64,000 nucleotides of DNA, taken from NCBI GenBank assembly GCA_004321805.1, contig SGZV01000004.1:1-64000 (forward strand). Reading direction: 5' to 3'. Made by a program: the position numbers and the translations under genes. Of the stretch, positions 1 through 64,000 are shown one piece after another (the first letter of the stretch is position 1; every line of letters starts with the position of its first letter). This stretch comes from an alpha proteobacterium HIMB59 (lineage in GTDB: Bacteria; Pseudomonadota; Alphaproteobacteria; HIMB59). The notes under the pieces are model-generated. The model was not told the DNA's origin, searched no databases, and was given only the letters and a program-made list of their open reading frames with translations.

Positions 1-1
1 T

Positions 2-190
2 GGATGTGAAAGAGTATCAAATTTCTTTGAAAAAGATGGACAGTATTATCGGTTATTTATAACTACACCAAGCGCAGAGTCTGAAGTAGCTTATCTTGGG
101 ATTGAAAATTATACTGGTAAACTAACATCTAGTGAAAAAGAAATTGTAAACACAAATCAACTTGATGCCTTAGATGCCTTGTTAGAATAA
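2..190 (+). CDS. C-terminal fragment of an unidentified protein, truncated by window edge
   Basis: Open frame from base 2 to TAA at 188-190 (...LTSSEKEIVNTNQLDALDALLE*). Confidence 0.5.
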   Translation, partial: GCERVSNFFEKDGQYYRLFITTPSAESEVAYLGIENYTGKLTSSEKEIVNTNQLDALDALLE

Positions 191-204
191 TAAAGAAGTT
201 AAAG

Positions 205-1110
205 TTGATTTTATCTAAACCAGGATATATTAAAATTTACGGACATCGCGGGGCAAGGGGAGATCTTCCTGAAAATACTTTAGAAAGTTTTAGGTATTTA
301 TTTGAAAACAATATTCATGCATATGAAACTGATATTTTAATTTCAAAAGATTTAATACCGGTAATCACACATGACTTTAAACTTGATCCAAGTTATACAA
401 AGGACGTTAATGGTAATTGGATTGAGGATGAAAATATAAAAATTATTGATCTCACTTATGAAGAAATATTAAAATATAATGTTGGAACACTAAACAAATT
501 ATCTAGATATGGTAGGAAGTTTATCAATCAAAAAAGTTTAGATAATCAAAAAATACAAAAGTTATCTGATCTTTTAAAATTATCATCAGATAATGACTTT
601 GATGATTTATTAATCAATTTAGAAATTAAATCTACTCCTATTGAAGAGGGGCTTACTCCAAGCCCAGAAGATACGGTGAATATAGTGATAGACGAAGTGA
701 GTCGTTCAAATTTAAGTGATAAAATCATTTATTCATCATTTGATTGGAGAGTACTAAGGGAAATAAAAGAAAGAGATCCAAAAATTCCAAGAGCTCATTT
801 AACATCTGGTGCTAAGGGTAAAATTTATGATAAATCACCTTGGTTAGATTTTACACCTCTCCATAGCGAGGTCGAATTACCAAAGCTCATTAAAGCTTTA
901 GGAGGAAGTGCGTGGCACCCAAATTATAAGGATGTTAATAAAGAAGTAATTGAAATATCACGCAATGAAGGTTTACCTATTAATGTATGGACAGTTAATA
1001 GAGAGCAGGACATGTTACGAATGATTGATTATGGTGTTGATGGCATAATGACTGACTATCCATTAAAATTGAAAGAGATTTGTGATAAAGAAGATATAAA
1101 CTGGTTTTAG
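205..1110 (+). CDS. Glycerophosphodiester phosphodiesterase family protein
   Basis: GHRGARGDLPENTLESF motif near N-terminus and C-terminal NVWTVN...GVDGIMTDYP; TTG start. Confidence 0.9.
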   Translation: MILSKPGYIKIYGHRGARGDLPENTLESFRYLFENNIHAYETDILISKDLIPVITHDFKLDPSYTKDVNGNWIEDENIKIIDLTYEEILKYNVGTLNKLSRYGRKFINQKSLDNQKIQKLSDLLKLSSDNDFDDLLINLEIKSTPIEEGLTPSPEDTVNIVIDEVSRSNLSDKIIYSSFDWRVLREIKERDPKIPRAHLTSGAKGKIYDKSPWLDFTPLHSEVELPKLIKALGGSAWHPNYKDVNKEVIEISRNEGLPINVWTVNREQDMLRMIDYGVDGIMTDYPLKLKEICDKEDINWF

Positions 1111-1121
1111 CTATTAATAGA

Positions 1122-2378
1122 TTATTGGTTCATACTACTGAAAAACTCCTCGTTAGTTTTACAGTCTTTCATCTTATCCAATAAGAATTCCATTGCATCC
1201 ACTGTTCCCATGGATGATAAAATTTTCCTTAAAATAAACACCTTTTGGAGGTCACCAGCATCTAAGAGTAGGTCTTCTTTTCTAGTGCCTGACTTTTGAA
1301 CGTCAATTGCAGGGTAAGTTCTTTTATCAGAAAGTTTTCTATCTAATACTATTTCCGAATTACCGGTGCCTTTAAATTCTTCGAATATCACTTCATCCAT
1401 TCTACTGCCTGTTTCAATTAATGCTGTTGCAATAATTGTTAAAGATCCACCCTCTTCAATATTTCTAGCTGCACCAAAAAATCTTTTTGGTCTTTGTAGT
1501 GCATTTGCGTCAACACCACCTGTCAGAACCTTACCACTAGATGGAACTACTGTATTATATGCTCTACCTAGTCTGGTTATAGAGTCTAGTAAGATAACTA
1601 CATCATATTTATTTTCAGCTAAACGTTTCGCTTTCTCAATTACCATTTCAGCAACTTGCACGTGTCGGGCAGCAGGTTCATCAAATGTAGAGCTTATAAC
1701 TTCTCCATTAACAGAACGTTGCATATCAGTTACTTCTTCAGGTCTTTCATCGATGAGAAGAACAATTAAATATGCATCTGGAAAATTTTCTGCAATTGAT
1801 TTTGCAACTTTTTGCAAAATTACAGTTTTACCTGATCTTGGTGGTGCAACAATAAGTGATCTTTGTCCAGCTCCAACAGGTGCAATAATGTCAATTATTC
1901 TAGATGTTAAATCCTTATCAGGTTTATCTGTTTCTAAATTAAATTTTTTCTCTGGGTATAAAGGTGTAAGATTGTCGAAATTTGTTTTAAATTTATTATT
2001 TTTTGCAATATCAATAAAATTTACTTTATTAACTTCAACTAAAGCAAAATAACGTTCACCATCTTTTGGTGGTCTTATCGGTCCCTCTAAAGTATCCCCT
2101 TTTCTCAAACCATATTTTTTGATTTGATTAGGACTTACATAAATATCATCTGGGCCAGGTAGATAATTTGAATCAGCAGATCTTAAAAAACCGAAGCCAT
2201 CTTGCATTGTTTCTAAAACACCTTCACCAATTATCTCTTCACTTTTTTCAGCAAATTTCTTTAAAACAGAAAAATATATTTCTTGTTTTCTTAGACCAGA
2301 GGCATTTTCAATACCCAAAGACTCAGCATAGTCTAATAATTCTTGAGGTTTTTTATCTTTTAATTCGTTTAGATGCAT
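1122..2378 (-). CDS. rho: Transcription termination factor Rho
   Basis: Full-length Rho; [10 protein letters not shown]-loop, [24 protein letters not shown]. Confidence 0.98.
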
Positions 2379-2614
2379 TTTGGAAAATTCCTAGATAGTT
2401 AGATTTCTTGAGTTACGTTTATAACAAAAAAAATTAAAAATATATATATATTTATATATGAAGTATTGATGTAGTAGGTCTAATTGCGTGGATTAACACC
2501 TTATTAATACAAATAATACTTATTTTATTGATTTTATTGCCTTTAATAACAACTGAGGATAACTTAATAATGATAAATTAATGATCTTAAAGCTGTTTAG
2601 AACTCCAAAAATTT

Positions 2615-3208
2615 ATGAATAAGTTATTTAATCAACACCTTTTTAAACAAGTTATTATTGGAACTAAGAGCCAATCGCGTAGAGCTTTATTTAGAAACTT
2701 GAATTTAAAATTCAAGTATAGAGCAGCAAACATCGATGAAAAAAAGGTAAAAAAATTACAAAACAATAAATATGATGCAATAAAAATAGCTACTGAGAAA
2801 GCAAGACATTTATCTTCAATAAATAAAGGTAAAATAATAGTAACATTCGATACCACTATACTATTTAACAAAAAGACAATTTATAAATGTGAAACACAGG
2901 GATGCTGTTTAGAACTTTTAAATTCTTTTACGAATAGAAAACACTATTTATATACAGGTATGGTTTTTATGATAGATAATAAAATAATCCAAAAAAAATT
3001 ATCTGAAACAAGGGTTATGTTCAATAATCATGGCAAATCTGTCATATCTAGGTATGTAAAAGATAATTACAACAATATAAGATCCGCAGTGGGTTGCTAT
3101 AATATTGAAGGTTCAGGTAAATTTCTTTTCAAAAACATTAACCCAAGTTATTTTAATGTTTTAGGAGTTGATATTATTAATTTTATAAAAACTTTAAACA
3201 AGATTTAA
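2615..3208 (+). CDS. maf: Maf-like nucleotide pyrophosphatase (divergent)
   Basis: Weak Maf motifs (GTKSQSRRALFRNL, FDTTI, SAVGCYNIEG) and the maf-aroE-coaE-dnaQ gene order. Confidence 0.75.
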   Translation: MNKLFNQHLFKQVIIGTKSQSRRALFRNLNLKFKYRAANIDEKKVKKLQNNKYDAIKIATEKARHLSSINKGKIIVTFDTTILFNKKTIYKCETQGCCLELLNSFTNRKHYLYTGMVFMIDNKIIQKKLSETRVMFNNHGKSVISRYVKDNYNNIRSAVGCYNIEGSGKFLFKNINPSYFNVLGVDIINFIKTLNKI

Positions 3209-4021
3209 ATGAAAAAAGTAATTGGTATTTTAGCGGAAAAATTAGATCATTCACTTTCACCAGTGATACATAACTATTGGTGTAAAAAACATGAGAATAA
3301 TTTTTTATACAAAAAATTTGAAATACGAAAAACATCACTAAAAACATTCTTTAATAATTTCAAAAAAAATAAAAATCTTAGGGGTTTTAATATAACAATA
3401 CCTTACAAGGAAGAATGTTTATCCTATTGTGATAAATTATCCCCAAGTGCAAAAAAGATTGGATCAGTAAACTTAATATACAAAAGAGATAATTTATTAA
3501 TTGGTGACAACACTGATGTTATAGGTTTTTCTAAATGTTATAGAAATTTAAAAATTAAAAATCCACGCACAGTCTTAATAATCGGTGCCGGAGGTGCTGC
3601 TCGTGCAGTATTATATTTTCTCAATAAAGAAAAAATTAAAAACATTGATATTTTTGCACCGACATTAAAAAGAAAACTTGGTTTAGAACAAAGTTTTAAA
3701 TTTCAGAATTTTGTAAACAAAACAACGAAACTTAATAAAAAATATGACCTGATTATTAATGCCTCCAGCGCTGGTATGGTGGGTAAACCCAAATTAAATA
3801 GAAATATTTTAAGCCTCGTCGTAAATGCTAAATATATTATAGATATTGTTTATAACCCAACAATGACGGATCTATTAAAAAGGGCCAGTATCAAAGACAA
3901 AGACTATATCGGCGGCTTAAAAATGTTAATTGAACAAGCGAAACCATCATTTGAAATATGGACAGGTAAAAGCATTAAAATTGATAAAGAAATATATAAA
4001 AAAGTAGAACAAAATATCTAA
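3209..4021 (+). CDS. aroE: Shikimate dehydrogenase
   Basis: GFNITIPYKEE, GDNTDVIGF, GAGGAARAVLY, NASSAGM motifs. Confidence 0.95.
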   Translation: MKKVIGILAEKLDHSLSPVIHNYWCKKHENNFLYKKFEIRKTSLKTFFNNFKKNKNLRGFNITIPYKEECLSYCDKLSPSAKKIGSVNLIYKRDNLLIGDNTDVIGFSKCYRNLKIKNPRTVLIIGAGGAARAVLYFLNKEKIKNIDIFAPTLKRKLGLEQSFKFQNFVNKTTKLNKKYDLIINASSAGMVGKPKLNRNILSLVVNAKYIIDIVYNPTMTDLLKRASIKDKDYIGGLKMLIEQAKPSFEIWTGKSIKIDKEIYKKVEQNI

Positions 4022-4575
4022 TGCACATTGCAATTACAGGTAATATTGGCTCAGGAAAATCAGAGGCTATAAAATTTTTAACACGACTCCAATTCAAATG
4101 CATATCATCTGATAAAATAATATCTGATTTCTATAACAATTTAGAAATTAGAACTAACATTCTTGATAGGCTTAATATTAGTCAAAAAAATTACAAAAAA
4201 GAGATATTAAAGAAATTACCAGATGAGAAATTTAATAGAAAACTCAAAAAAATAATTTATCCAAAACTTTATGCCAAAAAAAAATTGATAACACCTAAGT
4301 ATGACATACACAAACCTGTATTTTTTGAAATACCATTATTATTTGAAGAAAAATTATCTCAGACTTTTGACTTAATTATATTTATTCAGTCAGATATTAA
4401 TAAAAGAAAGGAAAGGGTATTAAAAAGGGGAGTTACTAGTGAATATTTTAAACTCATGGATGGAAAGCAAATAAATCAAAATACAAAATATATTTTATCA
4501 GATTATACAATCCAAAATAATAGTTCCATCTTGAACCTTAGATTAAATATCATTAAATTATTAAATATCTTATGA
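4021..4575 (+). CDS. coaE: Dephospho-CoA kinase
   Basis: P-loop GNIGSGKS at N-terminus, CoaE domain, gene order. Confidence 0.92.
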   Translation: MHIAITGNIGSGKSEAIKFLTRLQFKCISSDKIISDFYNNLEIRTNILDRLNISQKNYKKEILKKLPDEKFNRKLKKIIYPKLYAKKKLITPKYDIHKPVFFEIPLLFEEKLSQTFDLIIFIQSDINKRKERVLKRGVTSEYFKLMDGKQINQNTKYILSDYTIQNNSSILNLRLNIIKLLNIL

Positions 4576-5252
4576 GAGAGATAATTTTAGACATAGAAAC
4601 CAGCGGTTTAGACTATAAGGAAGGTCATAGGATTATTGAAATTGGTTGTATCGAAATGAACAAAAAAGAAGTGGGGGGGCACTATCATCAATATATCAAT
4701 CCTCTTAAAACTTTAACCGAGGACAACATTAAAATTCATGGTATTACAAACGAATACTTAGATGATAAACCAGTGTTTGAAGAAATTGTTGATGATTTTT
4801 TAAAATTTATAGGTGATAGTTCAATTATTGCTCATAATGCAAACTTTGATATAGGTTTTCTCAACTTTGAGCTTGAAAAAATATCAAAACCTAAAATAGC
4901 TAAGGATAGGGTTGTAGATACTGTAACAATTGCAAGAAAAAGATTTCCTGGACAACAGGTCAATTTAGATGCGCTTGTAAAAAAATTAAAAGTTAATTCA
5001 TATATTAATAGAGATCATCATGGCGCTTTAAAAGATGCAAAGATTTTAACTGATGTTTATTTAGAGCTACAGGGCATAAATCAAATCGGCTTACAATTAG
5101 ATGAAAAAAAATCAGAAAATCTGAAATTAGCAGGTGAGCCAAATTTATCTAAAATCGTACTAACAAAAGAAGAGACAGAAGCCCACAAAGAGTTTATAAA
5201 AAATCATATACCTAATTCTAATTGGGCACTGTTAGATAAAGATTATGAGTAG
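4572..5252 (+). CDS. dnaQ: DNA polymerase III epsilon subunit (3'-5' exonuclease)
   Basis: ILDIETSGLD, HNANFDIGFL, HGALKDA exonuclease motifs. Confidence 0.95.
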   Translation: MREIILDIETSGLDYKEGHRIIEIGCIEMNKKEVGGHYHQYINPLKTLTEDNIKIHGITNEYLDDKPVFEEIVDDFLKFIGDSSIIAHNANFDIGFLNFELEKISKPKIAKDRVVDTVTIARKRFPGQQVNLDALVKKLKVNSYINRDHHGALKDAKILTDVYLELQGINQIGLQLDEKKSENLKLAGEPNLSKIVLTKEETEAHKEFIKNHIPNSNWALLDKDYE

Positions 5253-5754
5253 CGAATTTATAGATATTTTATTATTTGGAGTAATAGCAGTCTTCTTAAT
5301 TTATCGTTTACGCAGCATTTTAGGCTCCACTGACGGTAAAATTGTTAATATTAAAACAAAAAGAGCAAAGTCTAGTTTTAAACCCAAAATTGTTCCTGAA
5401 AATACCAATAGCGAATTTTTGGATGGCGCTAATAAGGCTTACGAGATGATCGTCCAGGCCTACCAAGGGAATAATATTGAAAAAGTCAAAGATTTACTAA
5501 CACCAGAAGCTTTAAACGCAATGGCTCAAGCTAAAGCACCAAAAGAAATAAAATTTTCTGAGGTCAAGACAAGCTCTATCCTTGAAGACAAAGAAGAAGA
5601 TAGTCGTTTAATTAAATCAGTTAAATTTGAAACAGAACATTACAATGTTGCAAATAATGAGATTTTAACTGTTGTTGAAGAATGGGGATTTGAAAAAGAA
5701 AGAAAATCATCAGATCCTAATTGGAAGCTTTTTTCTATAAAACTTGTCTCATAA
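5245..5754 (+). CDS. Tim44-like domain protein
   Basis: N-terminal TM followed by Tim44-like domain; conserved position next to dnaQ in alphaproteobacteria. Confidence 0.85.
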   Translation: MSSEFIDILLFGVIAVFLIYRLRSILGSTDGKIVNIKTKRAKSSFKPKIVPENTNSEFLDGANKAYEMIVQAYQGNNIEKVKDLLTPEALNAMAQAKAPKEIKFSEVKTSSILEDKEEDSRLIKSVKFETEHYNVANNEILTVVEEWGFEKERKSSDPNWKLFSIKLVS

Positions 5755-6238
5755 AATTAAATTAAATTTCAAAAATAAAGATAAATCTTTAGAAGAATTA
5801 CCTAATCAAAAAATTTCTATCTCATTAAGCAATAAAATAAATAAATCTGATAAAAAGATTACCACTACTATTACGAAACCCAATGTCGTGATAAATTCAA
5901 CTAAACTAGTAACGATTGATCAACAATTACATAAACAATTCAAGAAAAATGATTTTTCAAAAATAGATCTACATGGTTCTACTGTAGATGAGGCATATCA
6001 AAAATTATTAAAATATTTAACAAATAATTTTTCGAAGAAAAAGATTTTACATATCGTTATTACAGGTTTAGGCAATAAATCAAGTGATGGAGATTTTTTT
6101 ACTGGTAAAATAAGGAAACAGTTTCCTTTATGGTTAGAAACAGATGCTTTCAAAAAATTTGTTAAATCTTACTCTCCTTGTAAAATACAACATGGAGGGC
6201 TTGGCGCTTTTTATGTTAAATTAAAATCTAAAGAATAA
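5744..6238 (+). CDS. Smr domain protein
   Basis: DLHGSTVDEAYQKL ... IVITGLGNKS Smr motifs. Confidence 0.88.
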   Translation: MSHKIKLNFKNKDKSLEELPNQKISISLSNKINKSDKKITTTITKPNVVINSTKLVTIDQQLHKQFKKNDFSKIDLHGSTVDEAYQKLLKYLTNNFSKKKILHIVITGLGNKSSDGDFFTGKIRKQFPLWLETDAFKKFVKSYSPCKIQHGGLGAFYVKLKSKE

Positions 6239-7541
6239 ATTTCTTCTCATCTGTCGGTTTAATCTCTGATTGTATAGCATCAGCAACCCACTCTTTATTT
6301 ACAGTCTCTATCTTCTTTTCGGATAAGTTTGCATTAAAGCTTATTCTCTCTAAAATTTTTTCAAACATAGTTTGCAACCTTCTAGCGCCAATATTTTCAA
6401 CTTCCTTATTAATTTGTTCAGTAAGGATGGCTATTTCTTCAATCGCTTCATCTTCAAAAATTAAATCAATATTTTCAGTTTCAAATAAAGACTTATATTG
6501 TTTGGTTAAACTGTTATCTGTTTCCTTTAGTATTTTAATAAAATCACTTTTTGTTAAAGCATTTAATCTTACCCGTACGGGCAATCTTCCTTGAAGCTCT
6601 GGAAGCAAATCACTAGGTTTAGATTGGTGAAAAGCACCTGATGCAATAAATAAAATATGATTTGTTTCTATTGTTCCATATTTTGTAGAAACTACTGTGC
6701 CTTCAATTAATGGAAGCAAATCTCTTTGAACTCCCTCGCGAGATACATCCCCACCTCTTCGCTCACTATTAGGTGCAATTTTGTCTATTTCATCAATAAA
6801 AACAATGCCACTCTCTTGAACACTTTTTATAGCATTTTGGACAACATTTTGTTTTTCTGCTATTTTTTCAATCTCTTCTTGGATGAGTGGTTCATAAGCA
6901 TCACCAATTTTCAGTTTCGTTTTCTTTTTATTTTTTAGACCTTTGCCAAAAATATCATTCATATTAATCATGCCCATCTGGGCACCTGGCATTCCAGGAA
7001 TATCTAAAGATTGAAATGGATTAGATTTTTGGTCTAGAGCTATTTCTACTTCTTTATCGTTTAACTGGTTATTTCTTAGCATTGAACGGAATTTTTCTTT
7101 TGTTTCTTCGGAAGGATTGTCGCCCAATAAAGATTTTAATACTATTTCTTCTGCATTTTTTTTAGCTTCATCAATAAATTTATCTCTTATTTTTTTCTTC
7201 TCTAAATTTATTGCAACTTCAATTAAGTCTCTAATTATTTGTTCCACGTCTCTACCTACATATCCTATTTCTGTAAATTTTGTGGCTTCAACTTTAATAA
7301 ACGGTGACTGTGTAAGTTTAGCTAGCTTTCTAGCAATTTCTGTTTTACCACATCCAGTGGGGCCTATCATTAAAATGTTTTTAGGAATGATGTCATCTCT
7401 GAGAGTTTCATCTTTAACATTTAAACGTCTCCAGCGATTTCGTAGAGCTATTGCTACAGCTTTTTTAGCTTCATCTTGTCCAATCACGTAACGATCTAAT
7501 TCTTCCTTAATAATTTGAGGAGTTAAATTTTGATCATCCAT
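6228..7541 (-). CDS. hslU: ATP-dependent protease ATPase subunit HslU
   Basis: PQIIKEELDRYVIGQDEAKKAVAIALRNRWRR, GPTGCGKTE; paired with hslV. Confidence 0.98.
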   Translation of the reverse strand: MDDQNLTPQIIKEELDRYVIGQDEAKKAVAIALRNRWRRLNVKDETLRDDIIPKNILMIGPTGCGKTEIARKLAKLTQSPFIKVEATKFTEIGYVGRDVEQIIRDLIEVAINLEKKKIRDKFIDEAKKNAEEIVLKSLLGDNPSEETKEKFRSMLRNNQLNDKEVEIALDQKSNPFQSLDIPGMPGAQMGMINMNDIFGKGLKNKKKTKLKIGDAYEPLIQEEIEKIAEKQNVVQNAIKSVQESGIVFIDEIDKIAPNSERRGGDVSREGVQRDLLPLIEGTVVSTKYGTIETNHILFIASGAFHQSKPSDLLPELQGRLPVRVRLNALTKSDFIKILKETDNSLTKQYKSLFETENIDLIFEDEAIEEIAILTEQINKEVENIGARRLQTMFEKILERISFNANLSEKKIETVNKEWVADAIQSEIKPTDEKKFIL

Positions 7542-8092
7542 TAGATTTTGATTTCAGCGATATTTAAAGTATCATTAGTATAGATGCATAGTTCTGCAGC
7601 TACCTTTAACGACTCAGCTGCGATTTCATGTGCACTTAAATTTGATTTTCTTTTTAATGCTCGTGCTGCACTCAGTGCAAAATTTCCACCTGACCCTATG
7701 GCTACAATTCCCTCTTGTGGTTCAAGCACATCACCAGTTCCACTAATTAAAAATGTTTCATTTTTATCAGCAGCAATAATCATTGACTCAAGTCGACGAA
7801 GATAACGATCTGTTCTCCAATCCTTTGCTAGTTCAACACATGCCCTCTTCAAATTATATGAGAATTCTTCACATTTTTTTTCTAACCTATCAAAAAGGGT
7901 CAATGCATCGGCCGTAGATCCAGCAAATCCAACAATTATTTGATCATTGTGAAAAGTTCTAATTTTATTGGCATTAGATTTGATAACTGCCGTCCCTAGA
8001 GTAACCTGACCATCTGATGCAATAACTACACTTTTGTCATCTCGTACACAAACAACAGTTGTAGAGCGTATTATTGTTTTATTTTTACCCAT
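7541..8092 (-). CDS. hslV: ATP-dependent protease proteolytic subunit HslV
   Basis: TTVVCVRDDKSVVIASDGQVTLG; overlaps hslU start. Confidence 0.98.
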   Translation of the reverse strand: MGKNKTIIRSTTVVCVRDDKSVVIASDGQVTLGTAVIKSNANKIRTFHNDQIIVGFAGSTADALTLFDRLEKKCEEFSYNLKRACVELAKDWRTDRYLRRLESMIIAADKNETFLISGTGDVLEPQEGIVAIGSGGNFALSAARALKRKSNLSAHEIAAESLKVAAELCIYTNDTLNIAEIKI

Positions 8093-8103
8093 TATTCCTA
8101 TAA

Positions 8104-8131
8104 ATATAGGTACTAATTATCTGATTACAAA
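8104..8131 (-). promoter_or_regulatory. Possible RpoH-type promoter for hslVU (TTTG-N17-CCTATAT)
   Basis: On the minus strand TTTG, 17 nt, CCTATAT directly upstream of hslV; one mismatch to the CTTG -35 core. Confidence 0.4.
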
Positions 8132-8715
8132 TGAGACAATTCACAATAAACAGAGATACCAAAGAAACAAAAATTTCTATTTCCCTTAATTTAGACGGTA
8201 TCGGCAAGAGCAATATTGACACCGGAATTGCATTTTTTGATCATATGCTTCAACAAATAAGCACACATAGTTTAATTGATTTGGATATTAAATGTGATGG
8301 AGATTTAAAAGTCGATATGCATCACACTGTAGAAGACGTAGGCATCGCATTAGGTGAATGTATCAAAGGCGCCCTTGGAGACAAAACAGGAATTACACGT
8401 TTTGCTAATTCATATGTAACTTTTGACGAGACACTGACTAGAACTGCCATGGATTTATGTAATCGTCCTTATTTTATATGGAATGTTAATACAACCTTGG
8501 AAAAAGTTGGAGATATGGATCAAGAGTTATTTCCAGAGTTTTTTAAATCTCTTGTTACTGAATCAAAAATGAATTGTCATATTGAAACTCTTTATGGTGA
8601 TAATAATCACCATATTATTGAAAGTTGCTTTAAGTCATTTGCCTTATCTTTGAAAAAAGCTATATCAATTGATCCTAGGAAAGAAGGCGTTCCAAGTTCT
8701 AAAGGAACACTTTGA
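8131..8715 (+). CDS. hisB: Imidazoleglycerol-phosphate dehydratase
   Basis: GIAFFDHMLQQ, DMHHTVEDVGIALG, NNHHIIESCFK. Confidence 0.98.
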   Translation: MRQFTINRDTKETKISISLNLDGIGKSNIDTGIAFFDHMLQQISTHSLIDLDIKCDGDLKVDMHHTVEDVGIALGECIKGALGDKTGITRFANSYVTFDETLTRTAMDLCNRPYFIWNVNTTLEKVGDMDQELFPEFFKSLVTESKMNCHIETLYGDNNHHIIESCFKSFALSLKKAISIDPRKEGVPSSKGTL

Positions 8716-9341
8716 AAAAAAAAATTCTTGGACTAATTGATGGTCAGTCTGGAAACATAGGTTCAATAAAAAAGGCTGTTAAAGACTTAATTAGAGAAAA
8801 ACCCTATCAATTGAAAGTTATAAAAGGAAATTTTAATCCAAATAGATTCGATAAAATAATTTTACCTGGGCAAGGTGCATTTGCAACGCTCATGTTTAAT
8901 TTAAAAAAGTTAAAAATACTTAATCCTTTAAAACAATACCTGCAAAATAATAAACCATATCTAGGTATATGTGTTGGAATGCAAATTTTATCTGATGAAG
9001 GCCATGAAGATCAAATTGTAAAAGGCCTTAGTGTAATTCCTGGAAAAATTAAAAAATTTTCTAATAAGAAATTAATTATTCCACATATGGGATGGAATAC
9101 CGTACTTATCTCTAAAAAAGATCCAATTATTAAAAATGATTTGAATGAAAAAGATTTTTATTTTGTTCATAGTTATATTTATGAAAATATAAAAAAAGAA
9201 AATATATTAGGTTTAACTCATTATGGAAAAAATTTTCCATCGATTGTAAATAAAGGAAACATTTATGGTGTCCAGTTTCATCCTGAAAAAAGCCATAAAA
9301 ACGGTCTTAAATTGATAAAAAATTTTATAATGAAATCATGA
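8712..9341 (+). CDS. hisH: Imidazole glycerol phosphate synthase, glutamine amidotransferase subunit
   Basis: LGICVGMQIL, GVQFHPEKSH. Confidence 0.97.
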   Translation: MKKKILGLIDGQSGNIGSIKKAVKDLIREKPYQLKVIKGNFNPNRFDKIILPGQGAFATLMFNLKKLKILNPLKQYLQNNKPYLGICVGMQILSDEGHEDQIVKGLSVIPGKIKKFSNKKLIIPHMGWNTVLISKKDPIIKNDLNEKDFYFVHSYIYENIKKENILGLTHYGKNFPSIVNKGNIYGVQFHPEKSHKNGLKLIKNFIMKS

Positions 9342-10048
9342 ATGTTTTTCCTGCAATAGATATTATCGAGGGTAAATGTGTTCGCCTAACTAAAGGCCTG
9401 GAAGACCAAAAAACTATTTATCAAAAATCTCCAGTTGAAATGGCAAAGGTATATGAAGAAATAGGTTTTAAAACCATCCACGTTGTCGATTTAGATGCAA
9501 CCTTAGGCAAGGGAAATAACAACAAAGTTTTAAATGACATTAGAGAGAGCGTTGATATAAAAATTGAAGTTGCCGGAGGTATTAGAAGTCAAAAAGCTAT
9601 AGAAGAAAAACTTAAAGAAGGCTTTGATATAATTGTTATTGGTACGTTTGCTGTAAAAAATATTAACGAGGTTTTACAATTTGATGATGTTATTTTAAAT
9701 AAACTATCTATTGCACTAGATATTAAAGACAATCAAATTGCTTCGCATGGTTGGCAACAAACTAATACAACTTCCCTTAATGATATCATTGATCAATATA
9801 ATAAAAAAAATATTCATTCTTTCTTCGTAACTGATGTTGCTAATGATGGCATGTTATCTGGATTAAACATGCATACATTCCAAAATATTAAAAAGCTAAC
9901 CAACAAGCCAATTACAATTGGAGGGGGTGTTAAAGATATTTTAGATATCGAGCTATCCAAAGAAAATGGTTTTGATAATGTTGTTGTAGGTAAAGCAATA
10001 TATGAGAATAAAATTTCACTAGAAAGCTTGATAAAATTTAATGCTTAA
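9338..10048 (+). CDS. hisA: ProFAR isomerase HisA
   Basis: PAIDIIEGKCVRL, VAGGIRS, TDVANDGMLSG. Confidence 0.97.
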   Translation: MNVFPAIDIIEGKCVRLTKGLEDQKTIYQKSPVEMAKVYEEIGFKTIHVVDLDATLGKGNNNKVLNDIRESVDIKIEVAGGIRSQKAIEEKLKEGFDIIVIGTFAVKNINEVLQFDDVILNKLSIALDIKDNQIASHGWQQTNTTSLNDIIDQYNKKNIHSFFVTDVANDGMLSGLNMHTFQNIKKLTNKPITIGGGVKDILDIELSKENGFDNVVVGKAIYENKISLESLIKFNA

Positions 10049-10793
10049 AACTAGAATTATTCCCTGTCTTGACGTCATTGAAAATAAAGTAGTTAAAGGT
10101 GTGAATTTTAAAAACATAAGAGTGATGGGAAGTGCTGTAGATATGGCTAATTATTATTCTTCAGCAGGAGCAGACGAACTATGTATGCTTGATATCAATG
10201 CATCTTACCAAAAAAGAAAAACATTTATCAAAACTGTCGAGTCTATTGCAAAGGTTATTAACATCCCGTTCACTGTTGGAGGAGGTGTTTCAGCACTGCA
10301 GGATATAACTGATCTGCTTAATGCGGGTGCTGATAAAGTTTCAATAAATTCTGCTGCTGTTAAAAATCCATCATTAATTAGAAAGGCAGCACTTAAGCAT
10401 GGATCACAGTGTATCGTCGTAGCAATTGATGGAAAAAGACATGGTAGACAAATGAGGGTATTTGTTAAAGGGGGAAGAGAATTAACTAAGAAAGAGCTTG
10501 TTTCATGGTCAAAGAAAGTACAAAGCCTTGGCGCAGGCGAAATTCTTTTAACATCTATGGATACAGATGGAGTACAAAATGGTTTTGACAGTGAAATGTT
10601 AAAAAAAGTAACTAAAAACGTTAATATTCCAGTTATCGCAAGTGGTGGTGTAGGAGAATTAAATCACTTTTACTTGGGCCATTTAACTAAAGCAACGGGG
10701 TTGCTAGCTGCTAGCGTCTTTCATTCTGGTAAATTCAAGATAACAAAGGTAAAAAAATATTTAAGCTCTAAAGGTGTGCCAGTAAGATTATGA
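10041..10793 (+). CDS. hisF: Imidazole glycerol phosphate synthase cyclase subunit
   Basis: RIIPCLDV, TVGGGV, TSMDTDGVQNGFD. Confidence 0.98.
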   Translation: MLKTRIIPCLDVIENKVVKGVNFKNIRVMGSAVDMANYYSSAGADELCMLDINASYQKRKTFIKTVESIAKVINIPFTVGGGVSALQDITDLLNAGADKVSINSAAVKNPSLIRKAALKHGSQCIVVAIDGKRHGRQMRVFVKGGRELTKKELVSWSKKVQSLGAGEILLTSMDTDGVQNGFDSEMLKKVTKNVNIPVIASGGVGELNHFYLGHLTKATGLLAASVFHSGKFKITKVKKYLSSKGVPVRL

Positions 10794-11125
10794 AATACGA
10801 TAATGAAAATATTTTTGCAAAAATATTAAAAGACGAGATTCCTTGTGACAAAGTTTTTGAAGATGAACATGTACTTTCTTTTAAAGACATAAACCCTCAA
10901 GCAAAGCTTCATATTTTAATTATTCCAAAAAAAAAGTTTATTGATATTGCTGATTTCTTAGAAAATGCAGATGAAGAATATCAATCATCTTTTTGGTCTT
11001 CAGTAAATAAGATCATTATTAAATTAGAGTTAAGAGATAAAGGATTTCAAATAAAAGCGCACAAAGGCAAGGATGGTGGCCAAGAAGTATTTCACTTCCA
11101 TCTTCATTTACTTTCCAATTCTTAA
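10790..11125 (+). CDS. HIT family protein
   Basis: HFHLHLL histidine triad; IFAKILKDEIPCDKVFEDE start. Confidence 0.93.
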   Translation: MKYDNENIFAKILKDEIPCDKVFEDEHVLSFKDINPQAKLHILIIPKKKFIDIADFLENADEEYQSSFWSSVNKIIIKLELRDKGFQIKAHKGKDGGQEVFHFHLHLLSNS

Positions 11126-11126
11126 A

Positions 11127-11690
11127 TTATCTCGCTTGAATATAGTTAATAATATCTAATACGCCTTTAATAGATTTGGCATGATCAATTACTCGATTAA
11201 TTTCACTTTGATCATTTGAGACACCGAAAAGATAGATTATTTGTTTTTGAACCTCAAAATCGTATTTAAATTTCTTAATATCACTATCAGTTAAAATTTT
11301 TGTAAATAACTGTGTGCTAATAAATTTATCTTTAGCTATATCATCTAGTCCATAACCAGTATCAATAGAAATCTCGTTTAGCACCTCTATAACACCATCT
11401 TGCTGCCAAGCAAGCCTGACTGCTTCTAATCGCATATCACCAAAAGGCACGACACCAGTAAGAAGAACCTTCCCCAGTTCAACTTCCACATCTATTTTTG
11501 TGAATAAAGTAGCATCGTAAGAAAAGTATTTTTCCTTAATACCTAACTTAATTGTCGTATCATCCCAACTCTCACCCAAGCTTTTTCCATCATTTGCTTG
11601 TCCAACTGCTGTGGATGTACCTTTAGTAATAATTGATGGAGAACAACTAAGTAGTGATAAAGATAAAATTATAATTGTTAATTTAATCAT
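11127..11690 (-). CDS. BON domain lipoprotein
   Basis: Lipobox-like LSLLSCS; two BON-like repeats (VLLTGVVPFGDMRLEAVRLAWQQDGVIEVLNEI ... IIYLFGVSNDQSEINRVIDHAKSIKGVLDI). Confidence 0.85.
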   Translation of the reverse strand: MIKLTIIILSLSLLSCSPSIITKGTSTAVGQANDGKSLGESWDDTTIKLGIKEKYFSYDATLFTKIDVEVELGKVLLTGVVPFGDMRLEAVRLAWQQDGVIEVLNEISIDTGYGLDDIAKDKFISTQLFTKILTDSDIKKFKYDFEVQKQIIYLFGVSNDQSEINRVIDHAKSIKGVLDIINYIQAR

Positions 11691-12504
11691 TTTTTAATTT
11701 CATAGCGAATTTATAAAAATTATTCCTTGATATCTTATACTTAGTTTTTACCTCTTGATAAGCTTTTTTAATACCTACTTTTTCTATTAGTTCTAAAGTC
11801 TCTTTTTTATCAATATCTTTTTGTAATTGAGTATTAATTTCAGCCGACACACATAAAACCAGTTCCCCCTTTAAACTATCAAATGCAAATTCCTCTATAT
11901 TTTTTGAGTTTAGCATAATTCTATCTTCATGCATTTTTGTTAATTCTTTTAATATGATGATTTCAAAATTATTCGATATTTCTCTAATTGCTGAAACATC
12001 TTTTGGTATCTGTTCTTTGGTTGTGTAAATAATCAAATTATTATGTAGTTGCTCTTTAAGAGAATTGACTTTTTGATCGTGTTTTTTTGGTAAAAAGCCA
12101 AGAAAGGTAAAATTTTTCTTATTAAGAAAACCACTAAGTTGTATTCCTAATATCATTGCACTTGGCCCAGGTATAGAAATTATTTTAACTTTGTTTTTTA
12201 ATAAAAAATGAATTAGCTGGCCCCCTGGGTCAGAAATTAATGGAGATCCAGAGTCTGAAATTAGAGATACAACATTATTAGTTTTAATTAAATTTAATAT
12301 TTTATCTTTTTTCTTCTCAAAATCATGATCTGTATATTTGTCTAGATTTTTTTTAATTTCATATTTATTAAGCAATTTTTTACTGTTAAGAGTATTTTCA
12401 CACAATATTAATTTTGAATTTTTTAAAACATTTAAGGCCCTTAATGTGATATCATCCAAATTTCCAATGGGCGTTGCTACTAGATATAATCCTGCTTCTA
12501 TCAT
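11683..12504 (-). CDS. rsmI: 16S rRNA (cytidine 2'-O)-methyltransferase RsmI
   Basis: LYLVATPIGNLDDITLRA, LISDSGSPLISDPG, PGPSA. Confidence 0.96.
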   Translation of the reverse strand: MIEAGLYLVATPIGNLDDITLRALNVLKNSKLILCENTLNSKKLLNKYEIKKNLDKYTDHDFEKKKDKILNLIKTNNVVSLISDSGSPLISDPGGQLIHFLLKNKVKIISIPGPSAMILGIQLSGFLNKKNFTFLGFLPKKHDQKVNSLKEQLHNNLIIYTTKEQIPKDVSAIREISNNFEIIILKELTKMHEDRIMLNSKNIEEFAFDSLKGELVLCVSAEINTQLQKDIDKKETLELIEKVGIKKAYQEVKTKYKISRNNFYKFAMKLKND

Positions 12505-12511
12505 TTCTTTT

Positions 12512-13576
12512 ATGAAGAATATCTTTTTATTAATTTCTTTAATATCTTTTTTTAGTTGTGCGCCTACAGTGATCGATAATGTTCAAAAAACTCCAAAAGT
12601 ATCTGATCCTGATGTAGTTAAAGATGAAACAGAAAAACTGGAAGAAAAGAAAGATTTAGTCGTTATTGAGAAACCCACTAAGCCCGAAAACAAAGAAATT
12701 GATTTTAAAACAATAGAAAAAATATTAGTTATCTTATCGGATGATGAGCTATTTACTTCTCTATTTTATGATGTGTTTTTAGAAAATATTTCAAATTATC
12801 CCTCACTAGGCTCAATTGATTTTGTCTATTCAATAAATGAAATTACATCTCCAATCAATAATACATTGATCATCGGGCCCGTAAGTTCAAAAGATTTAAG
12901 TCTTCTACCTCCTTTATTAGGTGATAATACTTTTATAGTGACTTTATCTAACGATTATTCATTAATGAAGAATTTTGCTGACAATGAAATTATATTTATC
13001 CCTAATAGCCCTTATTTGCATGTTCAAAAACTCCAAAAATATATTGATAATGCCAATGCTGTAGGTGTTTTATATAAGCAAAATGATTATGGTTTAAAGG
13101 TTTTTACTTATTTTAAAAAGATTTTTCCGCTGATTTACACAAAATCAAGCTCCTACGGTTCTAGCGCCATTGATCTAGAGTTATCAGTGAATTTACTTGG
13201 TAATTTAGATGACCTAGAAAGTATAATTATAATTGATGATACAATAAGTTATAAAGATCTTATTGGTTACCTTGCGACTGATAAAAAAACATACCCTCTT
13301 GAGAATATATACTTAATAGATAACTTTTTAGAGCAACGCATCAATTTAGAAAATTATTATAAACCAATCAATAGATCTAATTTTGATATGATTGATCTTT
13401 CATTAATGAGGGAGCCCCATAGAGAGTACTTCTTTAAACAGTCAATTGAAATTTCTTTGGAAATGGCTGTAAAAATTTTTCAACAAAAAATGTATCCACA
13501 AAATATTGAACACCCTGTTTTAGGTAGTTTACCAATTAAAAAACAGATGATTGATTACCCAATTATATTTGACTAG
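12512..13576 (+). CDS. Putative LpoA-like / periplasmic-binding-fold lipoprotein
   Basis: Internal ATG at 12512 gives a lipoprotein signal (MKNIFLLISLISFFSCAP), a better start than 12338; fold resemblance inferred from size, context and rsmI neighbourhood. Confidence 0.6.
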   Translation: MKNIFLLISLISFFSCAPTVIDNVQKTPKVSDPDVVKDETEKLEEKKDLVVIEKPTKPENKEIDFKTIEKILVILSDDELFTSLFYDVFLENISNYPSLGSIDFVYSINEITSPINNTLIIGPVSSKDLSLLPPLLGDNTFIVTLSNDYSLMKNFADNEIIFIPNSPYLHVQKLQKYIDNANAVGVLYKQNDYGLKVFTYFKKIFPLIYTKSSSYGSSAIDLELSVNLLGNLDDLESIIIIDDTISYKDLIGYLATDKKTYPLENIYLIDNFLEQRINLENYYKPINRSNFDMIDLSLMREPHREYFFKQSIEISLEMAVKIFQQKMYPQNIEHPVLGSLPIKKQMIDYPIIFD

Positions 13577-14150
13577 ATAAAATCTTAAATGCTTGAAATC
13601 GATGAGAGGCTTTAAGTTTTTCATCACTTTGCATTTCTGCAAATGTTTTTTCACTTTGTTCTGGTATAAAATATGGGTCATAGCCAAAACCATTATTCCC
13701 GATCCCTTGAGAGATCATCTTTCCTTTAACTTTTCCTAAGCAGTTATATTTTTTATTATCAGTGACCAGTGACACAGCACAAAAAAATGTAGCATTAAGA
13801 TGACTTATATTTCCAAACTTTGAAAAAATATCATTCATAACATTTTGTTCGCTTCCCAATTTTTTAGCAACCCTAGCGGTTTTTACTCCGGGATAGTTTC
13901 CCATATCATCGATAATAAATCCACTATCATCACTAATAGTAGCATGACCAGTTAAGTTAAAATAATACTGAGATTTAATCTCAGCATTTTCTTGAAATGT
14001 AAGAGCGTCTTCTATTGGCTCTCCAAAGTTATTTAATTCTTTTGTAGTAATTAAATCAAAGTCCAGATAGATACTGAAATATTTTAAGTAAAATTTTATT
14101 TCATTTAGCTTACCTTTGTTGCTAGAGCCTAGGAGTAATTTATTTTTCAA
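13563..14150 (-). CDS. rdgB: Non-canonical purine NTP pyrophosphatase, RdgB/HAM1 family
   Basis: GSSNKGKLNEI, DDSGFIID, GNNGFGYDPYF. Confidence 0.95.
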   Translation of the reverse strand: MKNKLLLGSSNKGKLNEIKFYLKYFSIYLDFDLITTKELNNFGEPIEDALTFQENAEIKSQYYFNLTGHATISDDSGFIIDDMGNYPGVKTARVAKKLGSEQNVMNDIFSKFGNISHLNATFFCAVSLVTDNKKYNCLGKVKGKMISQGIGNNGFGYDPYFIPEQSEKTFAEMQSDEKLKASHRFQAFKILSSQI

Positions 14151-14865
14151 TAGCTATATTTTGAGCTTTAAATATTTCTGGCATTGATTTCTCTACGAGC
14201 TCTATAAAATCAAGCATTGTTTGCTTACTAAATTTAGCTTCTTCACCCGTTGATTGAAATTCAATAAATTGTCCATCGCCTGCCATAACAACATTACAAT
14301 CTACCTCCGCTCCAGAGTCTTCAATATAATCCAAGTCAATACATGCTGTTCCGTTTACTACACCTACAGATATAGCGGCCACCTGATTAACAACAATGGC
14401 TTTTGTTAAGTTATAATTTTTTTTGTGATGATTAATTGCTCGTACTAAGCTCACATAGCCACCGATTATTGAAGCTGTTCTCGTTCCACCATCAGCGCTG
14501 ATAACGTCACAATCAATTTTAATTGTTCTTTCTCCTAGAATATCTAAGTTGACTGCACAACGCAGGCTTCTTCCTATGAGCCTTTGTATTTCCTGCGTTC
14601 TACCAGATTGTTTTCCTTTGGCAGCCTCTCTGTCCATTCTTTCATTGGTTGAGGAGGGTAACATGCCATACTCTGCAGTTAACCATCCTTTACCAGAGTT
14701 TCTTAAAAAACCCGGCACTCTATCTTCAATAATTGCTGAACAACAAACATGTGTATTACCCAGTTTGACTAAGCAAGATGATTGATTATTTGGTTGAAAA
14801 TTAGGATTTATTTCCAAAGTCCTTATTTGACTTAGTTCTCGATGATTTCTCTTATATCCTGACAT
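14140..14865 (-). CDS. rph: Ribonuclease PH
   Basis: GWLTAEYGMLPSST, RSLRCAVNLDILGERTI, DCDVISADGGTRTASI. Confidence 0.97.
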   Translation of the reverse strand: MSGYKRNHRELSQIRTLEINPNFQPNNQSSCLVKLGNTHVCCSAIIEDRVPGFLRNSGKGWLTAEYGMLPSSTNERMDREAAKGKQSGRTQEIQRLIGRSLRCAVNLDILGERTIKIDCDVISADGGTRTASIIGGYVSLVRAINHHKKNYNLTKAIVVNQVAAISVGVVNGTACIDLDYIEDSGAEVDCNVVMAGDGQFIEFQSTGEEAKFSKQTMLDFIELVEKSMPEIFKAQNIAIEK

Positions 14866-14906
14866 TTTAATTTTATGTATTTAAGTTATAAGATTAATAA
14901 GAATTT

Positions 14907-15929
14907 ATGAATAAAAAAATTTCAGAGATTGGTGATCGCGCTAAATCAATTTTCAAACTTTTAGTTGAAAACTATGTTGCAACAGGAGAGCCCTTAGGCT
15001 CTAAGTCAATTAGTTCTAAAATTAATAATCAACTATCCCCTGCAACCATAAGAGGTGTTTTAAATGAAATTAATTTATACGGTTTAATTAAAAAAGATCA
15101 TTTTTCGGCTGGAAGTATTCCAACCGATTTTGGTTTACACTTTTATACTCAGGCCATATTAGAGCCTGGAACCCTAAAAAAAAATGAGAAGAAGTTAATC
15201 GACTCAACTTCATTGAAAGACTTACCAGAAGAATATGAAAAAATTACAAATGTGTTAAATGGCCTATCTAATCAAGCAAGTTTAGTGATTAATGATGAAA
15301 AGATACCTAAGATAAAAAAAATAGATTTTCATAAAATTGATAGCCAAAAAGTAATTTTTATAATTGAGAATGAGGATGGAACAACTATTAATAGACTTGT
15401 AGAAACGAAAGAAAATATTGATAATAGTGACTTAAATATCATAAGTAACTTCTTAGATCGCTTTATTGCTCTTCAGTTGCCAAGCCAGATTGAAAAAAAT
15501 ATTTCCAAATTTATATCTGATACACAAAATCAAATCAATGAGACAACCAGAAACCTACTTCAAAATGGTATCAAGTTAGAAAAATCTAATAAATCTGAAA
15601 AATTTTTTGTCAGGGGTTTGCCAAATTTAATTAAAAATGAATTAGAAACAGATTTAGATAGCCTAAATGAATTACTAAGTGAAATAGAAACTGGAAAAAT
15701 GGCAACAAAAATGATTCAAGCCTTGAAAAAATCAAAAGGAGTACAAATATTTATCGGAAGTAATACTAACCTTTTTAAAAATGCAAATTTATCGATGATT
15801 TTTTCAAGTTACCAAACAAAAAATGGACTTACCGGTGCAATTGGTGTAATAGGTCCGAAGAGAATTGATTATCAACGTATAGTTCCGATTGTTAGTTATA
15901 TGTCTGAAATTATTTCAAAAAAAAAGTAG
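14907..15929 (+). CDS. hrcA: Heat-inducible transcriptional repressor HrcA
   Basis: LVENYVATGEPLGSKSIS, LSPATIRGVLNEI, GAIGVIGPKRIDYQRIVPIVSYMS. Confidence 0.95.
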   Translation: MNKKISEIGDRAKSIFKLLVENYVATGEPLGSKSISSKINNQLSPATIRGVLNEINLYGLIKKDHFSAGSIPTDFGLHFYTQAILEPGTLKKNEKKLIDSTSLKDLPEEYEKITNVLNGLSNQASLVINDEKIPKIKKIDFHKIDSQKVIFIIENEDGTTINRLVETKENIDNSDLNIISNFLDRFIALQLPSQIEKNISKFISDTQNQINETTRNLLQNGIKLEKSNKSEKFFVRGLPNLIKNELETDLDSLNELLSEIETGKMATKMIQALKKSKGVQIFIGSNTNLFKNANLSMIFSSYQTKNGLTGAIGVIGPKRIDYQRIVPIVSYMSEIISKKK

Positions 15930-15939
15930 TGGAGAGAAG

Positions 15940-16569
15940 ATGAACGAAGACAACAACAAAGATATAAAAACTTCAGAAGAAAATAAAACAGATGAAAGTC
16001 AGATTGAAGAAATTAATGAAAAAGATGAAGACTCAAATGAAAATGACAAAGACTCACCTGAAAATATAATTGAAAAATTAAATGAAGAGATACAAGATCT
16101 TAAAGATCAAAGGTTAAGAGCTGCCGCTGAATTGGAAAACCTCAGAAAAAGAGCAGAAAAGGATCAATCAGATGCTCTAAAGTATGGTGTCTCAAACTTT
16201 GCTAAAGAAATTATCAGTATAAAAGATAATATTGAGAGAGCACAAAGTTCTATTTCTGATGATGTGCGCAGCAATGATGATGTTAAATCTGTAGTTGAGG
16301 GTCTTGATCTTATAGCGCAATCAGCAGTATCTACATTTGAGAAAATCGGCATAAAGAAAATTGAGAGTCTAAATGAAAAATTTGATCATAATTTGCATCA
16401 AGCAATGATGGAGATAGAAAACGATCAAGTAGAGCCAGGAACTATTGTTCAAGAGCTAATCCCAGGATACAAACTGCACGACAGATTACTGCGTCCTGCA
16501 ATGGTTGGAGTTGCTAAAAAAACTCAACAAAATCAACAGTCTGAAGAGAAAGAAAAAGAAGAAAATTAA
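15940..16569 (+). CDS. grpE: Nucleotide exchange factor GrpE
   Basis: RAAAELENLRKRAEKD; C-terminal GYKLHDRLLRPAMVGVA; start set at the internal ATG 15940. Confidence 0.95.
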   Translation: MNEDNNKDIKTSEENKTDESQIEEINEKDEDSNENDKDSPENIIEKLNEEIQDLKDQRLRAAAELENLRKRAEKDQSDALKYGVSNFAKEIISIKDNIERAQSSISDDVRSNDDVKSVVEGLDLIAQSAVSTFEKIGIKKIESLNEKFDHNLHQAMMEIENDQVEPGTIVQELIPGYKLHDRLLRPAMVGVAKKTQQNQQSEEKEKEEN

Positions 16570-16592
16570 GTAGAATCAGTATTATTGGTGCA

Positions 16593-16620
16593 CTTGAATA
16601 AATCCAGGTATGCCCCATAT
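16593..16620 (+). promoter_or_regulatory. RpoH (sigma32)-type promoter upstream of dnaK
   Basis: CTTGAA (16593-16598), 14-nt spacer, CCCCATAT (16613-16620); matches the classical CTTGAA...CCCCATNT consensus. Confidence 0.8.
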
Positions 16621-16665
16621 ACATAGTAGTTTAAAAAATTTTAATTTTTATAGGTATAAAACAAA

Positions 16666-18603
16666 ATGGCAAAAGTAATTGGTATAGATTTAGGCACCAC
16701 AAACTCATGTGTGGCAATCATGGATGGTAAAAATCCAAAAGTTATTGAAAATTCTGAAGGTGCAAGAACGACACCTTCTGTAGTGGCATTCACTGAAAGC
16801 GAAAAGTTAATAGGACAATCAGCAAAAAGACAAGCTGTAACAAATCCAGAAAATACATTATATGCGGTTAAAAGATTTATAGGAAGAAACTTTGATGACG
16901 AGACAGTTCAAAGGGATCTTTCCTTATCCCCATTTAAAATTATTAAAGGAAATAGTGGTGATGCTTGGGTTGAAGCTCAAGGTGAAAAATATAGTCCAAG
17001 CCAAATATCAGCTTTTATTCTTCAAAAGATGAAAGAAACTGCTGAGGCGTATACAGGTGAAACAATCACCCAGGCAGTAATTACAGTTCCGGCATATTTT
17101 AATGATGCACAAAGGCAAGCTACAAAAGATGCTGGTAAAATTGCAGGTTTAGAAGTTTTAAGAATCATTAATGAGCCAACTGCTGCGTCACTTGCATATG
17201 GCCTTGATAAAAAGCAATCAGGTACTGTGGTTGTATATGATTTAGGTGGTGGAACATTTGATGTCTCTATTTTAGAAGTTGGCGACGGAGTTTTTGAAGT
17301 GAAATCTACCAATGGTGATACTCATCTAGGTGGAGAAGACTTCGACTTAAGAATTATTGATTTTCTAGCTGATGAATTTAAAAAAGAACAAGGTATTGAC
17401 CTAAAAAATGACAAGCTTGCTCTGCAACGTTTAAAAGAAGCTGCAGAAAAGGCAAAGATTGAACTATCCAGTTCTACCCAAACAGATGTGAATCTTCCTT
17501 TCATTACTGCAGATCAATCAGGTCCTAAACACTTAAATGTAAAACTTACACGAGCTAAATTAGAAGAACTCGTGGATGATCTATTACAAAAAACTATTGA
17601 ACCATGTAAAAAAGCCCTTAGTGATGCTGGCTTATCGGCATCTGATATTAATGATGTTATTTTAGTTGGCGGCATGACAAGAATGCCTAAAGTCACTGAA
17701 ATTGTTAAAAACTTTTTCGGTAAAGACCCAAGTAAGGGCGTTAATCCTGATGAGGTTGTTGCCATGGGAGCCGCAATACAAGCGGGTGTTCTTCAGGGTG
17801 ATGTTAAAGACGTCTTATTATTAGATGTCACTCCTCTTTCTCTTGGCATAGAAACACTTGGTGGAGTATTTACAAAACTCATTGAAAGAAATACGACTGT
17901 TCCAACTAAAAAGAGTCAAGTGTTCTCAACTGCTGAAGATAACCAAAATGCAGTAACAATTAGAGTTTTTCAAGGTGAGAGAGAGATGGCTGCTGATAAT
18001 AAATTGCTAGGCCAATTTGATTTAGTAGGAATTCCGCCAGCACCTAGAGGCACACCTCAAATCGAAGTTACCTTTGATATCGATGCGAATGGTATCGTAA
18101 ATGTTTCAGCAAAAGATAAATCTACAGGTAAAGAACAACAGATTAAAATTCAAGCATCTGGTGGCCTGTCTGATGATGAAATTGATAAAATGGTAAAAGA
18201 TGCCGAAGCTAATGCAGAGTCTGATAAGAAAAAAAGAGAAGAGGTCGATGTTAAAAATCAAGCTGACAGCTTAGTTTTCCAAGTCGAAAAAAATATTAAA
18301 GAGCACGGAGATAAAATTAGCCCTGAGGATAAGTCTAAGATAGAAACAGATTTAAATGATCTGAAAGAAGCAATTGAAAAAAATGATCTCGAATTAATTA
18401 AGGCAAAAACACAAGAATTAACTCAGTCATCAATGAAAATGGGTGAGGCAATGTATAAAGACCAACAAACAAACGCTGCGCCTGGTGCAGAAGGCGGTGA
18501 GCAATCTCAACCAAATGATGGAGCTGAAGCATCTAAAGAAGATGATGTGATTGATGCAGATTTTGAAGAAGTAGACGACGATAAAAAAGCAAGCGGACAA
18601 TAA
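16666..18603 (+). CDS. dnaK: Chaperone DnaK (Hsp70)
   Basis: [17 protein letters not shown]; full-length Hsp70. Confidence 0.99.
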
Positions 18604-18626
18604 AACTTTAGTTTGCTGATATAGTT

Positions 18627-19706
18627 ATGGCTAATGATTTCTATGACACCCTCGGTATATCTCGCGATGCAAGCGACGCTGATATTAAGGGCGCTTATAG
18701 AAAACTAGCGATGAAATATCACCCTGATCGAAATCAGGGAGACTCCAACGCCGAACAAAAATTTAAAGATGTAAGTCAAGCTTATGAAATTTTAAAGGAT
18801 CCAAAAAAAAGGCAAACTTATGATCAGTTTGGCCATGCGGCTTTTGAACAAGGCGGAGGTGGCCAAGGTGGTTTTGGGCAACAGGGTTTTGGAGGGTTTT
18901 CTGATATATTTGAAGATATTTTTGGTGCATTTGGAGAGGGTGGCCAAAGAGAAACTCGCGGTGATGATTTACGTTATGACATTACTATTGACTTAGAAGA
19001 TGCTTTCCATGGAAAAAATATAGACGTTACTATACCAAAGATGGTTAATTGTCCTGAGCAACATAGCTATAAGAGCTGCTCTACCTGTGATGGCCATGGC
19101 AAAGTTAGGACACAAAGTGGGTTTTTTTCAATGGAAAGAACATGTGGCAGATGCGGTGGCACAGGACAAGAAATGAAAGGTCGTTGCTCAAAGTGCAGTA
19201 ATACCGGCCGAATAAAAAAAAATAAGAAACTTCAAATTAAAATTCCAGCAGGTGTTGAAACTGGAAACAGAATTCGAATGAGTGGAGAGGGCGAAGCAGG
19301 AGAGAGAGGCGGCTCCTATGGTGATCTATATGTTTTTATTAATATTAACAACCATAAGCTCTTTCAAAGAGAACGAGATAATATTATTTGTGATGTAGCC
19401 GTGCCTTTTACAACTGCAACTTTGGGTGGAAAGATAGAAGTACCAACAATAGACAGAAAAATGGTTAATATTTCTATACCAAAGGGAATGCAATCAGGTC
19501 ACAAACTAAGGGTAAAAGAAAAAGGTATGAGTATTTTGCGAACAAACCGCAGGGGAGATATGATAGTCAAAGTACATGCAGAAACACCTGTAAATCTTTC
19601 AAAAGATCAAGAAGCTCTGCTTAATCAGTTTAATGATAGTCTTACAAAAAAAAATTCGACTATGACAGAAGGATTTTTTGATAAAGTAAAAAAAATGTTT
19701 GGCTAA
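18627..19706 (+). CDS. dnaJ: Chaperone DnaJ
   Basis: J domain with HPD, G/F region, four-motif zinc-finger region. Confidence 0.98.
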   Translation: MANDFYDTLGISRDASDADIKGAYRKLAMKYHPDRNQGDSNAEQKFKDVSQAYEILKDPKKRQTYDQFGHAAFEQGGGGQGGFGQQGFGGFSDIFEDIFGAFGEGGQRETRGDDLRYDITIDLEDAFHGKNIDVTIPKMVNCPEQHSYKSCSTCDGHGKVRTQSGFFSMERTCGRCGGTGQEMKGRCSKCSNTGRIKKNKKLQIKIPAGVETGNRIRMSGEGEAGERGGSYGDLYVFININNHKLFQRERDNIICDVAVPFTTATLGGKIEVPTIDRKMVNISIPKGMQSGHKLRVKEKGMSILRTNRRGDMIVKVHAETPVNLSKDQEALLNQFNDSLTKKNSTMTEGFFDKVKKMFG

Positions 19707-20218
19707 TGCAATATCATTTCGATATTGCTAAAACAGATTTTGGAAAATTTTTTATACTTGATAGTAGAAAAGGTCTACATTTTATTTTAAAAAATACTGA
19801 TAAAAGAGTTCCCGTTTTAAAAAGCATCTACAAACCTCAAAAAAAATTATTTAATGGAATAATTTTAGAAAATTTCATCAATGCGACCTTAGGAAAGTCG
19901 ACATCTTTAATGCCAAAAATTGTATTTTTAGTGGGTACAAATTTACAAAAAAAGGTGTGGGCCTATTTGCGAAAAATTCCTAAAGGAAAGAAAATCTCAT
20001 ATTCTGAACTGGCGATTAAAATTTCTAAAAAAAATGCTGTTCGAGCAATTGCATCTGCGGTTGGTAAAAACCCCGTTGCTGTGATCATACCGTGTCACCG
20101 AATTATCTGTAAAGACGGTTCACTCGGGGGATATGCATGGGGATTAAAAATGAAGTCAGGACTACTAGATGTTGAGGTAGGTGGAATGGCTGACTCGATA
20201 TATAGAGGAGGAAAGTGA
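19706..20218 (+). CDS. Methylated-DNA--protein-cysteine S-methyltransferase
   Basis: VIIPCHRII active-site motif; unusual C-terminal tail VGGMADSIYRGGK. Confidence 0.9.
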   Translation: MQYHFDIAKTDFGKFFILDSRKGLHFILKNTDKRVPVLKSIYKPQKKLFNGIILENFINATLGKSTSLMPKIVFLVGTNLQKKVWAYLRKIPKGKKISYSELAIKISKKNAVRAIASAVGKNPVAVIIPCHRIICKDGSLGGYAWGLKMKSGLLDVEVGGMADSIYRGGK

Positions 20219-20230
20219 AACACCGAATCA
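20179..20230 (+). repeat. GC-rich imperfect inverted repeat / hairpin
   Basis: GGCTGA-C-TCG ... CGA-A-TCAGCC arms flank a loop with GAGGAGGAAAGTGAAA. Confidence 0.5.
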
Positions 20231-20309
20231 GCCCCCGCATGAATGCTAATTGCACCTTAATTAATATTTACTATTAGTCAAAGTTGTGCCAAGTTCCAAA
20301 GTCCCCAAT

Positions 20310-21581
20310 ATGAGCATAAAATCAATTTTTGCCTATAGTTTTCAGTCATTTTATCTAGCTGGAAGCTTTTTACTTTTATTCATTTTTTTACCTAGTTTTT
20401 ACAATTTATCTCTTGGTTTTGCTTTAAGTACTCTTGGATTAATTATACTAGTATCAAGATTTTTTGATGTTTTTTCCGATATTTATATTGGCTATCAGAC
20501 AGAAAGGAGAATTATATATAATAAATCAAAAAAAAAACAAATTCAATTTGGGGTTTTAATTTTTATTTTTTCTTTAATTGGATTGTACGTAGTACAACCT
20601 TCAAACATTTATCTATTTATCTTCTATTACAACTTAGCTTTGATAAGTTACTCAATTGCAATTATTCCTTACGACTCTATTGTAATTGATCAAAAAAAAA
20701 CCCTCAGTAAGAGATTTCATTTAGCAACGATAAAAGAGATATTTACTATTTCAGGTGTTATCAGTGCTTTAGTATTTCCAACAGCAATTTCAAAAATATT
20801 ATCTGTTGATCTATTAAGTCCACAAGTCATAAAGCTTACGGGTCTTTTTATGATAATTATTTCAATCATAGGAATTATATTTTTTCATTTTTTTTTTCAC
20901 GAGGATAATCAATATCAGTCTAAATCAGTATCCATAAAAAAAATTAAATCTTTCATTTACAAAAATAAAAAAATTACTTTATTCGCAATAATTACATTCT
21001 TCAATTTGTTAGCTAATAATTTTACTGCTAACCTTTTTATCATTTTCGTATCTACTCATTTGGGCCTACCTAATTATGCGGGTTTATTTTTAATTTTATA
21101 TTTTGTGGTAACGCTAATTGCTACCCCATTTTGGTATAAGATTGGAAAATCATATAAAAATATGTTTCTACTACAAATAGGAACTTTAATTACCATGATC
21201 GGTTTCTCTCCAGTTTTGTTCATAAATTCTCAAAATTGGGAATTATACTTAGTTGTAATCTTGATAACTGGTATAGGGGTTGGTATCGATCTTATTATCC
21301 CTCAAGTTGAATTAGCTGACATACTCGACGATAACAAAGATAATCGGTTGTCTCAAATTTTTACCGCTTTTTTTTCAATTGTAAGAAAAGCTGCTATCGG
21401 AATAGCTGGAGGTATATCACTTGCTGGATATGGATATCTTGAAAAAATTGAATATTCTTTACACCCTTTAATACCAAATATAATGATATTTTACTTCTTT
21501 ATCCCTATCATTATTAAATTGATCGTATTATTGCTTGTGATGAGTTATAGAAGTAAGTTCGATGTCATTATCAAGTCCTAA
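20310..21581 (+). CDS. MFS transporter, GPH (glycoside-pentoside-hexuronide) type
   Basis: About 12 hydrophobic segments, melibiose-permease-like layout; start taken at internal ATG (MSIKSIFAYS). Confidence 0.75.
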   Translation: MSIKSIFAYSFQSFYLAGSFLLLFIFLPSFYNLSLGFALSTLGLIILVSRFFDVFSDIYIGYQTERRIIYNKSKKKQIQFGVLIFIFSLIGLYVVQPSNIYLFIFYYNLALISYSIAIIPYDSIVIDQKKTLSKRFHLATIKEIFTISGVISALVFPTAISKILSVDLLSPQVIKLTGLFMIIISIIGIIFFHFFFHEDNQYQSKSVSIKKIKSFIYKNKKITLFAIITFFNLLANNFTANLFIIFVSTHLGLPNYAGLFLILYFVVTLIATPFWYKIGKSYKNMFLLQIGTLITMIGFSPVLFINSQNWELYLVVILITGIGVGIDLIIPQVELADILDDNKDNRLSQIFTAFFSIVRKAAIGIAGGISLAGYGYLEKIEYSLHPLIPNIMIFYFFIPIIIKLIVLLLVMSYRSKFDVIIKS

Positions 21582-22434
21582 AAAACACCTCATTTATATT
21601 CTTGGAACGTTTGCTTTTTTTCTCTTTACAATCGCTGACACTATTATCAAGCTTATTGGCAATCTTTATAAAGACACTGTCATTTTTACTATCGCAAGTT
21701 TTTCCGCAATAATCCCGGTTTTAATTTACCTATTATATAGGAGAAGCTTGCAAGAAATTAAAACTTCAAATTATAAATTACATATCGTTAGGGGAATATT
21801 AATGACACTAACATACTATTTTATTGTTAAAGGTATCATTATTCTTCCATTGTCCATAGCTTATCCAATCATTTTATCTGCTCCTGTCCTTTTATCTCTT
21901 CTTGGAATATTAATTTTAAAAGAAAAAGTTTATTTATCTAAGATTATTTCATTAGCTATTGCGATGTTTGCAGTTTTTCTAGTTTCTGGTTTTAGTTTGA
22001 ATCAAGGTTTTGATCCTATGGGCGTTTTATTTTTGGTCGTTGGTGTTATAAGTGTTGCTTGCTTAGATTTTTCAGTAAGAGTTTATGGGAAATCTGAGCG
22101 AACTATGGCTCTCACATTTTATTCAATGTTAATAACAGGGTTTATTTTTTTACTTTTTTCTTTTAATTATTTTAGCCAAGTTCATATAAAAGATTTTTCA
22201 ATTATGGTTATTGCTGGCTTAATTGATGGTGTTGCTATGATGATTTTAATTTATTCTTTGCGGAGAATAGAAGCTTCTTTTTTTAGTATTACACATTATT
22301 CACAAATTATATTTGGGATACTCATCAGTATTTTTATTTTCAATCATTATCCTTCAATAATTGAAATTTTGGGAGCCATCTTAATCATTATATCTGGATA
22401 CTTAATTTACTCTAAACTTAAGAATTTAAATTGA
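21562..22434 (+). CDS. DMT superfamily / EamA transporter
   Basis: About 10 TM segments with the EamA repeat pattern. Confidence 0.85.
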   Translation: MSLSSPKKHLIYILGTFAFFLFTIADTIIKLIGNLYKDTVIFTIASFSAIIPVLIYLLYRRSLQEIKTSNYKLHIVRGILMTLTYYFIVKGIIILPLSIAYPIILSAPVLLSLLGILILKEKVYLSKIISLAIAMFAVFLVSGFSLNQGFDPMGVLFLVVGVISVACLDFSVRVYGKSERTMALTFYSMLITGFIFLLFSFNYFSQVHIKDFSIMVIAGLIDGVAMMILIYSLRRIEASFFSITHYSQIIFGILISIFIFNHYPSIIEILGAILIIISGYLIYSKLKNLN

Positions 22435-22878
22435 CTCTTGTTGCATAGGATATACCGCACAGCCTGAAATTTTCCATTCATTATTATCTTTAACCAGCGA
22501 ATAGGTCGCTAAGTAAGATAAGTTTGATTGAGAAATAATTTGTAATTGGTGATATATGGAACCTTCAAAATGCTTTGCATTTAAAAAGTAGTATTGTTTT
22601 GGGTTATAAACAGGCTCATAGTAGTTCTCTACCATGTTCATAAAGGCAAGGGGATTATCAAATCTTAATTTGATCATTGGTGCCGCATATGAAAATGCTT
22701 TCTCAGCATCTTTGTCAATAAACGCCTGAATTTGACTTTTGATTATATTTTCTGTTTCAAATAAATCTTGTTCTATTATATCTTTGGCATTTGTTAAACT
22801 ATGAGCAAATAAAATCGTACATAGTAAAAAGATAAATTTATATGATCTCATATTATTTATAAGATAAAGGAACAGCAT
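22426..22878 (-). CDS. DUF4864-like periplasmic protein
   Basis: Signal peptide (alternative start MRSYKFIFLL); IKSQIQAFIDKDAEKAFSYAAPMIK... Confidence 0.7.
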   Translation of the reverse strand: MLFLYLINNMRSYKFIFLLCTILFAHSLTNAKDIIEQDLFETENIIKSQIQAFIDKDAEKAFSYAAPMIKLRFDNPLAFMNMVENYYEPVYNPKQYYFLNAKHFEGSIYHQLQIISQSNLSYLATYSLVKDNNEWKISGCAVYPMQQESI

Positions 22879-22881
22879 TAG

Positions 22882-23427
22882 ATGATAAAAATTATTATTT
22901 TCATACTCCTTAGCTTCATTTCTGTGAATAAAGTTTTTTCAGATCAAAATAGTCCAAAATTAGAAGGACTTTTTGAAGATTTATATAATGTTGATGATAT
23001 TGTCTTGCAAAACAAAATTGTTGGTGAAATCTGGAAAGAATGGATGGAGGTAGACAATCCTGAAATAGAAAAGATAATGAATTCAATACCTTATTTCTTT
23101 CAAACTCAAAAATATGAAGAAGCTATTGAGGCTTTAAATTATGTAATAGAAATTAATCCTAATTATTCCGAGGGATATAATAAAAGAGCAACATTTTATT
23201 TTATGATGGGCGATTATGAAAAATCCATGCAGGATATTGAAACTACTCTTCTTTTAGAGCCCAGACATTTTGGTGCTCTTGATGGAATGAGTAGAATTCT
23301 GATTTTTTTTGGAAAATTCAACCAAGCGTTACAAGTTTATGATGAGATGAAAAAGTTAATGCCAAATGATGTAACACTAGACATGAAAATAGATAGATTG
23401 AACAATTTGATGTTTGATGATGCTTAG
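22882..23427 (+). CDS. Tetratricopeptide repeat protein, exported
   Basis: Signal peptide; TPR pattern EEAIEALNYVIEINPNYSEGYNKRATFYFMMGDYEKSMQDIETTLLLEPRHFGAL. Confidence 0.88.
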   Translation: MIKIIIFILLSFISVNKVFSDQNSPKLEGLFEDLYNVDDIVLQNKIVGEIWKEWMEVDNPEIEKIMNSIPYFFQTQKYEEAIEALNYVIEINPNYSEGYNKRATFYFMMGDYEKSMQDIETTLLLEPRHFGALDGMSRILIFFGKFNQALQVYDEMKKLMPNDVTLDMKIDRLNNLMFDDA

Positions 23428-24500
23428 TTTTCTCGAACAAGATCTCGAGTAATTTCAGTAATATTTTTAGATCCTGATAAAATCATAGACTCAATAAGTT
23501 CATTTATGAGAATTTGTAATACTATTTCCACACCCTTTTGGCCATCGTAATTTAAACCCCAAAGAATTGGTCTTCCAATTTGAATTGCATTAGCCCCAAG
23601 AGCAAGTGACTTTAAAACATCAGTTCCTCTTCGTATTCCGCCATCTACAATTAAGAGAGCCTTAGTGCCAATTTCTTTTCTAATTGGCTCTACCTGTTTT
23701 AATGTTGAGGTTGCAGTATCAAGTTGTCTGCCTCCATGATTGGAAATAATAATTCCATCAGCTTTATTTTCAAGACATTGAGCAGCATCATCTGGACGAA
23801 GAATTCCTTTTACTAGAACAGGAAGATCAGCTGTTTCTTTAATCCAATGTATAATCTCAAATGTTAATGTTTTATCAAATAACAATTCATTATGCATATT
23901 CATTGATGACCCTTCATGATCACTAAACTTTTCAAAAACAGTCCCTTTGAAATTTCCTAAACTTAAGTTCTCAGGCATCTTAAATTTATTTCTTTCATCA
24001 TTTTCTCGAGTTCCTAATTGTGGAGCATCTGCAGTAAATACAATTGCTTTAAAACCGAATTTTTTTGCTTTTTTTAACATTGCTTCAGTTATTGATCTGT
24101 CTTTAGCAAAGTATAATTGAAAAAATAAATTATTATTATATGTACTTACTTCATCTATGGCATAATTTGAACTCGTGCTTAAGGTCATTGCACAACCGAA
24201 TTTTTCAGCTGCAGCAGCGGAAGCTAGTTCGCCTTTTTGATGTGCCATTTGTTGCATTGCTATAGGGCCTAAAATGATAGGGTTACGTAATTGTAAATCT
24301 AATATATTTATGGATGTATCAATATCGGATACATTGCGTAATAGTTTTGGCAGTAATTCATAATTATTAAATATATCTCTATTTTTTTTTAAAGTAATTT
24401 CATCTCTTGCCCCAGATTGATAATAATCCAAAATGGCTTTTGGCATTTTTTTTTCAAAGATTTTTTGTAAATCAAAAAGATTGACTATCTTATCAGACAT
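23424..24500 (-). CDS. FMN-dependent alpha-hydroxy acid oxidase/dehydrogenase
   Basis: YYQSGARDEITLKKNRDIF, ISNHGGRQLD, VDGGIRRGTDVLKSLALGANAIQIGRP. Confidence 0.92.
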   Translation of the reverse strand: MSDKIVNLFDLQKIFEKKMPKAILDYYQSGARDEITLKKNRDIFNNYELLPKLLRNVSDIDTSINILDLQLRNPIILGPIAMQQMAHQKGELASAAAAEKFGCAMTLSTSSNYAIDEVSTYNNNLFFQLYFAKDRSITEAMLKKAKKFGFKAIVFTADAPQLGTRENDERNKFKMPENLSLGNFKGTVFEKFSDHEGSSMNMHNELLFDKTLTFEIIHWIKETADLPVLVKGILRPDDAAQCLENKADGIIISNHGGRQLDTATSTLKQVEPIRKEIGTKALLIVDGGIRRGTDVLKSLALGANAIQIGRPILWGLNYDGQKGVEIVLQILINELIESMILSGSKNITEITRDLVREN

Positions 24501-24559
24501 TGAAAACAGCCCCTTGCCACCTTCCTCCTCGACAAAGTCTCAACCCAAGCGGCTAGGGG
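24501..24559 (-). promoter_or_regulatory. Leader hairpin that may sequester the RBS of the alpha-hydroxy acid oxidase gene
   Basis: Minus strand CCCCTAGCC (24559-24551) pairs with GGCAAGGGG (24518-24510) with one mismatch; AAGGGG is the SD-like sequence before the ATG at 24500. Confidence 0.5.
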
Positions 24560-24633
24560 AAAGACATACTATTTTAATTTGAGATCATATGAAATAGATT
24601 TTTAATAAATTAAAAGCCTATAAAATAAAATGT

Positions 24634-25386
24634 ATGTTTTTCAATGAATATTCTCTATTCATTTTAACATATATTTTCATTGTCTATCTCTTTTGTGGCA
24701 TCATTAAAGGTACTATAGGGTTTGGTATGCCAACTGTTTCAATATCTCTGTTGGTCTTCTTTATAGATATCAAAATAATAATAGCCTTAATCCTTATCCC
24801 GACAATTGTTGTTAATATTTATCAATTAAGCAGAGGGGGCAATCTTATAATAATTTTAAAGGAAACAAAATTTTTTTTACTTTTCTCAACAATGTTTATT
24901 TTTCCTGGGACATATTTATTAAACATTATTAATTCTCAATATATAATTTTATTTATTGCGTTTGTTTTATTTATAAATTCACTATTATTTTTAACGAACA
25001 GAACATACATTTTACCTAAGTATAAATCTCCATTTACACAAAGCATAATAGGAGCAATTAATGGTGTTATTATCGGCATGACTAGTATATACACCATGCC
25101 TTTAATATTTTTATTACAATCATTTAAATACAACAAAAATACAACTGTTCAATTTTTAGGGATTGCATTTTTTTTATATCCAATAGCGCAAATGGTTTCT
25201 TTTGCTAATTTTAGTTTGATCTCTCTAGATATTATTAAAACTTCTTTAATACTATTAATACCGATCTTTTTTGGTCTATTTATTGGTCAAAAAATAAGAA
25301 GAAGAATTTCTGAAACATTATTTCAGAAGTTCTTTTATTGCATGTTGCTTGTGATGAGCTTCATTATTATTATCTCATTGATTTAA
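24634..25386 (+). CDS. TSUP family (TauE/SafE) transporter
   Basis: GIIKGTIGFGMPTVS, NGVIIGMTSIYTMP repeat signature; hydrophobic throughout. Confidence 0.88.
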   Translation: MFFNEYSLFILTYIFIVYLFCGIIKGTIGFGMPTVSISLLVFFIDIKIIIALILIPTIVVNIYQLSRGGNLIIILKETKFFLLFSTMFIFPGTYLLNIINSQYIILFIAFVLFINSLLFLTNRTYILPKYKSPFTQSIIGAINGVIIGMTSIYTMPLIFLLQSFKYNKNTTVQFLGIAFFLYPIAQMVSFANFSLISLDIIKTSLILLIPIFFGLFIGQKIRRRISETLFQKFFYCMLLVMSFIIIISLI

Positions 25387-25424
25387 TTATTTTAATCAAT
25401 TCGTAATAGTTTATAAGGATAAGT

Positions 25425-26564
25425 GTGAAAAAAAAATTTAATACAAAGGTGATACATTCAGGGCATAGCTCTGATAAAGACACTGGTGGTGTAATGCCAC
25501 CCATTCACCTGTCATCAACCTTTGAACAAACTGAGCCTGGTAATTTTAAGTATGAATATGCTCGAACTAAAAATCCATCACGAGATATTTTAGAGAAATT
25601 ATTAGCAGAAATTGAATCTGGAAAGCAGGCATTTGCCTTTGCTTCAGGCATGGCAGCAATAAATACTGTTTGTGATATTTTTGGTGATAATTATCACATC
25701 GTATGTTCAGATGATGTTTATGGTGGAACAAGACGTTTATTTGATAAGGTTAAAACAGGTATCGATGTAACTTATGTTGACTTTGATAAGAATATAAATT
25801 GGGATGATATTGTTTCTGACAAAACTAAATTTATCTGGTTAGAGACACCATCAAATCCACTGATGAAAATTATTGATATCAAAAATACGAGCCAAATAGC
25901 TAAAGATTTTAATCTTCCAATTATCTGTGACAATACTTTTGCGTCTTCTTTTAACCAACGACCTATTGAAATTGGTGCTGATATTGTGGTTAGCTCTTCT
26001 ACTAAATATTTAGGTGGCCATTCTGATATTGTTGGCGGGTCTATTGTTATAAATGATCCTGAAAAATATGCTGATAAAATTGCATATTTACAAAATGCGG
26101 TTGGTGCTGTCCCATCTCCTTTTGATTGCTATTTATTAACAAGAAGTATCAAAACTCTTTCTGTGCGTATGAAACAGCACAACGAGAATGCTTTGCAAGT
26201 AGCAAATTTTTTAAACTCTCACCCAAAAATATTGAAAATTCATTATCCAGGTTTTGACCCTAAATATAAAGATATTGCTGCAAAGCAAATGGATGGTTTT
26301 GGAGGTATGATGTCAATAGTAATTGATTCAGACCTTAAGGGCGTTAATAAATTTTTAAGACAACTTAATCTTTTTACTCTAGCAGAAAGTCTTGGTGGTG
26401 TTGAAAGTTTAATTGAACATCCAGCAATTATGACTCATGCTTCTATTGATAGAAAAGTGAGAGAGGCACTAGGCATTACAGACAATCTCCTTCGCCTCTC
26501 TATTGGTATAGAGGATGTTGGTGATCTGATTGCTGATTTAGAACAGGCATTACAACAAATCTAA
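25425..26564 (+). CDS. Cystathionine gamma-lyase/synthase family PLP enzyme
   Basis: SSSTKYLGGHSDIVGG PLP lysine motif; Cys/Met metabolism family throughout. Confidence 0.92.
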   Translation: MKKKFNTKVIHSGHSSDKDTGGVMPPIHLSSTFEQTEPGNFKYEYARTKNPSRDILEKLLAEIESGKQAFAFASGMAAINTVCDIFGDNYHIVCSDDVYGGTRRLFDKVKTGIDVTYVDFDKNINWDDIVSDKTKFIWLETPSNPLMKIIDIKNTSQIAKDFNLPIICDNTFASSFNQRPIEIGADIVVSSSTKYLGGHSDIVGGSIVINDPEKYADKIAYLQNAVGAVPSPFDCYLLTRSIKTLSVRMKQHNENALQVANFLNSHPKILKIHYPGFDPKYKDIAAKQMDGFGGMMSIVIDSDLKGVNKFLRQLNLFTLAESLGGVESLIEHPAIMTHASIDRKVREALGITDNLLRLSIGIEDVGDLIADLEQALQQI

Positions 26565-26569
26565 ATTTT

Positions 26570-27571
26570 ATGGAGAAAACGATGATTGACCTTATTGGTA
26601 ATACTCCATTAATAAAATTAAAATACCCCTCTGAAATAACAGGATGTAATATTTACGGTAAAGCGGAATTTATGAATCCAGGCGGATCTGTTAAGGACAG
26701 GGCAGCGATGGGTATCATTTTAGACGCTGAAAAAAACAAACTTATTGAAAAAGGCGGCACCGTAGTTGAAGGCACATTTGGTAATACTGGCATATCTTTG
26801 ACCATGATTAATAATTCAAGGGGCTATAAAACAATTATTGTTATGCCTGATGGAGCATCATTAGAAAAAAGAGAAATACTTACAAACCTAGGTGCAGAGT
26901 TAAGAGTTGTTGAAACTAAACCATATTCTGATCCTGGAAACTATCAACATGTATCCCGTAGGCTCGTAGAAGAGTTAAAAGACAAAAGTAAAGGTTCAGT
27001 TATTTGGGCTAATCAATTTGACAATACTTCTAATTATCTTATTCATGCAAAAACTACAGCCAAAGAAATTTATAATCAACTTGATGGGAAAATTGATGGC
27101 TTCACTTGTGCAATAGGAACTGGTGGAACTCTGGCTGGAACATCCGTTGGTTTAAAAGATTTAGATAAAAATATTAAAATTGCATGCACCGATCCTCAAG
27201 GAGCTAGAATGTATCGTTATTTTAAAGACTCCGTACTAGAGGTAACAGGCGATCCATCTGAAACAGAAGGGATTGGGCAGTATAGAATTACGAAAAATGT
27301 AGAAGCCTGCCAAGTTGATATGGCATATCATGTACCAGATTCAGAAGCATTTGAATTGCTTTACAAGCTTATAAAAACCGAAGGTCTTTTTTTAGGAACT
27401 AGTTGTGGAGTTAATATTGCTGGTGCTATGAAGATGGCAAAAGACCTTGGACCAGGAAAAAATATTGTCACCATTCTTTGTGATGATGCATACAAATATT
27501 TTAGTAAGATGTTCAATAAAGATTTTTTAATTTCCAAAAAACTCCCAATGCCTGATTGGTTTGAAAAGTGA
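26570..27571 (+). CDS. Cysteine synthase A / cystathionine beta-synthase family
   Basis: MNPGGSVKDRAA PLP site; EGTFGNTGISL; GTGGTLAGTS. Confidence 0.92.
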   Translation: MEKTMIDLIGNTPLIKLKYPSEITGCNIYGKAEFMNPGGSVKDRAAMGIILDAEKNKLIEKGGTVVEGTFGNTGISLTMINNSRGYKTIIVMPDGASLEKREILTNLGAELRVVETKPYSDPGNYQHVSRRLVEELKDKSKGSVIWANQFDNTSNYLIHAKTTAKEIYNQLDGKIDGFTCAIGTGGTLAGTSVGLKDLDKNIKIACTDPQGARMYRYFKDSVLEVTGDPSETEGIGQYRITKNVEACQVDMAYHVPDSEAFELLYKLIKTEGLFLGTSCGVNIAGAMKMAKDLGPGKNIVTILCDDAYKYFSKMFNKDFLISKKLPMPDWFEK

Positions 27572-27592
27572 TATTAAATTAATCTAAAAAAA

Positions 27593-28135
27593 TTATTTAT
27601 TCAGTTTCATAAGGGTTATTCTTCTCAATGTATTGTCTTTTAAAATTATATGATGGTAGAGAGCTCCCAATATATGTAAGCCTAAAATTAATAGTAAAAT
27701 ATTTCCTAAATAAAAATGAATATCATGAACATAATATTTTAAATCTGAATTTCTTTCTAAAATATTTGGTAGTGAAGTTCCAAAAAAACTAACTATATCT
27801 CCTTGTAGATTTGTCAATAAATAGCCTGTAAATGGCATAACAAAAAAGATGACATAAAAAACTATATGAGATAACGACGCTAATTTCATAAAAATAATTT
27901 TATTAGGTAATGCATCTGGTTTTATGTTTATAAATTTCCATGTAATACGGAAAATAGCCAATATGAAAATTAAAATACCAAAGCTGTTATGTAATGCCAA
28001 AATGGCATAATAATTTTCAAAATTATCTTGAAGGTTTTTTCCTAAAAGAAATGTAATAAGCACTATTACAGCCATAGCCCAATGAAAAATAATGCTAATA
28101 AGACCATATTTTTGATTATCATTAAGAATTGACAT
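27593..28135 (-). CDS. Cytochrome b561 family protein
   Basis: Four TM helices; YGLISIIFHWAMAVIV, LHNSFGI, HDIHFYLGNILLLILGLHILGALYHH. Confidence 0.9.
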   Translation of the reverse strand: MSILNDNQKYGLISIIFHWAMAVIVLITFLLGKNLQDNFENYYAILALHNSFGILIFILAIFRITWKFINIKPDALPNKIIFMKLASLSHIVFYVIFFVMPFTGYLLTNLQGDIVSFFGTSLPNILERNSDLKYYVHDIHFYLGNILLLILGLHILGALYHHIILKDNTLRRITLMKLNK

Positions 28136-28260
28136 TATTTATTATGATAGCGTTTTATTAATAATTTACATAAATTTTATAATAAGAAATTATTATTGGA
28201 TTTAGATGCTTTAATAATATTTTATTATCAATAAATGGTTTTTTTTCATAGCAAATTATC

Positions 28261-29058
28261 ATGTCCATTTTAAGAATAATTTCTTTTTTAATTATTTTAT
28301 TCTCGACCTCTCTTCATGCGAGAGATTATATAATTGTTCAATCTACTACTAGTACCGTAAACACCGGACTACTTGATATTTTAAGTCAGCAATATTTTTT
28401 AGAAACGGGGATTGAAGTTAGGTCTATTGCTGTTGGCACAGGTACTGCTATTGCTAATGCTAAAAAAGGAGATGGCGATATTCTAATCGTTCATTCTAAA
28501 TCAGATGAATTAAAATTTATTGAAGATGGATTTGGTGTTGAGCGATTTGATCTGATGTATAATGATTTTATAATTGTCGGACCAAAAAATGACCCAGCAG
28601 ATATTAGTAATGCAAATAATCTGACTGAGATAATGAAAAAATTATCTGACCCTAGGTATAAATTTATTTCTAGAGATGATAACTCTGGTACTCATAAAAA
28701 AGAAATTTCTCTATGGAAAAATAGTTTATTACAAATACCTCAAGATAATTCTTACATTAAAACAGGGAGCAATATGGCTAACGCTATAAATATAGCAGGA
28801 GAAATGCAAGCATATGTTTTGACTGATCGGGGCACATGGATATCATTTAGAAATAAAAAATACTTAAAAGTCCTATATGAAAAGGATAAGGCATTATTTA
28901 ATCCTTATGGAATAATTGCCGTTAGTCCAAATAAATTTTCTCATGTAGAATATGATAAATCTAAAAAGTTTATTGATTGGTTAATTGATGGAAGAGGAAA
29001 AACACTTATCAATGAATTTACTTTAAATGGTGAACAACTTTTTTTTACTTATGACTAG
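28261..29058 (+). CDS. tupA: Tungstate-type ABC transporter substrate-binding protein
   Basis: Signal peptide; TTSTVNTGLLDIL motif; SRDDNSGTHKKE. Confidence 0.88.
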   Translation: MSILRIISFLIILFSTSLHARDYIIVQSTTSTVNTGLLDILSQQYFLETGIEVRSIAVGTGTAIANAKKGDGDILIVHSKSDELKFIEDGFGVERFDLMYNDFIIVGPKNDPADISNANNLTEIMKKLSDPRYKFISRDDNSGTHKKEISLWKNSLLQIPQDNSYIKTGSNMANAINIAGEMQAYVLTDRGTWISFRNKKYLKVLYEKDKALFNPYGIIAVSPNKFSHVEYDKSKKFIDWLIDGRGKTLINEFTLNGEQLFFTYD

Positions 29059-29114
29059 AAGGTTTAACTAGTAGAGTTTTTAATTTATAAATATGAAAGA
29101 ACTATCCCGTAATA

Positions 29115-29759
29115 ATGATTGAGATATCAAAAATTGTTGAGGCCATTACTATATCTTTACATGTGAGTTTTGTTTCAACATTATTTGCATTTTTAATTTC
29201 TATATTTCTTGGATATTTTATTGGAACTAATCATTTTTTTCTTAAAAAATTTTTTGTAAGTTTTCTAGGTTCATTGACATCAATCCCCCCCGTATGTGCT
29301 GGATTAATCGTATATTTGATTATTAGTCGATCTGGCCCTCTGGGATGGATGGAACTTTTATATACTCCTTCAGCAATGATTATTGCACAATTCATTATCA
29401 TTTTTCCAATTATGACGACGTTAATCATCAATTATATGGAGAGTGAGTATCCACAAATAAAAGAGGAATTAATTTCTTATGGTGCAAGTAAAAAGGACAC
29501 TTTAATTTTACTTTTATCAAATCAAAAAAATATCTATCTAACAATTATATTAATTGGCTTTGGAAGAGCCATAAGCGAATATGGTGCCGCTGCTATTGTT
29601 GGGGGCTCTATTGATCATTTCACTAGAAATATGACATCAATGATTGCTCTTGAAACTGCAAAAGGGAATATTTTAATCGCTATTATATTGGGGGGTATTT
29701 TAATTTCTATATCTCTTCTGATCTCTTTTAGTATTAATTATTTTAAAAAAAATGATTAA
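29115..29759 (+). CDS. tupB: Tungstate-type ABC transporter permease
   Basis: ABC permease EAA-type loop YGASKKDTLILLL...GFGRAISEYGAAAIVGG; follows tupA. Confidence 0.88.
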   Translation: MIEISKIVEAITISLHVSFVSTLFAFLISIFLGYFIGTNHFFLKKFFVSFLGSLTSIPPVCAGLIVYLIISRSGPLGWMELLYTPSAMIIAQFIIIFPIMTTLIINYMESEYPQIKEELISYGASKKDTLILLLSNQKNIYLTIILIGFGRAISEYGAAAIVGGSIDHFTRNMTSMIALETAKGNILIAIILGGILISISLLISFSINYFKKND

Positions 29760-30384
29760 ATTAGAAAAAATTTGCTTTGAAATTGACAATAAATTTATAT
29801 TAAAAAATCTAGACTTAGTAATTCCTAAAAATAAAACGACAATAATTATGGGAAAGAATGGGTCTGGGAAGTCAACATTACTAAAAATTCTTAATCAAAT
29901 TATAAAACCATCTTCTGGAAAATTTTATTCTGAATTAGAAAATCCAGTTCCTATGTTATTTCAAAAACCAATTTTAATGCATAATACCGTTGACTATAAC
30001 TATCATATTCTTAATAAAATTAAGAAACATCAAATAAACTATACTTGGTTTAAAACATTCAACTTAAATAACTTAATAAATCAAAATGCTATGTCTCTTT
30101 CTGGTGGAGAAAAACAAAAATTATTTTTAGCCCGAGTTATGAGCTTTAATCAAAATAGCCTATTTTTGGATGAACCAAATCAAAGTTTAGACTTAGACAG
30201 TGAAAACTTATTGTTGGATCTATTAAAGCAAGAACAAACAAATAAAACAATTGTCATGACATTACACGATTTTGAAATTGCTAAAATTATCGGAGATTAC
30301 ATAGTGTATATGGAAAATGGACAAATTTTATTAAAAGATTTTACTGATGACTTTTTTAAAAAATTTCATCAAAATAGCTTTTAA
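29752..30384 (+). CDS. tupC: Tungstate-type ABC transporter ATP-binding protein
   Basis: GKNGSGKST Walker A, LSGGEKQK signature, LFLDEP Walker B. Confidence 0.9.
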   Translation: MIKLEKICFEIDNKFILKNLDLVIPKNKTTIIMGKNGSGKSTLLKILNQIIKPSSGKFYSELENPVPMLFQKPILMHNTVDYNYHILNKIKKHQINYTWFKTFNLNNLINQNAMSLSGGEKQKLFLARVMSFNQNSLFLDEPNQSLDLDSENLLLDLLKQEQTNKTIVMTLHDFEIAKIIGDYIVYMENGQILLKDFTDDFFKKFHQNSF

Positions 30385-30415
30385 TCTATAAAAGATTGAT
30401 TTCGTTTAAAAAGAT

Positions 30416-30826
30416 ATGGATAAAATATTAGTTGTATTAATTTTTTTTGCTTCAAATCTTCTAGCAAATGACGTTATTACACAACGACAGGATTCCATGC
30501 AAAACTTCAATAAACTTATGAGAGAAGCTACGCAACTGTTAAAAAGTGGAGAAGTTCAATCGCTTAATGATATTTATGGTGAAATTGAAATTATTATGAA
30601 TGAATATCCAAATCTTTTTCCAGATGAAAGTTTTAAAGGTAAGACTAAAGCTAGTAGTGATATTATAGATAATCGTGATGCTTTTAACCAAATTGCATCT
30701 GAAACAGAGCAGTGGGCATCATTAGCTAAGATTGCTGCCAAAAATAATGATATTGAACAAGTTCAACAACACCACCAAAGTTTATTTAGCAGTTGTAAAA
30801 GCTGCCATTCTCGATTTCGAAATTAA
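30416..30826 (+). CDS. Cytochrome c'-like / c556-type monohaem cytochrome
   Basis: Signal peptide, four-helix sequence, C-terminal CKSCHSRFRN. Confidence 0.88.
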   Translation: MDKILVVLIFFASNLLANDVITQRQDSMQNFNKLMREATQLLKSGEVQSLNDIYGEIEIIMNEYPNLFPDESFKGKTKASSDIIDNRDAFNQIASETEQWASLAKIAAKNNDIEQVQQHHQSLFSSCKSCHSRFRN

Positions 30827-31753
30827 CTAGTAAATATCTGGGCCTGAAGGAATTATACCGTTGGGGTTGATTGTAGGATGGCTACCGTAATAATGTGCTT
30901 TAATATGATCAATATTGATTGTAGGCCTGATTTGAGAGTTATTTTTTATCTTATTTAAATATCGATAAATATTGGGGTAGTCGATTAACCTTTTTTTATT
31001 ACATTTAAAGTGTCCGACATACACCGGATCAAATCTCAATAAAGTTGGAAATAATCTTAAATCACATTCCAGAAGTTCACTTCCTAATAGATAAGTATTT
31101 TTACTAAGAAGATTTTCAATATGATCAAGTGCAATAAAAAGTTTATCTAACTCATTTTCATAAACGTTTTGATCTGTAGCAAAACCAACCTTATAAACTC
31201 CATTATTAATGTTGTCATAAGTAAATTTATTTAAGTCATCAATTTTTTTTTGATAAATTTGAGGATAAAAATCATTTGTATTATGAGCAATGTCATCAAA
31301 AACATTGTTGAACATTCTTATTATTTCCGATGATTCATTGCTGACAATTGTATTTAATTTCTTATCCCATAAAACTGGTACTGTAACTCTTCCAGAATAA
31401 TTAGGATTTGCTTTTAAATATATTTGATAAAGATATTTACTATCGAATAAATGATCAGGAGTAGACCCAGGAAAATCTTCATTGAAAACCCATCCATTTT
31501 CTAACATATATGGATTAACTATACTTACAGATATATGTCCTTCTAAACTTTTCAGAACTCTATACAAAAGTGTTCGATGCGCCCAAGGACAAGCTAAAGA
31601 AACATAGAGGTGGTAACGACCACTTTGAGGTAAAAAATTAGAGTCATGGCCTACATAATTTCTGAATTGTGATTCAGTCCGTATAAATTTTCCGCCATAT
31701 TTTTTGGTGTCGTACCATTTATCTTGCCATTTACCTTCTACTAAGAGACCCAT
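30827..31753 (-). CDS. Glutathionyl-hydroquinone reductase (GST family)
   Basis: RYHLYVSLACPWAHRTLLYRVLKSLE signature; YqjG/ECM4-like length and motifs. Confidence 0.92.
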   Translation of the reverse strand: MGLLVEGKWQDKWYDTKKYGGKFIRTESQFRNYVGHDSNFLPQSGRYHLYVSLACPWAHRTLLYRVLKSLEGHISVSIVNPYMLENGWVFNEDFPGSTPDHLFDSKYLYQIYLKANPNYSGRVTVPVLWDKKLNTIVSNESSEIIRMFNNVFDDIAHNTNDFYPQIYQKKIDDLNKFTYDNINNGVYKVGFATDQNVYENELDKLFIALDHIENLLSKNTYLLGSELLECDLRLFPTLLRFDPVYVGHFKCNKKRLIDYPNIYRYLNKIKNNSQIRPTINIDHIKAHYYGSHPTINPNGIIPSGPDIY

Positions 31754-31806
31754 AGATAATTATTCGATTTTAAATTATTATAGATCTTATAAATGACTAT
31801 TATTCT

Positions 31807-32202
31807 TTAAGAAAAATATTTTTTTATTTGTGGCTTTGAAATTAAATGAAAAATGATACCACATATAAGAATAAAAAATGTAACAAAATAATCTTTAAAA
31901 ATAGTATTTGGAGAAATTAAATTCATAACAAATAATCCTATGCTAAAACTGATCAAAAAAACTTTTAGAAAATGTAGGGGATAAACCTCTTTTGTTGCAT
32001 TTATTAAATACGAAATACCATAAAAAATAAAAGTCATAAAGATTGCAAGCCTCAATGCTTGCATTCTGTAAAATGGTAGTTCATTGTCTTGAATTACCTC
32101 AAAAGGAAAAATAATATTTATATTTAGAAGAATACAAATACTAAGAAACAATGCCCATGTAGAAAGCAGAAGCACTAATGCTTTCCCTATTATTCTAAGC
32201 AT
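31807..32202 (-). CDS. Small four-TM hypothetical membrane protein
   Basis: Hydrophobicity only. Confidence 0.55.
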   Translation of the reverse strand: MLRIIGKALVLLLSTWALFLSICILLNINIIFPFEVIQDNELPFYRMQALRLAIFMTFIFYGISYLINATKEVYPLHFLKVFLISFSIGLFVMNLISPNTIFKDYFVTFFILICGIIFHLISKPQIKKYFS

Positions 32203-32274
32203 AAATAATCATACTTTATTTTGTAGTTATAGCAATTTGTTGATCTAAATTATAAATATATATAAGAATATTCT

Positions 32275-33306
32275 ATGATTTTTAGACAGTTGTTTGACAA
32301 TGTTTCTTCAACCTATACTTATATCGTGGCTAGTAGAAAAGGCGGTGAGGCTCTTATTATTGATCCCGTTTTGGAAAATGTAGAACGTTACATTAGATTA
32401 ATGGAAGAGCTTGATTTGAAGCTGGTCAAAGTCATTGATACTCATATTCATGCTGATCATATATCCGGTATGGCTGAACTCAGAGATAGAACCAACTGTA
32501 TTTCAATTATGGGTGACGCAACTCCAAGCGATGTTGTTTCTATGCAAGTTAAAGACAATGATGAAGTAACTATAGAAGGCGTGAAATTAAAAGCTTTGCA
32601 TACGCCTGGCCATACTAACGACTCTTTTAGCTATTTGATGAATGATAGAATTTTTTCTGGTGACACTCTTTTAATTAGGGGCACGGGGAGAACAGATTTT
32701 CAAAATGGCGATCCATATGATGCTTATAATTCAATTTTTGAGAGACTTTTAAAACTTCCTGAGGAAACCCTTTTATATCCAGCTCATGACTATAAAGGAG
32801 ATACAGTGAGTACTATTGGCGAAGAAAAAAAGTTTAATCCACGTCTTCAAGTAACATCTGCAGAGGAATATGCAAATATAATGAATAATTTGAAACTACC
32901 TGATCCTAAGATGATGGATATAGCAGTTCCAGGTAATTTACAATTAGGCATAGATTTAAAAAGACAAAAAAATACTAATGGTCTAACAGCAGAAGAATTT
33001 CAAAAAGCAATTTTAAATGATGATCACATTATTTTAGATCTTAGAGAGTCTAGTGAAATTTTTCATGATGGTTTTATCAATAATTGTATTCATGTTCCTT
33101 TTGATAAAATTTCTGATTACCTTATTAAAGAAAAAGATTTTGTGAACACAAAAAAAATTCTTATGTATTGCGCTGTAGGCCATCGGTCTACTCTTGCTGT
33201 TCAAGTTTCAAAGTCTTATGATTATAAAAACTCATTTCATTTAATGGGTGGTATTAAAAATTGGATTGCCCAAGGTTATTCTATTAAAAAGAAAAACAGT
33301 CATTAA
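32275..33306 (+). CDS. Persulfide dioxygenase-like MBL fold protein fused to rhodanese
   Basis: THIHADHISG, PGHTNDSFSY, FSGDTLLIRGTGRTDFQNGD; C-terminal rhodanese loop YCAVGHRS. Confidence 0.93.
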   Translation: MIFRQLFDNVSSTYTYIVASRKGGEALIIDPVLENVERYIRLMEELDLKLVKVIDTHIHADHISGMAELRDRTNCISIMGDATPSDVVSMQVKDNDEVTIEGVKLKALHTPGHTNDSFSYLMNDRIFSGDTLLIRGTGRTDFQNGDPYDAYNSIFERLLKLPEETLLYPAHDYKGDTVSTIGEEKKFNPRLQVTSAEEYANIMNNLKLPDPKMMDIAVPGNLQLGIDLKRQKNTNGLTAEEFQKAILNDDHIILDLRESSEIFHDGFINNCIHVPFDKISDYLIKEKDFVNTKKILMYCAVGHRSTLAVQVSKSYDYKNSFHLMGGIKNWIAQGYSIKKKNSH

Positions 33307-33632
33307 TGGGATTTAAATCAGTAAATATTAATGAAGCGGTTATAGAAATTCAAAAAGGTGCTCTAATTATCGATGTTAGAGAACAAAACGAATATAGTGA
33401 AGCACATATAAAAGATAGTATTTTAGTGCCTCTTTCAACAGTTAGTGCTGCTAGAATTAATGAAATTAATATAGAAAATAAATTAATTATTATTCATTGT
33501 AGATCGGGCAAAAGATCAAAAGTAGCTGCCAATATTCTCTTAAGCCAAGATTATAAGGGTGAAATCTTAGAAATAGATGAAGGAATTATTGGTTGGATTG
33601 AAAATAATCAACCAGTCATTTCAGATTTATAA
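33306..33632 (+). CDS. Single-domain rhodanese
   Basis: IDVREQNEYSEAHI, active-site loop HCRSGKRS. Confidence 0.93.
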   Translation: MGFKSVNINEAVIEIQKGALIIDVREQNEYSEAHIKDSILVPLSTVSAARINEINIENKLIIIHCRSGKRSKVAANILLSQDYKGEILEIDEGIIGWIENNQPVISDL

Positions 33633-34427
33633 TTGTTTATATTAGGAATTACTGGAGCCTTACTAATGGGCTTAATTTTATCCCTTTTGGGAGCAGGAGG
33701 CTCTATACTTACTATGCCTATCTTAGTATATTTATTTTTCATTCCTGTCGTGGAAGCCACTAGTTACTCTCTCCTTATTGTGGGACTTACAGCTTTATTT
33801 GGATCGATAGAATATTTTCGAAGAAGATCAATTGATATAAAAACCGCAATCAGTTTTGGTGCCCCATCAATTATAGGTGTATTGATTGCACGTAAGTACC
33901 TTTTACCATCAGTTCCTGATCAATTTAATTTTGGAATATTGATTACAAAGGATTTTATTATAATGATTATTTTTTCAACTCTGATGATTGTAGCATCAGT
34001 GTTGATGTTAAAAAAAAATGAGTCTTTTCATAATCAAAAATATACAAGAGAGAAAAAAAATTATTTAATCATTGTACTTGAAGGTTTCATTATTGGTGGT
34101 GTTACAGGATTTGTAGGAGCGGGCGGAGGTTTTATAATTATACCTGCATTAGTTCTTCTTGCTGGTTTAGAGATGAAGATCGCTGTAGGCACTTCTCTCA
34201 TAATTATTGCATTTAAATCAATAATTGGATTCAGTAGCGATTATATTAATGGTTTTGAAACAGATTGGGTTTTTATTTTATATGTCATGTTAGCTACAGC
34301 ATTAGGTGTAATTATAGGAAATTATTTCTCAAAAAAATTGACAAGCAATCAATTAAGAAATTTCTTTGGACTCATGGTCTTAATAATTGGCCTATATATT
34401 GTTATTGAGCAAATTTTTAGTCTTTAA
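33633..34427 (+). CDS. TSUP family sulfite/sulfur exporter
   Basis: LILSLLGAGGSILTMPILVY and GGVTGFVGAGGGFIIIPALVLLAGLEMKIAVGTSLIII; TTG start. Confidence 0.92.
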   Translation: MFILGITGALLMGLILSLLGAGGSILTMPILVYLFFIPVVEATSYSLLIVGLTALFGSIEYFRRRSIDIKTAISFGAPSIIGVLIARKYLLPSVPDQFNFGILITKDFIIMIIFSTLMIVASVLMLKKNESFHNQKYTREKKNYLIIVLEGFIIGGVTGFVGAGGGFIIIPALVLLAGLEMKIAVGTSLIIIAFKSIIGFSSDYINGFETDWVFILYVMLATALGVIIGNYFSKKLTSNQLRNFFGLMVLIIGLYIVIEQIFSL

Positions 34428-34594
34428 GAAAAATAGTTGGTGGAAATCATATAATAGACCATATAACCGAATAACCCTATTACCAATAATATTAAAGGTA
34501 TTGTCGAAAGAGCGAATGCCTCTCTAAATTTCTTATTAAATATTAGCAGGGATGCTAATAGAAGTACCAATATAATTATTAATAATCTTATCAT
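34424..34594 (-). CDS. Possible 56-aa membrane protein (not in supplied ORF track)
   Basis: ATG at 34594 to TAA at 34424: MIRLLIIILVLLLASLLIFNKKFREAFALSTIPLILLVIGLFGYMVYYMISTNYFS. Confidence 0.5.
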   Translation of the reverse strand: MIRLLIIILVLLLASLLIFNKKFREAFALSTIPLILLVIGLFGYMVYYMISTNYFS

Positions 34595-34665
34595 TGTTGT
34601 TTATTATCTTTATTTTATAAATTTTTACTATTTTATATCTGTGATTTTCAATATAAATATTCTAC

Positions 34666-35439
34666 ATGTCTACAAAAATTGCAATTGCAGGTGCTATGGG
34701 CCGAATGGGTCAAAATTTAATTAAATCAGGACTTAAAAATGATAAAACTGAAATTGTTGGTGTCTTTGATATTGACAATATTGATCAAACTTTTTTAGTT
34801 TCAGCTGGACTACAGCCAGGTATAGCAATTACTAGAGAAACCTCTTTTGAAGCAGCTGATGTTGTCATTGATTTTACATCTCCCAAAGCTCTTTTTAATT
34901 TTACTGAGGCTGCTGTTTCCAATAGCACAGGACTGGTTATAGGTACCACGGGCTTAGAGGATCAACACTTCAAATTATTACAACAATCAGGTCATTCAGT
35001 TCCTGTTTTCTATGCTCCTAACATGAGTTTTGGAGTTAACTCTTTTTTTAGCCTTGCAAGAAAAGCTGCGGCACACTTGAAAGAGTTCGATATTGAAATT
35101 GTTGAAACACATCATCGATATAAAAAAGATGCTCCAAGTGGCACAGCAATTAAACTTGGTGAAGAAATTGCAGATGAGCTAAATTTTTCAAAAGAACAAT
35201 TTAATTTTAATCGTCAAAAAGACCAACAGGAAAGAAAGAAAAATGAAATTGGTTTTTCCTCAATGCGTGGTGGGAATATTCCTGGTGAACACACTGTTAT
35301 CTTTCATGGAGATAATGAAAGTATCGAATTAACACACCGGGCATTCAATAGAGAAATATTTTCTGATGGTGCGATCAAAGCTTCTATATGGCTCTCAAAA
35401 CAAAAAAAAGGTTATTTTACTTTTAAAGACTTACTTTAA
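34666..35439 (+). CDS. dapB: 4-hydroxy-tetrahydrodipicolinate reductase
   Basis: IAGAMGRMGQNLI, ETHHRYKKDAPSGTA. Confidence 0.97.
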   Translation: MSTKIAIAGAMGRMGQNLIKSGLKNDKTEIVGVFDIDNIDQTFLVSAGLQPGIAITRETSFEAADVVIDFTSPKALFNFTEAAVSNSTGLVIGTTGLEDQHFKLLQQSGHSVPVFYAPNMSFGVNSFFSLARKAAAHLKEFDIEIVETHHRYKKDAPSGTAIKLGEEIADELNFSKEQFNFNRQKDQQERKKNEIGFSSMRGGNIPGEHTVIFHGDNESIELTHRAFNREIFSDGAIKASIWLSKQKKGYFTFKDLL

Positions 35440-35870
35440 TAATTTTTAGATTTATATTTCTCAATAATTTTTTTTAACTTTAGTCTTCTTGCCGGACTAA
35501 GAAACTGCGCAAATATATTTTTTTTTCCTGCATATGATAAGGATAAATTATTTTTTTCATTTTTTATTGAAGACCAATGTAGATTATAACTTTGATCGTC
35601 AACAATACCTTCATCTTTAAGCTTTTGAATTCTGACCTCATCTCTATTTAAGATAATTCTTTGTTTATTTTTACTGTAATGAATAAAAACCATTGTACAA
35701 ATTACTAAGAGTAAAAATTCAACAATACCAAAGATTAAAATTGGCCAAGCCCCCACAAGTAGAAATCTAGCGCCTATAAAAAATATTAAACACCCCGTAA
35801 TTATCAAAAAAAAGATAATTTGTATGTGATTTAGGCTCTTATTTGGTTTAATATCTATCTGTCTTTTCAT
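35436..35870 (-). CDS. DUF2244 family membrane protein
   Basis: Two TMs and RIILNRDEVRIQK; position next to nth as in other alphaproteobacteria. Confidence 0.8.
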   Translation of the reverse strand: MKRQIDIKPNKSLNHIQIIFFLIITGCLIFFIGARFLLVGAWPILIFGIVEFLLLVICTMVFIHYSKNKQRIILNRDEVRIQKLKDEGIVDDQSYNLHWSSIKNEKNNLSLSYAGKKNIFAQFLSPARRLKLKKIIEKYKSKNY

Positions 35871-35871
35871 T

Positions 35872-36528
35872 TTGGATACATCAACAATAAATCAAATTTT
35901 TTCAAAATTAGCAAAAGCTATTCCTGCACCACAATCTGACTTATCATATATTAACAATTATACTCTTTTAGTTGCGGTAGTTCTTTCTGCACAATCCACT
36001 GATGCCCAGGTAAATAGAGCTACAAAGGATCTTTTTAAGAAATATGACACGCCAGAAAAAATTATAAAACTTGGTCTATCTGGTCTTATTTCTTATGTAA
36101 AAAGTATTGGATTATTTAATACAAAAGCTAAAAATATTATTGAATTATCTAAAATCCTAATTGAAAAATATCACAGTCAGGTGCCTGAAGACTTTGATAA
36201 ATTATTAGAACTTCCAGGGGTTGGGCGAAAAACAGCGAATGTTGTTATGAGTGTTGCTTTTGGATACACTACAATTGCCGTAGACACACATGTATTTCGG
36301 TTATCTCGACGATTAAACTTGAGTTTAGGAGAAACGCCGGATGCTGTTGAAAAAGATCTAATGCAGATAGTCCCTAAAAAGTATAAAAAAACTGCTCATC
36401 ATCTTCTAATTCTACATGGGCGCTATACTTGTAAAGCCAGAAACCCGTTGTGTAATGAATGTACAATATCTAAAGAATGCATACATTTTAAGAACGATAA
36501 TTATGGAAAAATAAAAAATATCCTATAA
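35872..36528 (+). CDS. nth: Endonuclease III
   Basis: HhH LPGVGRKTANVVM; AVDTHVFRLSRRL; Cys cluster CKARNPLCNECTISKEC; TTG start. Confidence 0.97.
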   Translation: MDTSTINQIFSKLAKAIPAPQSDLSYINNYTLLVAVVLSAQSTDAQVNRATKDLFKKYDTPEKIIKLGLSGLISYVKSIGLFNTKAKNIIELSKILIEKYHSQVPEDFDKLLELPGVGRKTANVVMSVAFGYTTIAVDTHVFRLSRRLNLSLGETPDAVEKDLMQIVPKKYKKTAHHLLILHGRYTCKARNPLCNECTISKECIHFKNDNYGKIKNIL

Positions 36529-36548
36529 AACATGTAGGCAATACTTCA

Positions 36549-39500
36549 ATGAAAAATATTAAAAAAATACTTATTGCTAATAGAAGTGAAATTGCTATTC
36601 GCATTTCTAGAGCTGCAACTGAATTAGGCTATAGAACTGTCTCAATTTATTCATATGAAGATCGTTTTGCTCTCCATCGATTTAAAACTGATGAAAGTTA
36701 TTTAGTTGGATCAGGATTAGGTCCTATTCAAGCTTATTTGGATTATAAAGGCATAGTGCAAATAGCTATAAATTCTGGATGCGATGCTATTCATCCAGGA
36801 TATGGTTTCTTATCTGAAAATCCAGATTTCGCTGATGAATGTGCAAAACATCATATTTTATTTGTGGGGCCTTCTTCGAAGATCATGAGATCTCTTGGAA
36901 ATAAAGTTGAAGCAAAAAAAACTGCCAATAATGCAAAAGTCCAAACAATTCCCTCAACTGGGCCTCTTCCAAAAGATATTAGTAAATGTAAGTCTCTTGC
37001 TAAAAAAATCGGCTATCCCATTATGTTAAAAGCTTCTTGGGGTGGCGGTGGTCGCGGTATGAGGGTTATTAGAAAAGAATCTGAGTTAGAAAATCAAATT
37101 AATACTGCTCGTAGAGAAGCAAAAAGCGCTTTTGGCAAAGATGACGTTTTCTTTGAAAGGTTAATAGAAAAGGCCTTCCATGTAGAGGTGCAAATTATCG
37201 GTGATACGTATGGTAATATTGTCCATCTTTTTGAAAGAGACTGCTCTCTTCAAAGACGACACCAAAAAGTTGTAGAAAGGGCTCCTGCCGCATATTTGAG
37301 CGAAAAAGAAAGACATGAAATTTGTAAAGCTGGTGTAAGAATAGGCCAGCAAGTTAATTACTCTTGTGCAGGCACTGTAGAATTCTTAATGGACGCAAAG
37401 TCCAGAGAATTTTATTTTATTGAAGTAAATCCCCGTGTCCAAGTTGAACATACTGTAACTGAAGAAATTACTGGAATTGATATTGTTAAGGCTCAATTCT
37501 TATTATCCGCAGGTGCAAAAATTGGTGACAATATCTGTGGTGTTCCCGTTCAAGAAGACATCCATATGAAAGGCCATGCCATTCAATCTCGTGTAACCAC
37601 TGAAGATGCGGCTAACGATTTTGCACCAGATTACGGTAAGATTACTGTTTATCGATCTGCAAGTGGTCATGGAATACGTTTAGATGCAGGAACAGCGTCA
37701 ACTGGCACTGTTATTACACCTTATTATGACTCACTTCTTGTAAAAGTTTCTGCTAAGGGCCAGTCACCCATTGAAGCAAAAGAAAGAATGAATAGAGCCT
37801 TAAGTGAATTTAGAGTTCGAGGAGTTAAAACTAATATCCCTTTTCTTTTAAAGCTAATTAATCATGATGGTTTCGATAAGTTTGATTATCATACTAAATT
37901 TATAGATAGTGAAAAAAGCTTATTTGAATTTAGTAGCAGAAAAGATAGAGCTACTAAAACACTCAACTTTTTAGCTGAGGTTATAGTCAATGGAAATGCA
38001 GAAGTTGCTAATCGACCAAAGTTAAGAGAAACAATTCCTGCTAAACTTTCAGATTATGGTATTGCTAAATCAAAAAAAGCTCAGCAAGCAGTTGGCCAAA
38101 CATTCAAACAAATTTTAGACCATAAAGGACCTAAAGAAGTAGCAAAATCTGTATTAAAACAAAAAAAATTATTAATCACAGATACTACTTTTCGTGATGC
38201 TCATCAATCACTTATAGCAACTAGAATGAGAACCCAAGATATGTTGGGAATAACAGATTTATATGAAGAGAGATTAAAAAGTTTATTTTCTATTGAATGT
38301 TGGGGCGGAGCTACTTTTGACTGTGCCCTAAGATTCCTGAAAGAAGACCCTTGGGAAAGATTAGAAAAATTAAGAGAACAAATCCCCTCTGCTTTATTAC
38401 AGATGTTATTTAGAGGTTCAAATGCACTTGGGTATACAAATTATCCAGACAATGTTCTTAGAAGATTTATTCAATTATCTGCAAAGTCTGGGATAGATGT
38501 TTTCAGAATATTTGATGCACTTAATTGGATAGAAAATATGAAAATATCTATTGATGAAGTTTTAAAATCAGGAAAAATTTGTGAAGCTTCAATTTGTTAT
38601 TCAGGTGATCTGTCTTCACCTTCTGAAAAAAAATATACTCTTGATTATTATCTTAAAATGGCTGAAAAACTTGAAAAAATGGGGGTACACTTTTTAGCAA
38701 TTAAAGACATGGCAGGTCTTTGTAAACCTAAAGCTGCAAAAATACTTTTTAAAGAATTGAAAAAAAATATAAAAATCCCGATACATTTCCATACTCATGA
38801 CACAAGTGGCAATGGAATAGCCTCGCTATTAAACGCATCTGATGCAGGTGTCGACATCGTTGATGTTGCAATCGACTCTTGGTCAGGCTTTACATCTCAA
38901 CCAAGCTTCGGTGCGATGGTTGAGTCATTGGATGGCAATTCAAGAGATCCTAAAATTTCTTCTGCTGTTGTGAGAACTGCTGCTAATTATTGGGAGGGTG
39001 TCAGAAAACAATATCAACCTTTTGAGAGCAAGGCTCGCACTAGCATGTCTGAGGTTTATCTACATCAAATGCCAGGTGGTCAATATACTAATTTAAGAGA
39101 ACAAGCCCGCTCCATGGGTATAAATGACGAAAGGTGGCCAGAACTCGCCTCAATGTATGCCGAAGTAAACAAAATCTTTGGTGATGTTATTAAGGTAACT
39201 CCAATTTCTAAGGTTGTAGGGGATATGGCCATATATATGTTAGCGAATAATATTCAAATTTCTGATGTTTTAGATCCAAATAAAGATGTTGGTTTTCCTG
39301 CATCGGTAATAGAATTTTTTAGTGGTCGTTTAGGCCAGCCTTATAAAGGCTTTCCTAGGTCTCTTCAAAAAAAGATTTTAAAGGGAAAAAAACCAATTGC
39401 ATATCGCTTCGGTTCAAAAATACCATCACTTAATATAAAAAATCGAACTAAAGAATTAGAGAAAACTTACAAAGAAACCATATCTGAAAAAGACACTTTA

Positions 39501-40013
39501 TCACAAATATTCTTTCCTGAAGTTTTTGATGAATATATGAAACATAAAAAACAATTTGGTAATACGAGTGTTATTCCAACTTCAAACTACTTTTTTGGTA
39601 TGAATACTGGTGAAGAAATTTATGTTGCTATTGAACCAGGAAAGACTCTTATTATAAGATACTTTACTCTTAGTGAACCTAACGAAAAAGGTCATCGAAC
39701 TGTTTATTTTGAATTGAACGGTCAACCCAGATCTGTAGACATCAAGGACCACTCCATTGCAGTAGACGATCTTGCAAAAGAAATGGCAGATCCTAGCAAT
39801 AAGGAACATGTTGCAGCTCCTATTCCTGGGTTACTTGTAGACGTTGCTGTTACAGAGGGTATTAGAGTACAAAAAGGAGCCAAGCTTTGTACCATTGAAG
39901 CTATGAAAATGGAAACAGTAATATATGCCGATCAAACTGGCACTGTTAATAAAATTTTCGCTTCTGCTGGTGAAAATATTGATGCTAATCAACTTTTATT
40001 TATCATAAAATAA
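36549..40013 (+). CDS. pyc: Pyruvate carboxylase
   Basis: 1154 aa; biotin carboxylase, carboxyltransferase (TFRDAHQSL) and biotinyl EAMKMETV. Confidence 0.97.
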   Translation: MKNIKKILIANRSEIAIRISRAATELGYRTVSIYSYEDRFALHRFKTDESYLVGSGLGPIQAYLDYKGIVQIAINSGCDAIHPGYGFLSENPDFADECAKHHILFVGPSSKIMRSLGNKVEAKKTANNAKVQTIPSTGPLPKDISKCKSLAKKIGYPIMLKASWGGGGRGMRVIRKESELENQINTARREAKSAFGKDDVFFERLIEKAFHVEVQIIGDTYGNIVHLFERDCSLQRRHQKVVERAPAAYLSEKERHEICKAGVRIGQQVNYSCAGTVEFLMDAKSREFYFIEVNPRVQVEHTVTEEITGIDIVKAQFLLSAGAKIGDNICGVPVQEDIHMKGHAIQSRVTTEDAANDFAPDYGKITVYRSASGHGIRLDAGTASTGTVITPYYDSLLVKVSAKGQSPIEAKERMNRALSEFRVRGVKTNIPFLLKLINHDGFDKFDYHTKFIDSEKSLFEFSSRKDRATKTLNFLAEVIVNGNAEVANRPKLRETIPAKLSDYGIAKSKKAQQAVGQTFKQILDHKGPKEVAKSVLKQKKLLITDTTFRDAHQSLIATRMRTQDMLGITDLYEERLKSLFSIECWGGATFDCALRFLKEDPWERLEKLREQIPSALLQMLFRGSNALGYTNYPDNVLRRFIQLSAKSGIDVFRIFDALNWIENMKISIDEVLKSGKICEASICYSGDLSSPSEKKYTLDYYLKMAEKLEKMGVHFLAIKDMAGLCKPKAAKILFKELKKNIKIPIHFHTHDTSGNGIASLLNASDAGVDIVDVAIDSWSGFTSQPSFGAMVESLDGNSRDPKISSAVVRTAANYWEGVRKQYQPFESKARTSMSEVYLHQMPGGQYTNLREQARSMGINDERWPELASMYAEVNKIFGDVIKVTPISKVVGDMAIYMLANNIQISDVLDPNKDVGFPASVIEFFSGRLGQPYKGFPRSLQKKILKGKKPIAYRFGSKIPSLNIKNRTKELEKTYKETISEKDTLSQIFFPEVFDEYMKHKKQFGNTSVIPTSNYFFGMNTGEEIYVAIEPGKTLIIRYFTLSEPNEKGHRTVYFELNGQPRSVDIKDHSIAVDDLAKEMADPSNKEHVAAPIPGLLVDVAVTEGIRVQKGAKLCTIEAMKMETVIYADQTGTVNKIFASAGENIDANQLLFIIK

Positions 40014-40047
40014 TTATTTCCAACAATTAATATGATACTTTTGATAA

Positions 40048-40986
40048 GTGCTTAAAAAAATTCTTACTGCAAAACATCGTGGATTTTGCGCCGGAGTAGA
40101 ACGGGCTGTCGAAATTGTAGAAAAAAGTTTAATCAAGTATGGTGCGCCTGTATATGTTCGTCATGAAATAGTTCATAATAAATTTGTAGTTAATAATTTA
40201 AAAAAAAAGGGAGTCATCTTCGTTGAGTCGCTTGACGAAGTTCCTAAAGAAACAAATCAACCAGTCATTTTTTCTGCTCATGGTGTTGCAAAAAGGGTTA
40301 TTGAAAAAGCAAAAAACTATAATTTACTTTTTTATGATGCTATTTGCCCTTTGGTAAGTAAAATTCACAAAGAAATTACTCTTTTAGAAAGTCAAGGCTT
40401 TCAAATTATTATGATTGGTCATGAAGGACATCCTGAAGTAGAAGGAACGGCAGGTCAATTAAAAGATATGGGTAATTTAACCCTTGTTCAAACATTATCA
40501 GATGTAGAAAAATTGTATTTTTCATCTGAACAAAAGCTGGCATATATTACCCAAACAACACTGTCAGTATTTGACACTCAAGAAATTGTTGATGCTTTAG
40601 AAAAAAAATTCCCCGAAATTTTAGCACCTAAGAAATCAGATATATGTTACGCAACATCTAATAGACAGTCCTCTGTACAAGATATGGCAAGTAAAGTTGA
40701 TGCTATTTTTGTTGTAGGCGCTTTCAATAGTTCTAATTCCATTCGATTAGTTGAAACAGCTAAAAGATTTGGCTGTGAGTATAGTGAACTAATTGAAAAT
40801 ATTGATAATTTTGATTATGCACAATTAGGTAAATTTAATTCAATTGGCTTAACCGCGAGTGCTTCCGCTCCAGAAGAACAACTAAATATGTTTATTGAAA
40901 AAATTAAATCTAAGTTTCCTGTCGAAGTTACTGACTATAAAGAAGATGAGAGTATAATATTCAAAGTGCCTAACTTTCTTAATTAA
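40048..40986 (+). CDS. ispH: 4-hydroxy-3-methylbut-2-enyl diphosphate reductase
   Basis: HRGFCAGVERAVEIV, AHGVA, CYATSNRQ. Confidence 0.97.
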   Translation: MLKKILTAKHRGFCAGVERAVEIVEKSLIKYGAPVYVRHEIVHNKFVVNNLKKKGVIFVESLDEVPKETNQPVIFSAHGVAKRVIEKAKNYNLLFYDAICPLVSKIHKEITLLESQGFQIIMIGHEGHPEVEGTAGQLKDMGNLTLVQTLSDVEKLYFSSEQKLAYITQTTLSVFDTQEIVDALEKKFPEILAPKKSDICYATSNRQSSVQDMASKVDAIFVVGAFNSSNSIRLVETAKRFGCEYSELIENIDNFDYAQLGKFNSIGLTASASAPEEQLNMFIEKIKSKFPVEVTDYKEDESIIFKVPNFLN

Positions 40987-41794
40987 ATTTTTTTCTATAA
41001 AAAAAGTCTATCAAAGTCATATGAGGCAAAGTTAAAGCTGCAAGGCCTATGAATATTGTTTTAATAAAAGACTCACTAAAAGAAAGATTATTACTTAAAT
41101 AAATGATAGCAGCACAACCACCTAACCAAGTAAGTAAAGTAAAAATAGCTGTCGATTTAAGTACAAAATTTTTATTATCTATATATTTATTCGTATTCTT
41201 CAATACCGCTCTTACATGTTTAGTAGTATGAACAAAACAAAAATATAATGCAAATCCTGTTAAAGGGTCTATCTGAGATGCTATAATCAAGATGAGAGCC
41301 ATCTCTAATATTCCCCATCTCATTTTTTTTTCTTTAAAACTGCAATAAAAATAAATTATAGCGAGTGCAAGATAAATTGAATATGCGATGTAAAGATAAT
41401 TTTGAAAAAAATTAAAATTTTCATTTGATAAAAATGAAAAAATTTTAAAAGCTTCTTCACGATGGAAATATATAATTCCAAAAATGATATTCATGCCATG
41501 GGTAAGAGTTATTAACCATTTATAGTTTTTAATATTTAAATAAGACCAATCACAAAGACCAAAATGAATTATGCTCATAAATAAAAAAATGAGTAAGGCA
41601 ATAATTGGAAAATAAATCCAAAAGATAACAACAACTATAGATATAATTGTGTACAAAAATATAAATAATAAAAATTGTTTTTTAGATTTATAACCCAGAA
41701 GTGCTGCTACGGCCCCATCAAAAGAACCATGCGGAACCCCAATAAAGGATACTAAACAAAGAGCAATTAAAGAGATAAGACTTAATTCATACAT
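40979..41794 (-). CDS. blh: Brp/Blh family beta-carotene 15,15'-dioxygenase
   Basis: FIGVPHGSFDGAVA; polytopic membrane His-rich protein (CFVHTTKHVR); in proteorhodopsin cluster. Confidence 0.93.
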   Translation of the reverse strand: MYELSLISLIALCLVSFIGVPHGSFDGAVAALLGYKSKKQFLLFIFLYTIISIVVVIFWIYFPIIALLIFLFMSIIHFGLCDWSYLNIKNYKWLITLTHGMNIIFGIIYFHREEAFKIFSFLSNENFNFFQNYLYIAYSIYLALAIIYFYCSFKEKKMRWGILEMALILIIASQIDPLTGFALYFCFVHTTKHVRAVLKNTNKYIDNKNFVLKSTAIFTLLTWLGGCAAIIYLSNNLSFSESFIKTIFIGLAALTLPHMTLIDFFYRKKFN

Positions 41795-41797
41795 AAA

Positions 41798-42871
41798 CTA
41801 AGACAATAATGAGCTTATAAAGCTTTTAATAAAACTTTTTTTTGGCATAGACAATATTACTTTAATTTTAGTCTTTAAATCAGCAATACCCATCATAAAA
41901 GAGGAGAATTCATCTCCAGTTAGCGACTGCGACATTCTAATAAAAATATGTTCAGTTTTATGATTATTTAAAAGGAAGTGTACAAAAATTTTATCCATCC
42001 ACTCATCCCAATAAGAATGATAATTATCTATATTTGAGGTTAATTTCCTTAAAAAAAATGAGAAGGCATAGCCCGAGGAAATTTTTGTTGCTCCTCCTCT
42101 TGTTCCTATATTAATGTAATTATCAGTGTTTTTATTTTTAATTTCATACATAGGTAAAATACCTTTTTCTTCCTCTATAATCTCAAACTGTTCTAATTGA
42201 AGTTGTTGACTAATATAATCTCTTATTTGATGCTTATACCATTCATTAGGTAATAAATTTTTAGAAAAAATAGTAGACTCTACTAAAATTTGATTTTCAT
42301 TAATTGGCAAGCAATACATAAAATGCAATCCTTCTTCTTGAGACACGCGAAAGTCCATTAATGTTGCGATATTCATTTTATGCGATTTTGTCGTTTGTAT
42401 TATTTGGCCAATAAAATGTTGTTTTAACCCATCTTTTTTTATACCAGGGCTTCTAGAATCATAAATTTTTTTTGCAAAAATATTCTCATCATTATCTAAA
42501 GTAATTTTGTAATAATCATCATTTTTAGAAATTTTATTAACATTTCTTTCTTTATAATTAATATTGTTAATATTTTCTAAACAAAATTTTTTCCATTCTT
42601 GAAAACGGATTACACAGTAGGGTCTTGAATTAGATGTATGTGTTATATTACCATTTTCATAGTAGAAAGACCATTTATTCCATTTTTGAGTAATTAAACT
42701 CTCAAATGACTCCATCCAATCTGTTAACCAAAAAGCAAAAAAATTATTTCTGGAACTGTTAAATTCTTTATCAATTCCAATTATTGAAAGTTGGCTATTA
42801 GAATATTTTAATTTAATAGTAGCTAGGCTACTGGCGCCCAATCCAATAAAAGCAATATCATAAATTTTCAT
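41798..42871 (-). CDS. crtY: Lycopene beta-cyclase
   Basis: N-terminal dinucleotide-binding motif, NIGTRGGATKISSGYAF; between blh and crtB. Confidence 0.92.
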   Translation of the reverse strand: MKIYDIAFIGLGASSLATIKLKYSNSQLSIIGIDKEFNSSRNNFFAFWLTDWMESFESLITQKWNKWSFYYENGNITHTSNSRPYCVIRFQEWKKFCLENINNINYKERNVNKISKNDDYYKITLDNDENIFAKKIYDSRSPGIKKDGLKQHFIGQIIQTTKSHKMNIATLMDFRVSQEEGLHFMYCLPINENQILVESTIFSKNLLPNEWYKHQIRDYISQQLQLEQFEIIEEEKGILPMYEIKNKNTDNYINIGTRGGATKISSGYAFSFFLRKLTSNIDNYHSYWDEWMDKIFVHFLLNNHKTEHIFIRMSQSLTGDEFSSFMMGIADLKTKIKVILSMPKKSFIKSFISSLLS

Positions 42872-43730
42872 TCTTAAAATTTTCTCTAATTGTTTGATAT
42901 TTATTGTATTTATGATTTAGCAAAAAAAACTCAGGTATAGAAGTAAGTGTTACAAGTAATTTTTCAAATTTAGTGACATATACTCTTTCAGAGCTATATT
43001 TGTATCCTTTTTTCTTTATTTTTTGTCCTATGGCTCTATAAATTTTTGCTGCGAAAAAAATCGCTAATCTAGTTTTTACAGGAATGTATTTCATTCCAGC
43101 AAAACCGTTTTTATAATAAGTCTCAGATAATTCGATTATTTTTCTTGTTGCTTCTTCAATATGAAAAAGTTTTTTACCAGATAAATTATATCTTAACTCT
43201 TCAATTTCAATATTTTCTATCCAATCTTGAGGTAAATAAATTCTGTTCATTAAAGCATCGTCATATATGTCTCTTGCTATATTGGTAAGTTGCATAGCGA
43301 TACCGAGATCTATAGCATGTTTATTAGCTTTATTATCATTTACCATAATTATAGGACTCATCATCAAACCAACTGTACCTGCAACTTGATATGAGTATTC
43401 TATCAATTCTTTTTCATTTTTAATTCGCACTTTTTTTTGATCTTTAATTAATCCATTAATTAAGTCACCTAATACTTCTATTGATATATTATTAGATCGA
43501 AAAAAAATATTTATAGGGTGGTTTAAATTATCATTAATTTTTTTAAATTCTTCCGATAGCCATTTTGTTTGATCATCATCATTTTCATCTGCGAGATCAT
43601 CAAAAAAACGACATATACTGTATAACTCTGAAGCTATCTTTTTATTTCTTTTAGGCAGAAAAAAACTTGCCCAATAAAAACTTTTTCCATGTTTTTTTAT
43701 AGAATTTGGATCGTTTAAATATTGTATCAC
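42858..43730 (-). CDS. crtB: Phytoene synthase
   Basis: YSICRFFDDLAD, LTNIARDIYDDA. Confidence 0.97.
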   Translation of the reverse strand: MIQYLNDPNSIKKHGKSFYWASFFLPKRNKKIASELYSICRFFDDLADENDDDQTKWLSEEFKKINDNLNHPINIFFRSNNISIEVLGDLINGLIKDQKKVRIKNEKELIEYSYQVAGTVGLMMSPIIMVNDNKANKHAIDLGIAMQLTNIARDIYDDALMNRIYLPQDWIENIEIEELRYNLSGKKLFHIEEATRKIIELSETYYKNGFAGMKYIPVKTRLAIFFAAKIYRAIGQKIKKKGYKYSSERVYVTKFEKLLVTLTSIPEFFLLNHKYNKYQTIRENFKNENL

Positions 43731-45211
43731 AAGATATTAAAATCTTTTTTAATTAATTTCTCTACTACTTTTGCAGAACATAGCACTCCTGGAATTCCAG
43801 CTCCAGGGTGTGATCCAGCAGTCGAGAAATATAAATTTGAAATTTTCTTATCTTTATTATGATATCTAAACCATGCTGATTGAGAAAAGATTGGAGCTAT
43901 AGAAAATCCAGCACCATACATTGATCTGTAATCATTTTTAAAATCTTCAGGGGTCATCCAAAAATCAGCTTCAATATTCTCTTTTAATGAGGGCATAATA
44001 GTTTCATCTAATGAACTTACTATTCTATCTCTTAAAATTGACCCCTCTTTATCCCAATTTATATTACCCTGAAGATTGGGAACAGGACATAAGACATAAA
44101 AACTATCTTTACCAGAGGGGGCAAATGTTTGATCAGTTGCAGTTGGCCTATGAAGATAGAGAGAAAAATCTTCAGTAAGAATTTTGTGATCAAAAATATC
44201 TTTTAACAATTCTTTGTATCTATTAGCCATCCAAATAGTGTGATGAGCAACTGAATGATATTGTTTTTTACTTCCAAAAAATAAAACGAATAGTCCCATG
44301 GAATATTGAACACTTTTTTCTAATTTTGGTAAAACATATTTACGATGTTTCGGTTCTAGCATTTCTTTGTAGACTGTAGGAGGATCAGCATTGCATATTA
44401 CTACATCTGCTTGAATTATCTCTCCATTTATAAGCTTAACACCAGTAACTTTTCTGTTATTAACTATAATTTTTTCTACATCAGTATTTTTTTGAATTTT
44501 AATATTATTTCTCATCATAAGTTTTTCTAATTCGTAAACAATTTTTCCTGTACCACCCATGCAAAAATATACACCCCACTTTCTCTCTAAATAGTGAATA
44601 AGGGCATATATTGAGGTAGTTGTGAAAGGGTTGCCACCAACTAGAAGTGGATGAATAGAAAAAGCCTTTCTCATAAATTCATTTTTTAATTTGCTGTTGA
44701 CTAATTGACTTACAGTTAAATAACTTTTTAATTTTAAAAGAGAAGGAACTTGTTTTGCCATTTCCCAGAAAGAAGAAAATGGCTTGTCAGATAGCTGTTC
44801 AAATCCAATTTTGAAAATTTCTTTTGAGGTATTTAATAAGTTTTCATAGCCTTTGACATCATTTTCATCAAATTTCCTAATTTCTTTATTTGTATCTTCA
44901 ATCGAGGGCCTATAGTCAAAAGTTTTACCATTATGAAAATAAAATCTATACCAAGGATCTAATGGCACAAAATTTAAATAATCTTCTAGTTTTTCATTAT
45001 AAATTTCAAATAGCTCTTCAAACAGAAATGGAGCAGTAATAACTGTGGGGCCGGCATCGTGTCGGTACCCGTCTCTTTGGAAGACCCTGGCTCTGCCACC
45101 CAACATATCTAACCTTTCGATTAAAGTTACATCAAATCCTAGCTTATTACTCCTAAGCGCAGCAGCTAAGCCACCAAATCCCCCACCTATAACTAATACT
45201 TTTTTCTTCAA
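43727..45211 (-). CDS. crtI: Phytoene desaturase
   Basis: VIGGGFGGLAAALR; C-terminal STAGSHPGAGIPGVLCSAKV. Confidence 0.98.
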   Translation of the reverse strand: MKKKVLVIGGGFGGLAAALRSNKLGFDVTLIERLDMLGGRARVFQRDGYRHDAGPTVITAPFLFEELFEIYNEKLEDYLNFVPLDPWYRFYFHNGKTFDYRPSIEDTNKEIRKFDENDVKGYENLLNTSKEIFKIGFEQLSDKPFSSFWEMAKQVPSLLKLKSYLTVSQLVNSKLKNEFMRKAFSIHPLLVGGNPFTTTSIYALIHYLERKWGVYFCMGGTGKIVYELEKLMMRNNIKIQKNTDVEKIIVNNRKVTGVKLINGEIIQADVVICNADPPTVYKEMLEPKHRKYVLPKLEKSVQYSMGLFVLFFGSKKQYHSVAHHTIWMANRYKELLKDIFDHKILTEDFSLYLHRPTATDQTFAPSGKDSFYVLCPVPNLQGNINWDKEGSILRDRIVSSLDETIMPSLKENIEADFWMTPEDFKNDYRSMYGAGFSIAPIFSQSAWFRYHNKDKKISNLYFSTAGSHPGAGIPGVLCSAKVVEKLIKKDFNIL

Positions 45212-45243
45212 TGATTATAAAATATATGAATTTGAGATAAAAA

Positions 45244-45272
45244 AAACCAGGCAAGTTAGACTTGCCTGGTTT
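45244..45272 (-). terminator. Intrinsic terminator downstream of proteorhodopsin
   Basis: Perfect 12-bp stem AAACCAGGCAAG/CTTGCCTGGTTT, 5-nt loop, U-run on the minus strand. Confidence 0.85.
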
Positions 45273-45292
45273 AAAATAAATAATTTAGCTTA

Positions 45293-46063
45293 TTAAGCTG
45301 CTTTTTTGCTTGAAGATGCTGTAGCAGCAGCCCAAATAACTGCGACAAAAGCGATCTTATTCACAACGTCAGCTACGTTATAGATAACGTTTAATGTGAC
45401 CGCATCGGCACCACCAGTTAGATAACCAAAGAAATATCCTAGAGGATAAATGGCCCAACCAATAGTAACAATCCATCTCATTGTGTTGAAAGCTGTTTGA
45501 ACAGCAGCAGGACACTTATCTGCAGCAGCTTTTCCAGCTTCACCAGCAAAGATTTCATATAAGATGTATGCCCAACCAGCCATACCTACTATAAATCCTG
45601 CCCATGCATTGATGAAGCCAGCTTCACCCATGTAACCAGCAACTAGCATCACTAAAGTACCAATTAATAGTCTCCAGAAAATACCAGCTGAGACCGCAGC
45701 AACGGCAGCAAGAATTATATAAAATTCAATCATCTGTAATGGAACAGTAATTAACCAGTCTACATATCTGTAAACAGTTGGTGTATCACCTGTTGTTATC
45801 CATACTTCTCTCATATAGAAATAGTGAACTGCAGCAACTAGACAAACTAGACCACCAAGTGCAAGAGAAGTCTTCCACTTACCTGATACATTGTTAGTCT
45901 CTAAAAAGAAAAACGCGGTTGCAGCAACCATACACATTGAGATTACCCAAAAAGATATCCCAACAAAGTCATTTGGCTGTAAGCCAACGCTTGCAGAAGC
46001 TATGCTTGGAAGCGCTAATAATGCAGCTGTAGGGACAGCCACTTTTTTTAAAAACTTAATCAT
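45293..46063 (-). CDS. Proteorhodopsin, predicted proton pump, blue-tuned (Gln at the position-105 equivalent)
   Basis: RYVDWLITVPLQMIEFY (D97/T101/E108 equivalents), NVADVVNKIAF retinal lysine, H in AAVHYFYMR. Confidence 0.98.
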   Translation of the reverse strand: MIKFLKKVAVPTAALLALPSIASASVGLQPNDFVGISFWVISMCMVAATAFFFLETNNVSGKWKTSLALGGLVCLVAAVHYFYMREVWITTGDTPTVYRYVDWLITVPLQMIEFYIILAAVAAVSAGIFWRLLIGTLVMLVAGYMGEAGFINAWAGFIVGMAGWAYILYEIFAGEAGKAAADKCPAAVQTAFNTMRWIVTIGWAIYPLGYFFGYLTGGADAVTLNVIYNVADVVNKIAFVAVIWAAATASSSKKAA

Positions 46064-46096
46064 TGAGTACTCCTTTTCTTAAGTTCTTAGACTTAT

Positions 46097-46127
46097 GTAG
46101 AATCCAAATTAGTTGGTTCTACTAATT
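46097..46127 (-). promoter_or_regulatory. Overlapping alternative hairpins in the proteorhodopsin 5'UTR
   Basis: Minus strand AATTAGT-agaacca-ACTAATT and overlapping GTAGAACC-aactaattt-GGATTCTAC. Confidence 0.55.
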
Positions 46128-46133
46128 CGGTGG

Positions 46134-46139
46134 ATTATA
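46134..46139 (-). promoter_or_regulatory. Candidate -10 box (TATAAT) for proteorhodopsin
   Basis: Exact TATAAT on the minus strand about 70 nt upstream of the ATG; no convincing -35. Confidence 0.5.
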
Positions 46140-46200
46140 GGGATTTAATGCAAAAAAAAAATACTTTTAATGACTTTAATTCATATGATTTGGGGGTATA

Positions 46201-46422
46201 GTGGATAAAAAAATGGCTATATTAAATGATAGTGTGATATTTCATGGACTTTTGTTCCTCTTATCCACATTATTATTGTTATTTTTACTTAAAATCTCAG
46301 AAAAACTCAAAAATTATCAAAAATTTAAAAGATTTTTTAATTTTATCTTATATATAGCTTATCTGGGCATTATTATTTTCATATTTGATAGCCATACCAC
46401 ACATTATTTAAATAACTTGTAA
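46201..46422 (+). CDS. Small (about 73 aa) two-TM membrane protein
   Basis: GTG start (alternative ATG 46213); two hydrophobic segments; stop immediately followed by the ATG of the next gene. Confidence 0.6.
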   Translation: MDKKMAILNDSVIFHGLLFLLSTLLLLFLLKISEKLKNYQKFKRFFNFILYIAYLGIIIFIFDSHTTHYLNNL

Positions 46423-47322
46423 ATGAATTATAGAGACAGTTTTGAACTAAATGATCTAAAATTCTTTGCCTCTGTTTTTGACAAATCTCTTTTAAAGCAT
46501 GTTCAAAATTTAAAATCTCCAGATAAGAGAATTAAAAAAGCAATGATTTACTTTATTAAAACTGGAGGAAAGAGAATAAGGCCTTTTCTAATTCACAAAA
46601 CTGGTACATTTATGGGAATTGACCGAAAAATTTTAAATGACTTTTCATTAGCTGTAGAATGTATTCATCTACACTCTCTCATACACGATGACCTTCCCTC
46701 AATGGATAATGATGACTATAGAAGAGGAAAGTTGACAGTTCATAAAAAATTTGATGAAGCAATAGCTGTACTAGCAGGGGACATGTTTCAAGTTTTATCT
46801 GTTAAAACTCTAACTGACTCAAAGAACCTTTCACCAATCCAAAAAATAAATTCTATTCAAATGCTTTCAAAAGCCAATGGCTTAGAGGGCTTAATAGCGG
46901 GACAGTCATTGGATATTTATATGAAAAAAAATTCTACTTTAAAAAATATTGAGTCAATGCATCTTTTAAAAACAGGTGCACTATTTAATTTGTGTTTTAG
47001 CCTCCTTGCAAACATTAAAAATTTAAATATAAAACAAAAAAAAGAATTAAAAATTATTGGTGAGACAGTTGGAAAGATTTTCCAAGTTACGGATGACATG
47101 TTAGATAGATGGGGAGATGAGAAAACAGTTGGAAAAAAAATAAATAAAGATTTTTTAAAAGCAAACATAGCTTATAAATTTAATAAAAAAGAATGTATGG
47201 CTTACTTACATAATATTCAAAATAAAAATTTCAATGCTTTAAAAAAATTTTTTTATAAAAATAATAAAGGATTGGTTTATATTTCAAGTCTAGTTGATTT
47301 TATTGTTAGGCGTGTTAAATAA
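46423..47322 (+). CDS. Polyprenyl (farnesyl/geranylgeranyl) diphosphate synthase
   Basis: GGKRIRPFL, SLIHDDLPSMDNDDYRRGK, second Asp motif TDDMLD. Confidence 0.93.
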   Translation: MNYRDSFELNDLKFFASVFDKSLLKHVQNLKSPDKRIKKAMIYFIKTGGKRIRPFLIHKTGTFMGIDRKILNDFSLAVECIHLHSLIHDDLPSMDNDDYRRGKLTVHKKFDEAIAVLAGDMFQVLSVKTLTDSKNLSPIQKINSIQMLSKANGLEGLIAGQSLDIYMKKNSTLKNIESMHLLKTGALFNLCFSLLANIKNLNIKQKKELKIIGETVGKIFQVTDDMLDRWGDEKTVGKKINKDFLKANIAYKFNKKECMAYLHNIQNKNFNALKKFFYKNNKGLVYISSLVDFIVRRVK

Positions 47323-47349
47323 ATTGAATAAAGCTTTAAAATATTAAAG

Positions 47350-47820
47350 ATGATTAATAAAGAAGAACTTACCAAAGCGCGTATAGCCTGGGGAGAGGGT
47401 ATTATAGCTATCTCTGAGGCATATGAAGAACAAGGTATAAATAAAGCATCAACTACAGCAAATGTAATTTTAGATAATTTATATGGTTTTGAGCTTGGAC
47501 CTATCCTATTCAAACCAACTTTAAGCGGAGGCATTCAGACATTTCGCATAGATAAAGAAGGGGCCTTATCTTATTTTATTGGCAATAATCCTAAATACCC
47601 CCAAGATACTGGTTTTGGAATTAAATCCTGGCATAAAGTTGAGTCAGAGACTTCATCTATATTTATTAATGAAAATATTGCTATGTGGATGGGTTGGGTT
47701 ACTTTTACAAATAAAGATGGTGGAACTGTAAAGGTCGATAAAAGCTGGGGTTACAAAAAAGTAGCTAATGGATCATTGAAAATTATTCTACATCACTCCT
47801 CATTGCCTTATGATGCATAA
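47350..47820 (+). CDS. NTF2-like/SnoaL-fold conserved protein
   Basis: ARIAWGEGIIAISEAYEEQG ... GALSYFIGNNPKYPQDTGFGI ... HHSSLPY, recognisable conserved family; not a characterised enzyme. Confidence 0.65.
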   Translation: MINKEELTKARIAWGEGIIAISEAYEEQGINKASTTANVILDNLYGFELGPILFKPTLSGGIQTFRIDKEGALSYFIGNNPKYPQDTGFGIKSWHKVESETSSIFINENIAMWMGWVTFTNKDGGTVKVDKSWGYKKVANGSLKIILHHSSLPYDA

Positions 47821-47824
47821 AATA

Positions 47825-48238
47825 TTAATCTTTTAATTCAATTATATTTGCCTGAATAGGATTGCCATCAATTGTAAATTCACCGTGCATATTTGCATTG
47901 AGAGTAACTTTTATTAAATTTTCTTTTAAATTAAAATACCTTCCAGGGATGTGAAACCAATTAGAGTATATTCTAGCAATTTTAATATCATTTACATAAA
48001 GATGTAAATGACCTGTATTAGGTTTATTTTTTTTCCCAACTTGCTCAGGTGCCAATGTAAAATTATTTAAATCGATTAAAAGATTATAACCATCCATATT
48101 ATCCTTAGTTAGTTTTAATTTTATTGTTGGATATGGTGTTTCAGCTTCAACTTTATGACTTGGATGATGTGCAAATAAGTTAAAATAAAAAAAAATTAAG
48201 AATATAAAATAAATAAAATTTTTCATTTTTAATAACAC
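47825..48238 (-). CDS. Exported hypothetical protein with NTGHLHLYVN motif
   Basis: Signal peptide, beta-rich, GHLHLYVNDIKIARIYSNWFHIPG. Confidence 0.55.
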   Translation of the reverse strand: MLLKMKNFIYFIFLIFFYFNLFAHHPSHKVEAETPYPTIKLKLTKDNMDGYNLLIDLNNFTLAPEQVGKKNKPNTGHLHLYVNDIKIARIYSNWFHIPGRYFNLKENLIKVTLNANMHGEFTIDGNPIQANIIELKD

Positions 48239-48284
48239 CTCAAATCAAAAACCATAAGTTATTTCACTTAACGAATTTTTACAA

Positions 48285-48710
48285 TCAATGACATAAGTCT
48301 TTTTTATAATTCTTTAATACTTTTTTTTCTTCAATATGAAATATGGTAATAGAAATTATTTTTTTGTTTGAAGTATTGTTTTGAATAAATATTCGACATT
48401 TGTTTGCATTATATCTATGTAATTCATATATTTCATCTTTTTTTGAAAAATTAAAATTTCCATAAGTTGAAATAACTGATGAGATTTCTTTTTGTATATA
48501 ATTTTCAATTGCTAAGAAATCTTGCACTTCTATTTCTATTTCTGTTTCATCTAATACTTCTTTGTTTGCAATTGAAGTATTTTCATCTGGTTGATAAATT
48601 ACCTTCTCAGTTGGTTCAGGAAGAATTTCTTTAATCTTTGTTATAGGAGCGGTTGTTTCACAACCAATTAACAAAAGAAAAATTCCTTTTAAAATAAGGT
48701 TTTTGTGCAT
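48285..48710 (-). CDS. Hypothetical lipoprotein
   Basis: Lipobox at internal start MHKNLILKGIFLLLIGCETT. Confidence 0.55.
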   Translation of the reverse strand: MHKNLILKGIFLLLIGCETTAPITKIKEILPEPTEKVIYQPDENTSIANKEVLDETEIEIEVQDFLAIENYIQKEISSVISTYGNFNFSKKDEIYELHRYNANKCRIFIQNNTSNKKIISITIFHIEEKKVLKNYKKDLCH

Positions 48711-48828
48711 AATAATTATAAAATTTCGAAGATCATAAGTGAAAATAAATAACAAACAATTGATATTCTTGTTTGACATATTAAATAAAGTTCTATAAAA
48801 AGAACAATATTAATAAAGCGAGGATACA

Positions 48829-50157
48829 ATGACTACTGCATCAAAACACCCAGAAACACTTGCTCTTCATGGAGGAAGTTATCGTAAAGATCCAGCTACT
48901 AATTCTGTAGCAGTTCCTATTTATCAAACTACATCTTATGAGTTCAATTCTGTTGAACATGCGGGTAATTTGTTTTCCCTAAAAGATTTGGGAAATATTT
49001 ACTCACGTATTATGAATCCTACTAACGCTGTACTTGAAGAAAGATTAGCAGCTATTGAAGGTGGCACTGTTGCTCTAGCGCTCAGTTCAGGACAAGCTGC
49101 TTCCGCTTTTAGTATTCAAAACGTTGCCCAAGCTGGAGATAATATTGTTTGTTCGACAGATATTTATGGTGGAACATGGAATTTATTTAATAACACCCTA
49201 AGAGCCCAAGGTATTGATGTCAGGTTTGCTGACCCTTCTGATCCTGAAAATTTTAGAAAATTAACAGACGATAAAACCAGAGCTTTTTATGCTGAAACAT
49301 TACCTAATCCTAAATTGACAGTATTTCCAATAGAGGAAGTTGCAAATATAGGAAGATCTTTAGGAATACCTTTAATTGTTGACAACACAGCTGCTCCTTT
49401 AAGCTGTAAACCTTTTGACTATGGAGCTGCAGTTGTTGTTCATTCTTTGACAAAATGGATAGGAGGGCATGGAACTTCCGTTGGTGGTGCTATAATTGAT
49501 GGTGCTAACTTTGATTGGACAAAATTTCCTGAACGTCAACCAAATTTCAATCAACCTGATCCAAGTTATTGGGGATGGGTTTTAGGGAAAGTAGTTCCAG
49601 AAGTACTTGGAGCAAATATAGCTTATGCTGTTAGAGCTAGATTCGTCTTACTCAGAGATTTAGGATCAGCAATATCACCTAATAATGCATTTAATATTAT
49701 TCAAGGATTAGAAACACTTCCTTTAAGAATAAAACAACATAATGCTAACGCATTAGAAGTTGCGAATTTTTTAAAAAGTCACGAACAAGTATCAAAAGTG
49801 GTATTTCCTAAATTTGCTCAGGGTAAAACAAAAGAAAATGCTGAAAAATACCTCAATGGTAATTATGGATCAATGATTGGTATTGAAGTGAAAAATGGCG
49901 TAGAGGGAGGCAAAGCATTTATTGATGCTCTACAATTACACTATCATGTAGCTAATATCGGCGATGCTAGAAGTCTTGCAATTCACCCTGCTTCTACAAC
50001 TCATTCACAATTAACGCCAGAAGAACAATTAAAAGCTGGAGTAACACCAGGTTACGTTAGGTTATGTGTTGGCCTAGAGCATGTTGAAGACATAATTAAT
50101 GACTTGAAAACTGGTCTTGATGCTGCAAGTAAAGCAAGTAAATCACAAGCTGCATAA
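48829..50157 (+). CDS. metY: O-acetylhomoserine sulfhydrylase
   Basis: VHSLTKWIGGHGTSVGGAIIDGANFDW; family-typical N- and C-termini. Confidence 0.95.
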   Translation: MTTASKHPETLALHGGSYRKDPATNSVAVPIYQTTSYEFNSVEHAGNLFSLKDLGNIYSRIMNPTNAVLEERLAAIEGGTVALALSSGQAASAFSIQNVAQAGDNIVCSTDIYGGTWNLFNNTLRAQGIDVRFADPSDPENFRKLTDDKTRAFYAETLPNPKLTVFPIEEVANIGRSLGIPLIVDNTAAPLSCKPFDYGAAVVVHSLTKWIGGHGTSVGGAIIDGANFDWTKFPERQPNFNQPDPSYWGWVLGKVVPEVLGANIAYAVRARFVLLRDLGSAISPNNAFNIIQGLETLPLRIKQHNANALEVANFLKSHEQVSKVVFPKFAQGKTKENAEKYLNGNYGSMIGIEVKNGVEGGKAFIDALQLHYHVANIGDARSLAIHPASTTHSQLTPEEQLKAGVTPGYVRLCVGLEHVEDIINDLKTGLDAASKASKSQAA

Positions 50158-50190
50158 AGATTAGAAAAAAGAAGTATCCTCTTTTTTTTG

Positions 50191-50242
50191 ATGCCAGGGC
50201 ACAGCACTACTCCTCATGATTAAAAGCTGTGCCCTTTTGCAT
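50191..50242 (+). terminator. Intrinsic terminator after metY
   Basis: GGGCACAGC (50197-50205) / GCTGTGCCC (50226-50234), then TTTT; outer ATGC/GCAT. Confidence 0.82.
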
Positions 50243-50268
50243 TTTTATAAATAGTTTATATTAAATCC

Positions 50269-51180
50269 GTGCAGATTAAATATGAACAACCTTTTGTTTG
50301 CGAAAATTCTTATAAAAGTATTTTAGGCCAAAGACCACTTTGGGACTGGAGGCAAGACAAACTTCTATGGATAGACATTCATGAAAATAAAATTATTGAA
50401 ACGGATCAAGATATTCAAAAAGAAAATTTCTACTTAGTACCTGAAGGAATAACTAATATTTTACTTCAAGATAATGAAAATTATCTTATGAGCTCTGCTG
50501 ACTCATTATTTTCTTTACATTCTTCTATATCTAAAAAACAACTTCTTACAAAAATAAATTTTAAAAATAACAAAGATAGAATTAATGATGCTGATATCGA
50601 TATCAACGGACAAATTTGGATTTCAACAATGGACACCCAGCAGCAATCTGAGACGGGTATGGTAATTGGATATAATTCTAATTTTGATCCTATTTTCCAA
50701 GATGAATCATATATTATCTCAAATGGGCCTATATTTGACTATGAAAGAAATATTGGTTACGTAACAGACTCTATCAAAAGAATAATTTACAGTTTTTCTA
50801 TGAATGATATTTCATCTAGTGGATTTCAAAAAAAAATATTTCTTTCACTGAATAATGTTGATGGAAACCCTGATGGCATGGCAGTTGATAGAAATGGTAA
50901 CTTATGGGTAGCAATGTGGGGCAGTGGAAAGGTATGTTGTTTTGATAAAAGTTCAAATTTGAAACTCATTCTTCAGTTACCAGTATCAAAGGTTACTAGC
51001 TGTGCTTTTGGTGGATCAAATTTAAATGAATTGTATATAACTACCGCATCTATAGGTTTAAATGATATTGAAGCTGAAAGACAACCACATGCTGGAAAAA
51101 TATTTAAATTTATAACACAAGAACAAGGGTACGCTTCAAATTGTTATAGATCTGAAAACATCTCAAATTTGTACCATTAA
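50269..51180 (+). CDS. SMP-30/gluconolactonase/LRE family protein
   Basis: LGQRPLWDWRQDKLLWIDI, RINDADIDINGQIWISTMD, GNPDGMAVDRNGNLWVAMWGSGKV; GTG start. Confidence 0.93.
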   Translation: MQIKYEQPFVCENSYKSILGQRPLWDWRQDKLLWIDIHENKIIETDQDIQKENFYLVPEGITNILLQDNENYLMSSADSLFSLHSSISKKQLLTKINFKNNKDRINDADIDINGQIWISTMDTQQQSETGMVIGYNSNFDPIFQDESYIISNGPIFDYERNIGYVTDSIKRIIYSFSMNDISSSGFQKKIFLSLNNVDGNPDGMAVDRNGNLWVAMWGSGKVCCFDKSSNLKLILQLPVSKVTSCAFGGSNLNELYITTASIGLNDIEAERQPHAGKIFKFITQEQGYASNCYRSENISNLYH

Positions 51181-51181
51181 T

Positions 51182-51400
51182 ATGAAATTTAGCGTTTCAC
51201 AAATTAGCGATATTATACAAATGGCCTGGGATGATCAAACAGATTTCAGCCATATTACAAAGATTTATAATATTGATGAAGGTGAAGTAAAAAAAATTAT
51301 GAAGAAAAATATAAAAAATAAGAGCTATAAAATATGGAGAGAGAGAATATCTAGGCGCAGTGCTCAAAAATCTCAATTAAAAGGAAAAGAAAATGCCTAA
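51182..51400 (+). CDS. DUF2805 / TIGR03643-type small protein
   Basis: IIQMAWDDQTDFSHITKIYNIDEGEVKKIMKKN...WRERISRR. Confidence 0.75.
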   Translation: MKFSVSQISDIIQMAWDDQTDFSHITKIYNIDEGEVKKIMKKNIKNKSYKIWRERISRRSAQKSQLKGKENA

Positions 51401-51857
51401 AGCTATTTTTGGTGCTGGTTGTTTTTGGGGGGTGGAAAAAAAATTTTCAGAAGTTAAAGGGGTCATTGCAACTGAGGTCGGATATTCACAAGGTAAATCT
51501 TCAAAAACCTCTTATGAAGAAGTTTGTTCTGGTAATACGGACCATGTTGAAGTTGTCATGGTTACCTTTGATGATCAGATTATAAGTTATGAAAATTTAA
51601 TTGACTTTTTTTATCAAATTCATGACCCAACTACACTTAATCAACAGGGCCCAGATAAAGGAACCCAGTATCGATCGTTATTAGGATGTTATGACGAGGA
51701 CCAGATTAGTATTGCTAAAGAGAAAACAAAAAATTTAAATCTTTCAAAATTTCAGAATGCTATCACCACAACTATTGAAACTGTTATTAATTATTGTCCT
51801 GCAGAAGACTACCATCAAAAATATATTGAAAAAAAATACTCTTTTTTAAATCTTTAA
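51393..51857 (+). CDS. msrA: Peptide-methionine (S)-S-oxide reductase
   Basis: FGAGCFWGVEKKF; EDYHQKY. Confidence 0.97.
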   Translation: MPKAIFGAGCFWGVEKKFSEVKGVIATEVGYSQGKSSKTSYEEVCSGNTDHVEVVMVTFDDQIISYENLIDFFYQIHDPTTLNQQGPDKGTQYRSLLGCYDEDQISIAKEKTKNLNLSKFQNAITTTIETVINYCPAEDYHQKYIEKKYSFLNL

Positions 51858-51860
51858 ATT

Positions 51861-52487
51861 TTATATTGGCGAGTAAGGATAAATAATTTTAGGAAATCTA
51901 TTATTACCCTTTTTATCAAATACTCTATTTTTAAAATAATTTGACTCAAGTTTCACGGGCCCAATTACTCGATTTTTAATAAATTTAAATTCCTTTTTTT
52001 TTAATAATTTATTAACTCCATTGCCTATTAGTAAATAATCATCCTTAAGTAAATGCACAAGATCATTATCAATTAGCATTGTACGAGTTTTACCAATTAG
52101 CCTCCCATTAGGGTTAATTTTTTGTATTGCAAGGTCTCTACGATTAGTATCGACAATGCATAAAATATCTTTTTTAACTTTTTTACTCAGCCCTAAAAAA
52201 AAATGTTCAAATATTGAATAACTAAATATCTTAACTGCATGATTTATAAAATATCCCTTGGCTAAAGCGTGACAGTTTCTTATAGCAGTAAAGCGAGCAG
52301 GCCCTTTATTTAAATGAAGAAAGCTAATGTTTTCAGGTAAAATATGGGTTTGCTTGACCATCTGTCTTAACAGATTAGATAAAACTTTTTCATGTCCAAA
52401 CTCACAGCTTTGTCCTTTGTTCCAAATGATTTTTTTCTTTTTAAATAAAGTAATTGAACAGTATGATAGTGAACTATCGATGCCCAT
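51861..52487 (-). CDS. Divergent TsaB-like protein (t6A biosynthesis, actin-like fold)
   Basis: LEMGIDSSLSYCSITLF start; degenerate GPARFTAIRNCHALAKG where TsaB has GPGSFTGIR; alternative start 52514. Confidence 0.65.
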   Translation of the reverse strand: MGIDSSLSYCSITLFKKKKIIWNKGQSCEFGHEKVLSNLLRQMVKQTHILPENISFLHLNKGPARFTAIRNCHALAKGYFINHAVKIFSYSIFEHFFLGLSKKVKKDILCIVDTNRRDLAIQKINPNGRLIGKTRTMLIDNDLVHLLKDDYLLIGNGVNKLLKKKEFKFIKNRVIGPVKLESNYFKNRVFDKKGNNRFPKIIYPYSPI

Positions 52488-53481
52488 TTCTAAATTATTA
52501 AGTTTATTGACCATATTGTTTTCTTTATATGCAGGTTCTCAATCTATATCCTACGCAACAACACTCAATGATACAATTCCTAATAACTTATTAATGTATC
52601 ATCGCTTTGGCGAGTCTAAATACCCATCAACTAATACAACTACAGAACAAGTAGAACAACACCTCTCATATCTAAAAGATAAAAACTTTAATTTTATTTT
52701 TGCTAAAGACTTATTAAATCTTGAAGTGCTCTCTACAAAGACAATTTCAATTACAGTCGATGATGCGTATTTATCTTTTTATGAAGTAGGTCTTCCTATC
52801 TTTGAAAAATTTAATATTCCTGTAACGCTCTTTCTCAATACAGAAAATGTTGGTGGAAATAATTATATGAGCTGGAGTCAACTTAAAGAAACATTAAATA
52901 GAGGGGTAGATATCCAAAATCATACCCATTCTCATTCAAGTCTTAGTTTATTGACTGATGAAGAAATCATAAACGAGATCGAAAAGTCACAATCACTAAT
53001 TTTCGATAATCTTGGTATTGTTCCTAATTTATTCGCATATCCTTTTGGTGAAAATAGCTTGAAAGCACAAAAAATTGTTTCAGAGTATTTTGATGCTGCT
53101 TTTGGTCAGCACTCTGGTGCCTTTTCAATAGATCAAAAGTATTACATCCCAAGGTTTCCATTAAATGAGAATTACGGGTCTCTTGATCGAATTAGAGATG
53201 CTGCAAATGCATTACCTTTCTCTAATGCTTCGTTGCTTCCTATCGATCCTCATTTAAATCCGGCTACTAATCGTTTTGTTTTAAACTTAGCTGAGGGAAC
53301 ACAGGGGGTTAATTGTTTTATTAGTGATTTTCAAGGCTCTATTGAAAAAACATTTACTACTTTAGAAGATAAATTATTAATTGAACTTGATCGGATGCCT
53401 GTCAAAGGACGACTCAGGTTTAATTGTACAAAAGTAAATGAGGGCGTTTATTGGTACGGTTTTCAGTACGTAATTAATTAA
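52480..53481 (+). CDS. Polysaccharide deacetylase family protein, exported
   Basis: MYHRFGE, ISITVDDAY, QNHTHSHSSL; signal peptide from ATG 52480 (alternative TTG further in). Confidence 0.9.
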   Translation: MPISKLLSLLTILFSLYAGSQSISYATTLNDTIPNNLLMYHRFGESKYPSTNTTTEQVEQHLSYLKDKNFNFIFAKDLLNLEVLSTKTISITVDDAYLSFYEVGLPIFEKFNIPVTLFLNTENVGGNNYMSWSQLKETLNRGVDIQNHTHSHSSLSLLTDEEIINEIEKSQSLIFDNLGIVPNLFAYPFGENSLKAQKIVSEYFDAAFGQHSGAFSIDQKYYIPRFPLNENYGSLDRIRDAANALPFSNASLLPIDPHLNPATNRFVLNLAEGTQGVNCFISDFQGSIEKTFTTLEDKLLIELDRMPVKGRLRFNCTKVNEGVYWYGFQYVIN

Positions 53482-54311
53482 TATTCGAATCTGTCAAATT
53501 CTCTTAATTTATTTGACTCAATTATCATCTCTAATTTTTCAACATAAGCATCACCTATTTCAGCATATGCTGCTAAGAATTTTACTTTTGCACTAATGGG
53601 ATCAGTATATTGAACTCTTTCAGCAATACGACGCACAACTCGAAAACTATAATATGCCGGATGGGTATTGATGTTATGCATGTATGCCTGAACGCTATTT
53701 TGTAAACTTTCAAATTTTAAAACTGCATGACTTTTATCTTCATCACGGTCTTCCGGAATAATGCCTCTTTGCTCATTTGTTGTCCATTGCCCATATAGGG
53801 CATTACCCTCGAGTGCAAAACGAGATTGACCCCATCCACTTTCAATAATTGCTTGACCTAGAGCAAGAGAAGTAGGAATGATATTTATTCTTTGCTTTAA
53901 TTTTTTAAAGAGCGAAAGATTAATCAAACTATAATCGAGTTTATATTTTTTAGACAAACGAATAACTTCATTTTTTTCATTTTCATTAAGCTCTGCACGT
54001 TTGAATTTTTTTTCTATATTCATTATCATTTCACGATCCTCTAGAATTAAGGTGTTAGACTCGTATATGATTGGAAGAACAGTTAAATAAAATAATTTTT
54101 TTTTTGTAGGTACGTCTACTAATTCATCAAAATCAGAGGGCAGGTGTTGAAGAGTTGGAAGATAGTTTAACTTTTCTGTTGTGATCGTTTCGGGTGAAAA
54201 ATTATTTTTCTTATAATAAATGTGTAATTCTTTCCAGCTATTAAATCCTTGTGCATTCACCAAAGGGCTTAAAAATATTCCAAATAAAAAAATAAAAAGT
54301 TTATGCTTCAA
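53478..54311 (-). CDS. Bax-like glucosaminidase domain protein
   Basis: Signal peptide; ALGQAIIESGWGQSRFALEGNALYGQWT. Confidence 0.88.
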   Translation of the reverse strand: MKHKLFIFLFGIFLSPLVNAQGFNSWKELHIYYKKNNFSPETITTEKLNYLPTLQHLPSDFDELVDVPTKKKLFYLTVLPIIYESNTLILEDREMIMNIEKKFKRAELNENEKNEVIRLSKKYKLDYSLINLSLFKKLKQRINIIPTSLALGQAIIESGWGQSRFALEGNALYGQWTTNEQRGIIPEDRDEDKSHAVLKFESLQNSVQAYMHNINTHPAYYSFRVVRRIAERVQYTDPISAKVKFLAAYAEIGDAYVEKLEMIIESNKLREFDRFEY

Positions 54312-54858
54312 CGGGGCGAACTTCTCGAATTTCAGGAATATAATGCTTTAACATATTTTCAATCCCCATTTTCAAAGTTGCCGTTGAACTGGGACAGCCT
54401 TGACATGCGCCTTGCATTTGAAGAAAGACTATTCCCTCATTGTATTTGTCAAATATAATATCCCCGCCATCCATAGCTACCGCTGGTCGAACTTTTGTGT
54501 CTAAAAGTTCTTTAATTTTTTTTACAACATCACTATCATTTTCATCATAAGTGTGCTCAGTTCGTGCTGCTTGTTCAGATATAACTGGTTTATTCATAGT
54601 GAAGTGTTCAATAATGCAGCCCAATATAGCTGGTTTCATTAATGTCCAGTCATTTGCCTCAGCTTTGGTGATTGTAATAAAATCTGAACCAAAAAAGACA
54701 CTTTCTACCCCTTTTATATGAAAAAGATTGATAGCTAATGGAGAATTGCTAGCAGATTCTTCATTTTGAAAAAAAATAGTCCCTTCCTTCATCACTTCTT
54801 GCCCTGGTAAGAACTTCAAAGTGGCGGGATTAGGTGTGGGTTCAGTTTGTACAAACAT
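54301..54858 (-). CDS. NifU/NFU1-type iron-sulfur scaffold protein
   Basis: N-terminal NFU domain TEPTPNPATLKFLPG; CQGCPSST. Confidence 0.95.
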   Translation of the reverse strand: MFVQTEPTPNPATLKFLPGQEVMKEGTIFFQNEESASNSPLAINLFHIKGVESVFFGSDFITITKAEANDWTLMKPAILGCIIEHFTMNKPVISEQAARTEHTYDENDSDVVKKIKELLDTKVRPAVAMDGGDIIFDKYNEGIVFLQMQGACQGCPSSTATLKMGIENMLKHYIPEIREVRPVEA

Positions 54859-54908
54859 TGTTTCTTATAATATGACTTTTAATTACGAAAATTCAAGACA
54901 TGTAGTTT

Positions 54909-55913
54909 TTATTTAAAACCAACGATTTTATAGACATCCTCAATAATTGGATTGGCTATGTTAGTTGCCTTTTGTGTTCCATCTTTCAATATAGCATCTA
55001 ATTCATCTTTGTTATTTAAAAGGTTTTTAATCTCTGTTCTCATGGGTTTGATAATCTGAATGAGGCTTTCTGCTAAATCTTTTTTTAATAATGAATATTC
55101 TTTTCCAGAGTAATTTTGAAGTGTCTTATCAACGCTTTGATTTAAACAAGCAGATAAAATATTGATCAGATTTAAACATTCTGGTTTATCTTGTAAGTCC
55201 TTAGAAGACTCAGGAATTAATTCTGAGTCTGATTTGGCTTTTTTAATTTTAGATGCTATGGATTCATCTTCATCAGTTAAAAGAATTCTTGAAAAATCAG
55301 ATGGGTCTGACTTTGACATTTTTTTTGTTCCATCTCTTAAGCTCATTACTCTAGTTGCATTGCCGTAAATCAGAGGTTCAGGTTGTGGAAAATAATTGAC
55401 ACCAAAATCATTATTAAATTTTTGAGCAATATCTCTTGATAATTCTAAATGTTGTTTTTGATCATCTCCAACAGGTACATGCGTGGCTAAATAGGCAAGG
55501 ATATCTGCAGCCATTAGATTAGGATAAACCATTAACCCAACACTTACATTTTCTCTATTTTTTCCTGCCTTATCTTTAAATTGAGTCATACGATTTAACC
55601 AGCCAATACGACTTACACAATTAAAAACCCAGGCTAATTGTGAATGGGCCGCCACACTGGATTGTTGGAAAATAATTTGTTTCTTATAATCTACGCCTGC
55701 TGCAATAAAAGATGCCAAGACCTCTAGAATATTAGATCGAAGTTCCACTGGATTTTGTTCAACAGTGATAGCGTGTTGATCTACAACACAATAGATACAA
55801 TTGTATTTGTTTTGAAGTTCGACAAAATTTTTAATTGCACCTAAATAGTTTCCTAAGTGTAGTGTTCCAGTTGGCTGGACTCCAGAAAACACTCTTTCTT
55901 GAAATTTTGTCAT
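54909..55913 (-). CDS. trpS: Tryptophanyl-tRNA synthetase
   Basis: [23 protein letters not shown]. Confidence 0.98.
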
Positions 55914-55956
55914 AACAAATAATTGATATCAGATTAATAGCTTTATTCCAGTAAGT

Positions 55957-56283
55957 TCACTTAGCGTTCCTTTCCCAATAAATAAGCGCTTCATTTTGAT
56001 CAGGCAAGCCCGATGTTTCATAATGACAAGTTTTTCCCTCTCCTAATTTTTCAAAAATATCGATAGCTTTTTGATGTGCTGGTGAATACACATATTCCAT
56101 CATACATTCCCTCTTATCCCATGCAGTAATTGTATGAAAATAGCCCTTATTTTGAAATGAATGTCCATGTAAATTACCTTTACTGAATAATGCTTTTTTC
56201 ATTAAAGGCCCTGATAAGGATAAAAAATGAATTTTTTTAAGTAAATTGAAAGGTTTCAGTCCAGTAATTGCTACAATCATCAA
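55957..56283 (-). CDS. Small dimeric alpha-beta barrel-like protein
   Basis: GNLHGHSFQNKGYFHTITAWDKRECMMEYVYSPAHQKAI pattern. Confidence 0.5.
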   Translation of the reverse strand: MMIVAITGLKPFNLLKKIHFLSLSGPLMKKALFSKGNLHGHSFQNKGYFHTITAWDKRECMMEYVYSPAHQKAIDIFEKLGEGKTCHYETSGLPDQNEALIYWERNAK

Positions 56284-58832
56284 AGAATTTTAATTAATTG
56301 TTTCTCTAAGGATTTAATTAGATTTGCATCTTTAATTTTTTTATTTTTGATATCAGTAATTTGAAATGTATCAAAAATTTTTTCACCATATGTTGAAATT
56401 TTTGCTGATTGAACACTCACATGATTTTTATGGAAAATGTTCAGTATATCCATTAGTAAACCTTTGCGATCTCCAGATAGAATTTGATAGGTAGTTACAT
56501 TTTTACTCATCTTATTATCTACAGTAATTTTAGGTAAAACTTCTAATTTAGATTTGATGTTGAGCAAATCAGAGACAACTTCAATTTCTAATCCCTCTAC
56601 ACTAGCAATTAAATTTTGAACAAGTCTATTTTGTTCATTTTTTTCTTTTAGGGCTTTTTGTGCAGAATTACAGACCCAAAAAACATCAATGACATCATTA
56701 TTATTTAATGAAATGACCCTAGAACCTAAAATATTAATTTGAGAAAAACTTAATCCTTGGACAATATCTTTTAAAATCCCTGATCTATTATTACATATTA
56801 CAACTATCGCACTATACTCATTATTTTCATAATTTAAAAAATTAACTTCAATTGATTTTTTATTATCTGAATATTTTTTATAAAATTTAAATATATCGAT
56901 GATCATTCTAGATGAAAAAGCTTCCCAAAAAAGAGAAGGTAGCTCTGACATATTTTTTTGAATAAAACTATTCATAGACTTGTCAACGTTTCTTAAAACA
57001 TTTGTTTTTATAGAGTCTTGAACGGCAGAGGAGTATGAAATTGTATCAAGTCCTCTTTGTAAAAAATCTCGAGAATTATATAAAAGACTTCTCAGCAAAC
57101 TAATTCGCCATTCGTTTAAAATATTTGGGCCTACGGCCGCGATATCACATAAAGTAAAAAGAAATAAAGAGTTAATTTTTTCAGGCGTATTAGCTATCGA
57201 TGTAAATGAAGCAATGACATCAGGGTCTTGAGGATCATTTTTAAATGCAATATCGCTCATTAATAGATGATTTTCTATGAGCCACAGTACCATCTCTTGA
57301 TCTTCATCTCGCAAAGGCAATCTTTTAAAAATCTTTTCTGTTAATTCTTTGCCATAGATGGAATGGCTTTTAGGCCCCTTTTTACCAATATCATGAAAAA
57401 GTAAGGCTACATGAAGTGCAAATTTGAGGCTTATTCTGCTATAAATTTCCTTATAAAAAGATTGTTTCTTTAGCTCATTTAGATGATACAGAGTTAATAG
57501 TAAGTGTTCATCTGTAGTATAATGATGATAAATATCAAATTGTACTTGCCCCCATACTCTTCCAAACTCAGGGAACAGCTCACTTAAAATTTTTGTATCA
57601 TTGAGGTTTCTTAGGACATGAATGGGATTTTTTTTGGAAACTATAATATCAACTAATGTTTGATACTGTTCAGTATTGATTGACTTTTTAATTACCTTCT
57701 TTTTCTCCTCTACTGTTTTTAAAAAAAATGGATGTATAAATAAGTTATAATTGAGAGATGTTTCAAAAACACTTATCCAATTTTTAAGGAAGTTTTTAGA
57801 TTCATAATTTTTTAAATGCAGAAAACCTTTTTCGACTACAAATTGTTTTCCAAGTGGTTTGGTTCGTGTTGGTTTACTTTTGTATATGGTTTTGATAATT
57901 AAATCTTCAGGTAGTTTTGAATAAAAAGTATTAAGTAGTGATTCAATTTTTGCAATGTTTACAAACAAGTGCTTCATAAATCTCTCGACACCTTTTTCTT
58001 TTTTTGCATTTCGATATGAAAGTTTTTTTGAAATCTTTAATTGATTTTCTATTGACAGGGTATCGCCTTTATTATCATTGAATAGATGAATAAAAGCTCT
58101 AACAGTTAATAAAAATTTCCATGCTGTTCTTAATTCTTTTATTTCCTTAGATGTAAAAATATTTATTTGAGATAAATCCTCTAGCTTATTTATGTTAAAC
58201 ATAAAAATTGAAATCCACAAAATAGTATGGATATCTCTTAGTCCCCCAATTCCTTCTTTAATTTGAGGCTCTAAATTACTTTTAATGCCTAAATAATATT
58301 CATGTCGATCTACTAGTTCGAATAATTTTTTCTCACTTAATTTTAATGTATTCAATTTTCCTATTAGAATTTTTATAGATCTTACAAATTCGCCATATTG
58401 TTCATAATCTCCAATTAAATGGCGTGACTCTGCAAACTTGGTTACAGTTTTGATGTCTTTTTTAGAATCAATAATTGCTTGTTTGATAGTTAAAAAAGAT
58501 ATTCCAACTTCTAGCCCCAAGTCCCAAAGTGAGTTGTTGAGAGCAGTGATAAATTCACGAATATTTTTATTCGACTTTTGATAAAGAAATAATAAATCCA
58601 CATCGCTTTTTGGCGACAAGTCTTGTCTCCCGTACCCTCCAACTGCTATTAATGAAAAATTTGAGACAGGGGAATGGTTGAGAATTTCTTTGACTAATGC
58701 TTTAACTATTCGATCGACTAATTGTGTATGATTTTTATTAAAATTTACTCCATCGTTGCTTTTAATAAGTGCATCAAAGAGTTTTTCTCTTTCATTTAGG
58801 TACTTTTTTTTGAGTTCTAGGGCTTTTTTCAT
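56280..58832 (-). CDS. glnD: [Protein-PII] uridylyltransferase / uridylyl-removing enzyme
   Basis: GGYGRQDLSPKSDVDLLFLY NT motif; HD LLFHDIGKKGPKSHS; two C-terminal ACT domains. Confidence 0.97.
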   Translation of the reverse strand: MKKALELKKKYLNEREKLFDALIKSNDGVNFNKNHTQLVDRIVKALVKEILNHSPVSNFSLIAVGGYGRQDLSPKSDVDLLFLYQKSNKNIREFITALNNSLWDLGLEVGISFLTIKQAIIDSKKDIKTVTKFAESRHLIGDYEQYGEFVRSIKILIGKLNTLKLSEKKLFELVDRHEYYLGIKSNLEPQIKEGIGGLRDIHTILWISIFMFNINKLEDLSQINIFTSKEIKELRTAWKFLLTVRAFIHLFNDNKGDTLSIENQLKISKKLSYRNAKKEKGVERFMKHLFVNIAKIESLLNTFYSKLPEDLIIKTIYKSKPTRTKPLGKQFVVEKGFLHLKNYESKNFLKNWISVFETSLNYNLFIHPFFLKTVEEKKKVIKKSINTEQYQTLVDIIVSKKNPIHVLRNLNDTKILSELFPEFGRVWGQVQFDIYHHYTTDEHLLLTLYHLNELKKQSFYKEIYSRISLKFALHVALLFHDIGKKGPKSHSIYGKELTEKIFKRLPLRDEDQEMVLWLIENHLLMSDIAFKNDPQDPDVIASFTSIANTPEKINSLFLFTLCDIAAVGPNILNEWRISLLRSLLYNSRDFLQRGLDTISYSSAVQDSIKTNVLRNVDKSMNSFIQKNMSELPSLFWEAFSSRMIIDIFKFYKKYSDNKKSIEVNFLNYENNEYSAIVVICNNRSGILKDIVQGLSFSQINILGSRVISLNNNDVIDVFWVCNSAQKALKEKNEQNRLVQNLIASVEGLEIEVVSDLLNIKSKLEVLPKITVDNKMSKNVTTYQILSGDRKGLLMDILNIFHKNHVSVQSAKISTYGEKIFDTFQITDIKNKKIKDANLIKSLEKQLIKIL

Positions 58833-58881
58833 TAATAAATATTTAACACTTATTATATCTAATAAAAATGAGAATCACATT

Positions 58882-59739
58882 ATGTCCACCATTACAGCTT
58901 CTGATGTAATTAGCGTTTTAAGAAGAGGGTTCAGAGATATCTACTTTTTAGCCTCTTGTTTCGACTATAACCGCCAGCCCAAAAAAAAAATTATTTGTTA
59001 TCCACGGCGCCCTTTTAATCCTTTGTATATGATAGCAAAAGTAAGATGGGGATTACCTGTAAAATTTACATCATCTGTTCATGAAGCTGATTTGGAAGTC
59101 TACTTTGACGATCATACTAATAGTCAATTCAAAGAGATGACTAATGGTAAAAATATCAAAACCATTAATAAAAATTGTGTCAACATTAGTAAATCACACG
59201 TTGATCGAATTTTTAAAGAAGTTTTTGGTTATTCACTAATTGTGAGTCCGTTAGAGGATAATTATTTAATAATCGAAAAGTCAGAAGAAAATGCAAAACA
59301 TGATGGTAGAATTATACTATCACCAATCAGTTCTCATTTAATTGATCAAAGCAAAGTTTATCAGAAAGTAATAAATAATATTTATAACGATTTTGCTATC
59401 GACTACCGTGTTGTTTGGGTTAAAGATGAAATTGTCCTTACATATGTTAAATATGCTTTAAAAAAAGATAGGTTTAAATCAAAAACAGTTTATTCAAAAA
59501 TAGAAGCCGTGACTAAATTATTTTCTAAATTGGAAATAAAATTAATAAAAAGTTTTTGTAGAAATTTTCAATTAGACTTTGGTGAATTAGATATACTAAG
59601 AGATCGCCAAACAAAGAAAATATACATTGTAGATGTTAACAAAACTGCTTGGGGGCCACCCGATAAAATTAAATTACAAGATGGTAAAAAAGCAATTCAA
59701 TTAATTAATAAAAAATTTCATCAAAGCTATTTAAATTAA
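58882..59739 (+). CDS. Orphan protein, possibly ATP-grasp-like
   Basis: LDFGELDILRDRQTKKIYIVDVNKTAWGPPDK resembles ATP-grasp metal-site strands; start set at internal ATG 58882. Confidence 0.5.
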   Translation: MSTITASDVISVLRRGFRDIYFLASCFDYNRQPKKKIICYPRRPFNPLYMIAKVRWGLPVKFTSSVHEADLEVYFDDHTNSQFKEMTNGKNIKTINKNCVNISKSHVDRIFKEVFGYSLIVSPLEDNYLIIEKSEENAKHDGRIILSPISSHLIDQSKVYQKVINNIYNDFAIDYRVVWVKDEIVLTYVKYALKKDRFKSKTVYSKIEAVTKLFSKLEIKLIKSFCRNFQLDFGELDILRDRQTKKIYIVDVNKTAWGPPDKIKLQDGKKAIQLINKKFHQSYLN

Positions 59740-59765
59740 AACCCCTCTTGTTTAAAAAGGGGTTT
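59739..59765. terminator. Likely bidirectional intrinsic terminator between convergent genes
   Basis: AAACCCCT / AGGGGTTT stem between converging CDS ends. Confidence 0.7.
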
Positions 59766-59785
59766 GTGAGGAAGTCTAGTACTAT

Positions 59786-61339
59786 TTAGTTATTAATTTG
59801 ATATACTGCTGTTGAGCCTGAGAGCTCATAGGCTCCAATTAGTAATGGACTGTTATTCAAAGCTCTATAGGCGGGTGGTGTTTTATCTGCAGGAATAAAG
59901 ACTAACGATTCTGGAGATATATCTCCACCTGTCATCTTGGTGCCATCGCCAAAAAAGTTTCTACCATTAAAGTATCCAACAAATTTGGGTTTTATGATGC
60001 CTGTAATATCGTACATCATAATACCACCTTGTCTTTCTAAGCCCACAAAAGCATAGGATTTGCCGTCAATATCTCCAACTGTAATCGCTTCAGGCTCAGC
60101 TCCTTTGTCATCACTTCGATCGTCAAAGGATCCTGCATCTTCGTTCCAATTAAAAAATCCTGTGAAGGCAGTTCGAACAGCAATATCGTTACCACTATCG
60201 TAGATAATGTTTCCTGAGTTACCATCCATGATTGCGAAAGATCTTCCCCCATAACCATAGATTTCTTCATAAAAACCATCATTGTTCGCATCACCCATAG
60301 CAGTGGTTGTTTTAAGACGACCTAAGTTTTCACTTTTTTGAAGCTCTTCAGCATTTGGAAACACTGAAGGATCCAAAGTTAGATCTTTAACACGAACCTC
60401 TTCTGAAAAACCATCATAGTCCTTTGCATCACCCTCGTTAGCCATTAAAACGTAGTCGTATATCTCACCATTAATTTCTTTGGACACAACTACAATTGTA
60501 TCGGGTTGATACATACCTTTGACCGGCCAAGGTTGGATATTTACTCTGTTATCTTTATTAGATGCATCGAGTGCAGATTGTGACCAATCTTTATAACCAA
60601 GGCCGAAATAATCAGTCACAATGCCATACTCAATATTAACTTTAGCAATAACATTATTTTCTTGCAATGAAACATAAGCATGCTTTGAGTCACCACTTAC
60701 AGCAATATATTCAGGTTCCGCATCTTGCTCAAAAGTTGCACCGGGTTTTACAATTCTTCCACCTTCAGGAGCACCATTTCTAGTGAAATAAATATGTCTA
60801 ATGCGATCCTTACTTGGCCCTACAAACCAATTATTAAGATCAATGATTGAAACAGATCCCTTAGGGTCAATTGAATAATCATCATTTGGCTCTCCTTCAT
60901 TTGCAACTAGTGCATATTTGCCATCTGGAGTAAAAGCTACATTATCTGGGAGGGCGCCGACGCTATAACCAAAAGCCAATTTTAAGGTAGCAAGATTATA
61001 GAATAAGACCATTCCATTTTCTTGTTTATTTTCAGCTTCAATGGCTAGGGCCAATAGACCTGCCTTTTCAGAGACAGCAACACTATTAATTCCCCCTACA
61101 CCAACTCGAGGATTAATTGAAATTTCCTTTTTGGTGTATGGAAGGTTTGCAATACTTAATACATCGACAGTTTTAGTAAGGTTATTTGTAACAAAAATTC
61201 TACTTCTAGTGGGATCATAGGCTGCAATCTCTGAACCGCCCTCATCCCATGAGAAGGTTGAATATCCAGACATTTTATTTAATTCGAGAGCCTGCGCGCT
61301 TGAAAAAAATAATCCAAGAATAATAATTAAAAACTTCAT
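59786..61339 (-). CDS. Choice-of-anchor I family beta-propeller-like secreted protein
   Basis: Signal peptide at internal start MKFLIIILGLFFSSAQA; LPDNVAFTPDGKYALVANEGEPNDDYSIDPKGSVSIIDL. Confidence 0.85.
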   Translation of the reverse strand: MKFLIIILGLFFSSAQALELNKMSGYSTFSWDEGGSEIAAYDPTRSRIFVTNNLTKTVDVLSIANLPYTKKEISINPRVGVGGINSVAVSEKAGLLALAIEAENKQENGMVLFYNLATLKLAFGYSVGALPDNVAFTPDGKYALVANEGEPNDDYSIDPKGSVSIIDLNNWFVGPSKDRIRHIYFTRNGAPEGGRIVKPGATFEQDAEPEYIAVSGDSKHAYVSLQENNVIAKVNIEYGIVTDYFGLGYKDWSQSALDASNKDNRVNIQPWPVKGMYQPDTIVVVSKEINGEIYDYVLMANEGDAKDYDGFSEEVRVKDLTLDPSVFPNAEELQKSENLGRLKTTTAMGDANNDGFYEEIYGYGGRSFAIMDGNSGNIIYDSGNDIAVRTAFTGFFNWNEDAGSFDDRSDDKGAEPEAITVGDIDGKSYAFVGLERQGGIMMYDITGIIKPKFVGYFNGRNFFGDGTKMTGGDISPESLVFIPADKTPPAYRALNNSPLLIGAYELSGSTAVYQINN

Positions 61340-61421
61340 ATTTATACTCCAATTTGATTGATGAATAGTCAAATAGAACAAATAAAGATGTCATTTTAAT
61401 TAAAATTATATTAACGAATTA

Positions 61422-62867
61422 TTAAAAACTTCTGATTAGCTCAAATAATTTATAAACTTTATTCGTTTTGGTGATAGCTTGGTATTCTGATAATTCAAAT
61501 TGAGTTTGCAAATCAGTTTTTAAGCTTAAATTTTTTAATGCTGCTGATGAGCCTTTGCTCCAAGAATAGAGAAAATGAATTATTGACCCAAATTCATATC
61601 CAAAAGACCTCTCTTCCTCAGAAAGATAACTTATAACTTTTTCAATTTTTTTATCACAATCCTCTTTAGATAAAATTTCTTTGCAATGACGAAGGTATAC
61701 TAAATACCCAATAAGAATTTTTTCATTATAGCCTATACCAATTAATGGTAAGTTTAATATTGAACTCAAAGCATATTGAGCTCTGTTTTTAGATCCTTGC
61801 TCCCATCCTAAATCTGAAATTTGACATGCTAACTTCAAAACTCGAAGTCGTTCATTAGAGAGTTTTTTGTTTTTAAATTGAAGATATTTTTTTTCTATCC
61901 AGTTGAATGACCTCTGGTTAAATAGGAGAAATCGACATCTATTTTTAGCGATAAGATTTAATGAAATTTCAGTTGGATCTTGATTTTGAAGTTTTTTTGG
62001 TAATTTGCTATAAATATATCCCTCTCTGATTCCATAGCGAGGGTAAATTAGTGTTTCACACTGGGTATTAGAAAATATTTGATCAATCACTTTGAGCGCG
62101 ATATGCAAATGCTTTACTCGATCAATTGAAATTTTGGGAACTTTAGATAGTTGTTCATAATTAAGAGTGGAAATTTTAGACCGGAGCGATTTAAAATGAG
62201 TCTTATTAATCTTAAGTTGGTGAATTTCATTTAAAGGCATTTCATTAAAATGAATAAAACATCTAGCAATTGATCGAAACGTCCCTCCTATTAAATAAAA
62301 ATTCTTTTGTAATTTATGTTTTGTGGATAGCTCTTTAATAAAATTTTTTACCTCTTTATCTTTTTGTTCAAAGTTTAGTATTCCTAAAGGAAAGGATTTA
62401 ATTTTATTCAATTTATTCTTATTTATAGAAGCAAGCTCAATGCTCCCACCACCCATATCAATCATAGTTCCACAGGCATTAGGAATTGCAGCTATCACAC
62501 CTTTGGCCGCAAGCTCAGCTTCTTCAGAGCCGCTCAAAGTAATAACCTTGCCTTTAAAGACTTTAGATATTTGTTTAACGATTTGTTTGCGATTAGATGC
62601 ATTTCGAATTGCTGCGGTGCAAATAGCTATATTTTGATTTGTTTTTATTTCGTCAAGAATGGAATTAAAAAAAATTATCGAGTTAACACATTTTTTTTCA
62701 GATTCTTTAGTAATTTCTTTAGTCCCAGGCCTGTATTCTCCCAAACCACAAAAAAACTTTTTATTATATAAGACATCAGGGTTTCTCATGTTACCCTTGT
62801 AAATACAAAGTCGAACAGAGTTTGAGCCAATATCAATCAGACCAACAGAATCTCTTTTATTGAGCAT
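61422..62867 (-). CDS. ppx: Ppx/GppA family exopolyphosphatase
   Basis: GLIDIGSNSVRLCIY; IDMGGGSIELA; C-terminal HD-like region. Confidence 0.95.
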   Translation of the reverse strand: MLNKRDSVGLIDIGSNSVRLCIYKGNMRNPDVLYNKKFFCGLGEYRPGTKEITKESEKKCVNSIIFFNSILDEIKTNQNIAICTAAIRNASNRKQIVKQISKVFKGKVITLSGSEEAELAAKGVIAAIPNACGTMIDMGGGSIELASINKNKLNKIKSFPLGILNFEQKDKEVKNFIKELSTKHKLQKNFYLIGGTFRSIARCFIHFNEMPLNEIHQLKINKTHFKSLRSKISTLNYEQLSKVPKISIDRVKHLHIALKVIDQIFSNTQCETLIYPRYGIREGYIYSKLPKKLQNQDPTEISLNLIAKNRCRFLLFNQRSFNWIEKKYLQFKNKKLSNERLRVLKLACQISDLGWEQGSKNRAQYALSSILNLPLIGIGYNEKILIGYLVYLRHCKEILSKEDCDKKIEKVISYLSEEERSFGYEFGSIIHFLYSWSKGSSAALKNLSLKTDLQTQFELSEYQAITKTNKVYKLFELIRSF

Positions 62868-62894
62868 ATTTTTTAATACTTATAGATTAACTAT

Positions 62895-63401
62895 ATGAAA
62901 AAGTTAATCCTTTTAAGGCACGCAAAGTCTTCGTGGGATGACCCAACTTTAGAGGATGTTGACAGACCTCTCTCAAAAAGAGGGGTGTATAGTGCAAAGT
63001 TGATGAGAAAGTTCATCATGAATAAACTTAAAAATGATATTACAAATATTTATTCTTCACCATCAAAAAGGACAAAATCTACCTGCAATTATGTCTTTAA
63101 TAAAAATTTAACAATAAATTATGAAAAGGAATTGTATTCTTTTAATTTTCAAGACTTATTGAATTGGTTAAAAAAAATTAAAGGCGATAAAAATACAATT
63201 TTAATTGTTGGACATAACCCAGCTCTCATAGATTTAATTCAATATCTTTCCAGAAAAGAAGAAATAATATTAATGCCTACATGTTCTTTATGTGAGATTC
63301 ATTTGAACATTGATTCTTGGGATGATATTAAAAAGTATTGTGGCGAAATACATTTAATGCAAAAAGTTAAAAGTTTAAAAAATTATAATTATAAAAAATG
63401 A
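62895..63401 (+). CDS. sixA: SixA-type histidine phosphatase
   Basis: LILLRHAKSSWDDPTLEDVDRPLSKRG; VGHNPAL. Confidence 0.93.
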   Translation: MKKLILLRHAKSSWDDPTLEDVDRPLSKRGVYSAKLMRKFIMNKLKNDITNIYSSPSKRTKSTCNYVFNKNLTINYEKELYSFNFQDLLNWLKKIKGDKNTILIVGHNPALIDLIQYLSRKEEIILMPTCSLCEIHLNIDSWDDIKKYCGEIHLMQKVKSLKNYNYKK

Positions 63402-64000
63402 AAAAATATATCAATAGAGAAATTTCATGGCTTCGTTTTAACGAGAGAGTTAATGAAATTTCTTTTGATCTTAATGTACCTATTCTTGAAAGATTGAATT
63501 TTATTAGCATTGCAGCTTCTAATTTAGATGAGTTTTTTTCTGTTCGAGTGGCAGGTCTTATTGAACAGACAAAATTAGACCCTAATAAAAAAAGCTATGA
63601 TGGTTTAACTGCGAGTGAACAACTACTTCAAGTAGATGAATTTACAAGAAACTTAATTTCAAAACAAAATCAATCTTTTGAGAAAATTGAAAAAGAATTA
63701 AAAAAACACAAAATTTATATCATGCGTAATAAGTTTTTAAAAAAACATATTAGCAAAATTAATAACTTCTTTGATGCTGAAATTGAGTCTATTTTGACCC
63801 CAATCACAGTGGATGCGACACACCCTCTACCTTTTATTCCTAACTTATGTTTGAGTTTAATTGCAAAGATTAAACATAAAAAAACTCATCAACAATTTAT
63901 CTCGGTACTGAGAATTTCAGATTTAAAACTTCGTTTTTTTAAAATCAATGATGCAAATGGAACCTACTTTTATCCTGTAGAAGAAATAATTATATTCCAA
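63398..64000 (+). CDS. ppk: Polyphosphate kinase, truncated by window end
   Basis: ATG 63398, MKKYINREISWLRFNERVNEIS...LERLNFISIAASNLDEFFSVRVAGL. Confidence 0.96.
   Translation, partial: MKKYINREISWLRFNERVNEISFDLNVPILERLNFISIAASNLDEFFSVRVAGLIEQTKLDPNKKSYDGLTASEQLLQVDEFTRNLISKQNQSFEKIEKELKKHKIYIMRNKFLKKHISKINNFFDAEIESILTPITVDATHPLPFIPNLCLSLIAKIKHKKTHQQFISVLRISDLKLRFFKINDANGTYFYPVEEIIIFQ

Follow-up and report, generated by a model that had tools for sequence, protein, structure and literature searches.

A putative small hairpin RNA displaying a Shine-Dalgarno sequence in its loop, conserved with or without a neighbouring oxidase gene in a marine alphaproteobacterial genus

Structured RNAs that present a ribosome-binding site have been described in alphaproteobacteria, where the odc1 (uORF-25-1) motif is a leader, mostly of ornithine decarboxylase, with a pseudoknot, UUG starts and a conserved 11-aa peptide (PMC8632094). 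In SAR11 bacteria, surveys of GC-rich intergenic regions covered Ca. P. ubique and HIMB5, and one Ca. P. ubique candidate was taken, on account of its variable neighbours, to be an RNA transcribed separately (PMC2704228, PMC6429828). HIMB59 corresponds to SAR11 subclade V and to AEGEAN-169 (PMC10308909), and a literature search found no paper joining HIMB59 with noncoding RNA. Here we consider a 52-nt hairpin element found within a 64-kb stretch of DNA that was analysed as a whole (the window), directly upstream of an oxidase gene. On balance, we regard it as probable that the element is a stand-alone gene, driven by its own promoter, for a small structured RNA of ~52 nt with a ribosome-docking loop, and that a minority of genomes also use it as the 5′ leader of the oxidase.

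The initial annotation of the window had proposed a minus-strand stem in which CCCCU-A-GCC (24551-24559) pairs with GGC-A-AGGGG (24510-24518) around a single A·A mismatch, an AAGGGG Shine-Dalgarno (SD)-like site for the oxidase, and a stronger SD-like site in the loop; all three are present (Table 1). The stem is prolonged by an inner helix, GCCGCUU/AGGUGGC. The AAGGGG site ends 9 nt ahead of the oxidase ATG (24500) and is held in the stem, with a predicted unpaired probability of 0.00-0.04 across its paired part. The loop site, GAGGAGGAAG, lies immediately 5′ of an out-of-frame GTG (24520), and its duplex with the anti-SD is predicted at -11.6 kcal/mol, against -8.4 kcal/mol for the best of the 69 ORF starts in the window. 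The 16S 3′ end, seen in three relatives, reads ...GGATCACCTCC, with the anti-SD intact, and AGGAGGA occupies the loop of every copy of the element without variation.

Table 1. Positions of the hairpin element, its parts and the neighbouring features in the window.
Feature	Positions	Strand	Remarks
Conserved 52-nt hairpin element	24509..24560	minus	Sequence UCCCCUAGCCGCUUGGGUUGAGACUUUGUCGAGGAGGAAGGUGGCAAGGGGC; CM/BLAST matches in 42/52 genus genomes
Outer helix, 5′ arm CCCCU	24555..24559	minus	Pairs with AGGGG at 24510-24514
Outer helix, 3′ arm AGGGG	24510..24514	minus	With 24515 forms AAGGGG, the SD-like site of the oxidase
Inner helix, 5′ arm GCCGCUU	24547..24553	minus	Pairs with AGGUGGC at 24516-24522; C-G to U-A compensatory change in G015
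Inner helix, 3′ arm AGGUGGC	24516..24522	minus	GUG inside
Apical 3-bp hairpin GAC-UUU-GUC	24531..24539	minus	G-C to A-U compensatory change in G015; loop length variable
AGGAGG in internal loop, invariant	24524..24529	minus	Perfect complement of 16S anti-SD CCUCCU
-10-like box TAGTAT (TATTAT in most relatives)	24566..24571	minus	6 nt before first C of stem; near-invariant in oxidase-free relatives
-35-like box TTTCAT	24589..24594	minus	17 nt before -10-like box; co-conserved with hairpin
Mini-ORF GUG GCA AGG GGC ... UAG (MARGCFQCLIR), 11 codons	24485..24520	minus	Overlaps oxidase ATG
FMN-dependent alpha-hydroxy-acid oxidase, 358 aa	23424..24500	minus	Pfam FMN_dh, E 1e-114

The 52-nt element has a predicted folding energy of -22.3 kcal/mol (z -2.3; 4 of 200 shuffles as good), which is more than chance, and the cores of its relatives reach z values of -1.9 to -2.9 against their shuffles. 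The folding check originally suggested, on a 131-nt fragment, gave a structure no better than shuffles (z -0.45), which is the one result that would suit a chance inverted repeat. Such a reading is close to untenable given the conservation, the covariation described below and a GC content of 62% against a mean of 31% for the window. Equal GC occurs elsewhere in the window only at 45040-45104, inside a minus-strand ORF (43727-45211). Among 31 oxidase-free species, the 51-nt core has accumulated 2 changes where ~81 were expected from the four-fold sites of metB (1.58 changes per site on the metB tree of these species), which refutes a chance repeat. By this measure, purifying selection on the element is very strong in oxidase-free carriers. 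The initial annotation had made its proposal depend on the stem being conserved in relatives, and the hairpin proved near-invariant across the genus.

Within each of two subtypes the hairpin shows 0-1 changes, a promoter-like block ahead of it, TTTCAT-N17-TATTAT, hardly varies, and two positions separating this block from the stem are highly variable. In the 31 species, the 120 bp upstream of the hairpin evolve at 0.30 changes per site, 5 times slower than four-fold sites. Conservation of the element ends at GGGGC; the 50 nt beyond it change at 0.56-0.76 per site, where four-fold sites of the two subtypes give 0.73 and 0.39. Since the block and the hairpin are near-invariant and the sequence drifts past GGGGC, the boundaries appear to coincide with those of a promoter followed by a short RNA. 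A sigma-70 consensus scan did not pick up the TTTCAT -35-like box, which is far from consensus, and the block also serves a divergent gene (Cys/Met or TauE), so it may be conserved for reasons other than the element RNA. The 120 bp at 24561-24680 of the window hold a divergent promoter and a possible regulator site, ATCTGTTTCATAT, that the element shares with the Cys/Met-metabolism genes. An intrinsic terminator after the hairpin was not found in the scan of the window, and the AT-rich hairpins downstream of the element vary among relatives.

Comparison of the eight distinct sequences supports a fold at the level of RNA, with 98.3% of paired cells standard. Both-sided changes occur at three pairs (U-A to C-G, C-G to U-A and G-C to A-U), against 0-1 in slid controls. 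Each of the three traces to the G015 lineage, the most distant copy, and that alignment had been fitted to the model, which leaves the covariation real but thin. Covariation in relatives had been named as a check in the initial annotation, and these three compensatory changes do preserve the fold in G015. Across the aligned copies the fold is kept by compensatory changes and AGGAGGA is always displayed in the loop. G-U pairs fill 21 of 119 cells on the sense strand, where the opposite strand would have A·C, which favours the sense strand as the RNA strand; it also folds better than its complement. An opposite-strand sRNA with a CU-rich loop was considered and rejected, as its fold is worse and every G-U pair is broken. 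The same observations bear on the idea that the element is regulatory DNA, either an inverted repeat bound by a protein or the divergent promoter of Cys/Met-metabolism genes. Slow evolution of the 120 bp that separate the element from the divergent gene, and a position beside the Cys/Met gene that is fixed in clade 1, are what such DNA would show, but the one-strand G-U pairs, the changes in loop length, the compensatory changes and the invariant SD suit RNA and not duplex DNA, and in G015 the element lies by the oxidase with the metB ortholog on another contig. We consider this idea quite improbable.

Behind the loop SD, every copy has AGGAGG, 2-3 nt and then (G/A)UG GCN AGG GGN, giving the first four codons MARG. 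In G015 the GUG has become AUG and the pairing partner has changed too, so the start codon is retained. It might be argued from this conserved start region, and from the few 3′-arm changes being synonymous or start-codon-keeping, that the element is a short translated ORF whose function lies in its peptide or in the act of translation. Past MARG, however, the mini-ORF is unconserved: the peptide, 4-39 codons long with the oxidase fusion described below left aside, diverges completely and its sequence drifts. The sites that vary are also those left unpaired, and RNA structure accounts for them; the 5′ arm, which is outside the ORF, is conserved equally. A coding function is accordingly very improbable.

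The element was found once per genome in 42 of the 52 genomes of the genus by BLAST and a covariance model. Matches that carry names come from marine single-cell genomes and MAGs labelled Alphaproteobacteria, Proteobacteria or Pelagibacteraceae, and the carrier genus is probably the HIMB59/AEGEAN-169 clade. The covariance model gave no significant match in 110 genomes of the sister family (28 of them also searched with model R2) and none outside the genus in a class sample of 385 genomes (R1); model R2 gave no credible match in a phylum sample of 399 genomes, and the search of viral contigs found none. A weak match in G648 (E 0.005 per genome, 399 genomes) falls in an apparent PLP-enzyme coding sequence and was judged to be chance. 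At the fully read loci the element is flanked on one side by a divergent gene for a Cys/Met PLP enzyme and on the other by a convergent TPR gene, the position beside the former being fixed in clade 1, and a TauE/SafE gene intervenes between the Cys/Met gene and the element in the window and the B types. Two oxidase-free loci (L038, L094) have a degenerate tRNA-Leu-like stretch between the element and the TPR gene, in which ARAGORN finds no tRNA in the case of L038. In oxidase-free genomes (L036/L037/L040 and others), read-through would cross the TPR gene antisense and then a same-strand DUF4864 gene, an excludon-like layout.

The oxidase, whose closest solved structures are lactate/glycolate oxidases, has an ortholog in only 6 of the 52 genus genomes. 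It directly follows the element in only four of the 42 carriers (the window genome, G009, G037 and G015), and the other 38 have no ortholog and at most a paralog of 32-37%; several of these genomes are incomplete, but the loci that were read directly past the element contain no oxidase. G013 and G024 have the oxidase and lack the element, which model R2 did not find in either. Seen across the genus, promoter-like block and hairpin are co-conserved, one per genome and at a fixed spot, with or without the oxidase, and the distributions show the element to be independent of that gene. In an EamA tree, carriers occur in both deep clades, each of which contains the element-oxidase arrangement, and oxidase-free carriers (type C, type A and G029) are scattered, which suggests that the oxidase was lost repeatedly and the element retained. 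As the element directly precedes the oxidase in at least one genome of each deep clade, an ancestral role as oxidase leader is possible.

The initial annotation had read the hairpin as a translational switch of the oxidase. What stands of this is a conserved RNA that hides the oxidase SD and exposes a stronger upstream one; what does not is its specificity to the oxidase, given the 38 carriers without an ortholog. That ribosomes loading at the loop may affect the oxidase start is supported as a possibility: the mini-ORF overlaps that start in the window, meets it as ATGA in G015, stops 6 nt before the ATG in G037 and is fused in frame in G009. This arrangement, together with the buried oxidase SD, supports translational coupling via the mini-ORF in oxidase-bearing genomes. 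Coupling cannot explain the persistence of the element elsewhere. The G015 oxidase is split across two overlapping frames (L075: 161-604 and 543-1229), being either a pseudogene or an assembly error. The element-free oxidase of G013 has an AT-rich hairpin, CCUCAU...AUGAGG (L141:8115-8190, minus strand), and a GAGGAAG-GUG mini-ORF of 11 codons that stops 3 nt before an apparent UUG oxidase start; possibly the same coupling logic is built there from unrelated sequence.

The stronger proposal is that the element is at heart a cis-acting translational leader or riboswitch of the oxidase, whose stem hides the SD until the loop SD and mini-ORF, or a ligand, open it, and that oxidase-free copies are relics. 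Its attraction lies in placement: the window, two B-type genomes and the distant G015 have the element immediately before the oxidase, and this arrangement occurs in both deep clades of the tree. The oxidase SD is buried, and in each of the four genomes the mini-ORF either ends at or close to the oxidase start or is in frame with it. Relics, however, would not stay frozen to the extent seen in the 31 oxidase-free species, the oxidase is present without the element in two genomes, and few carriers have the gene at all. The suggestion of a riboswitch for the FMN-dependent enzyme found no support: no Rfam class matched and nothing points to FMN, lactate or glycolate as a ligand. We therefore regard the leader proposal as unlikely.

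In the stand-alone RNA gene that we favour, transcription would start at the stem or just ahead of it, and the RNA would form an interrupted 12-bp hairpin whose loop offers a perfect anti-SD complement 2-3 nt before the stem-held (G/A)UG. A 30S subunit could dock on the loop, and initiation would open the stem. In oxidase-bearing genomes, the window included, the transcript would continue into the oxidase, and ribosomes that enter at the loop would release the stem-buried AAGGGG, with coupling via the MARG mini-ORF. In the majority of genomes, selection would keep the ribosome-docking hairpin alone, presumably for action in trans or through ribosome binding. Counting against this account, G013 and G024 live without the element. 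A more radical version, which we rate as rather unlikely, is a free-standing 52-nt RNA whose sole job is to carry a perfect SD in a hairpin loop that binds the 16S anti-SD or the 30S subunit in trans, tuning or parking the ribosomes of an abundant marine clade, and from which a neighbouring gene borrowed its translation start.

A family of RNA that stays frozen in dozens of species within a streamlined marine clade must presumably have an important job, because such genomes shed most DNA that is not essential, and here the hairpin was kept even where the neighbouring gene was lost. The element would also exemplify the coupling of a gene to a resident RNA gene, or its uncoupling from one, and it would offer a well-bounded, synthesizable target for asking whether a free SD-loop hairpin acts on ribosomes.

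The element appears to be an uncatalogued RNA family. Searching the whole window against Rfam 15 at the gathering threshold gave no match, riboswitches included, and at a permissive threshold nothing credible, the best sub-threshold match scoring 17 bits against 38.9. Known classes of small RNA were also considered: no tRNA or tmRNA is present in the window, and a reduced 4.5S/SRP RNA was set aside as a separate SRP RNA is present on contig C26. A CsrA-sponge RNA was rejected, CsrA (PF02599) being undetected in 12 genomes by a search whose control finds it in 3 of 14 known genomes. Sponges of the RsmZ/CsrB type carry GGA repeats in their loops, as does the element, but the element is one hairpin only. 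The SAR11 structured RNA candidates resemble it as GC-rich islands in AT-rich, streamlined marine genomes; they are reported from Pelagibacter (Ca. P. ubique, HIMB5) and not from the HIMB59 clade, and those whose descriptions were examined, a three-stem junction and others lying by rhtB, pntA and rnhB, do not match the element in context (PMC2704228, PMC6429828). The nearest described architecture is that of odc1, which likewise has its ribosome-binding site in the shoulder of P1 and closely paired starts (PMC8632094), whereas the element uses GUG or AUG starts, encodes a peptide unconserved past MARG, usually has no downstream gene and differs in sequence.
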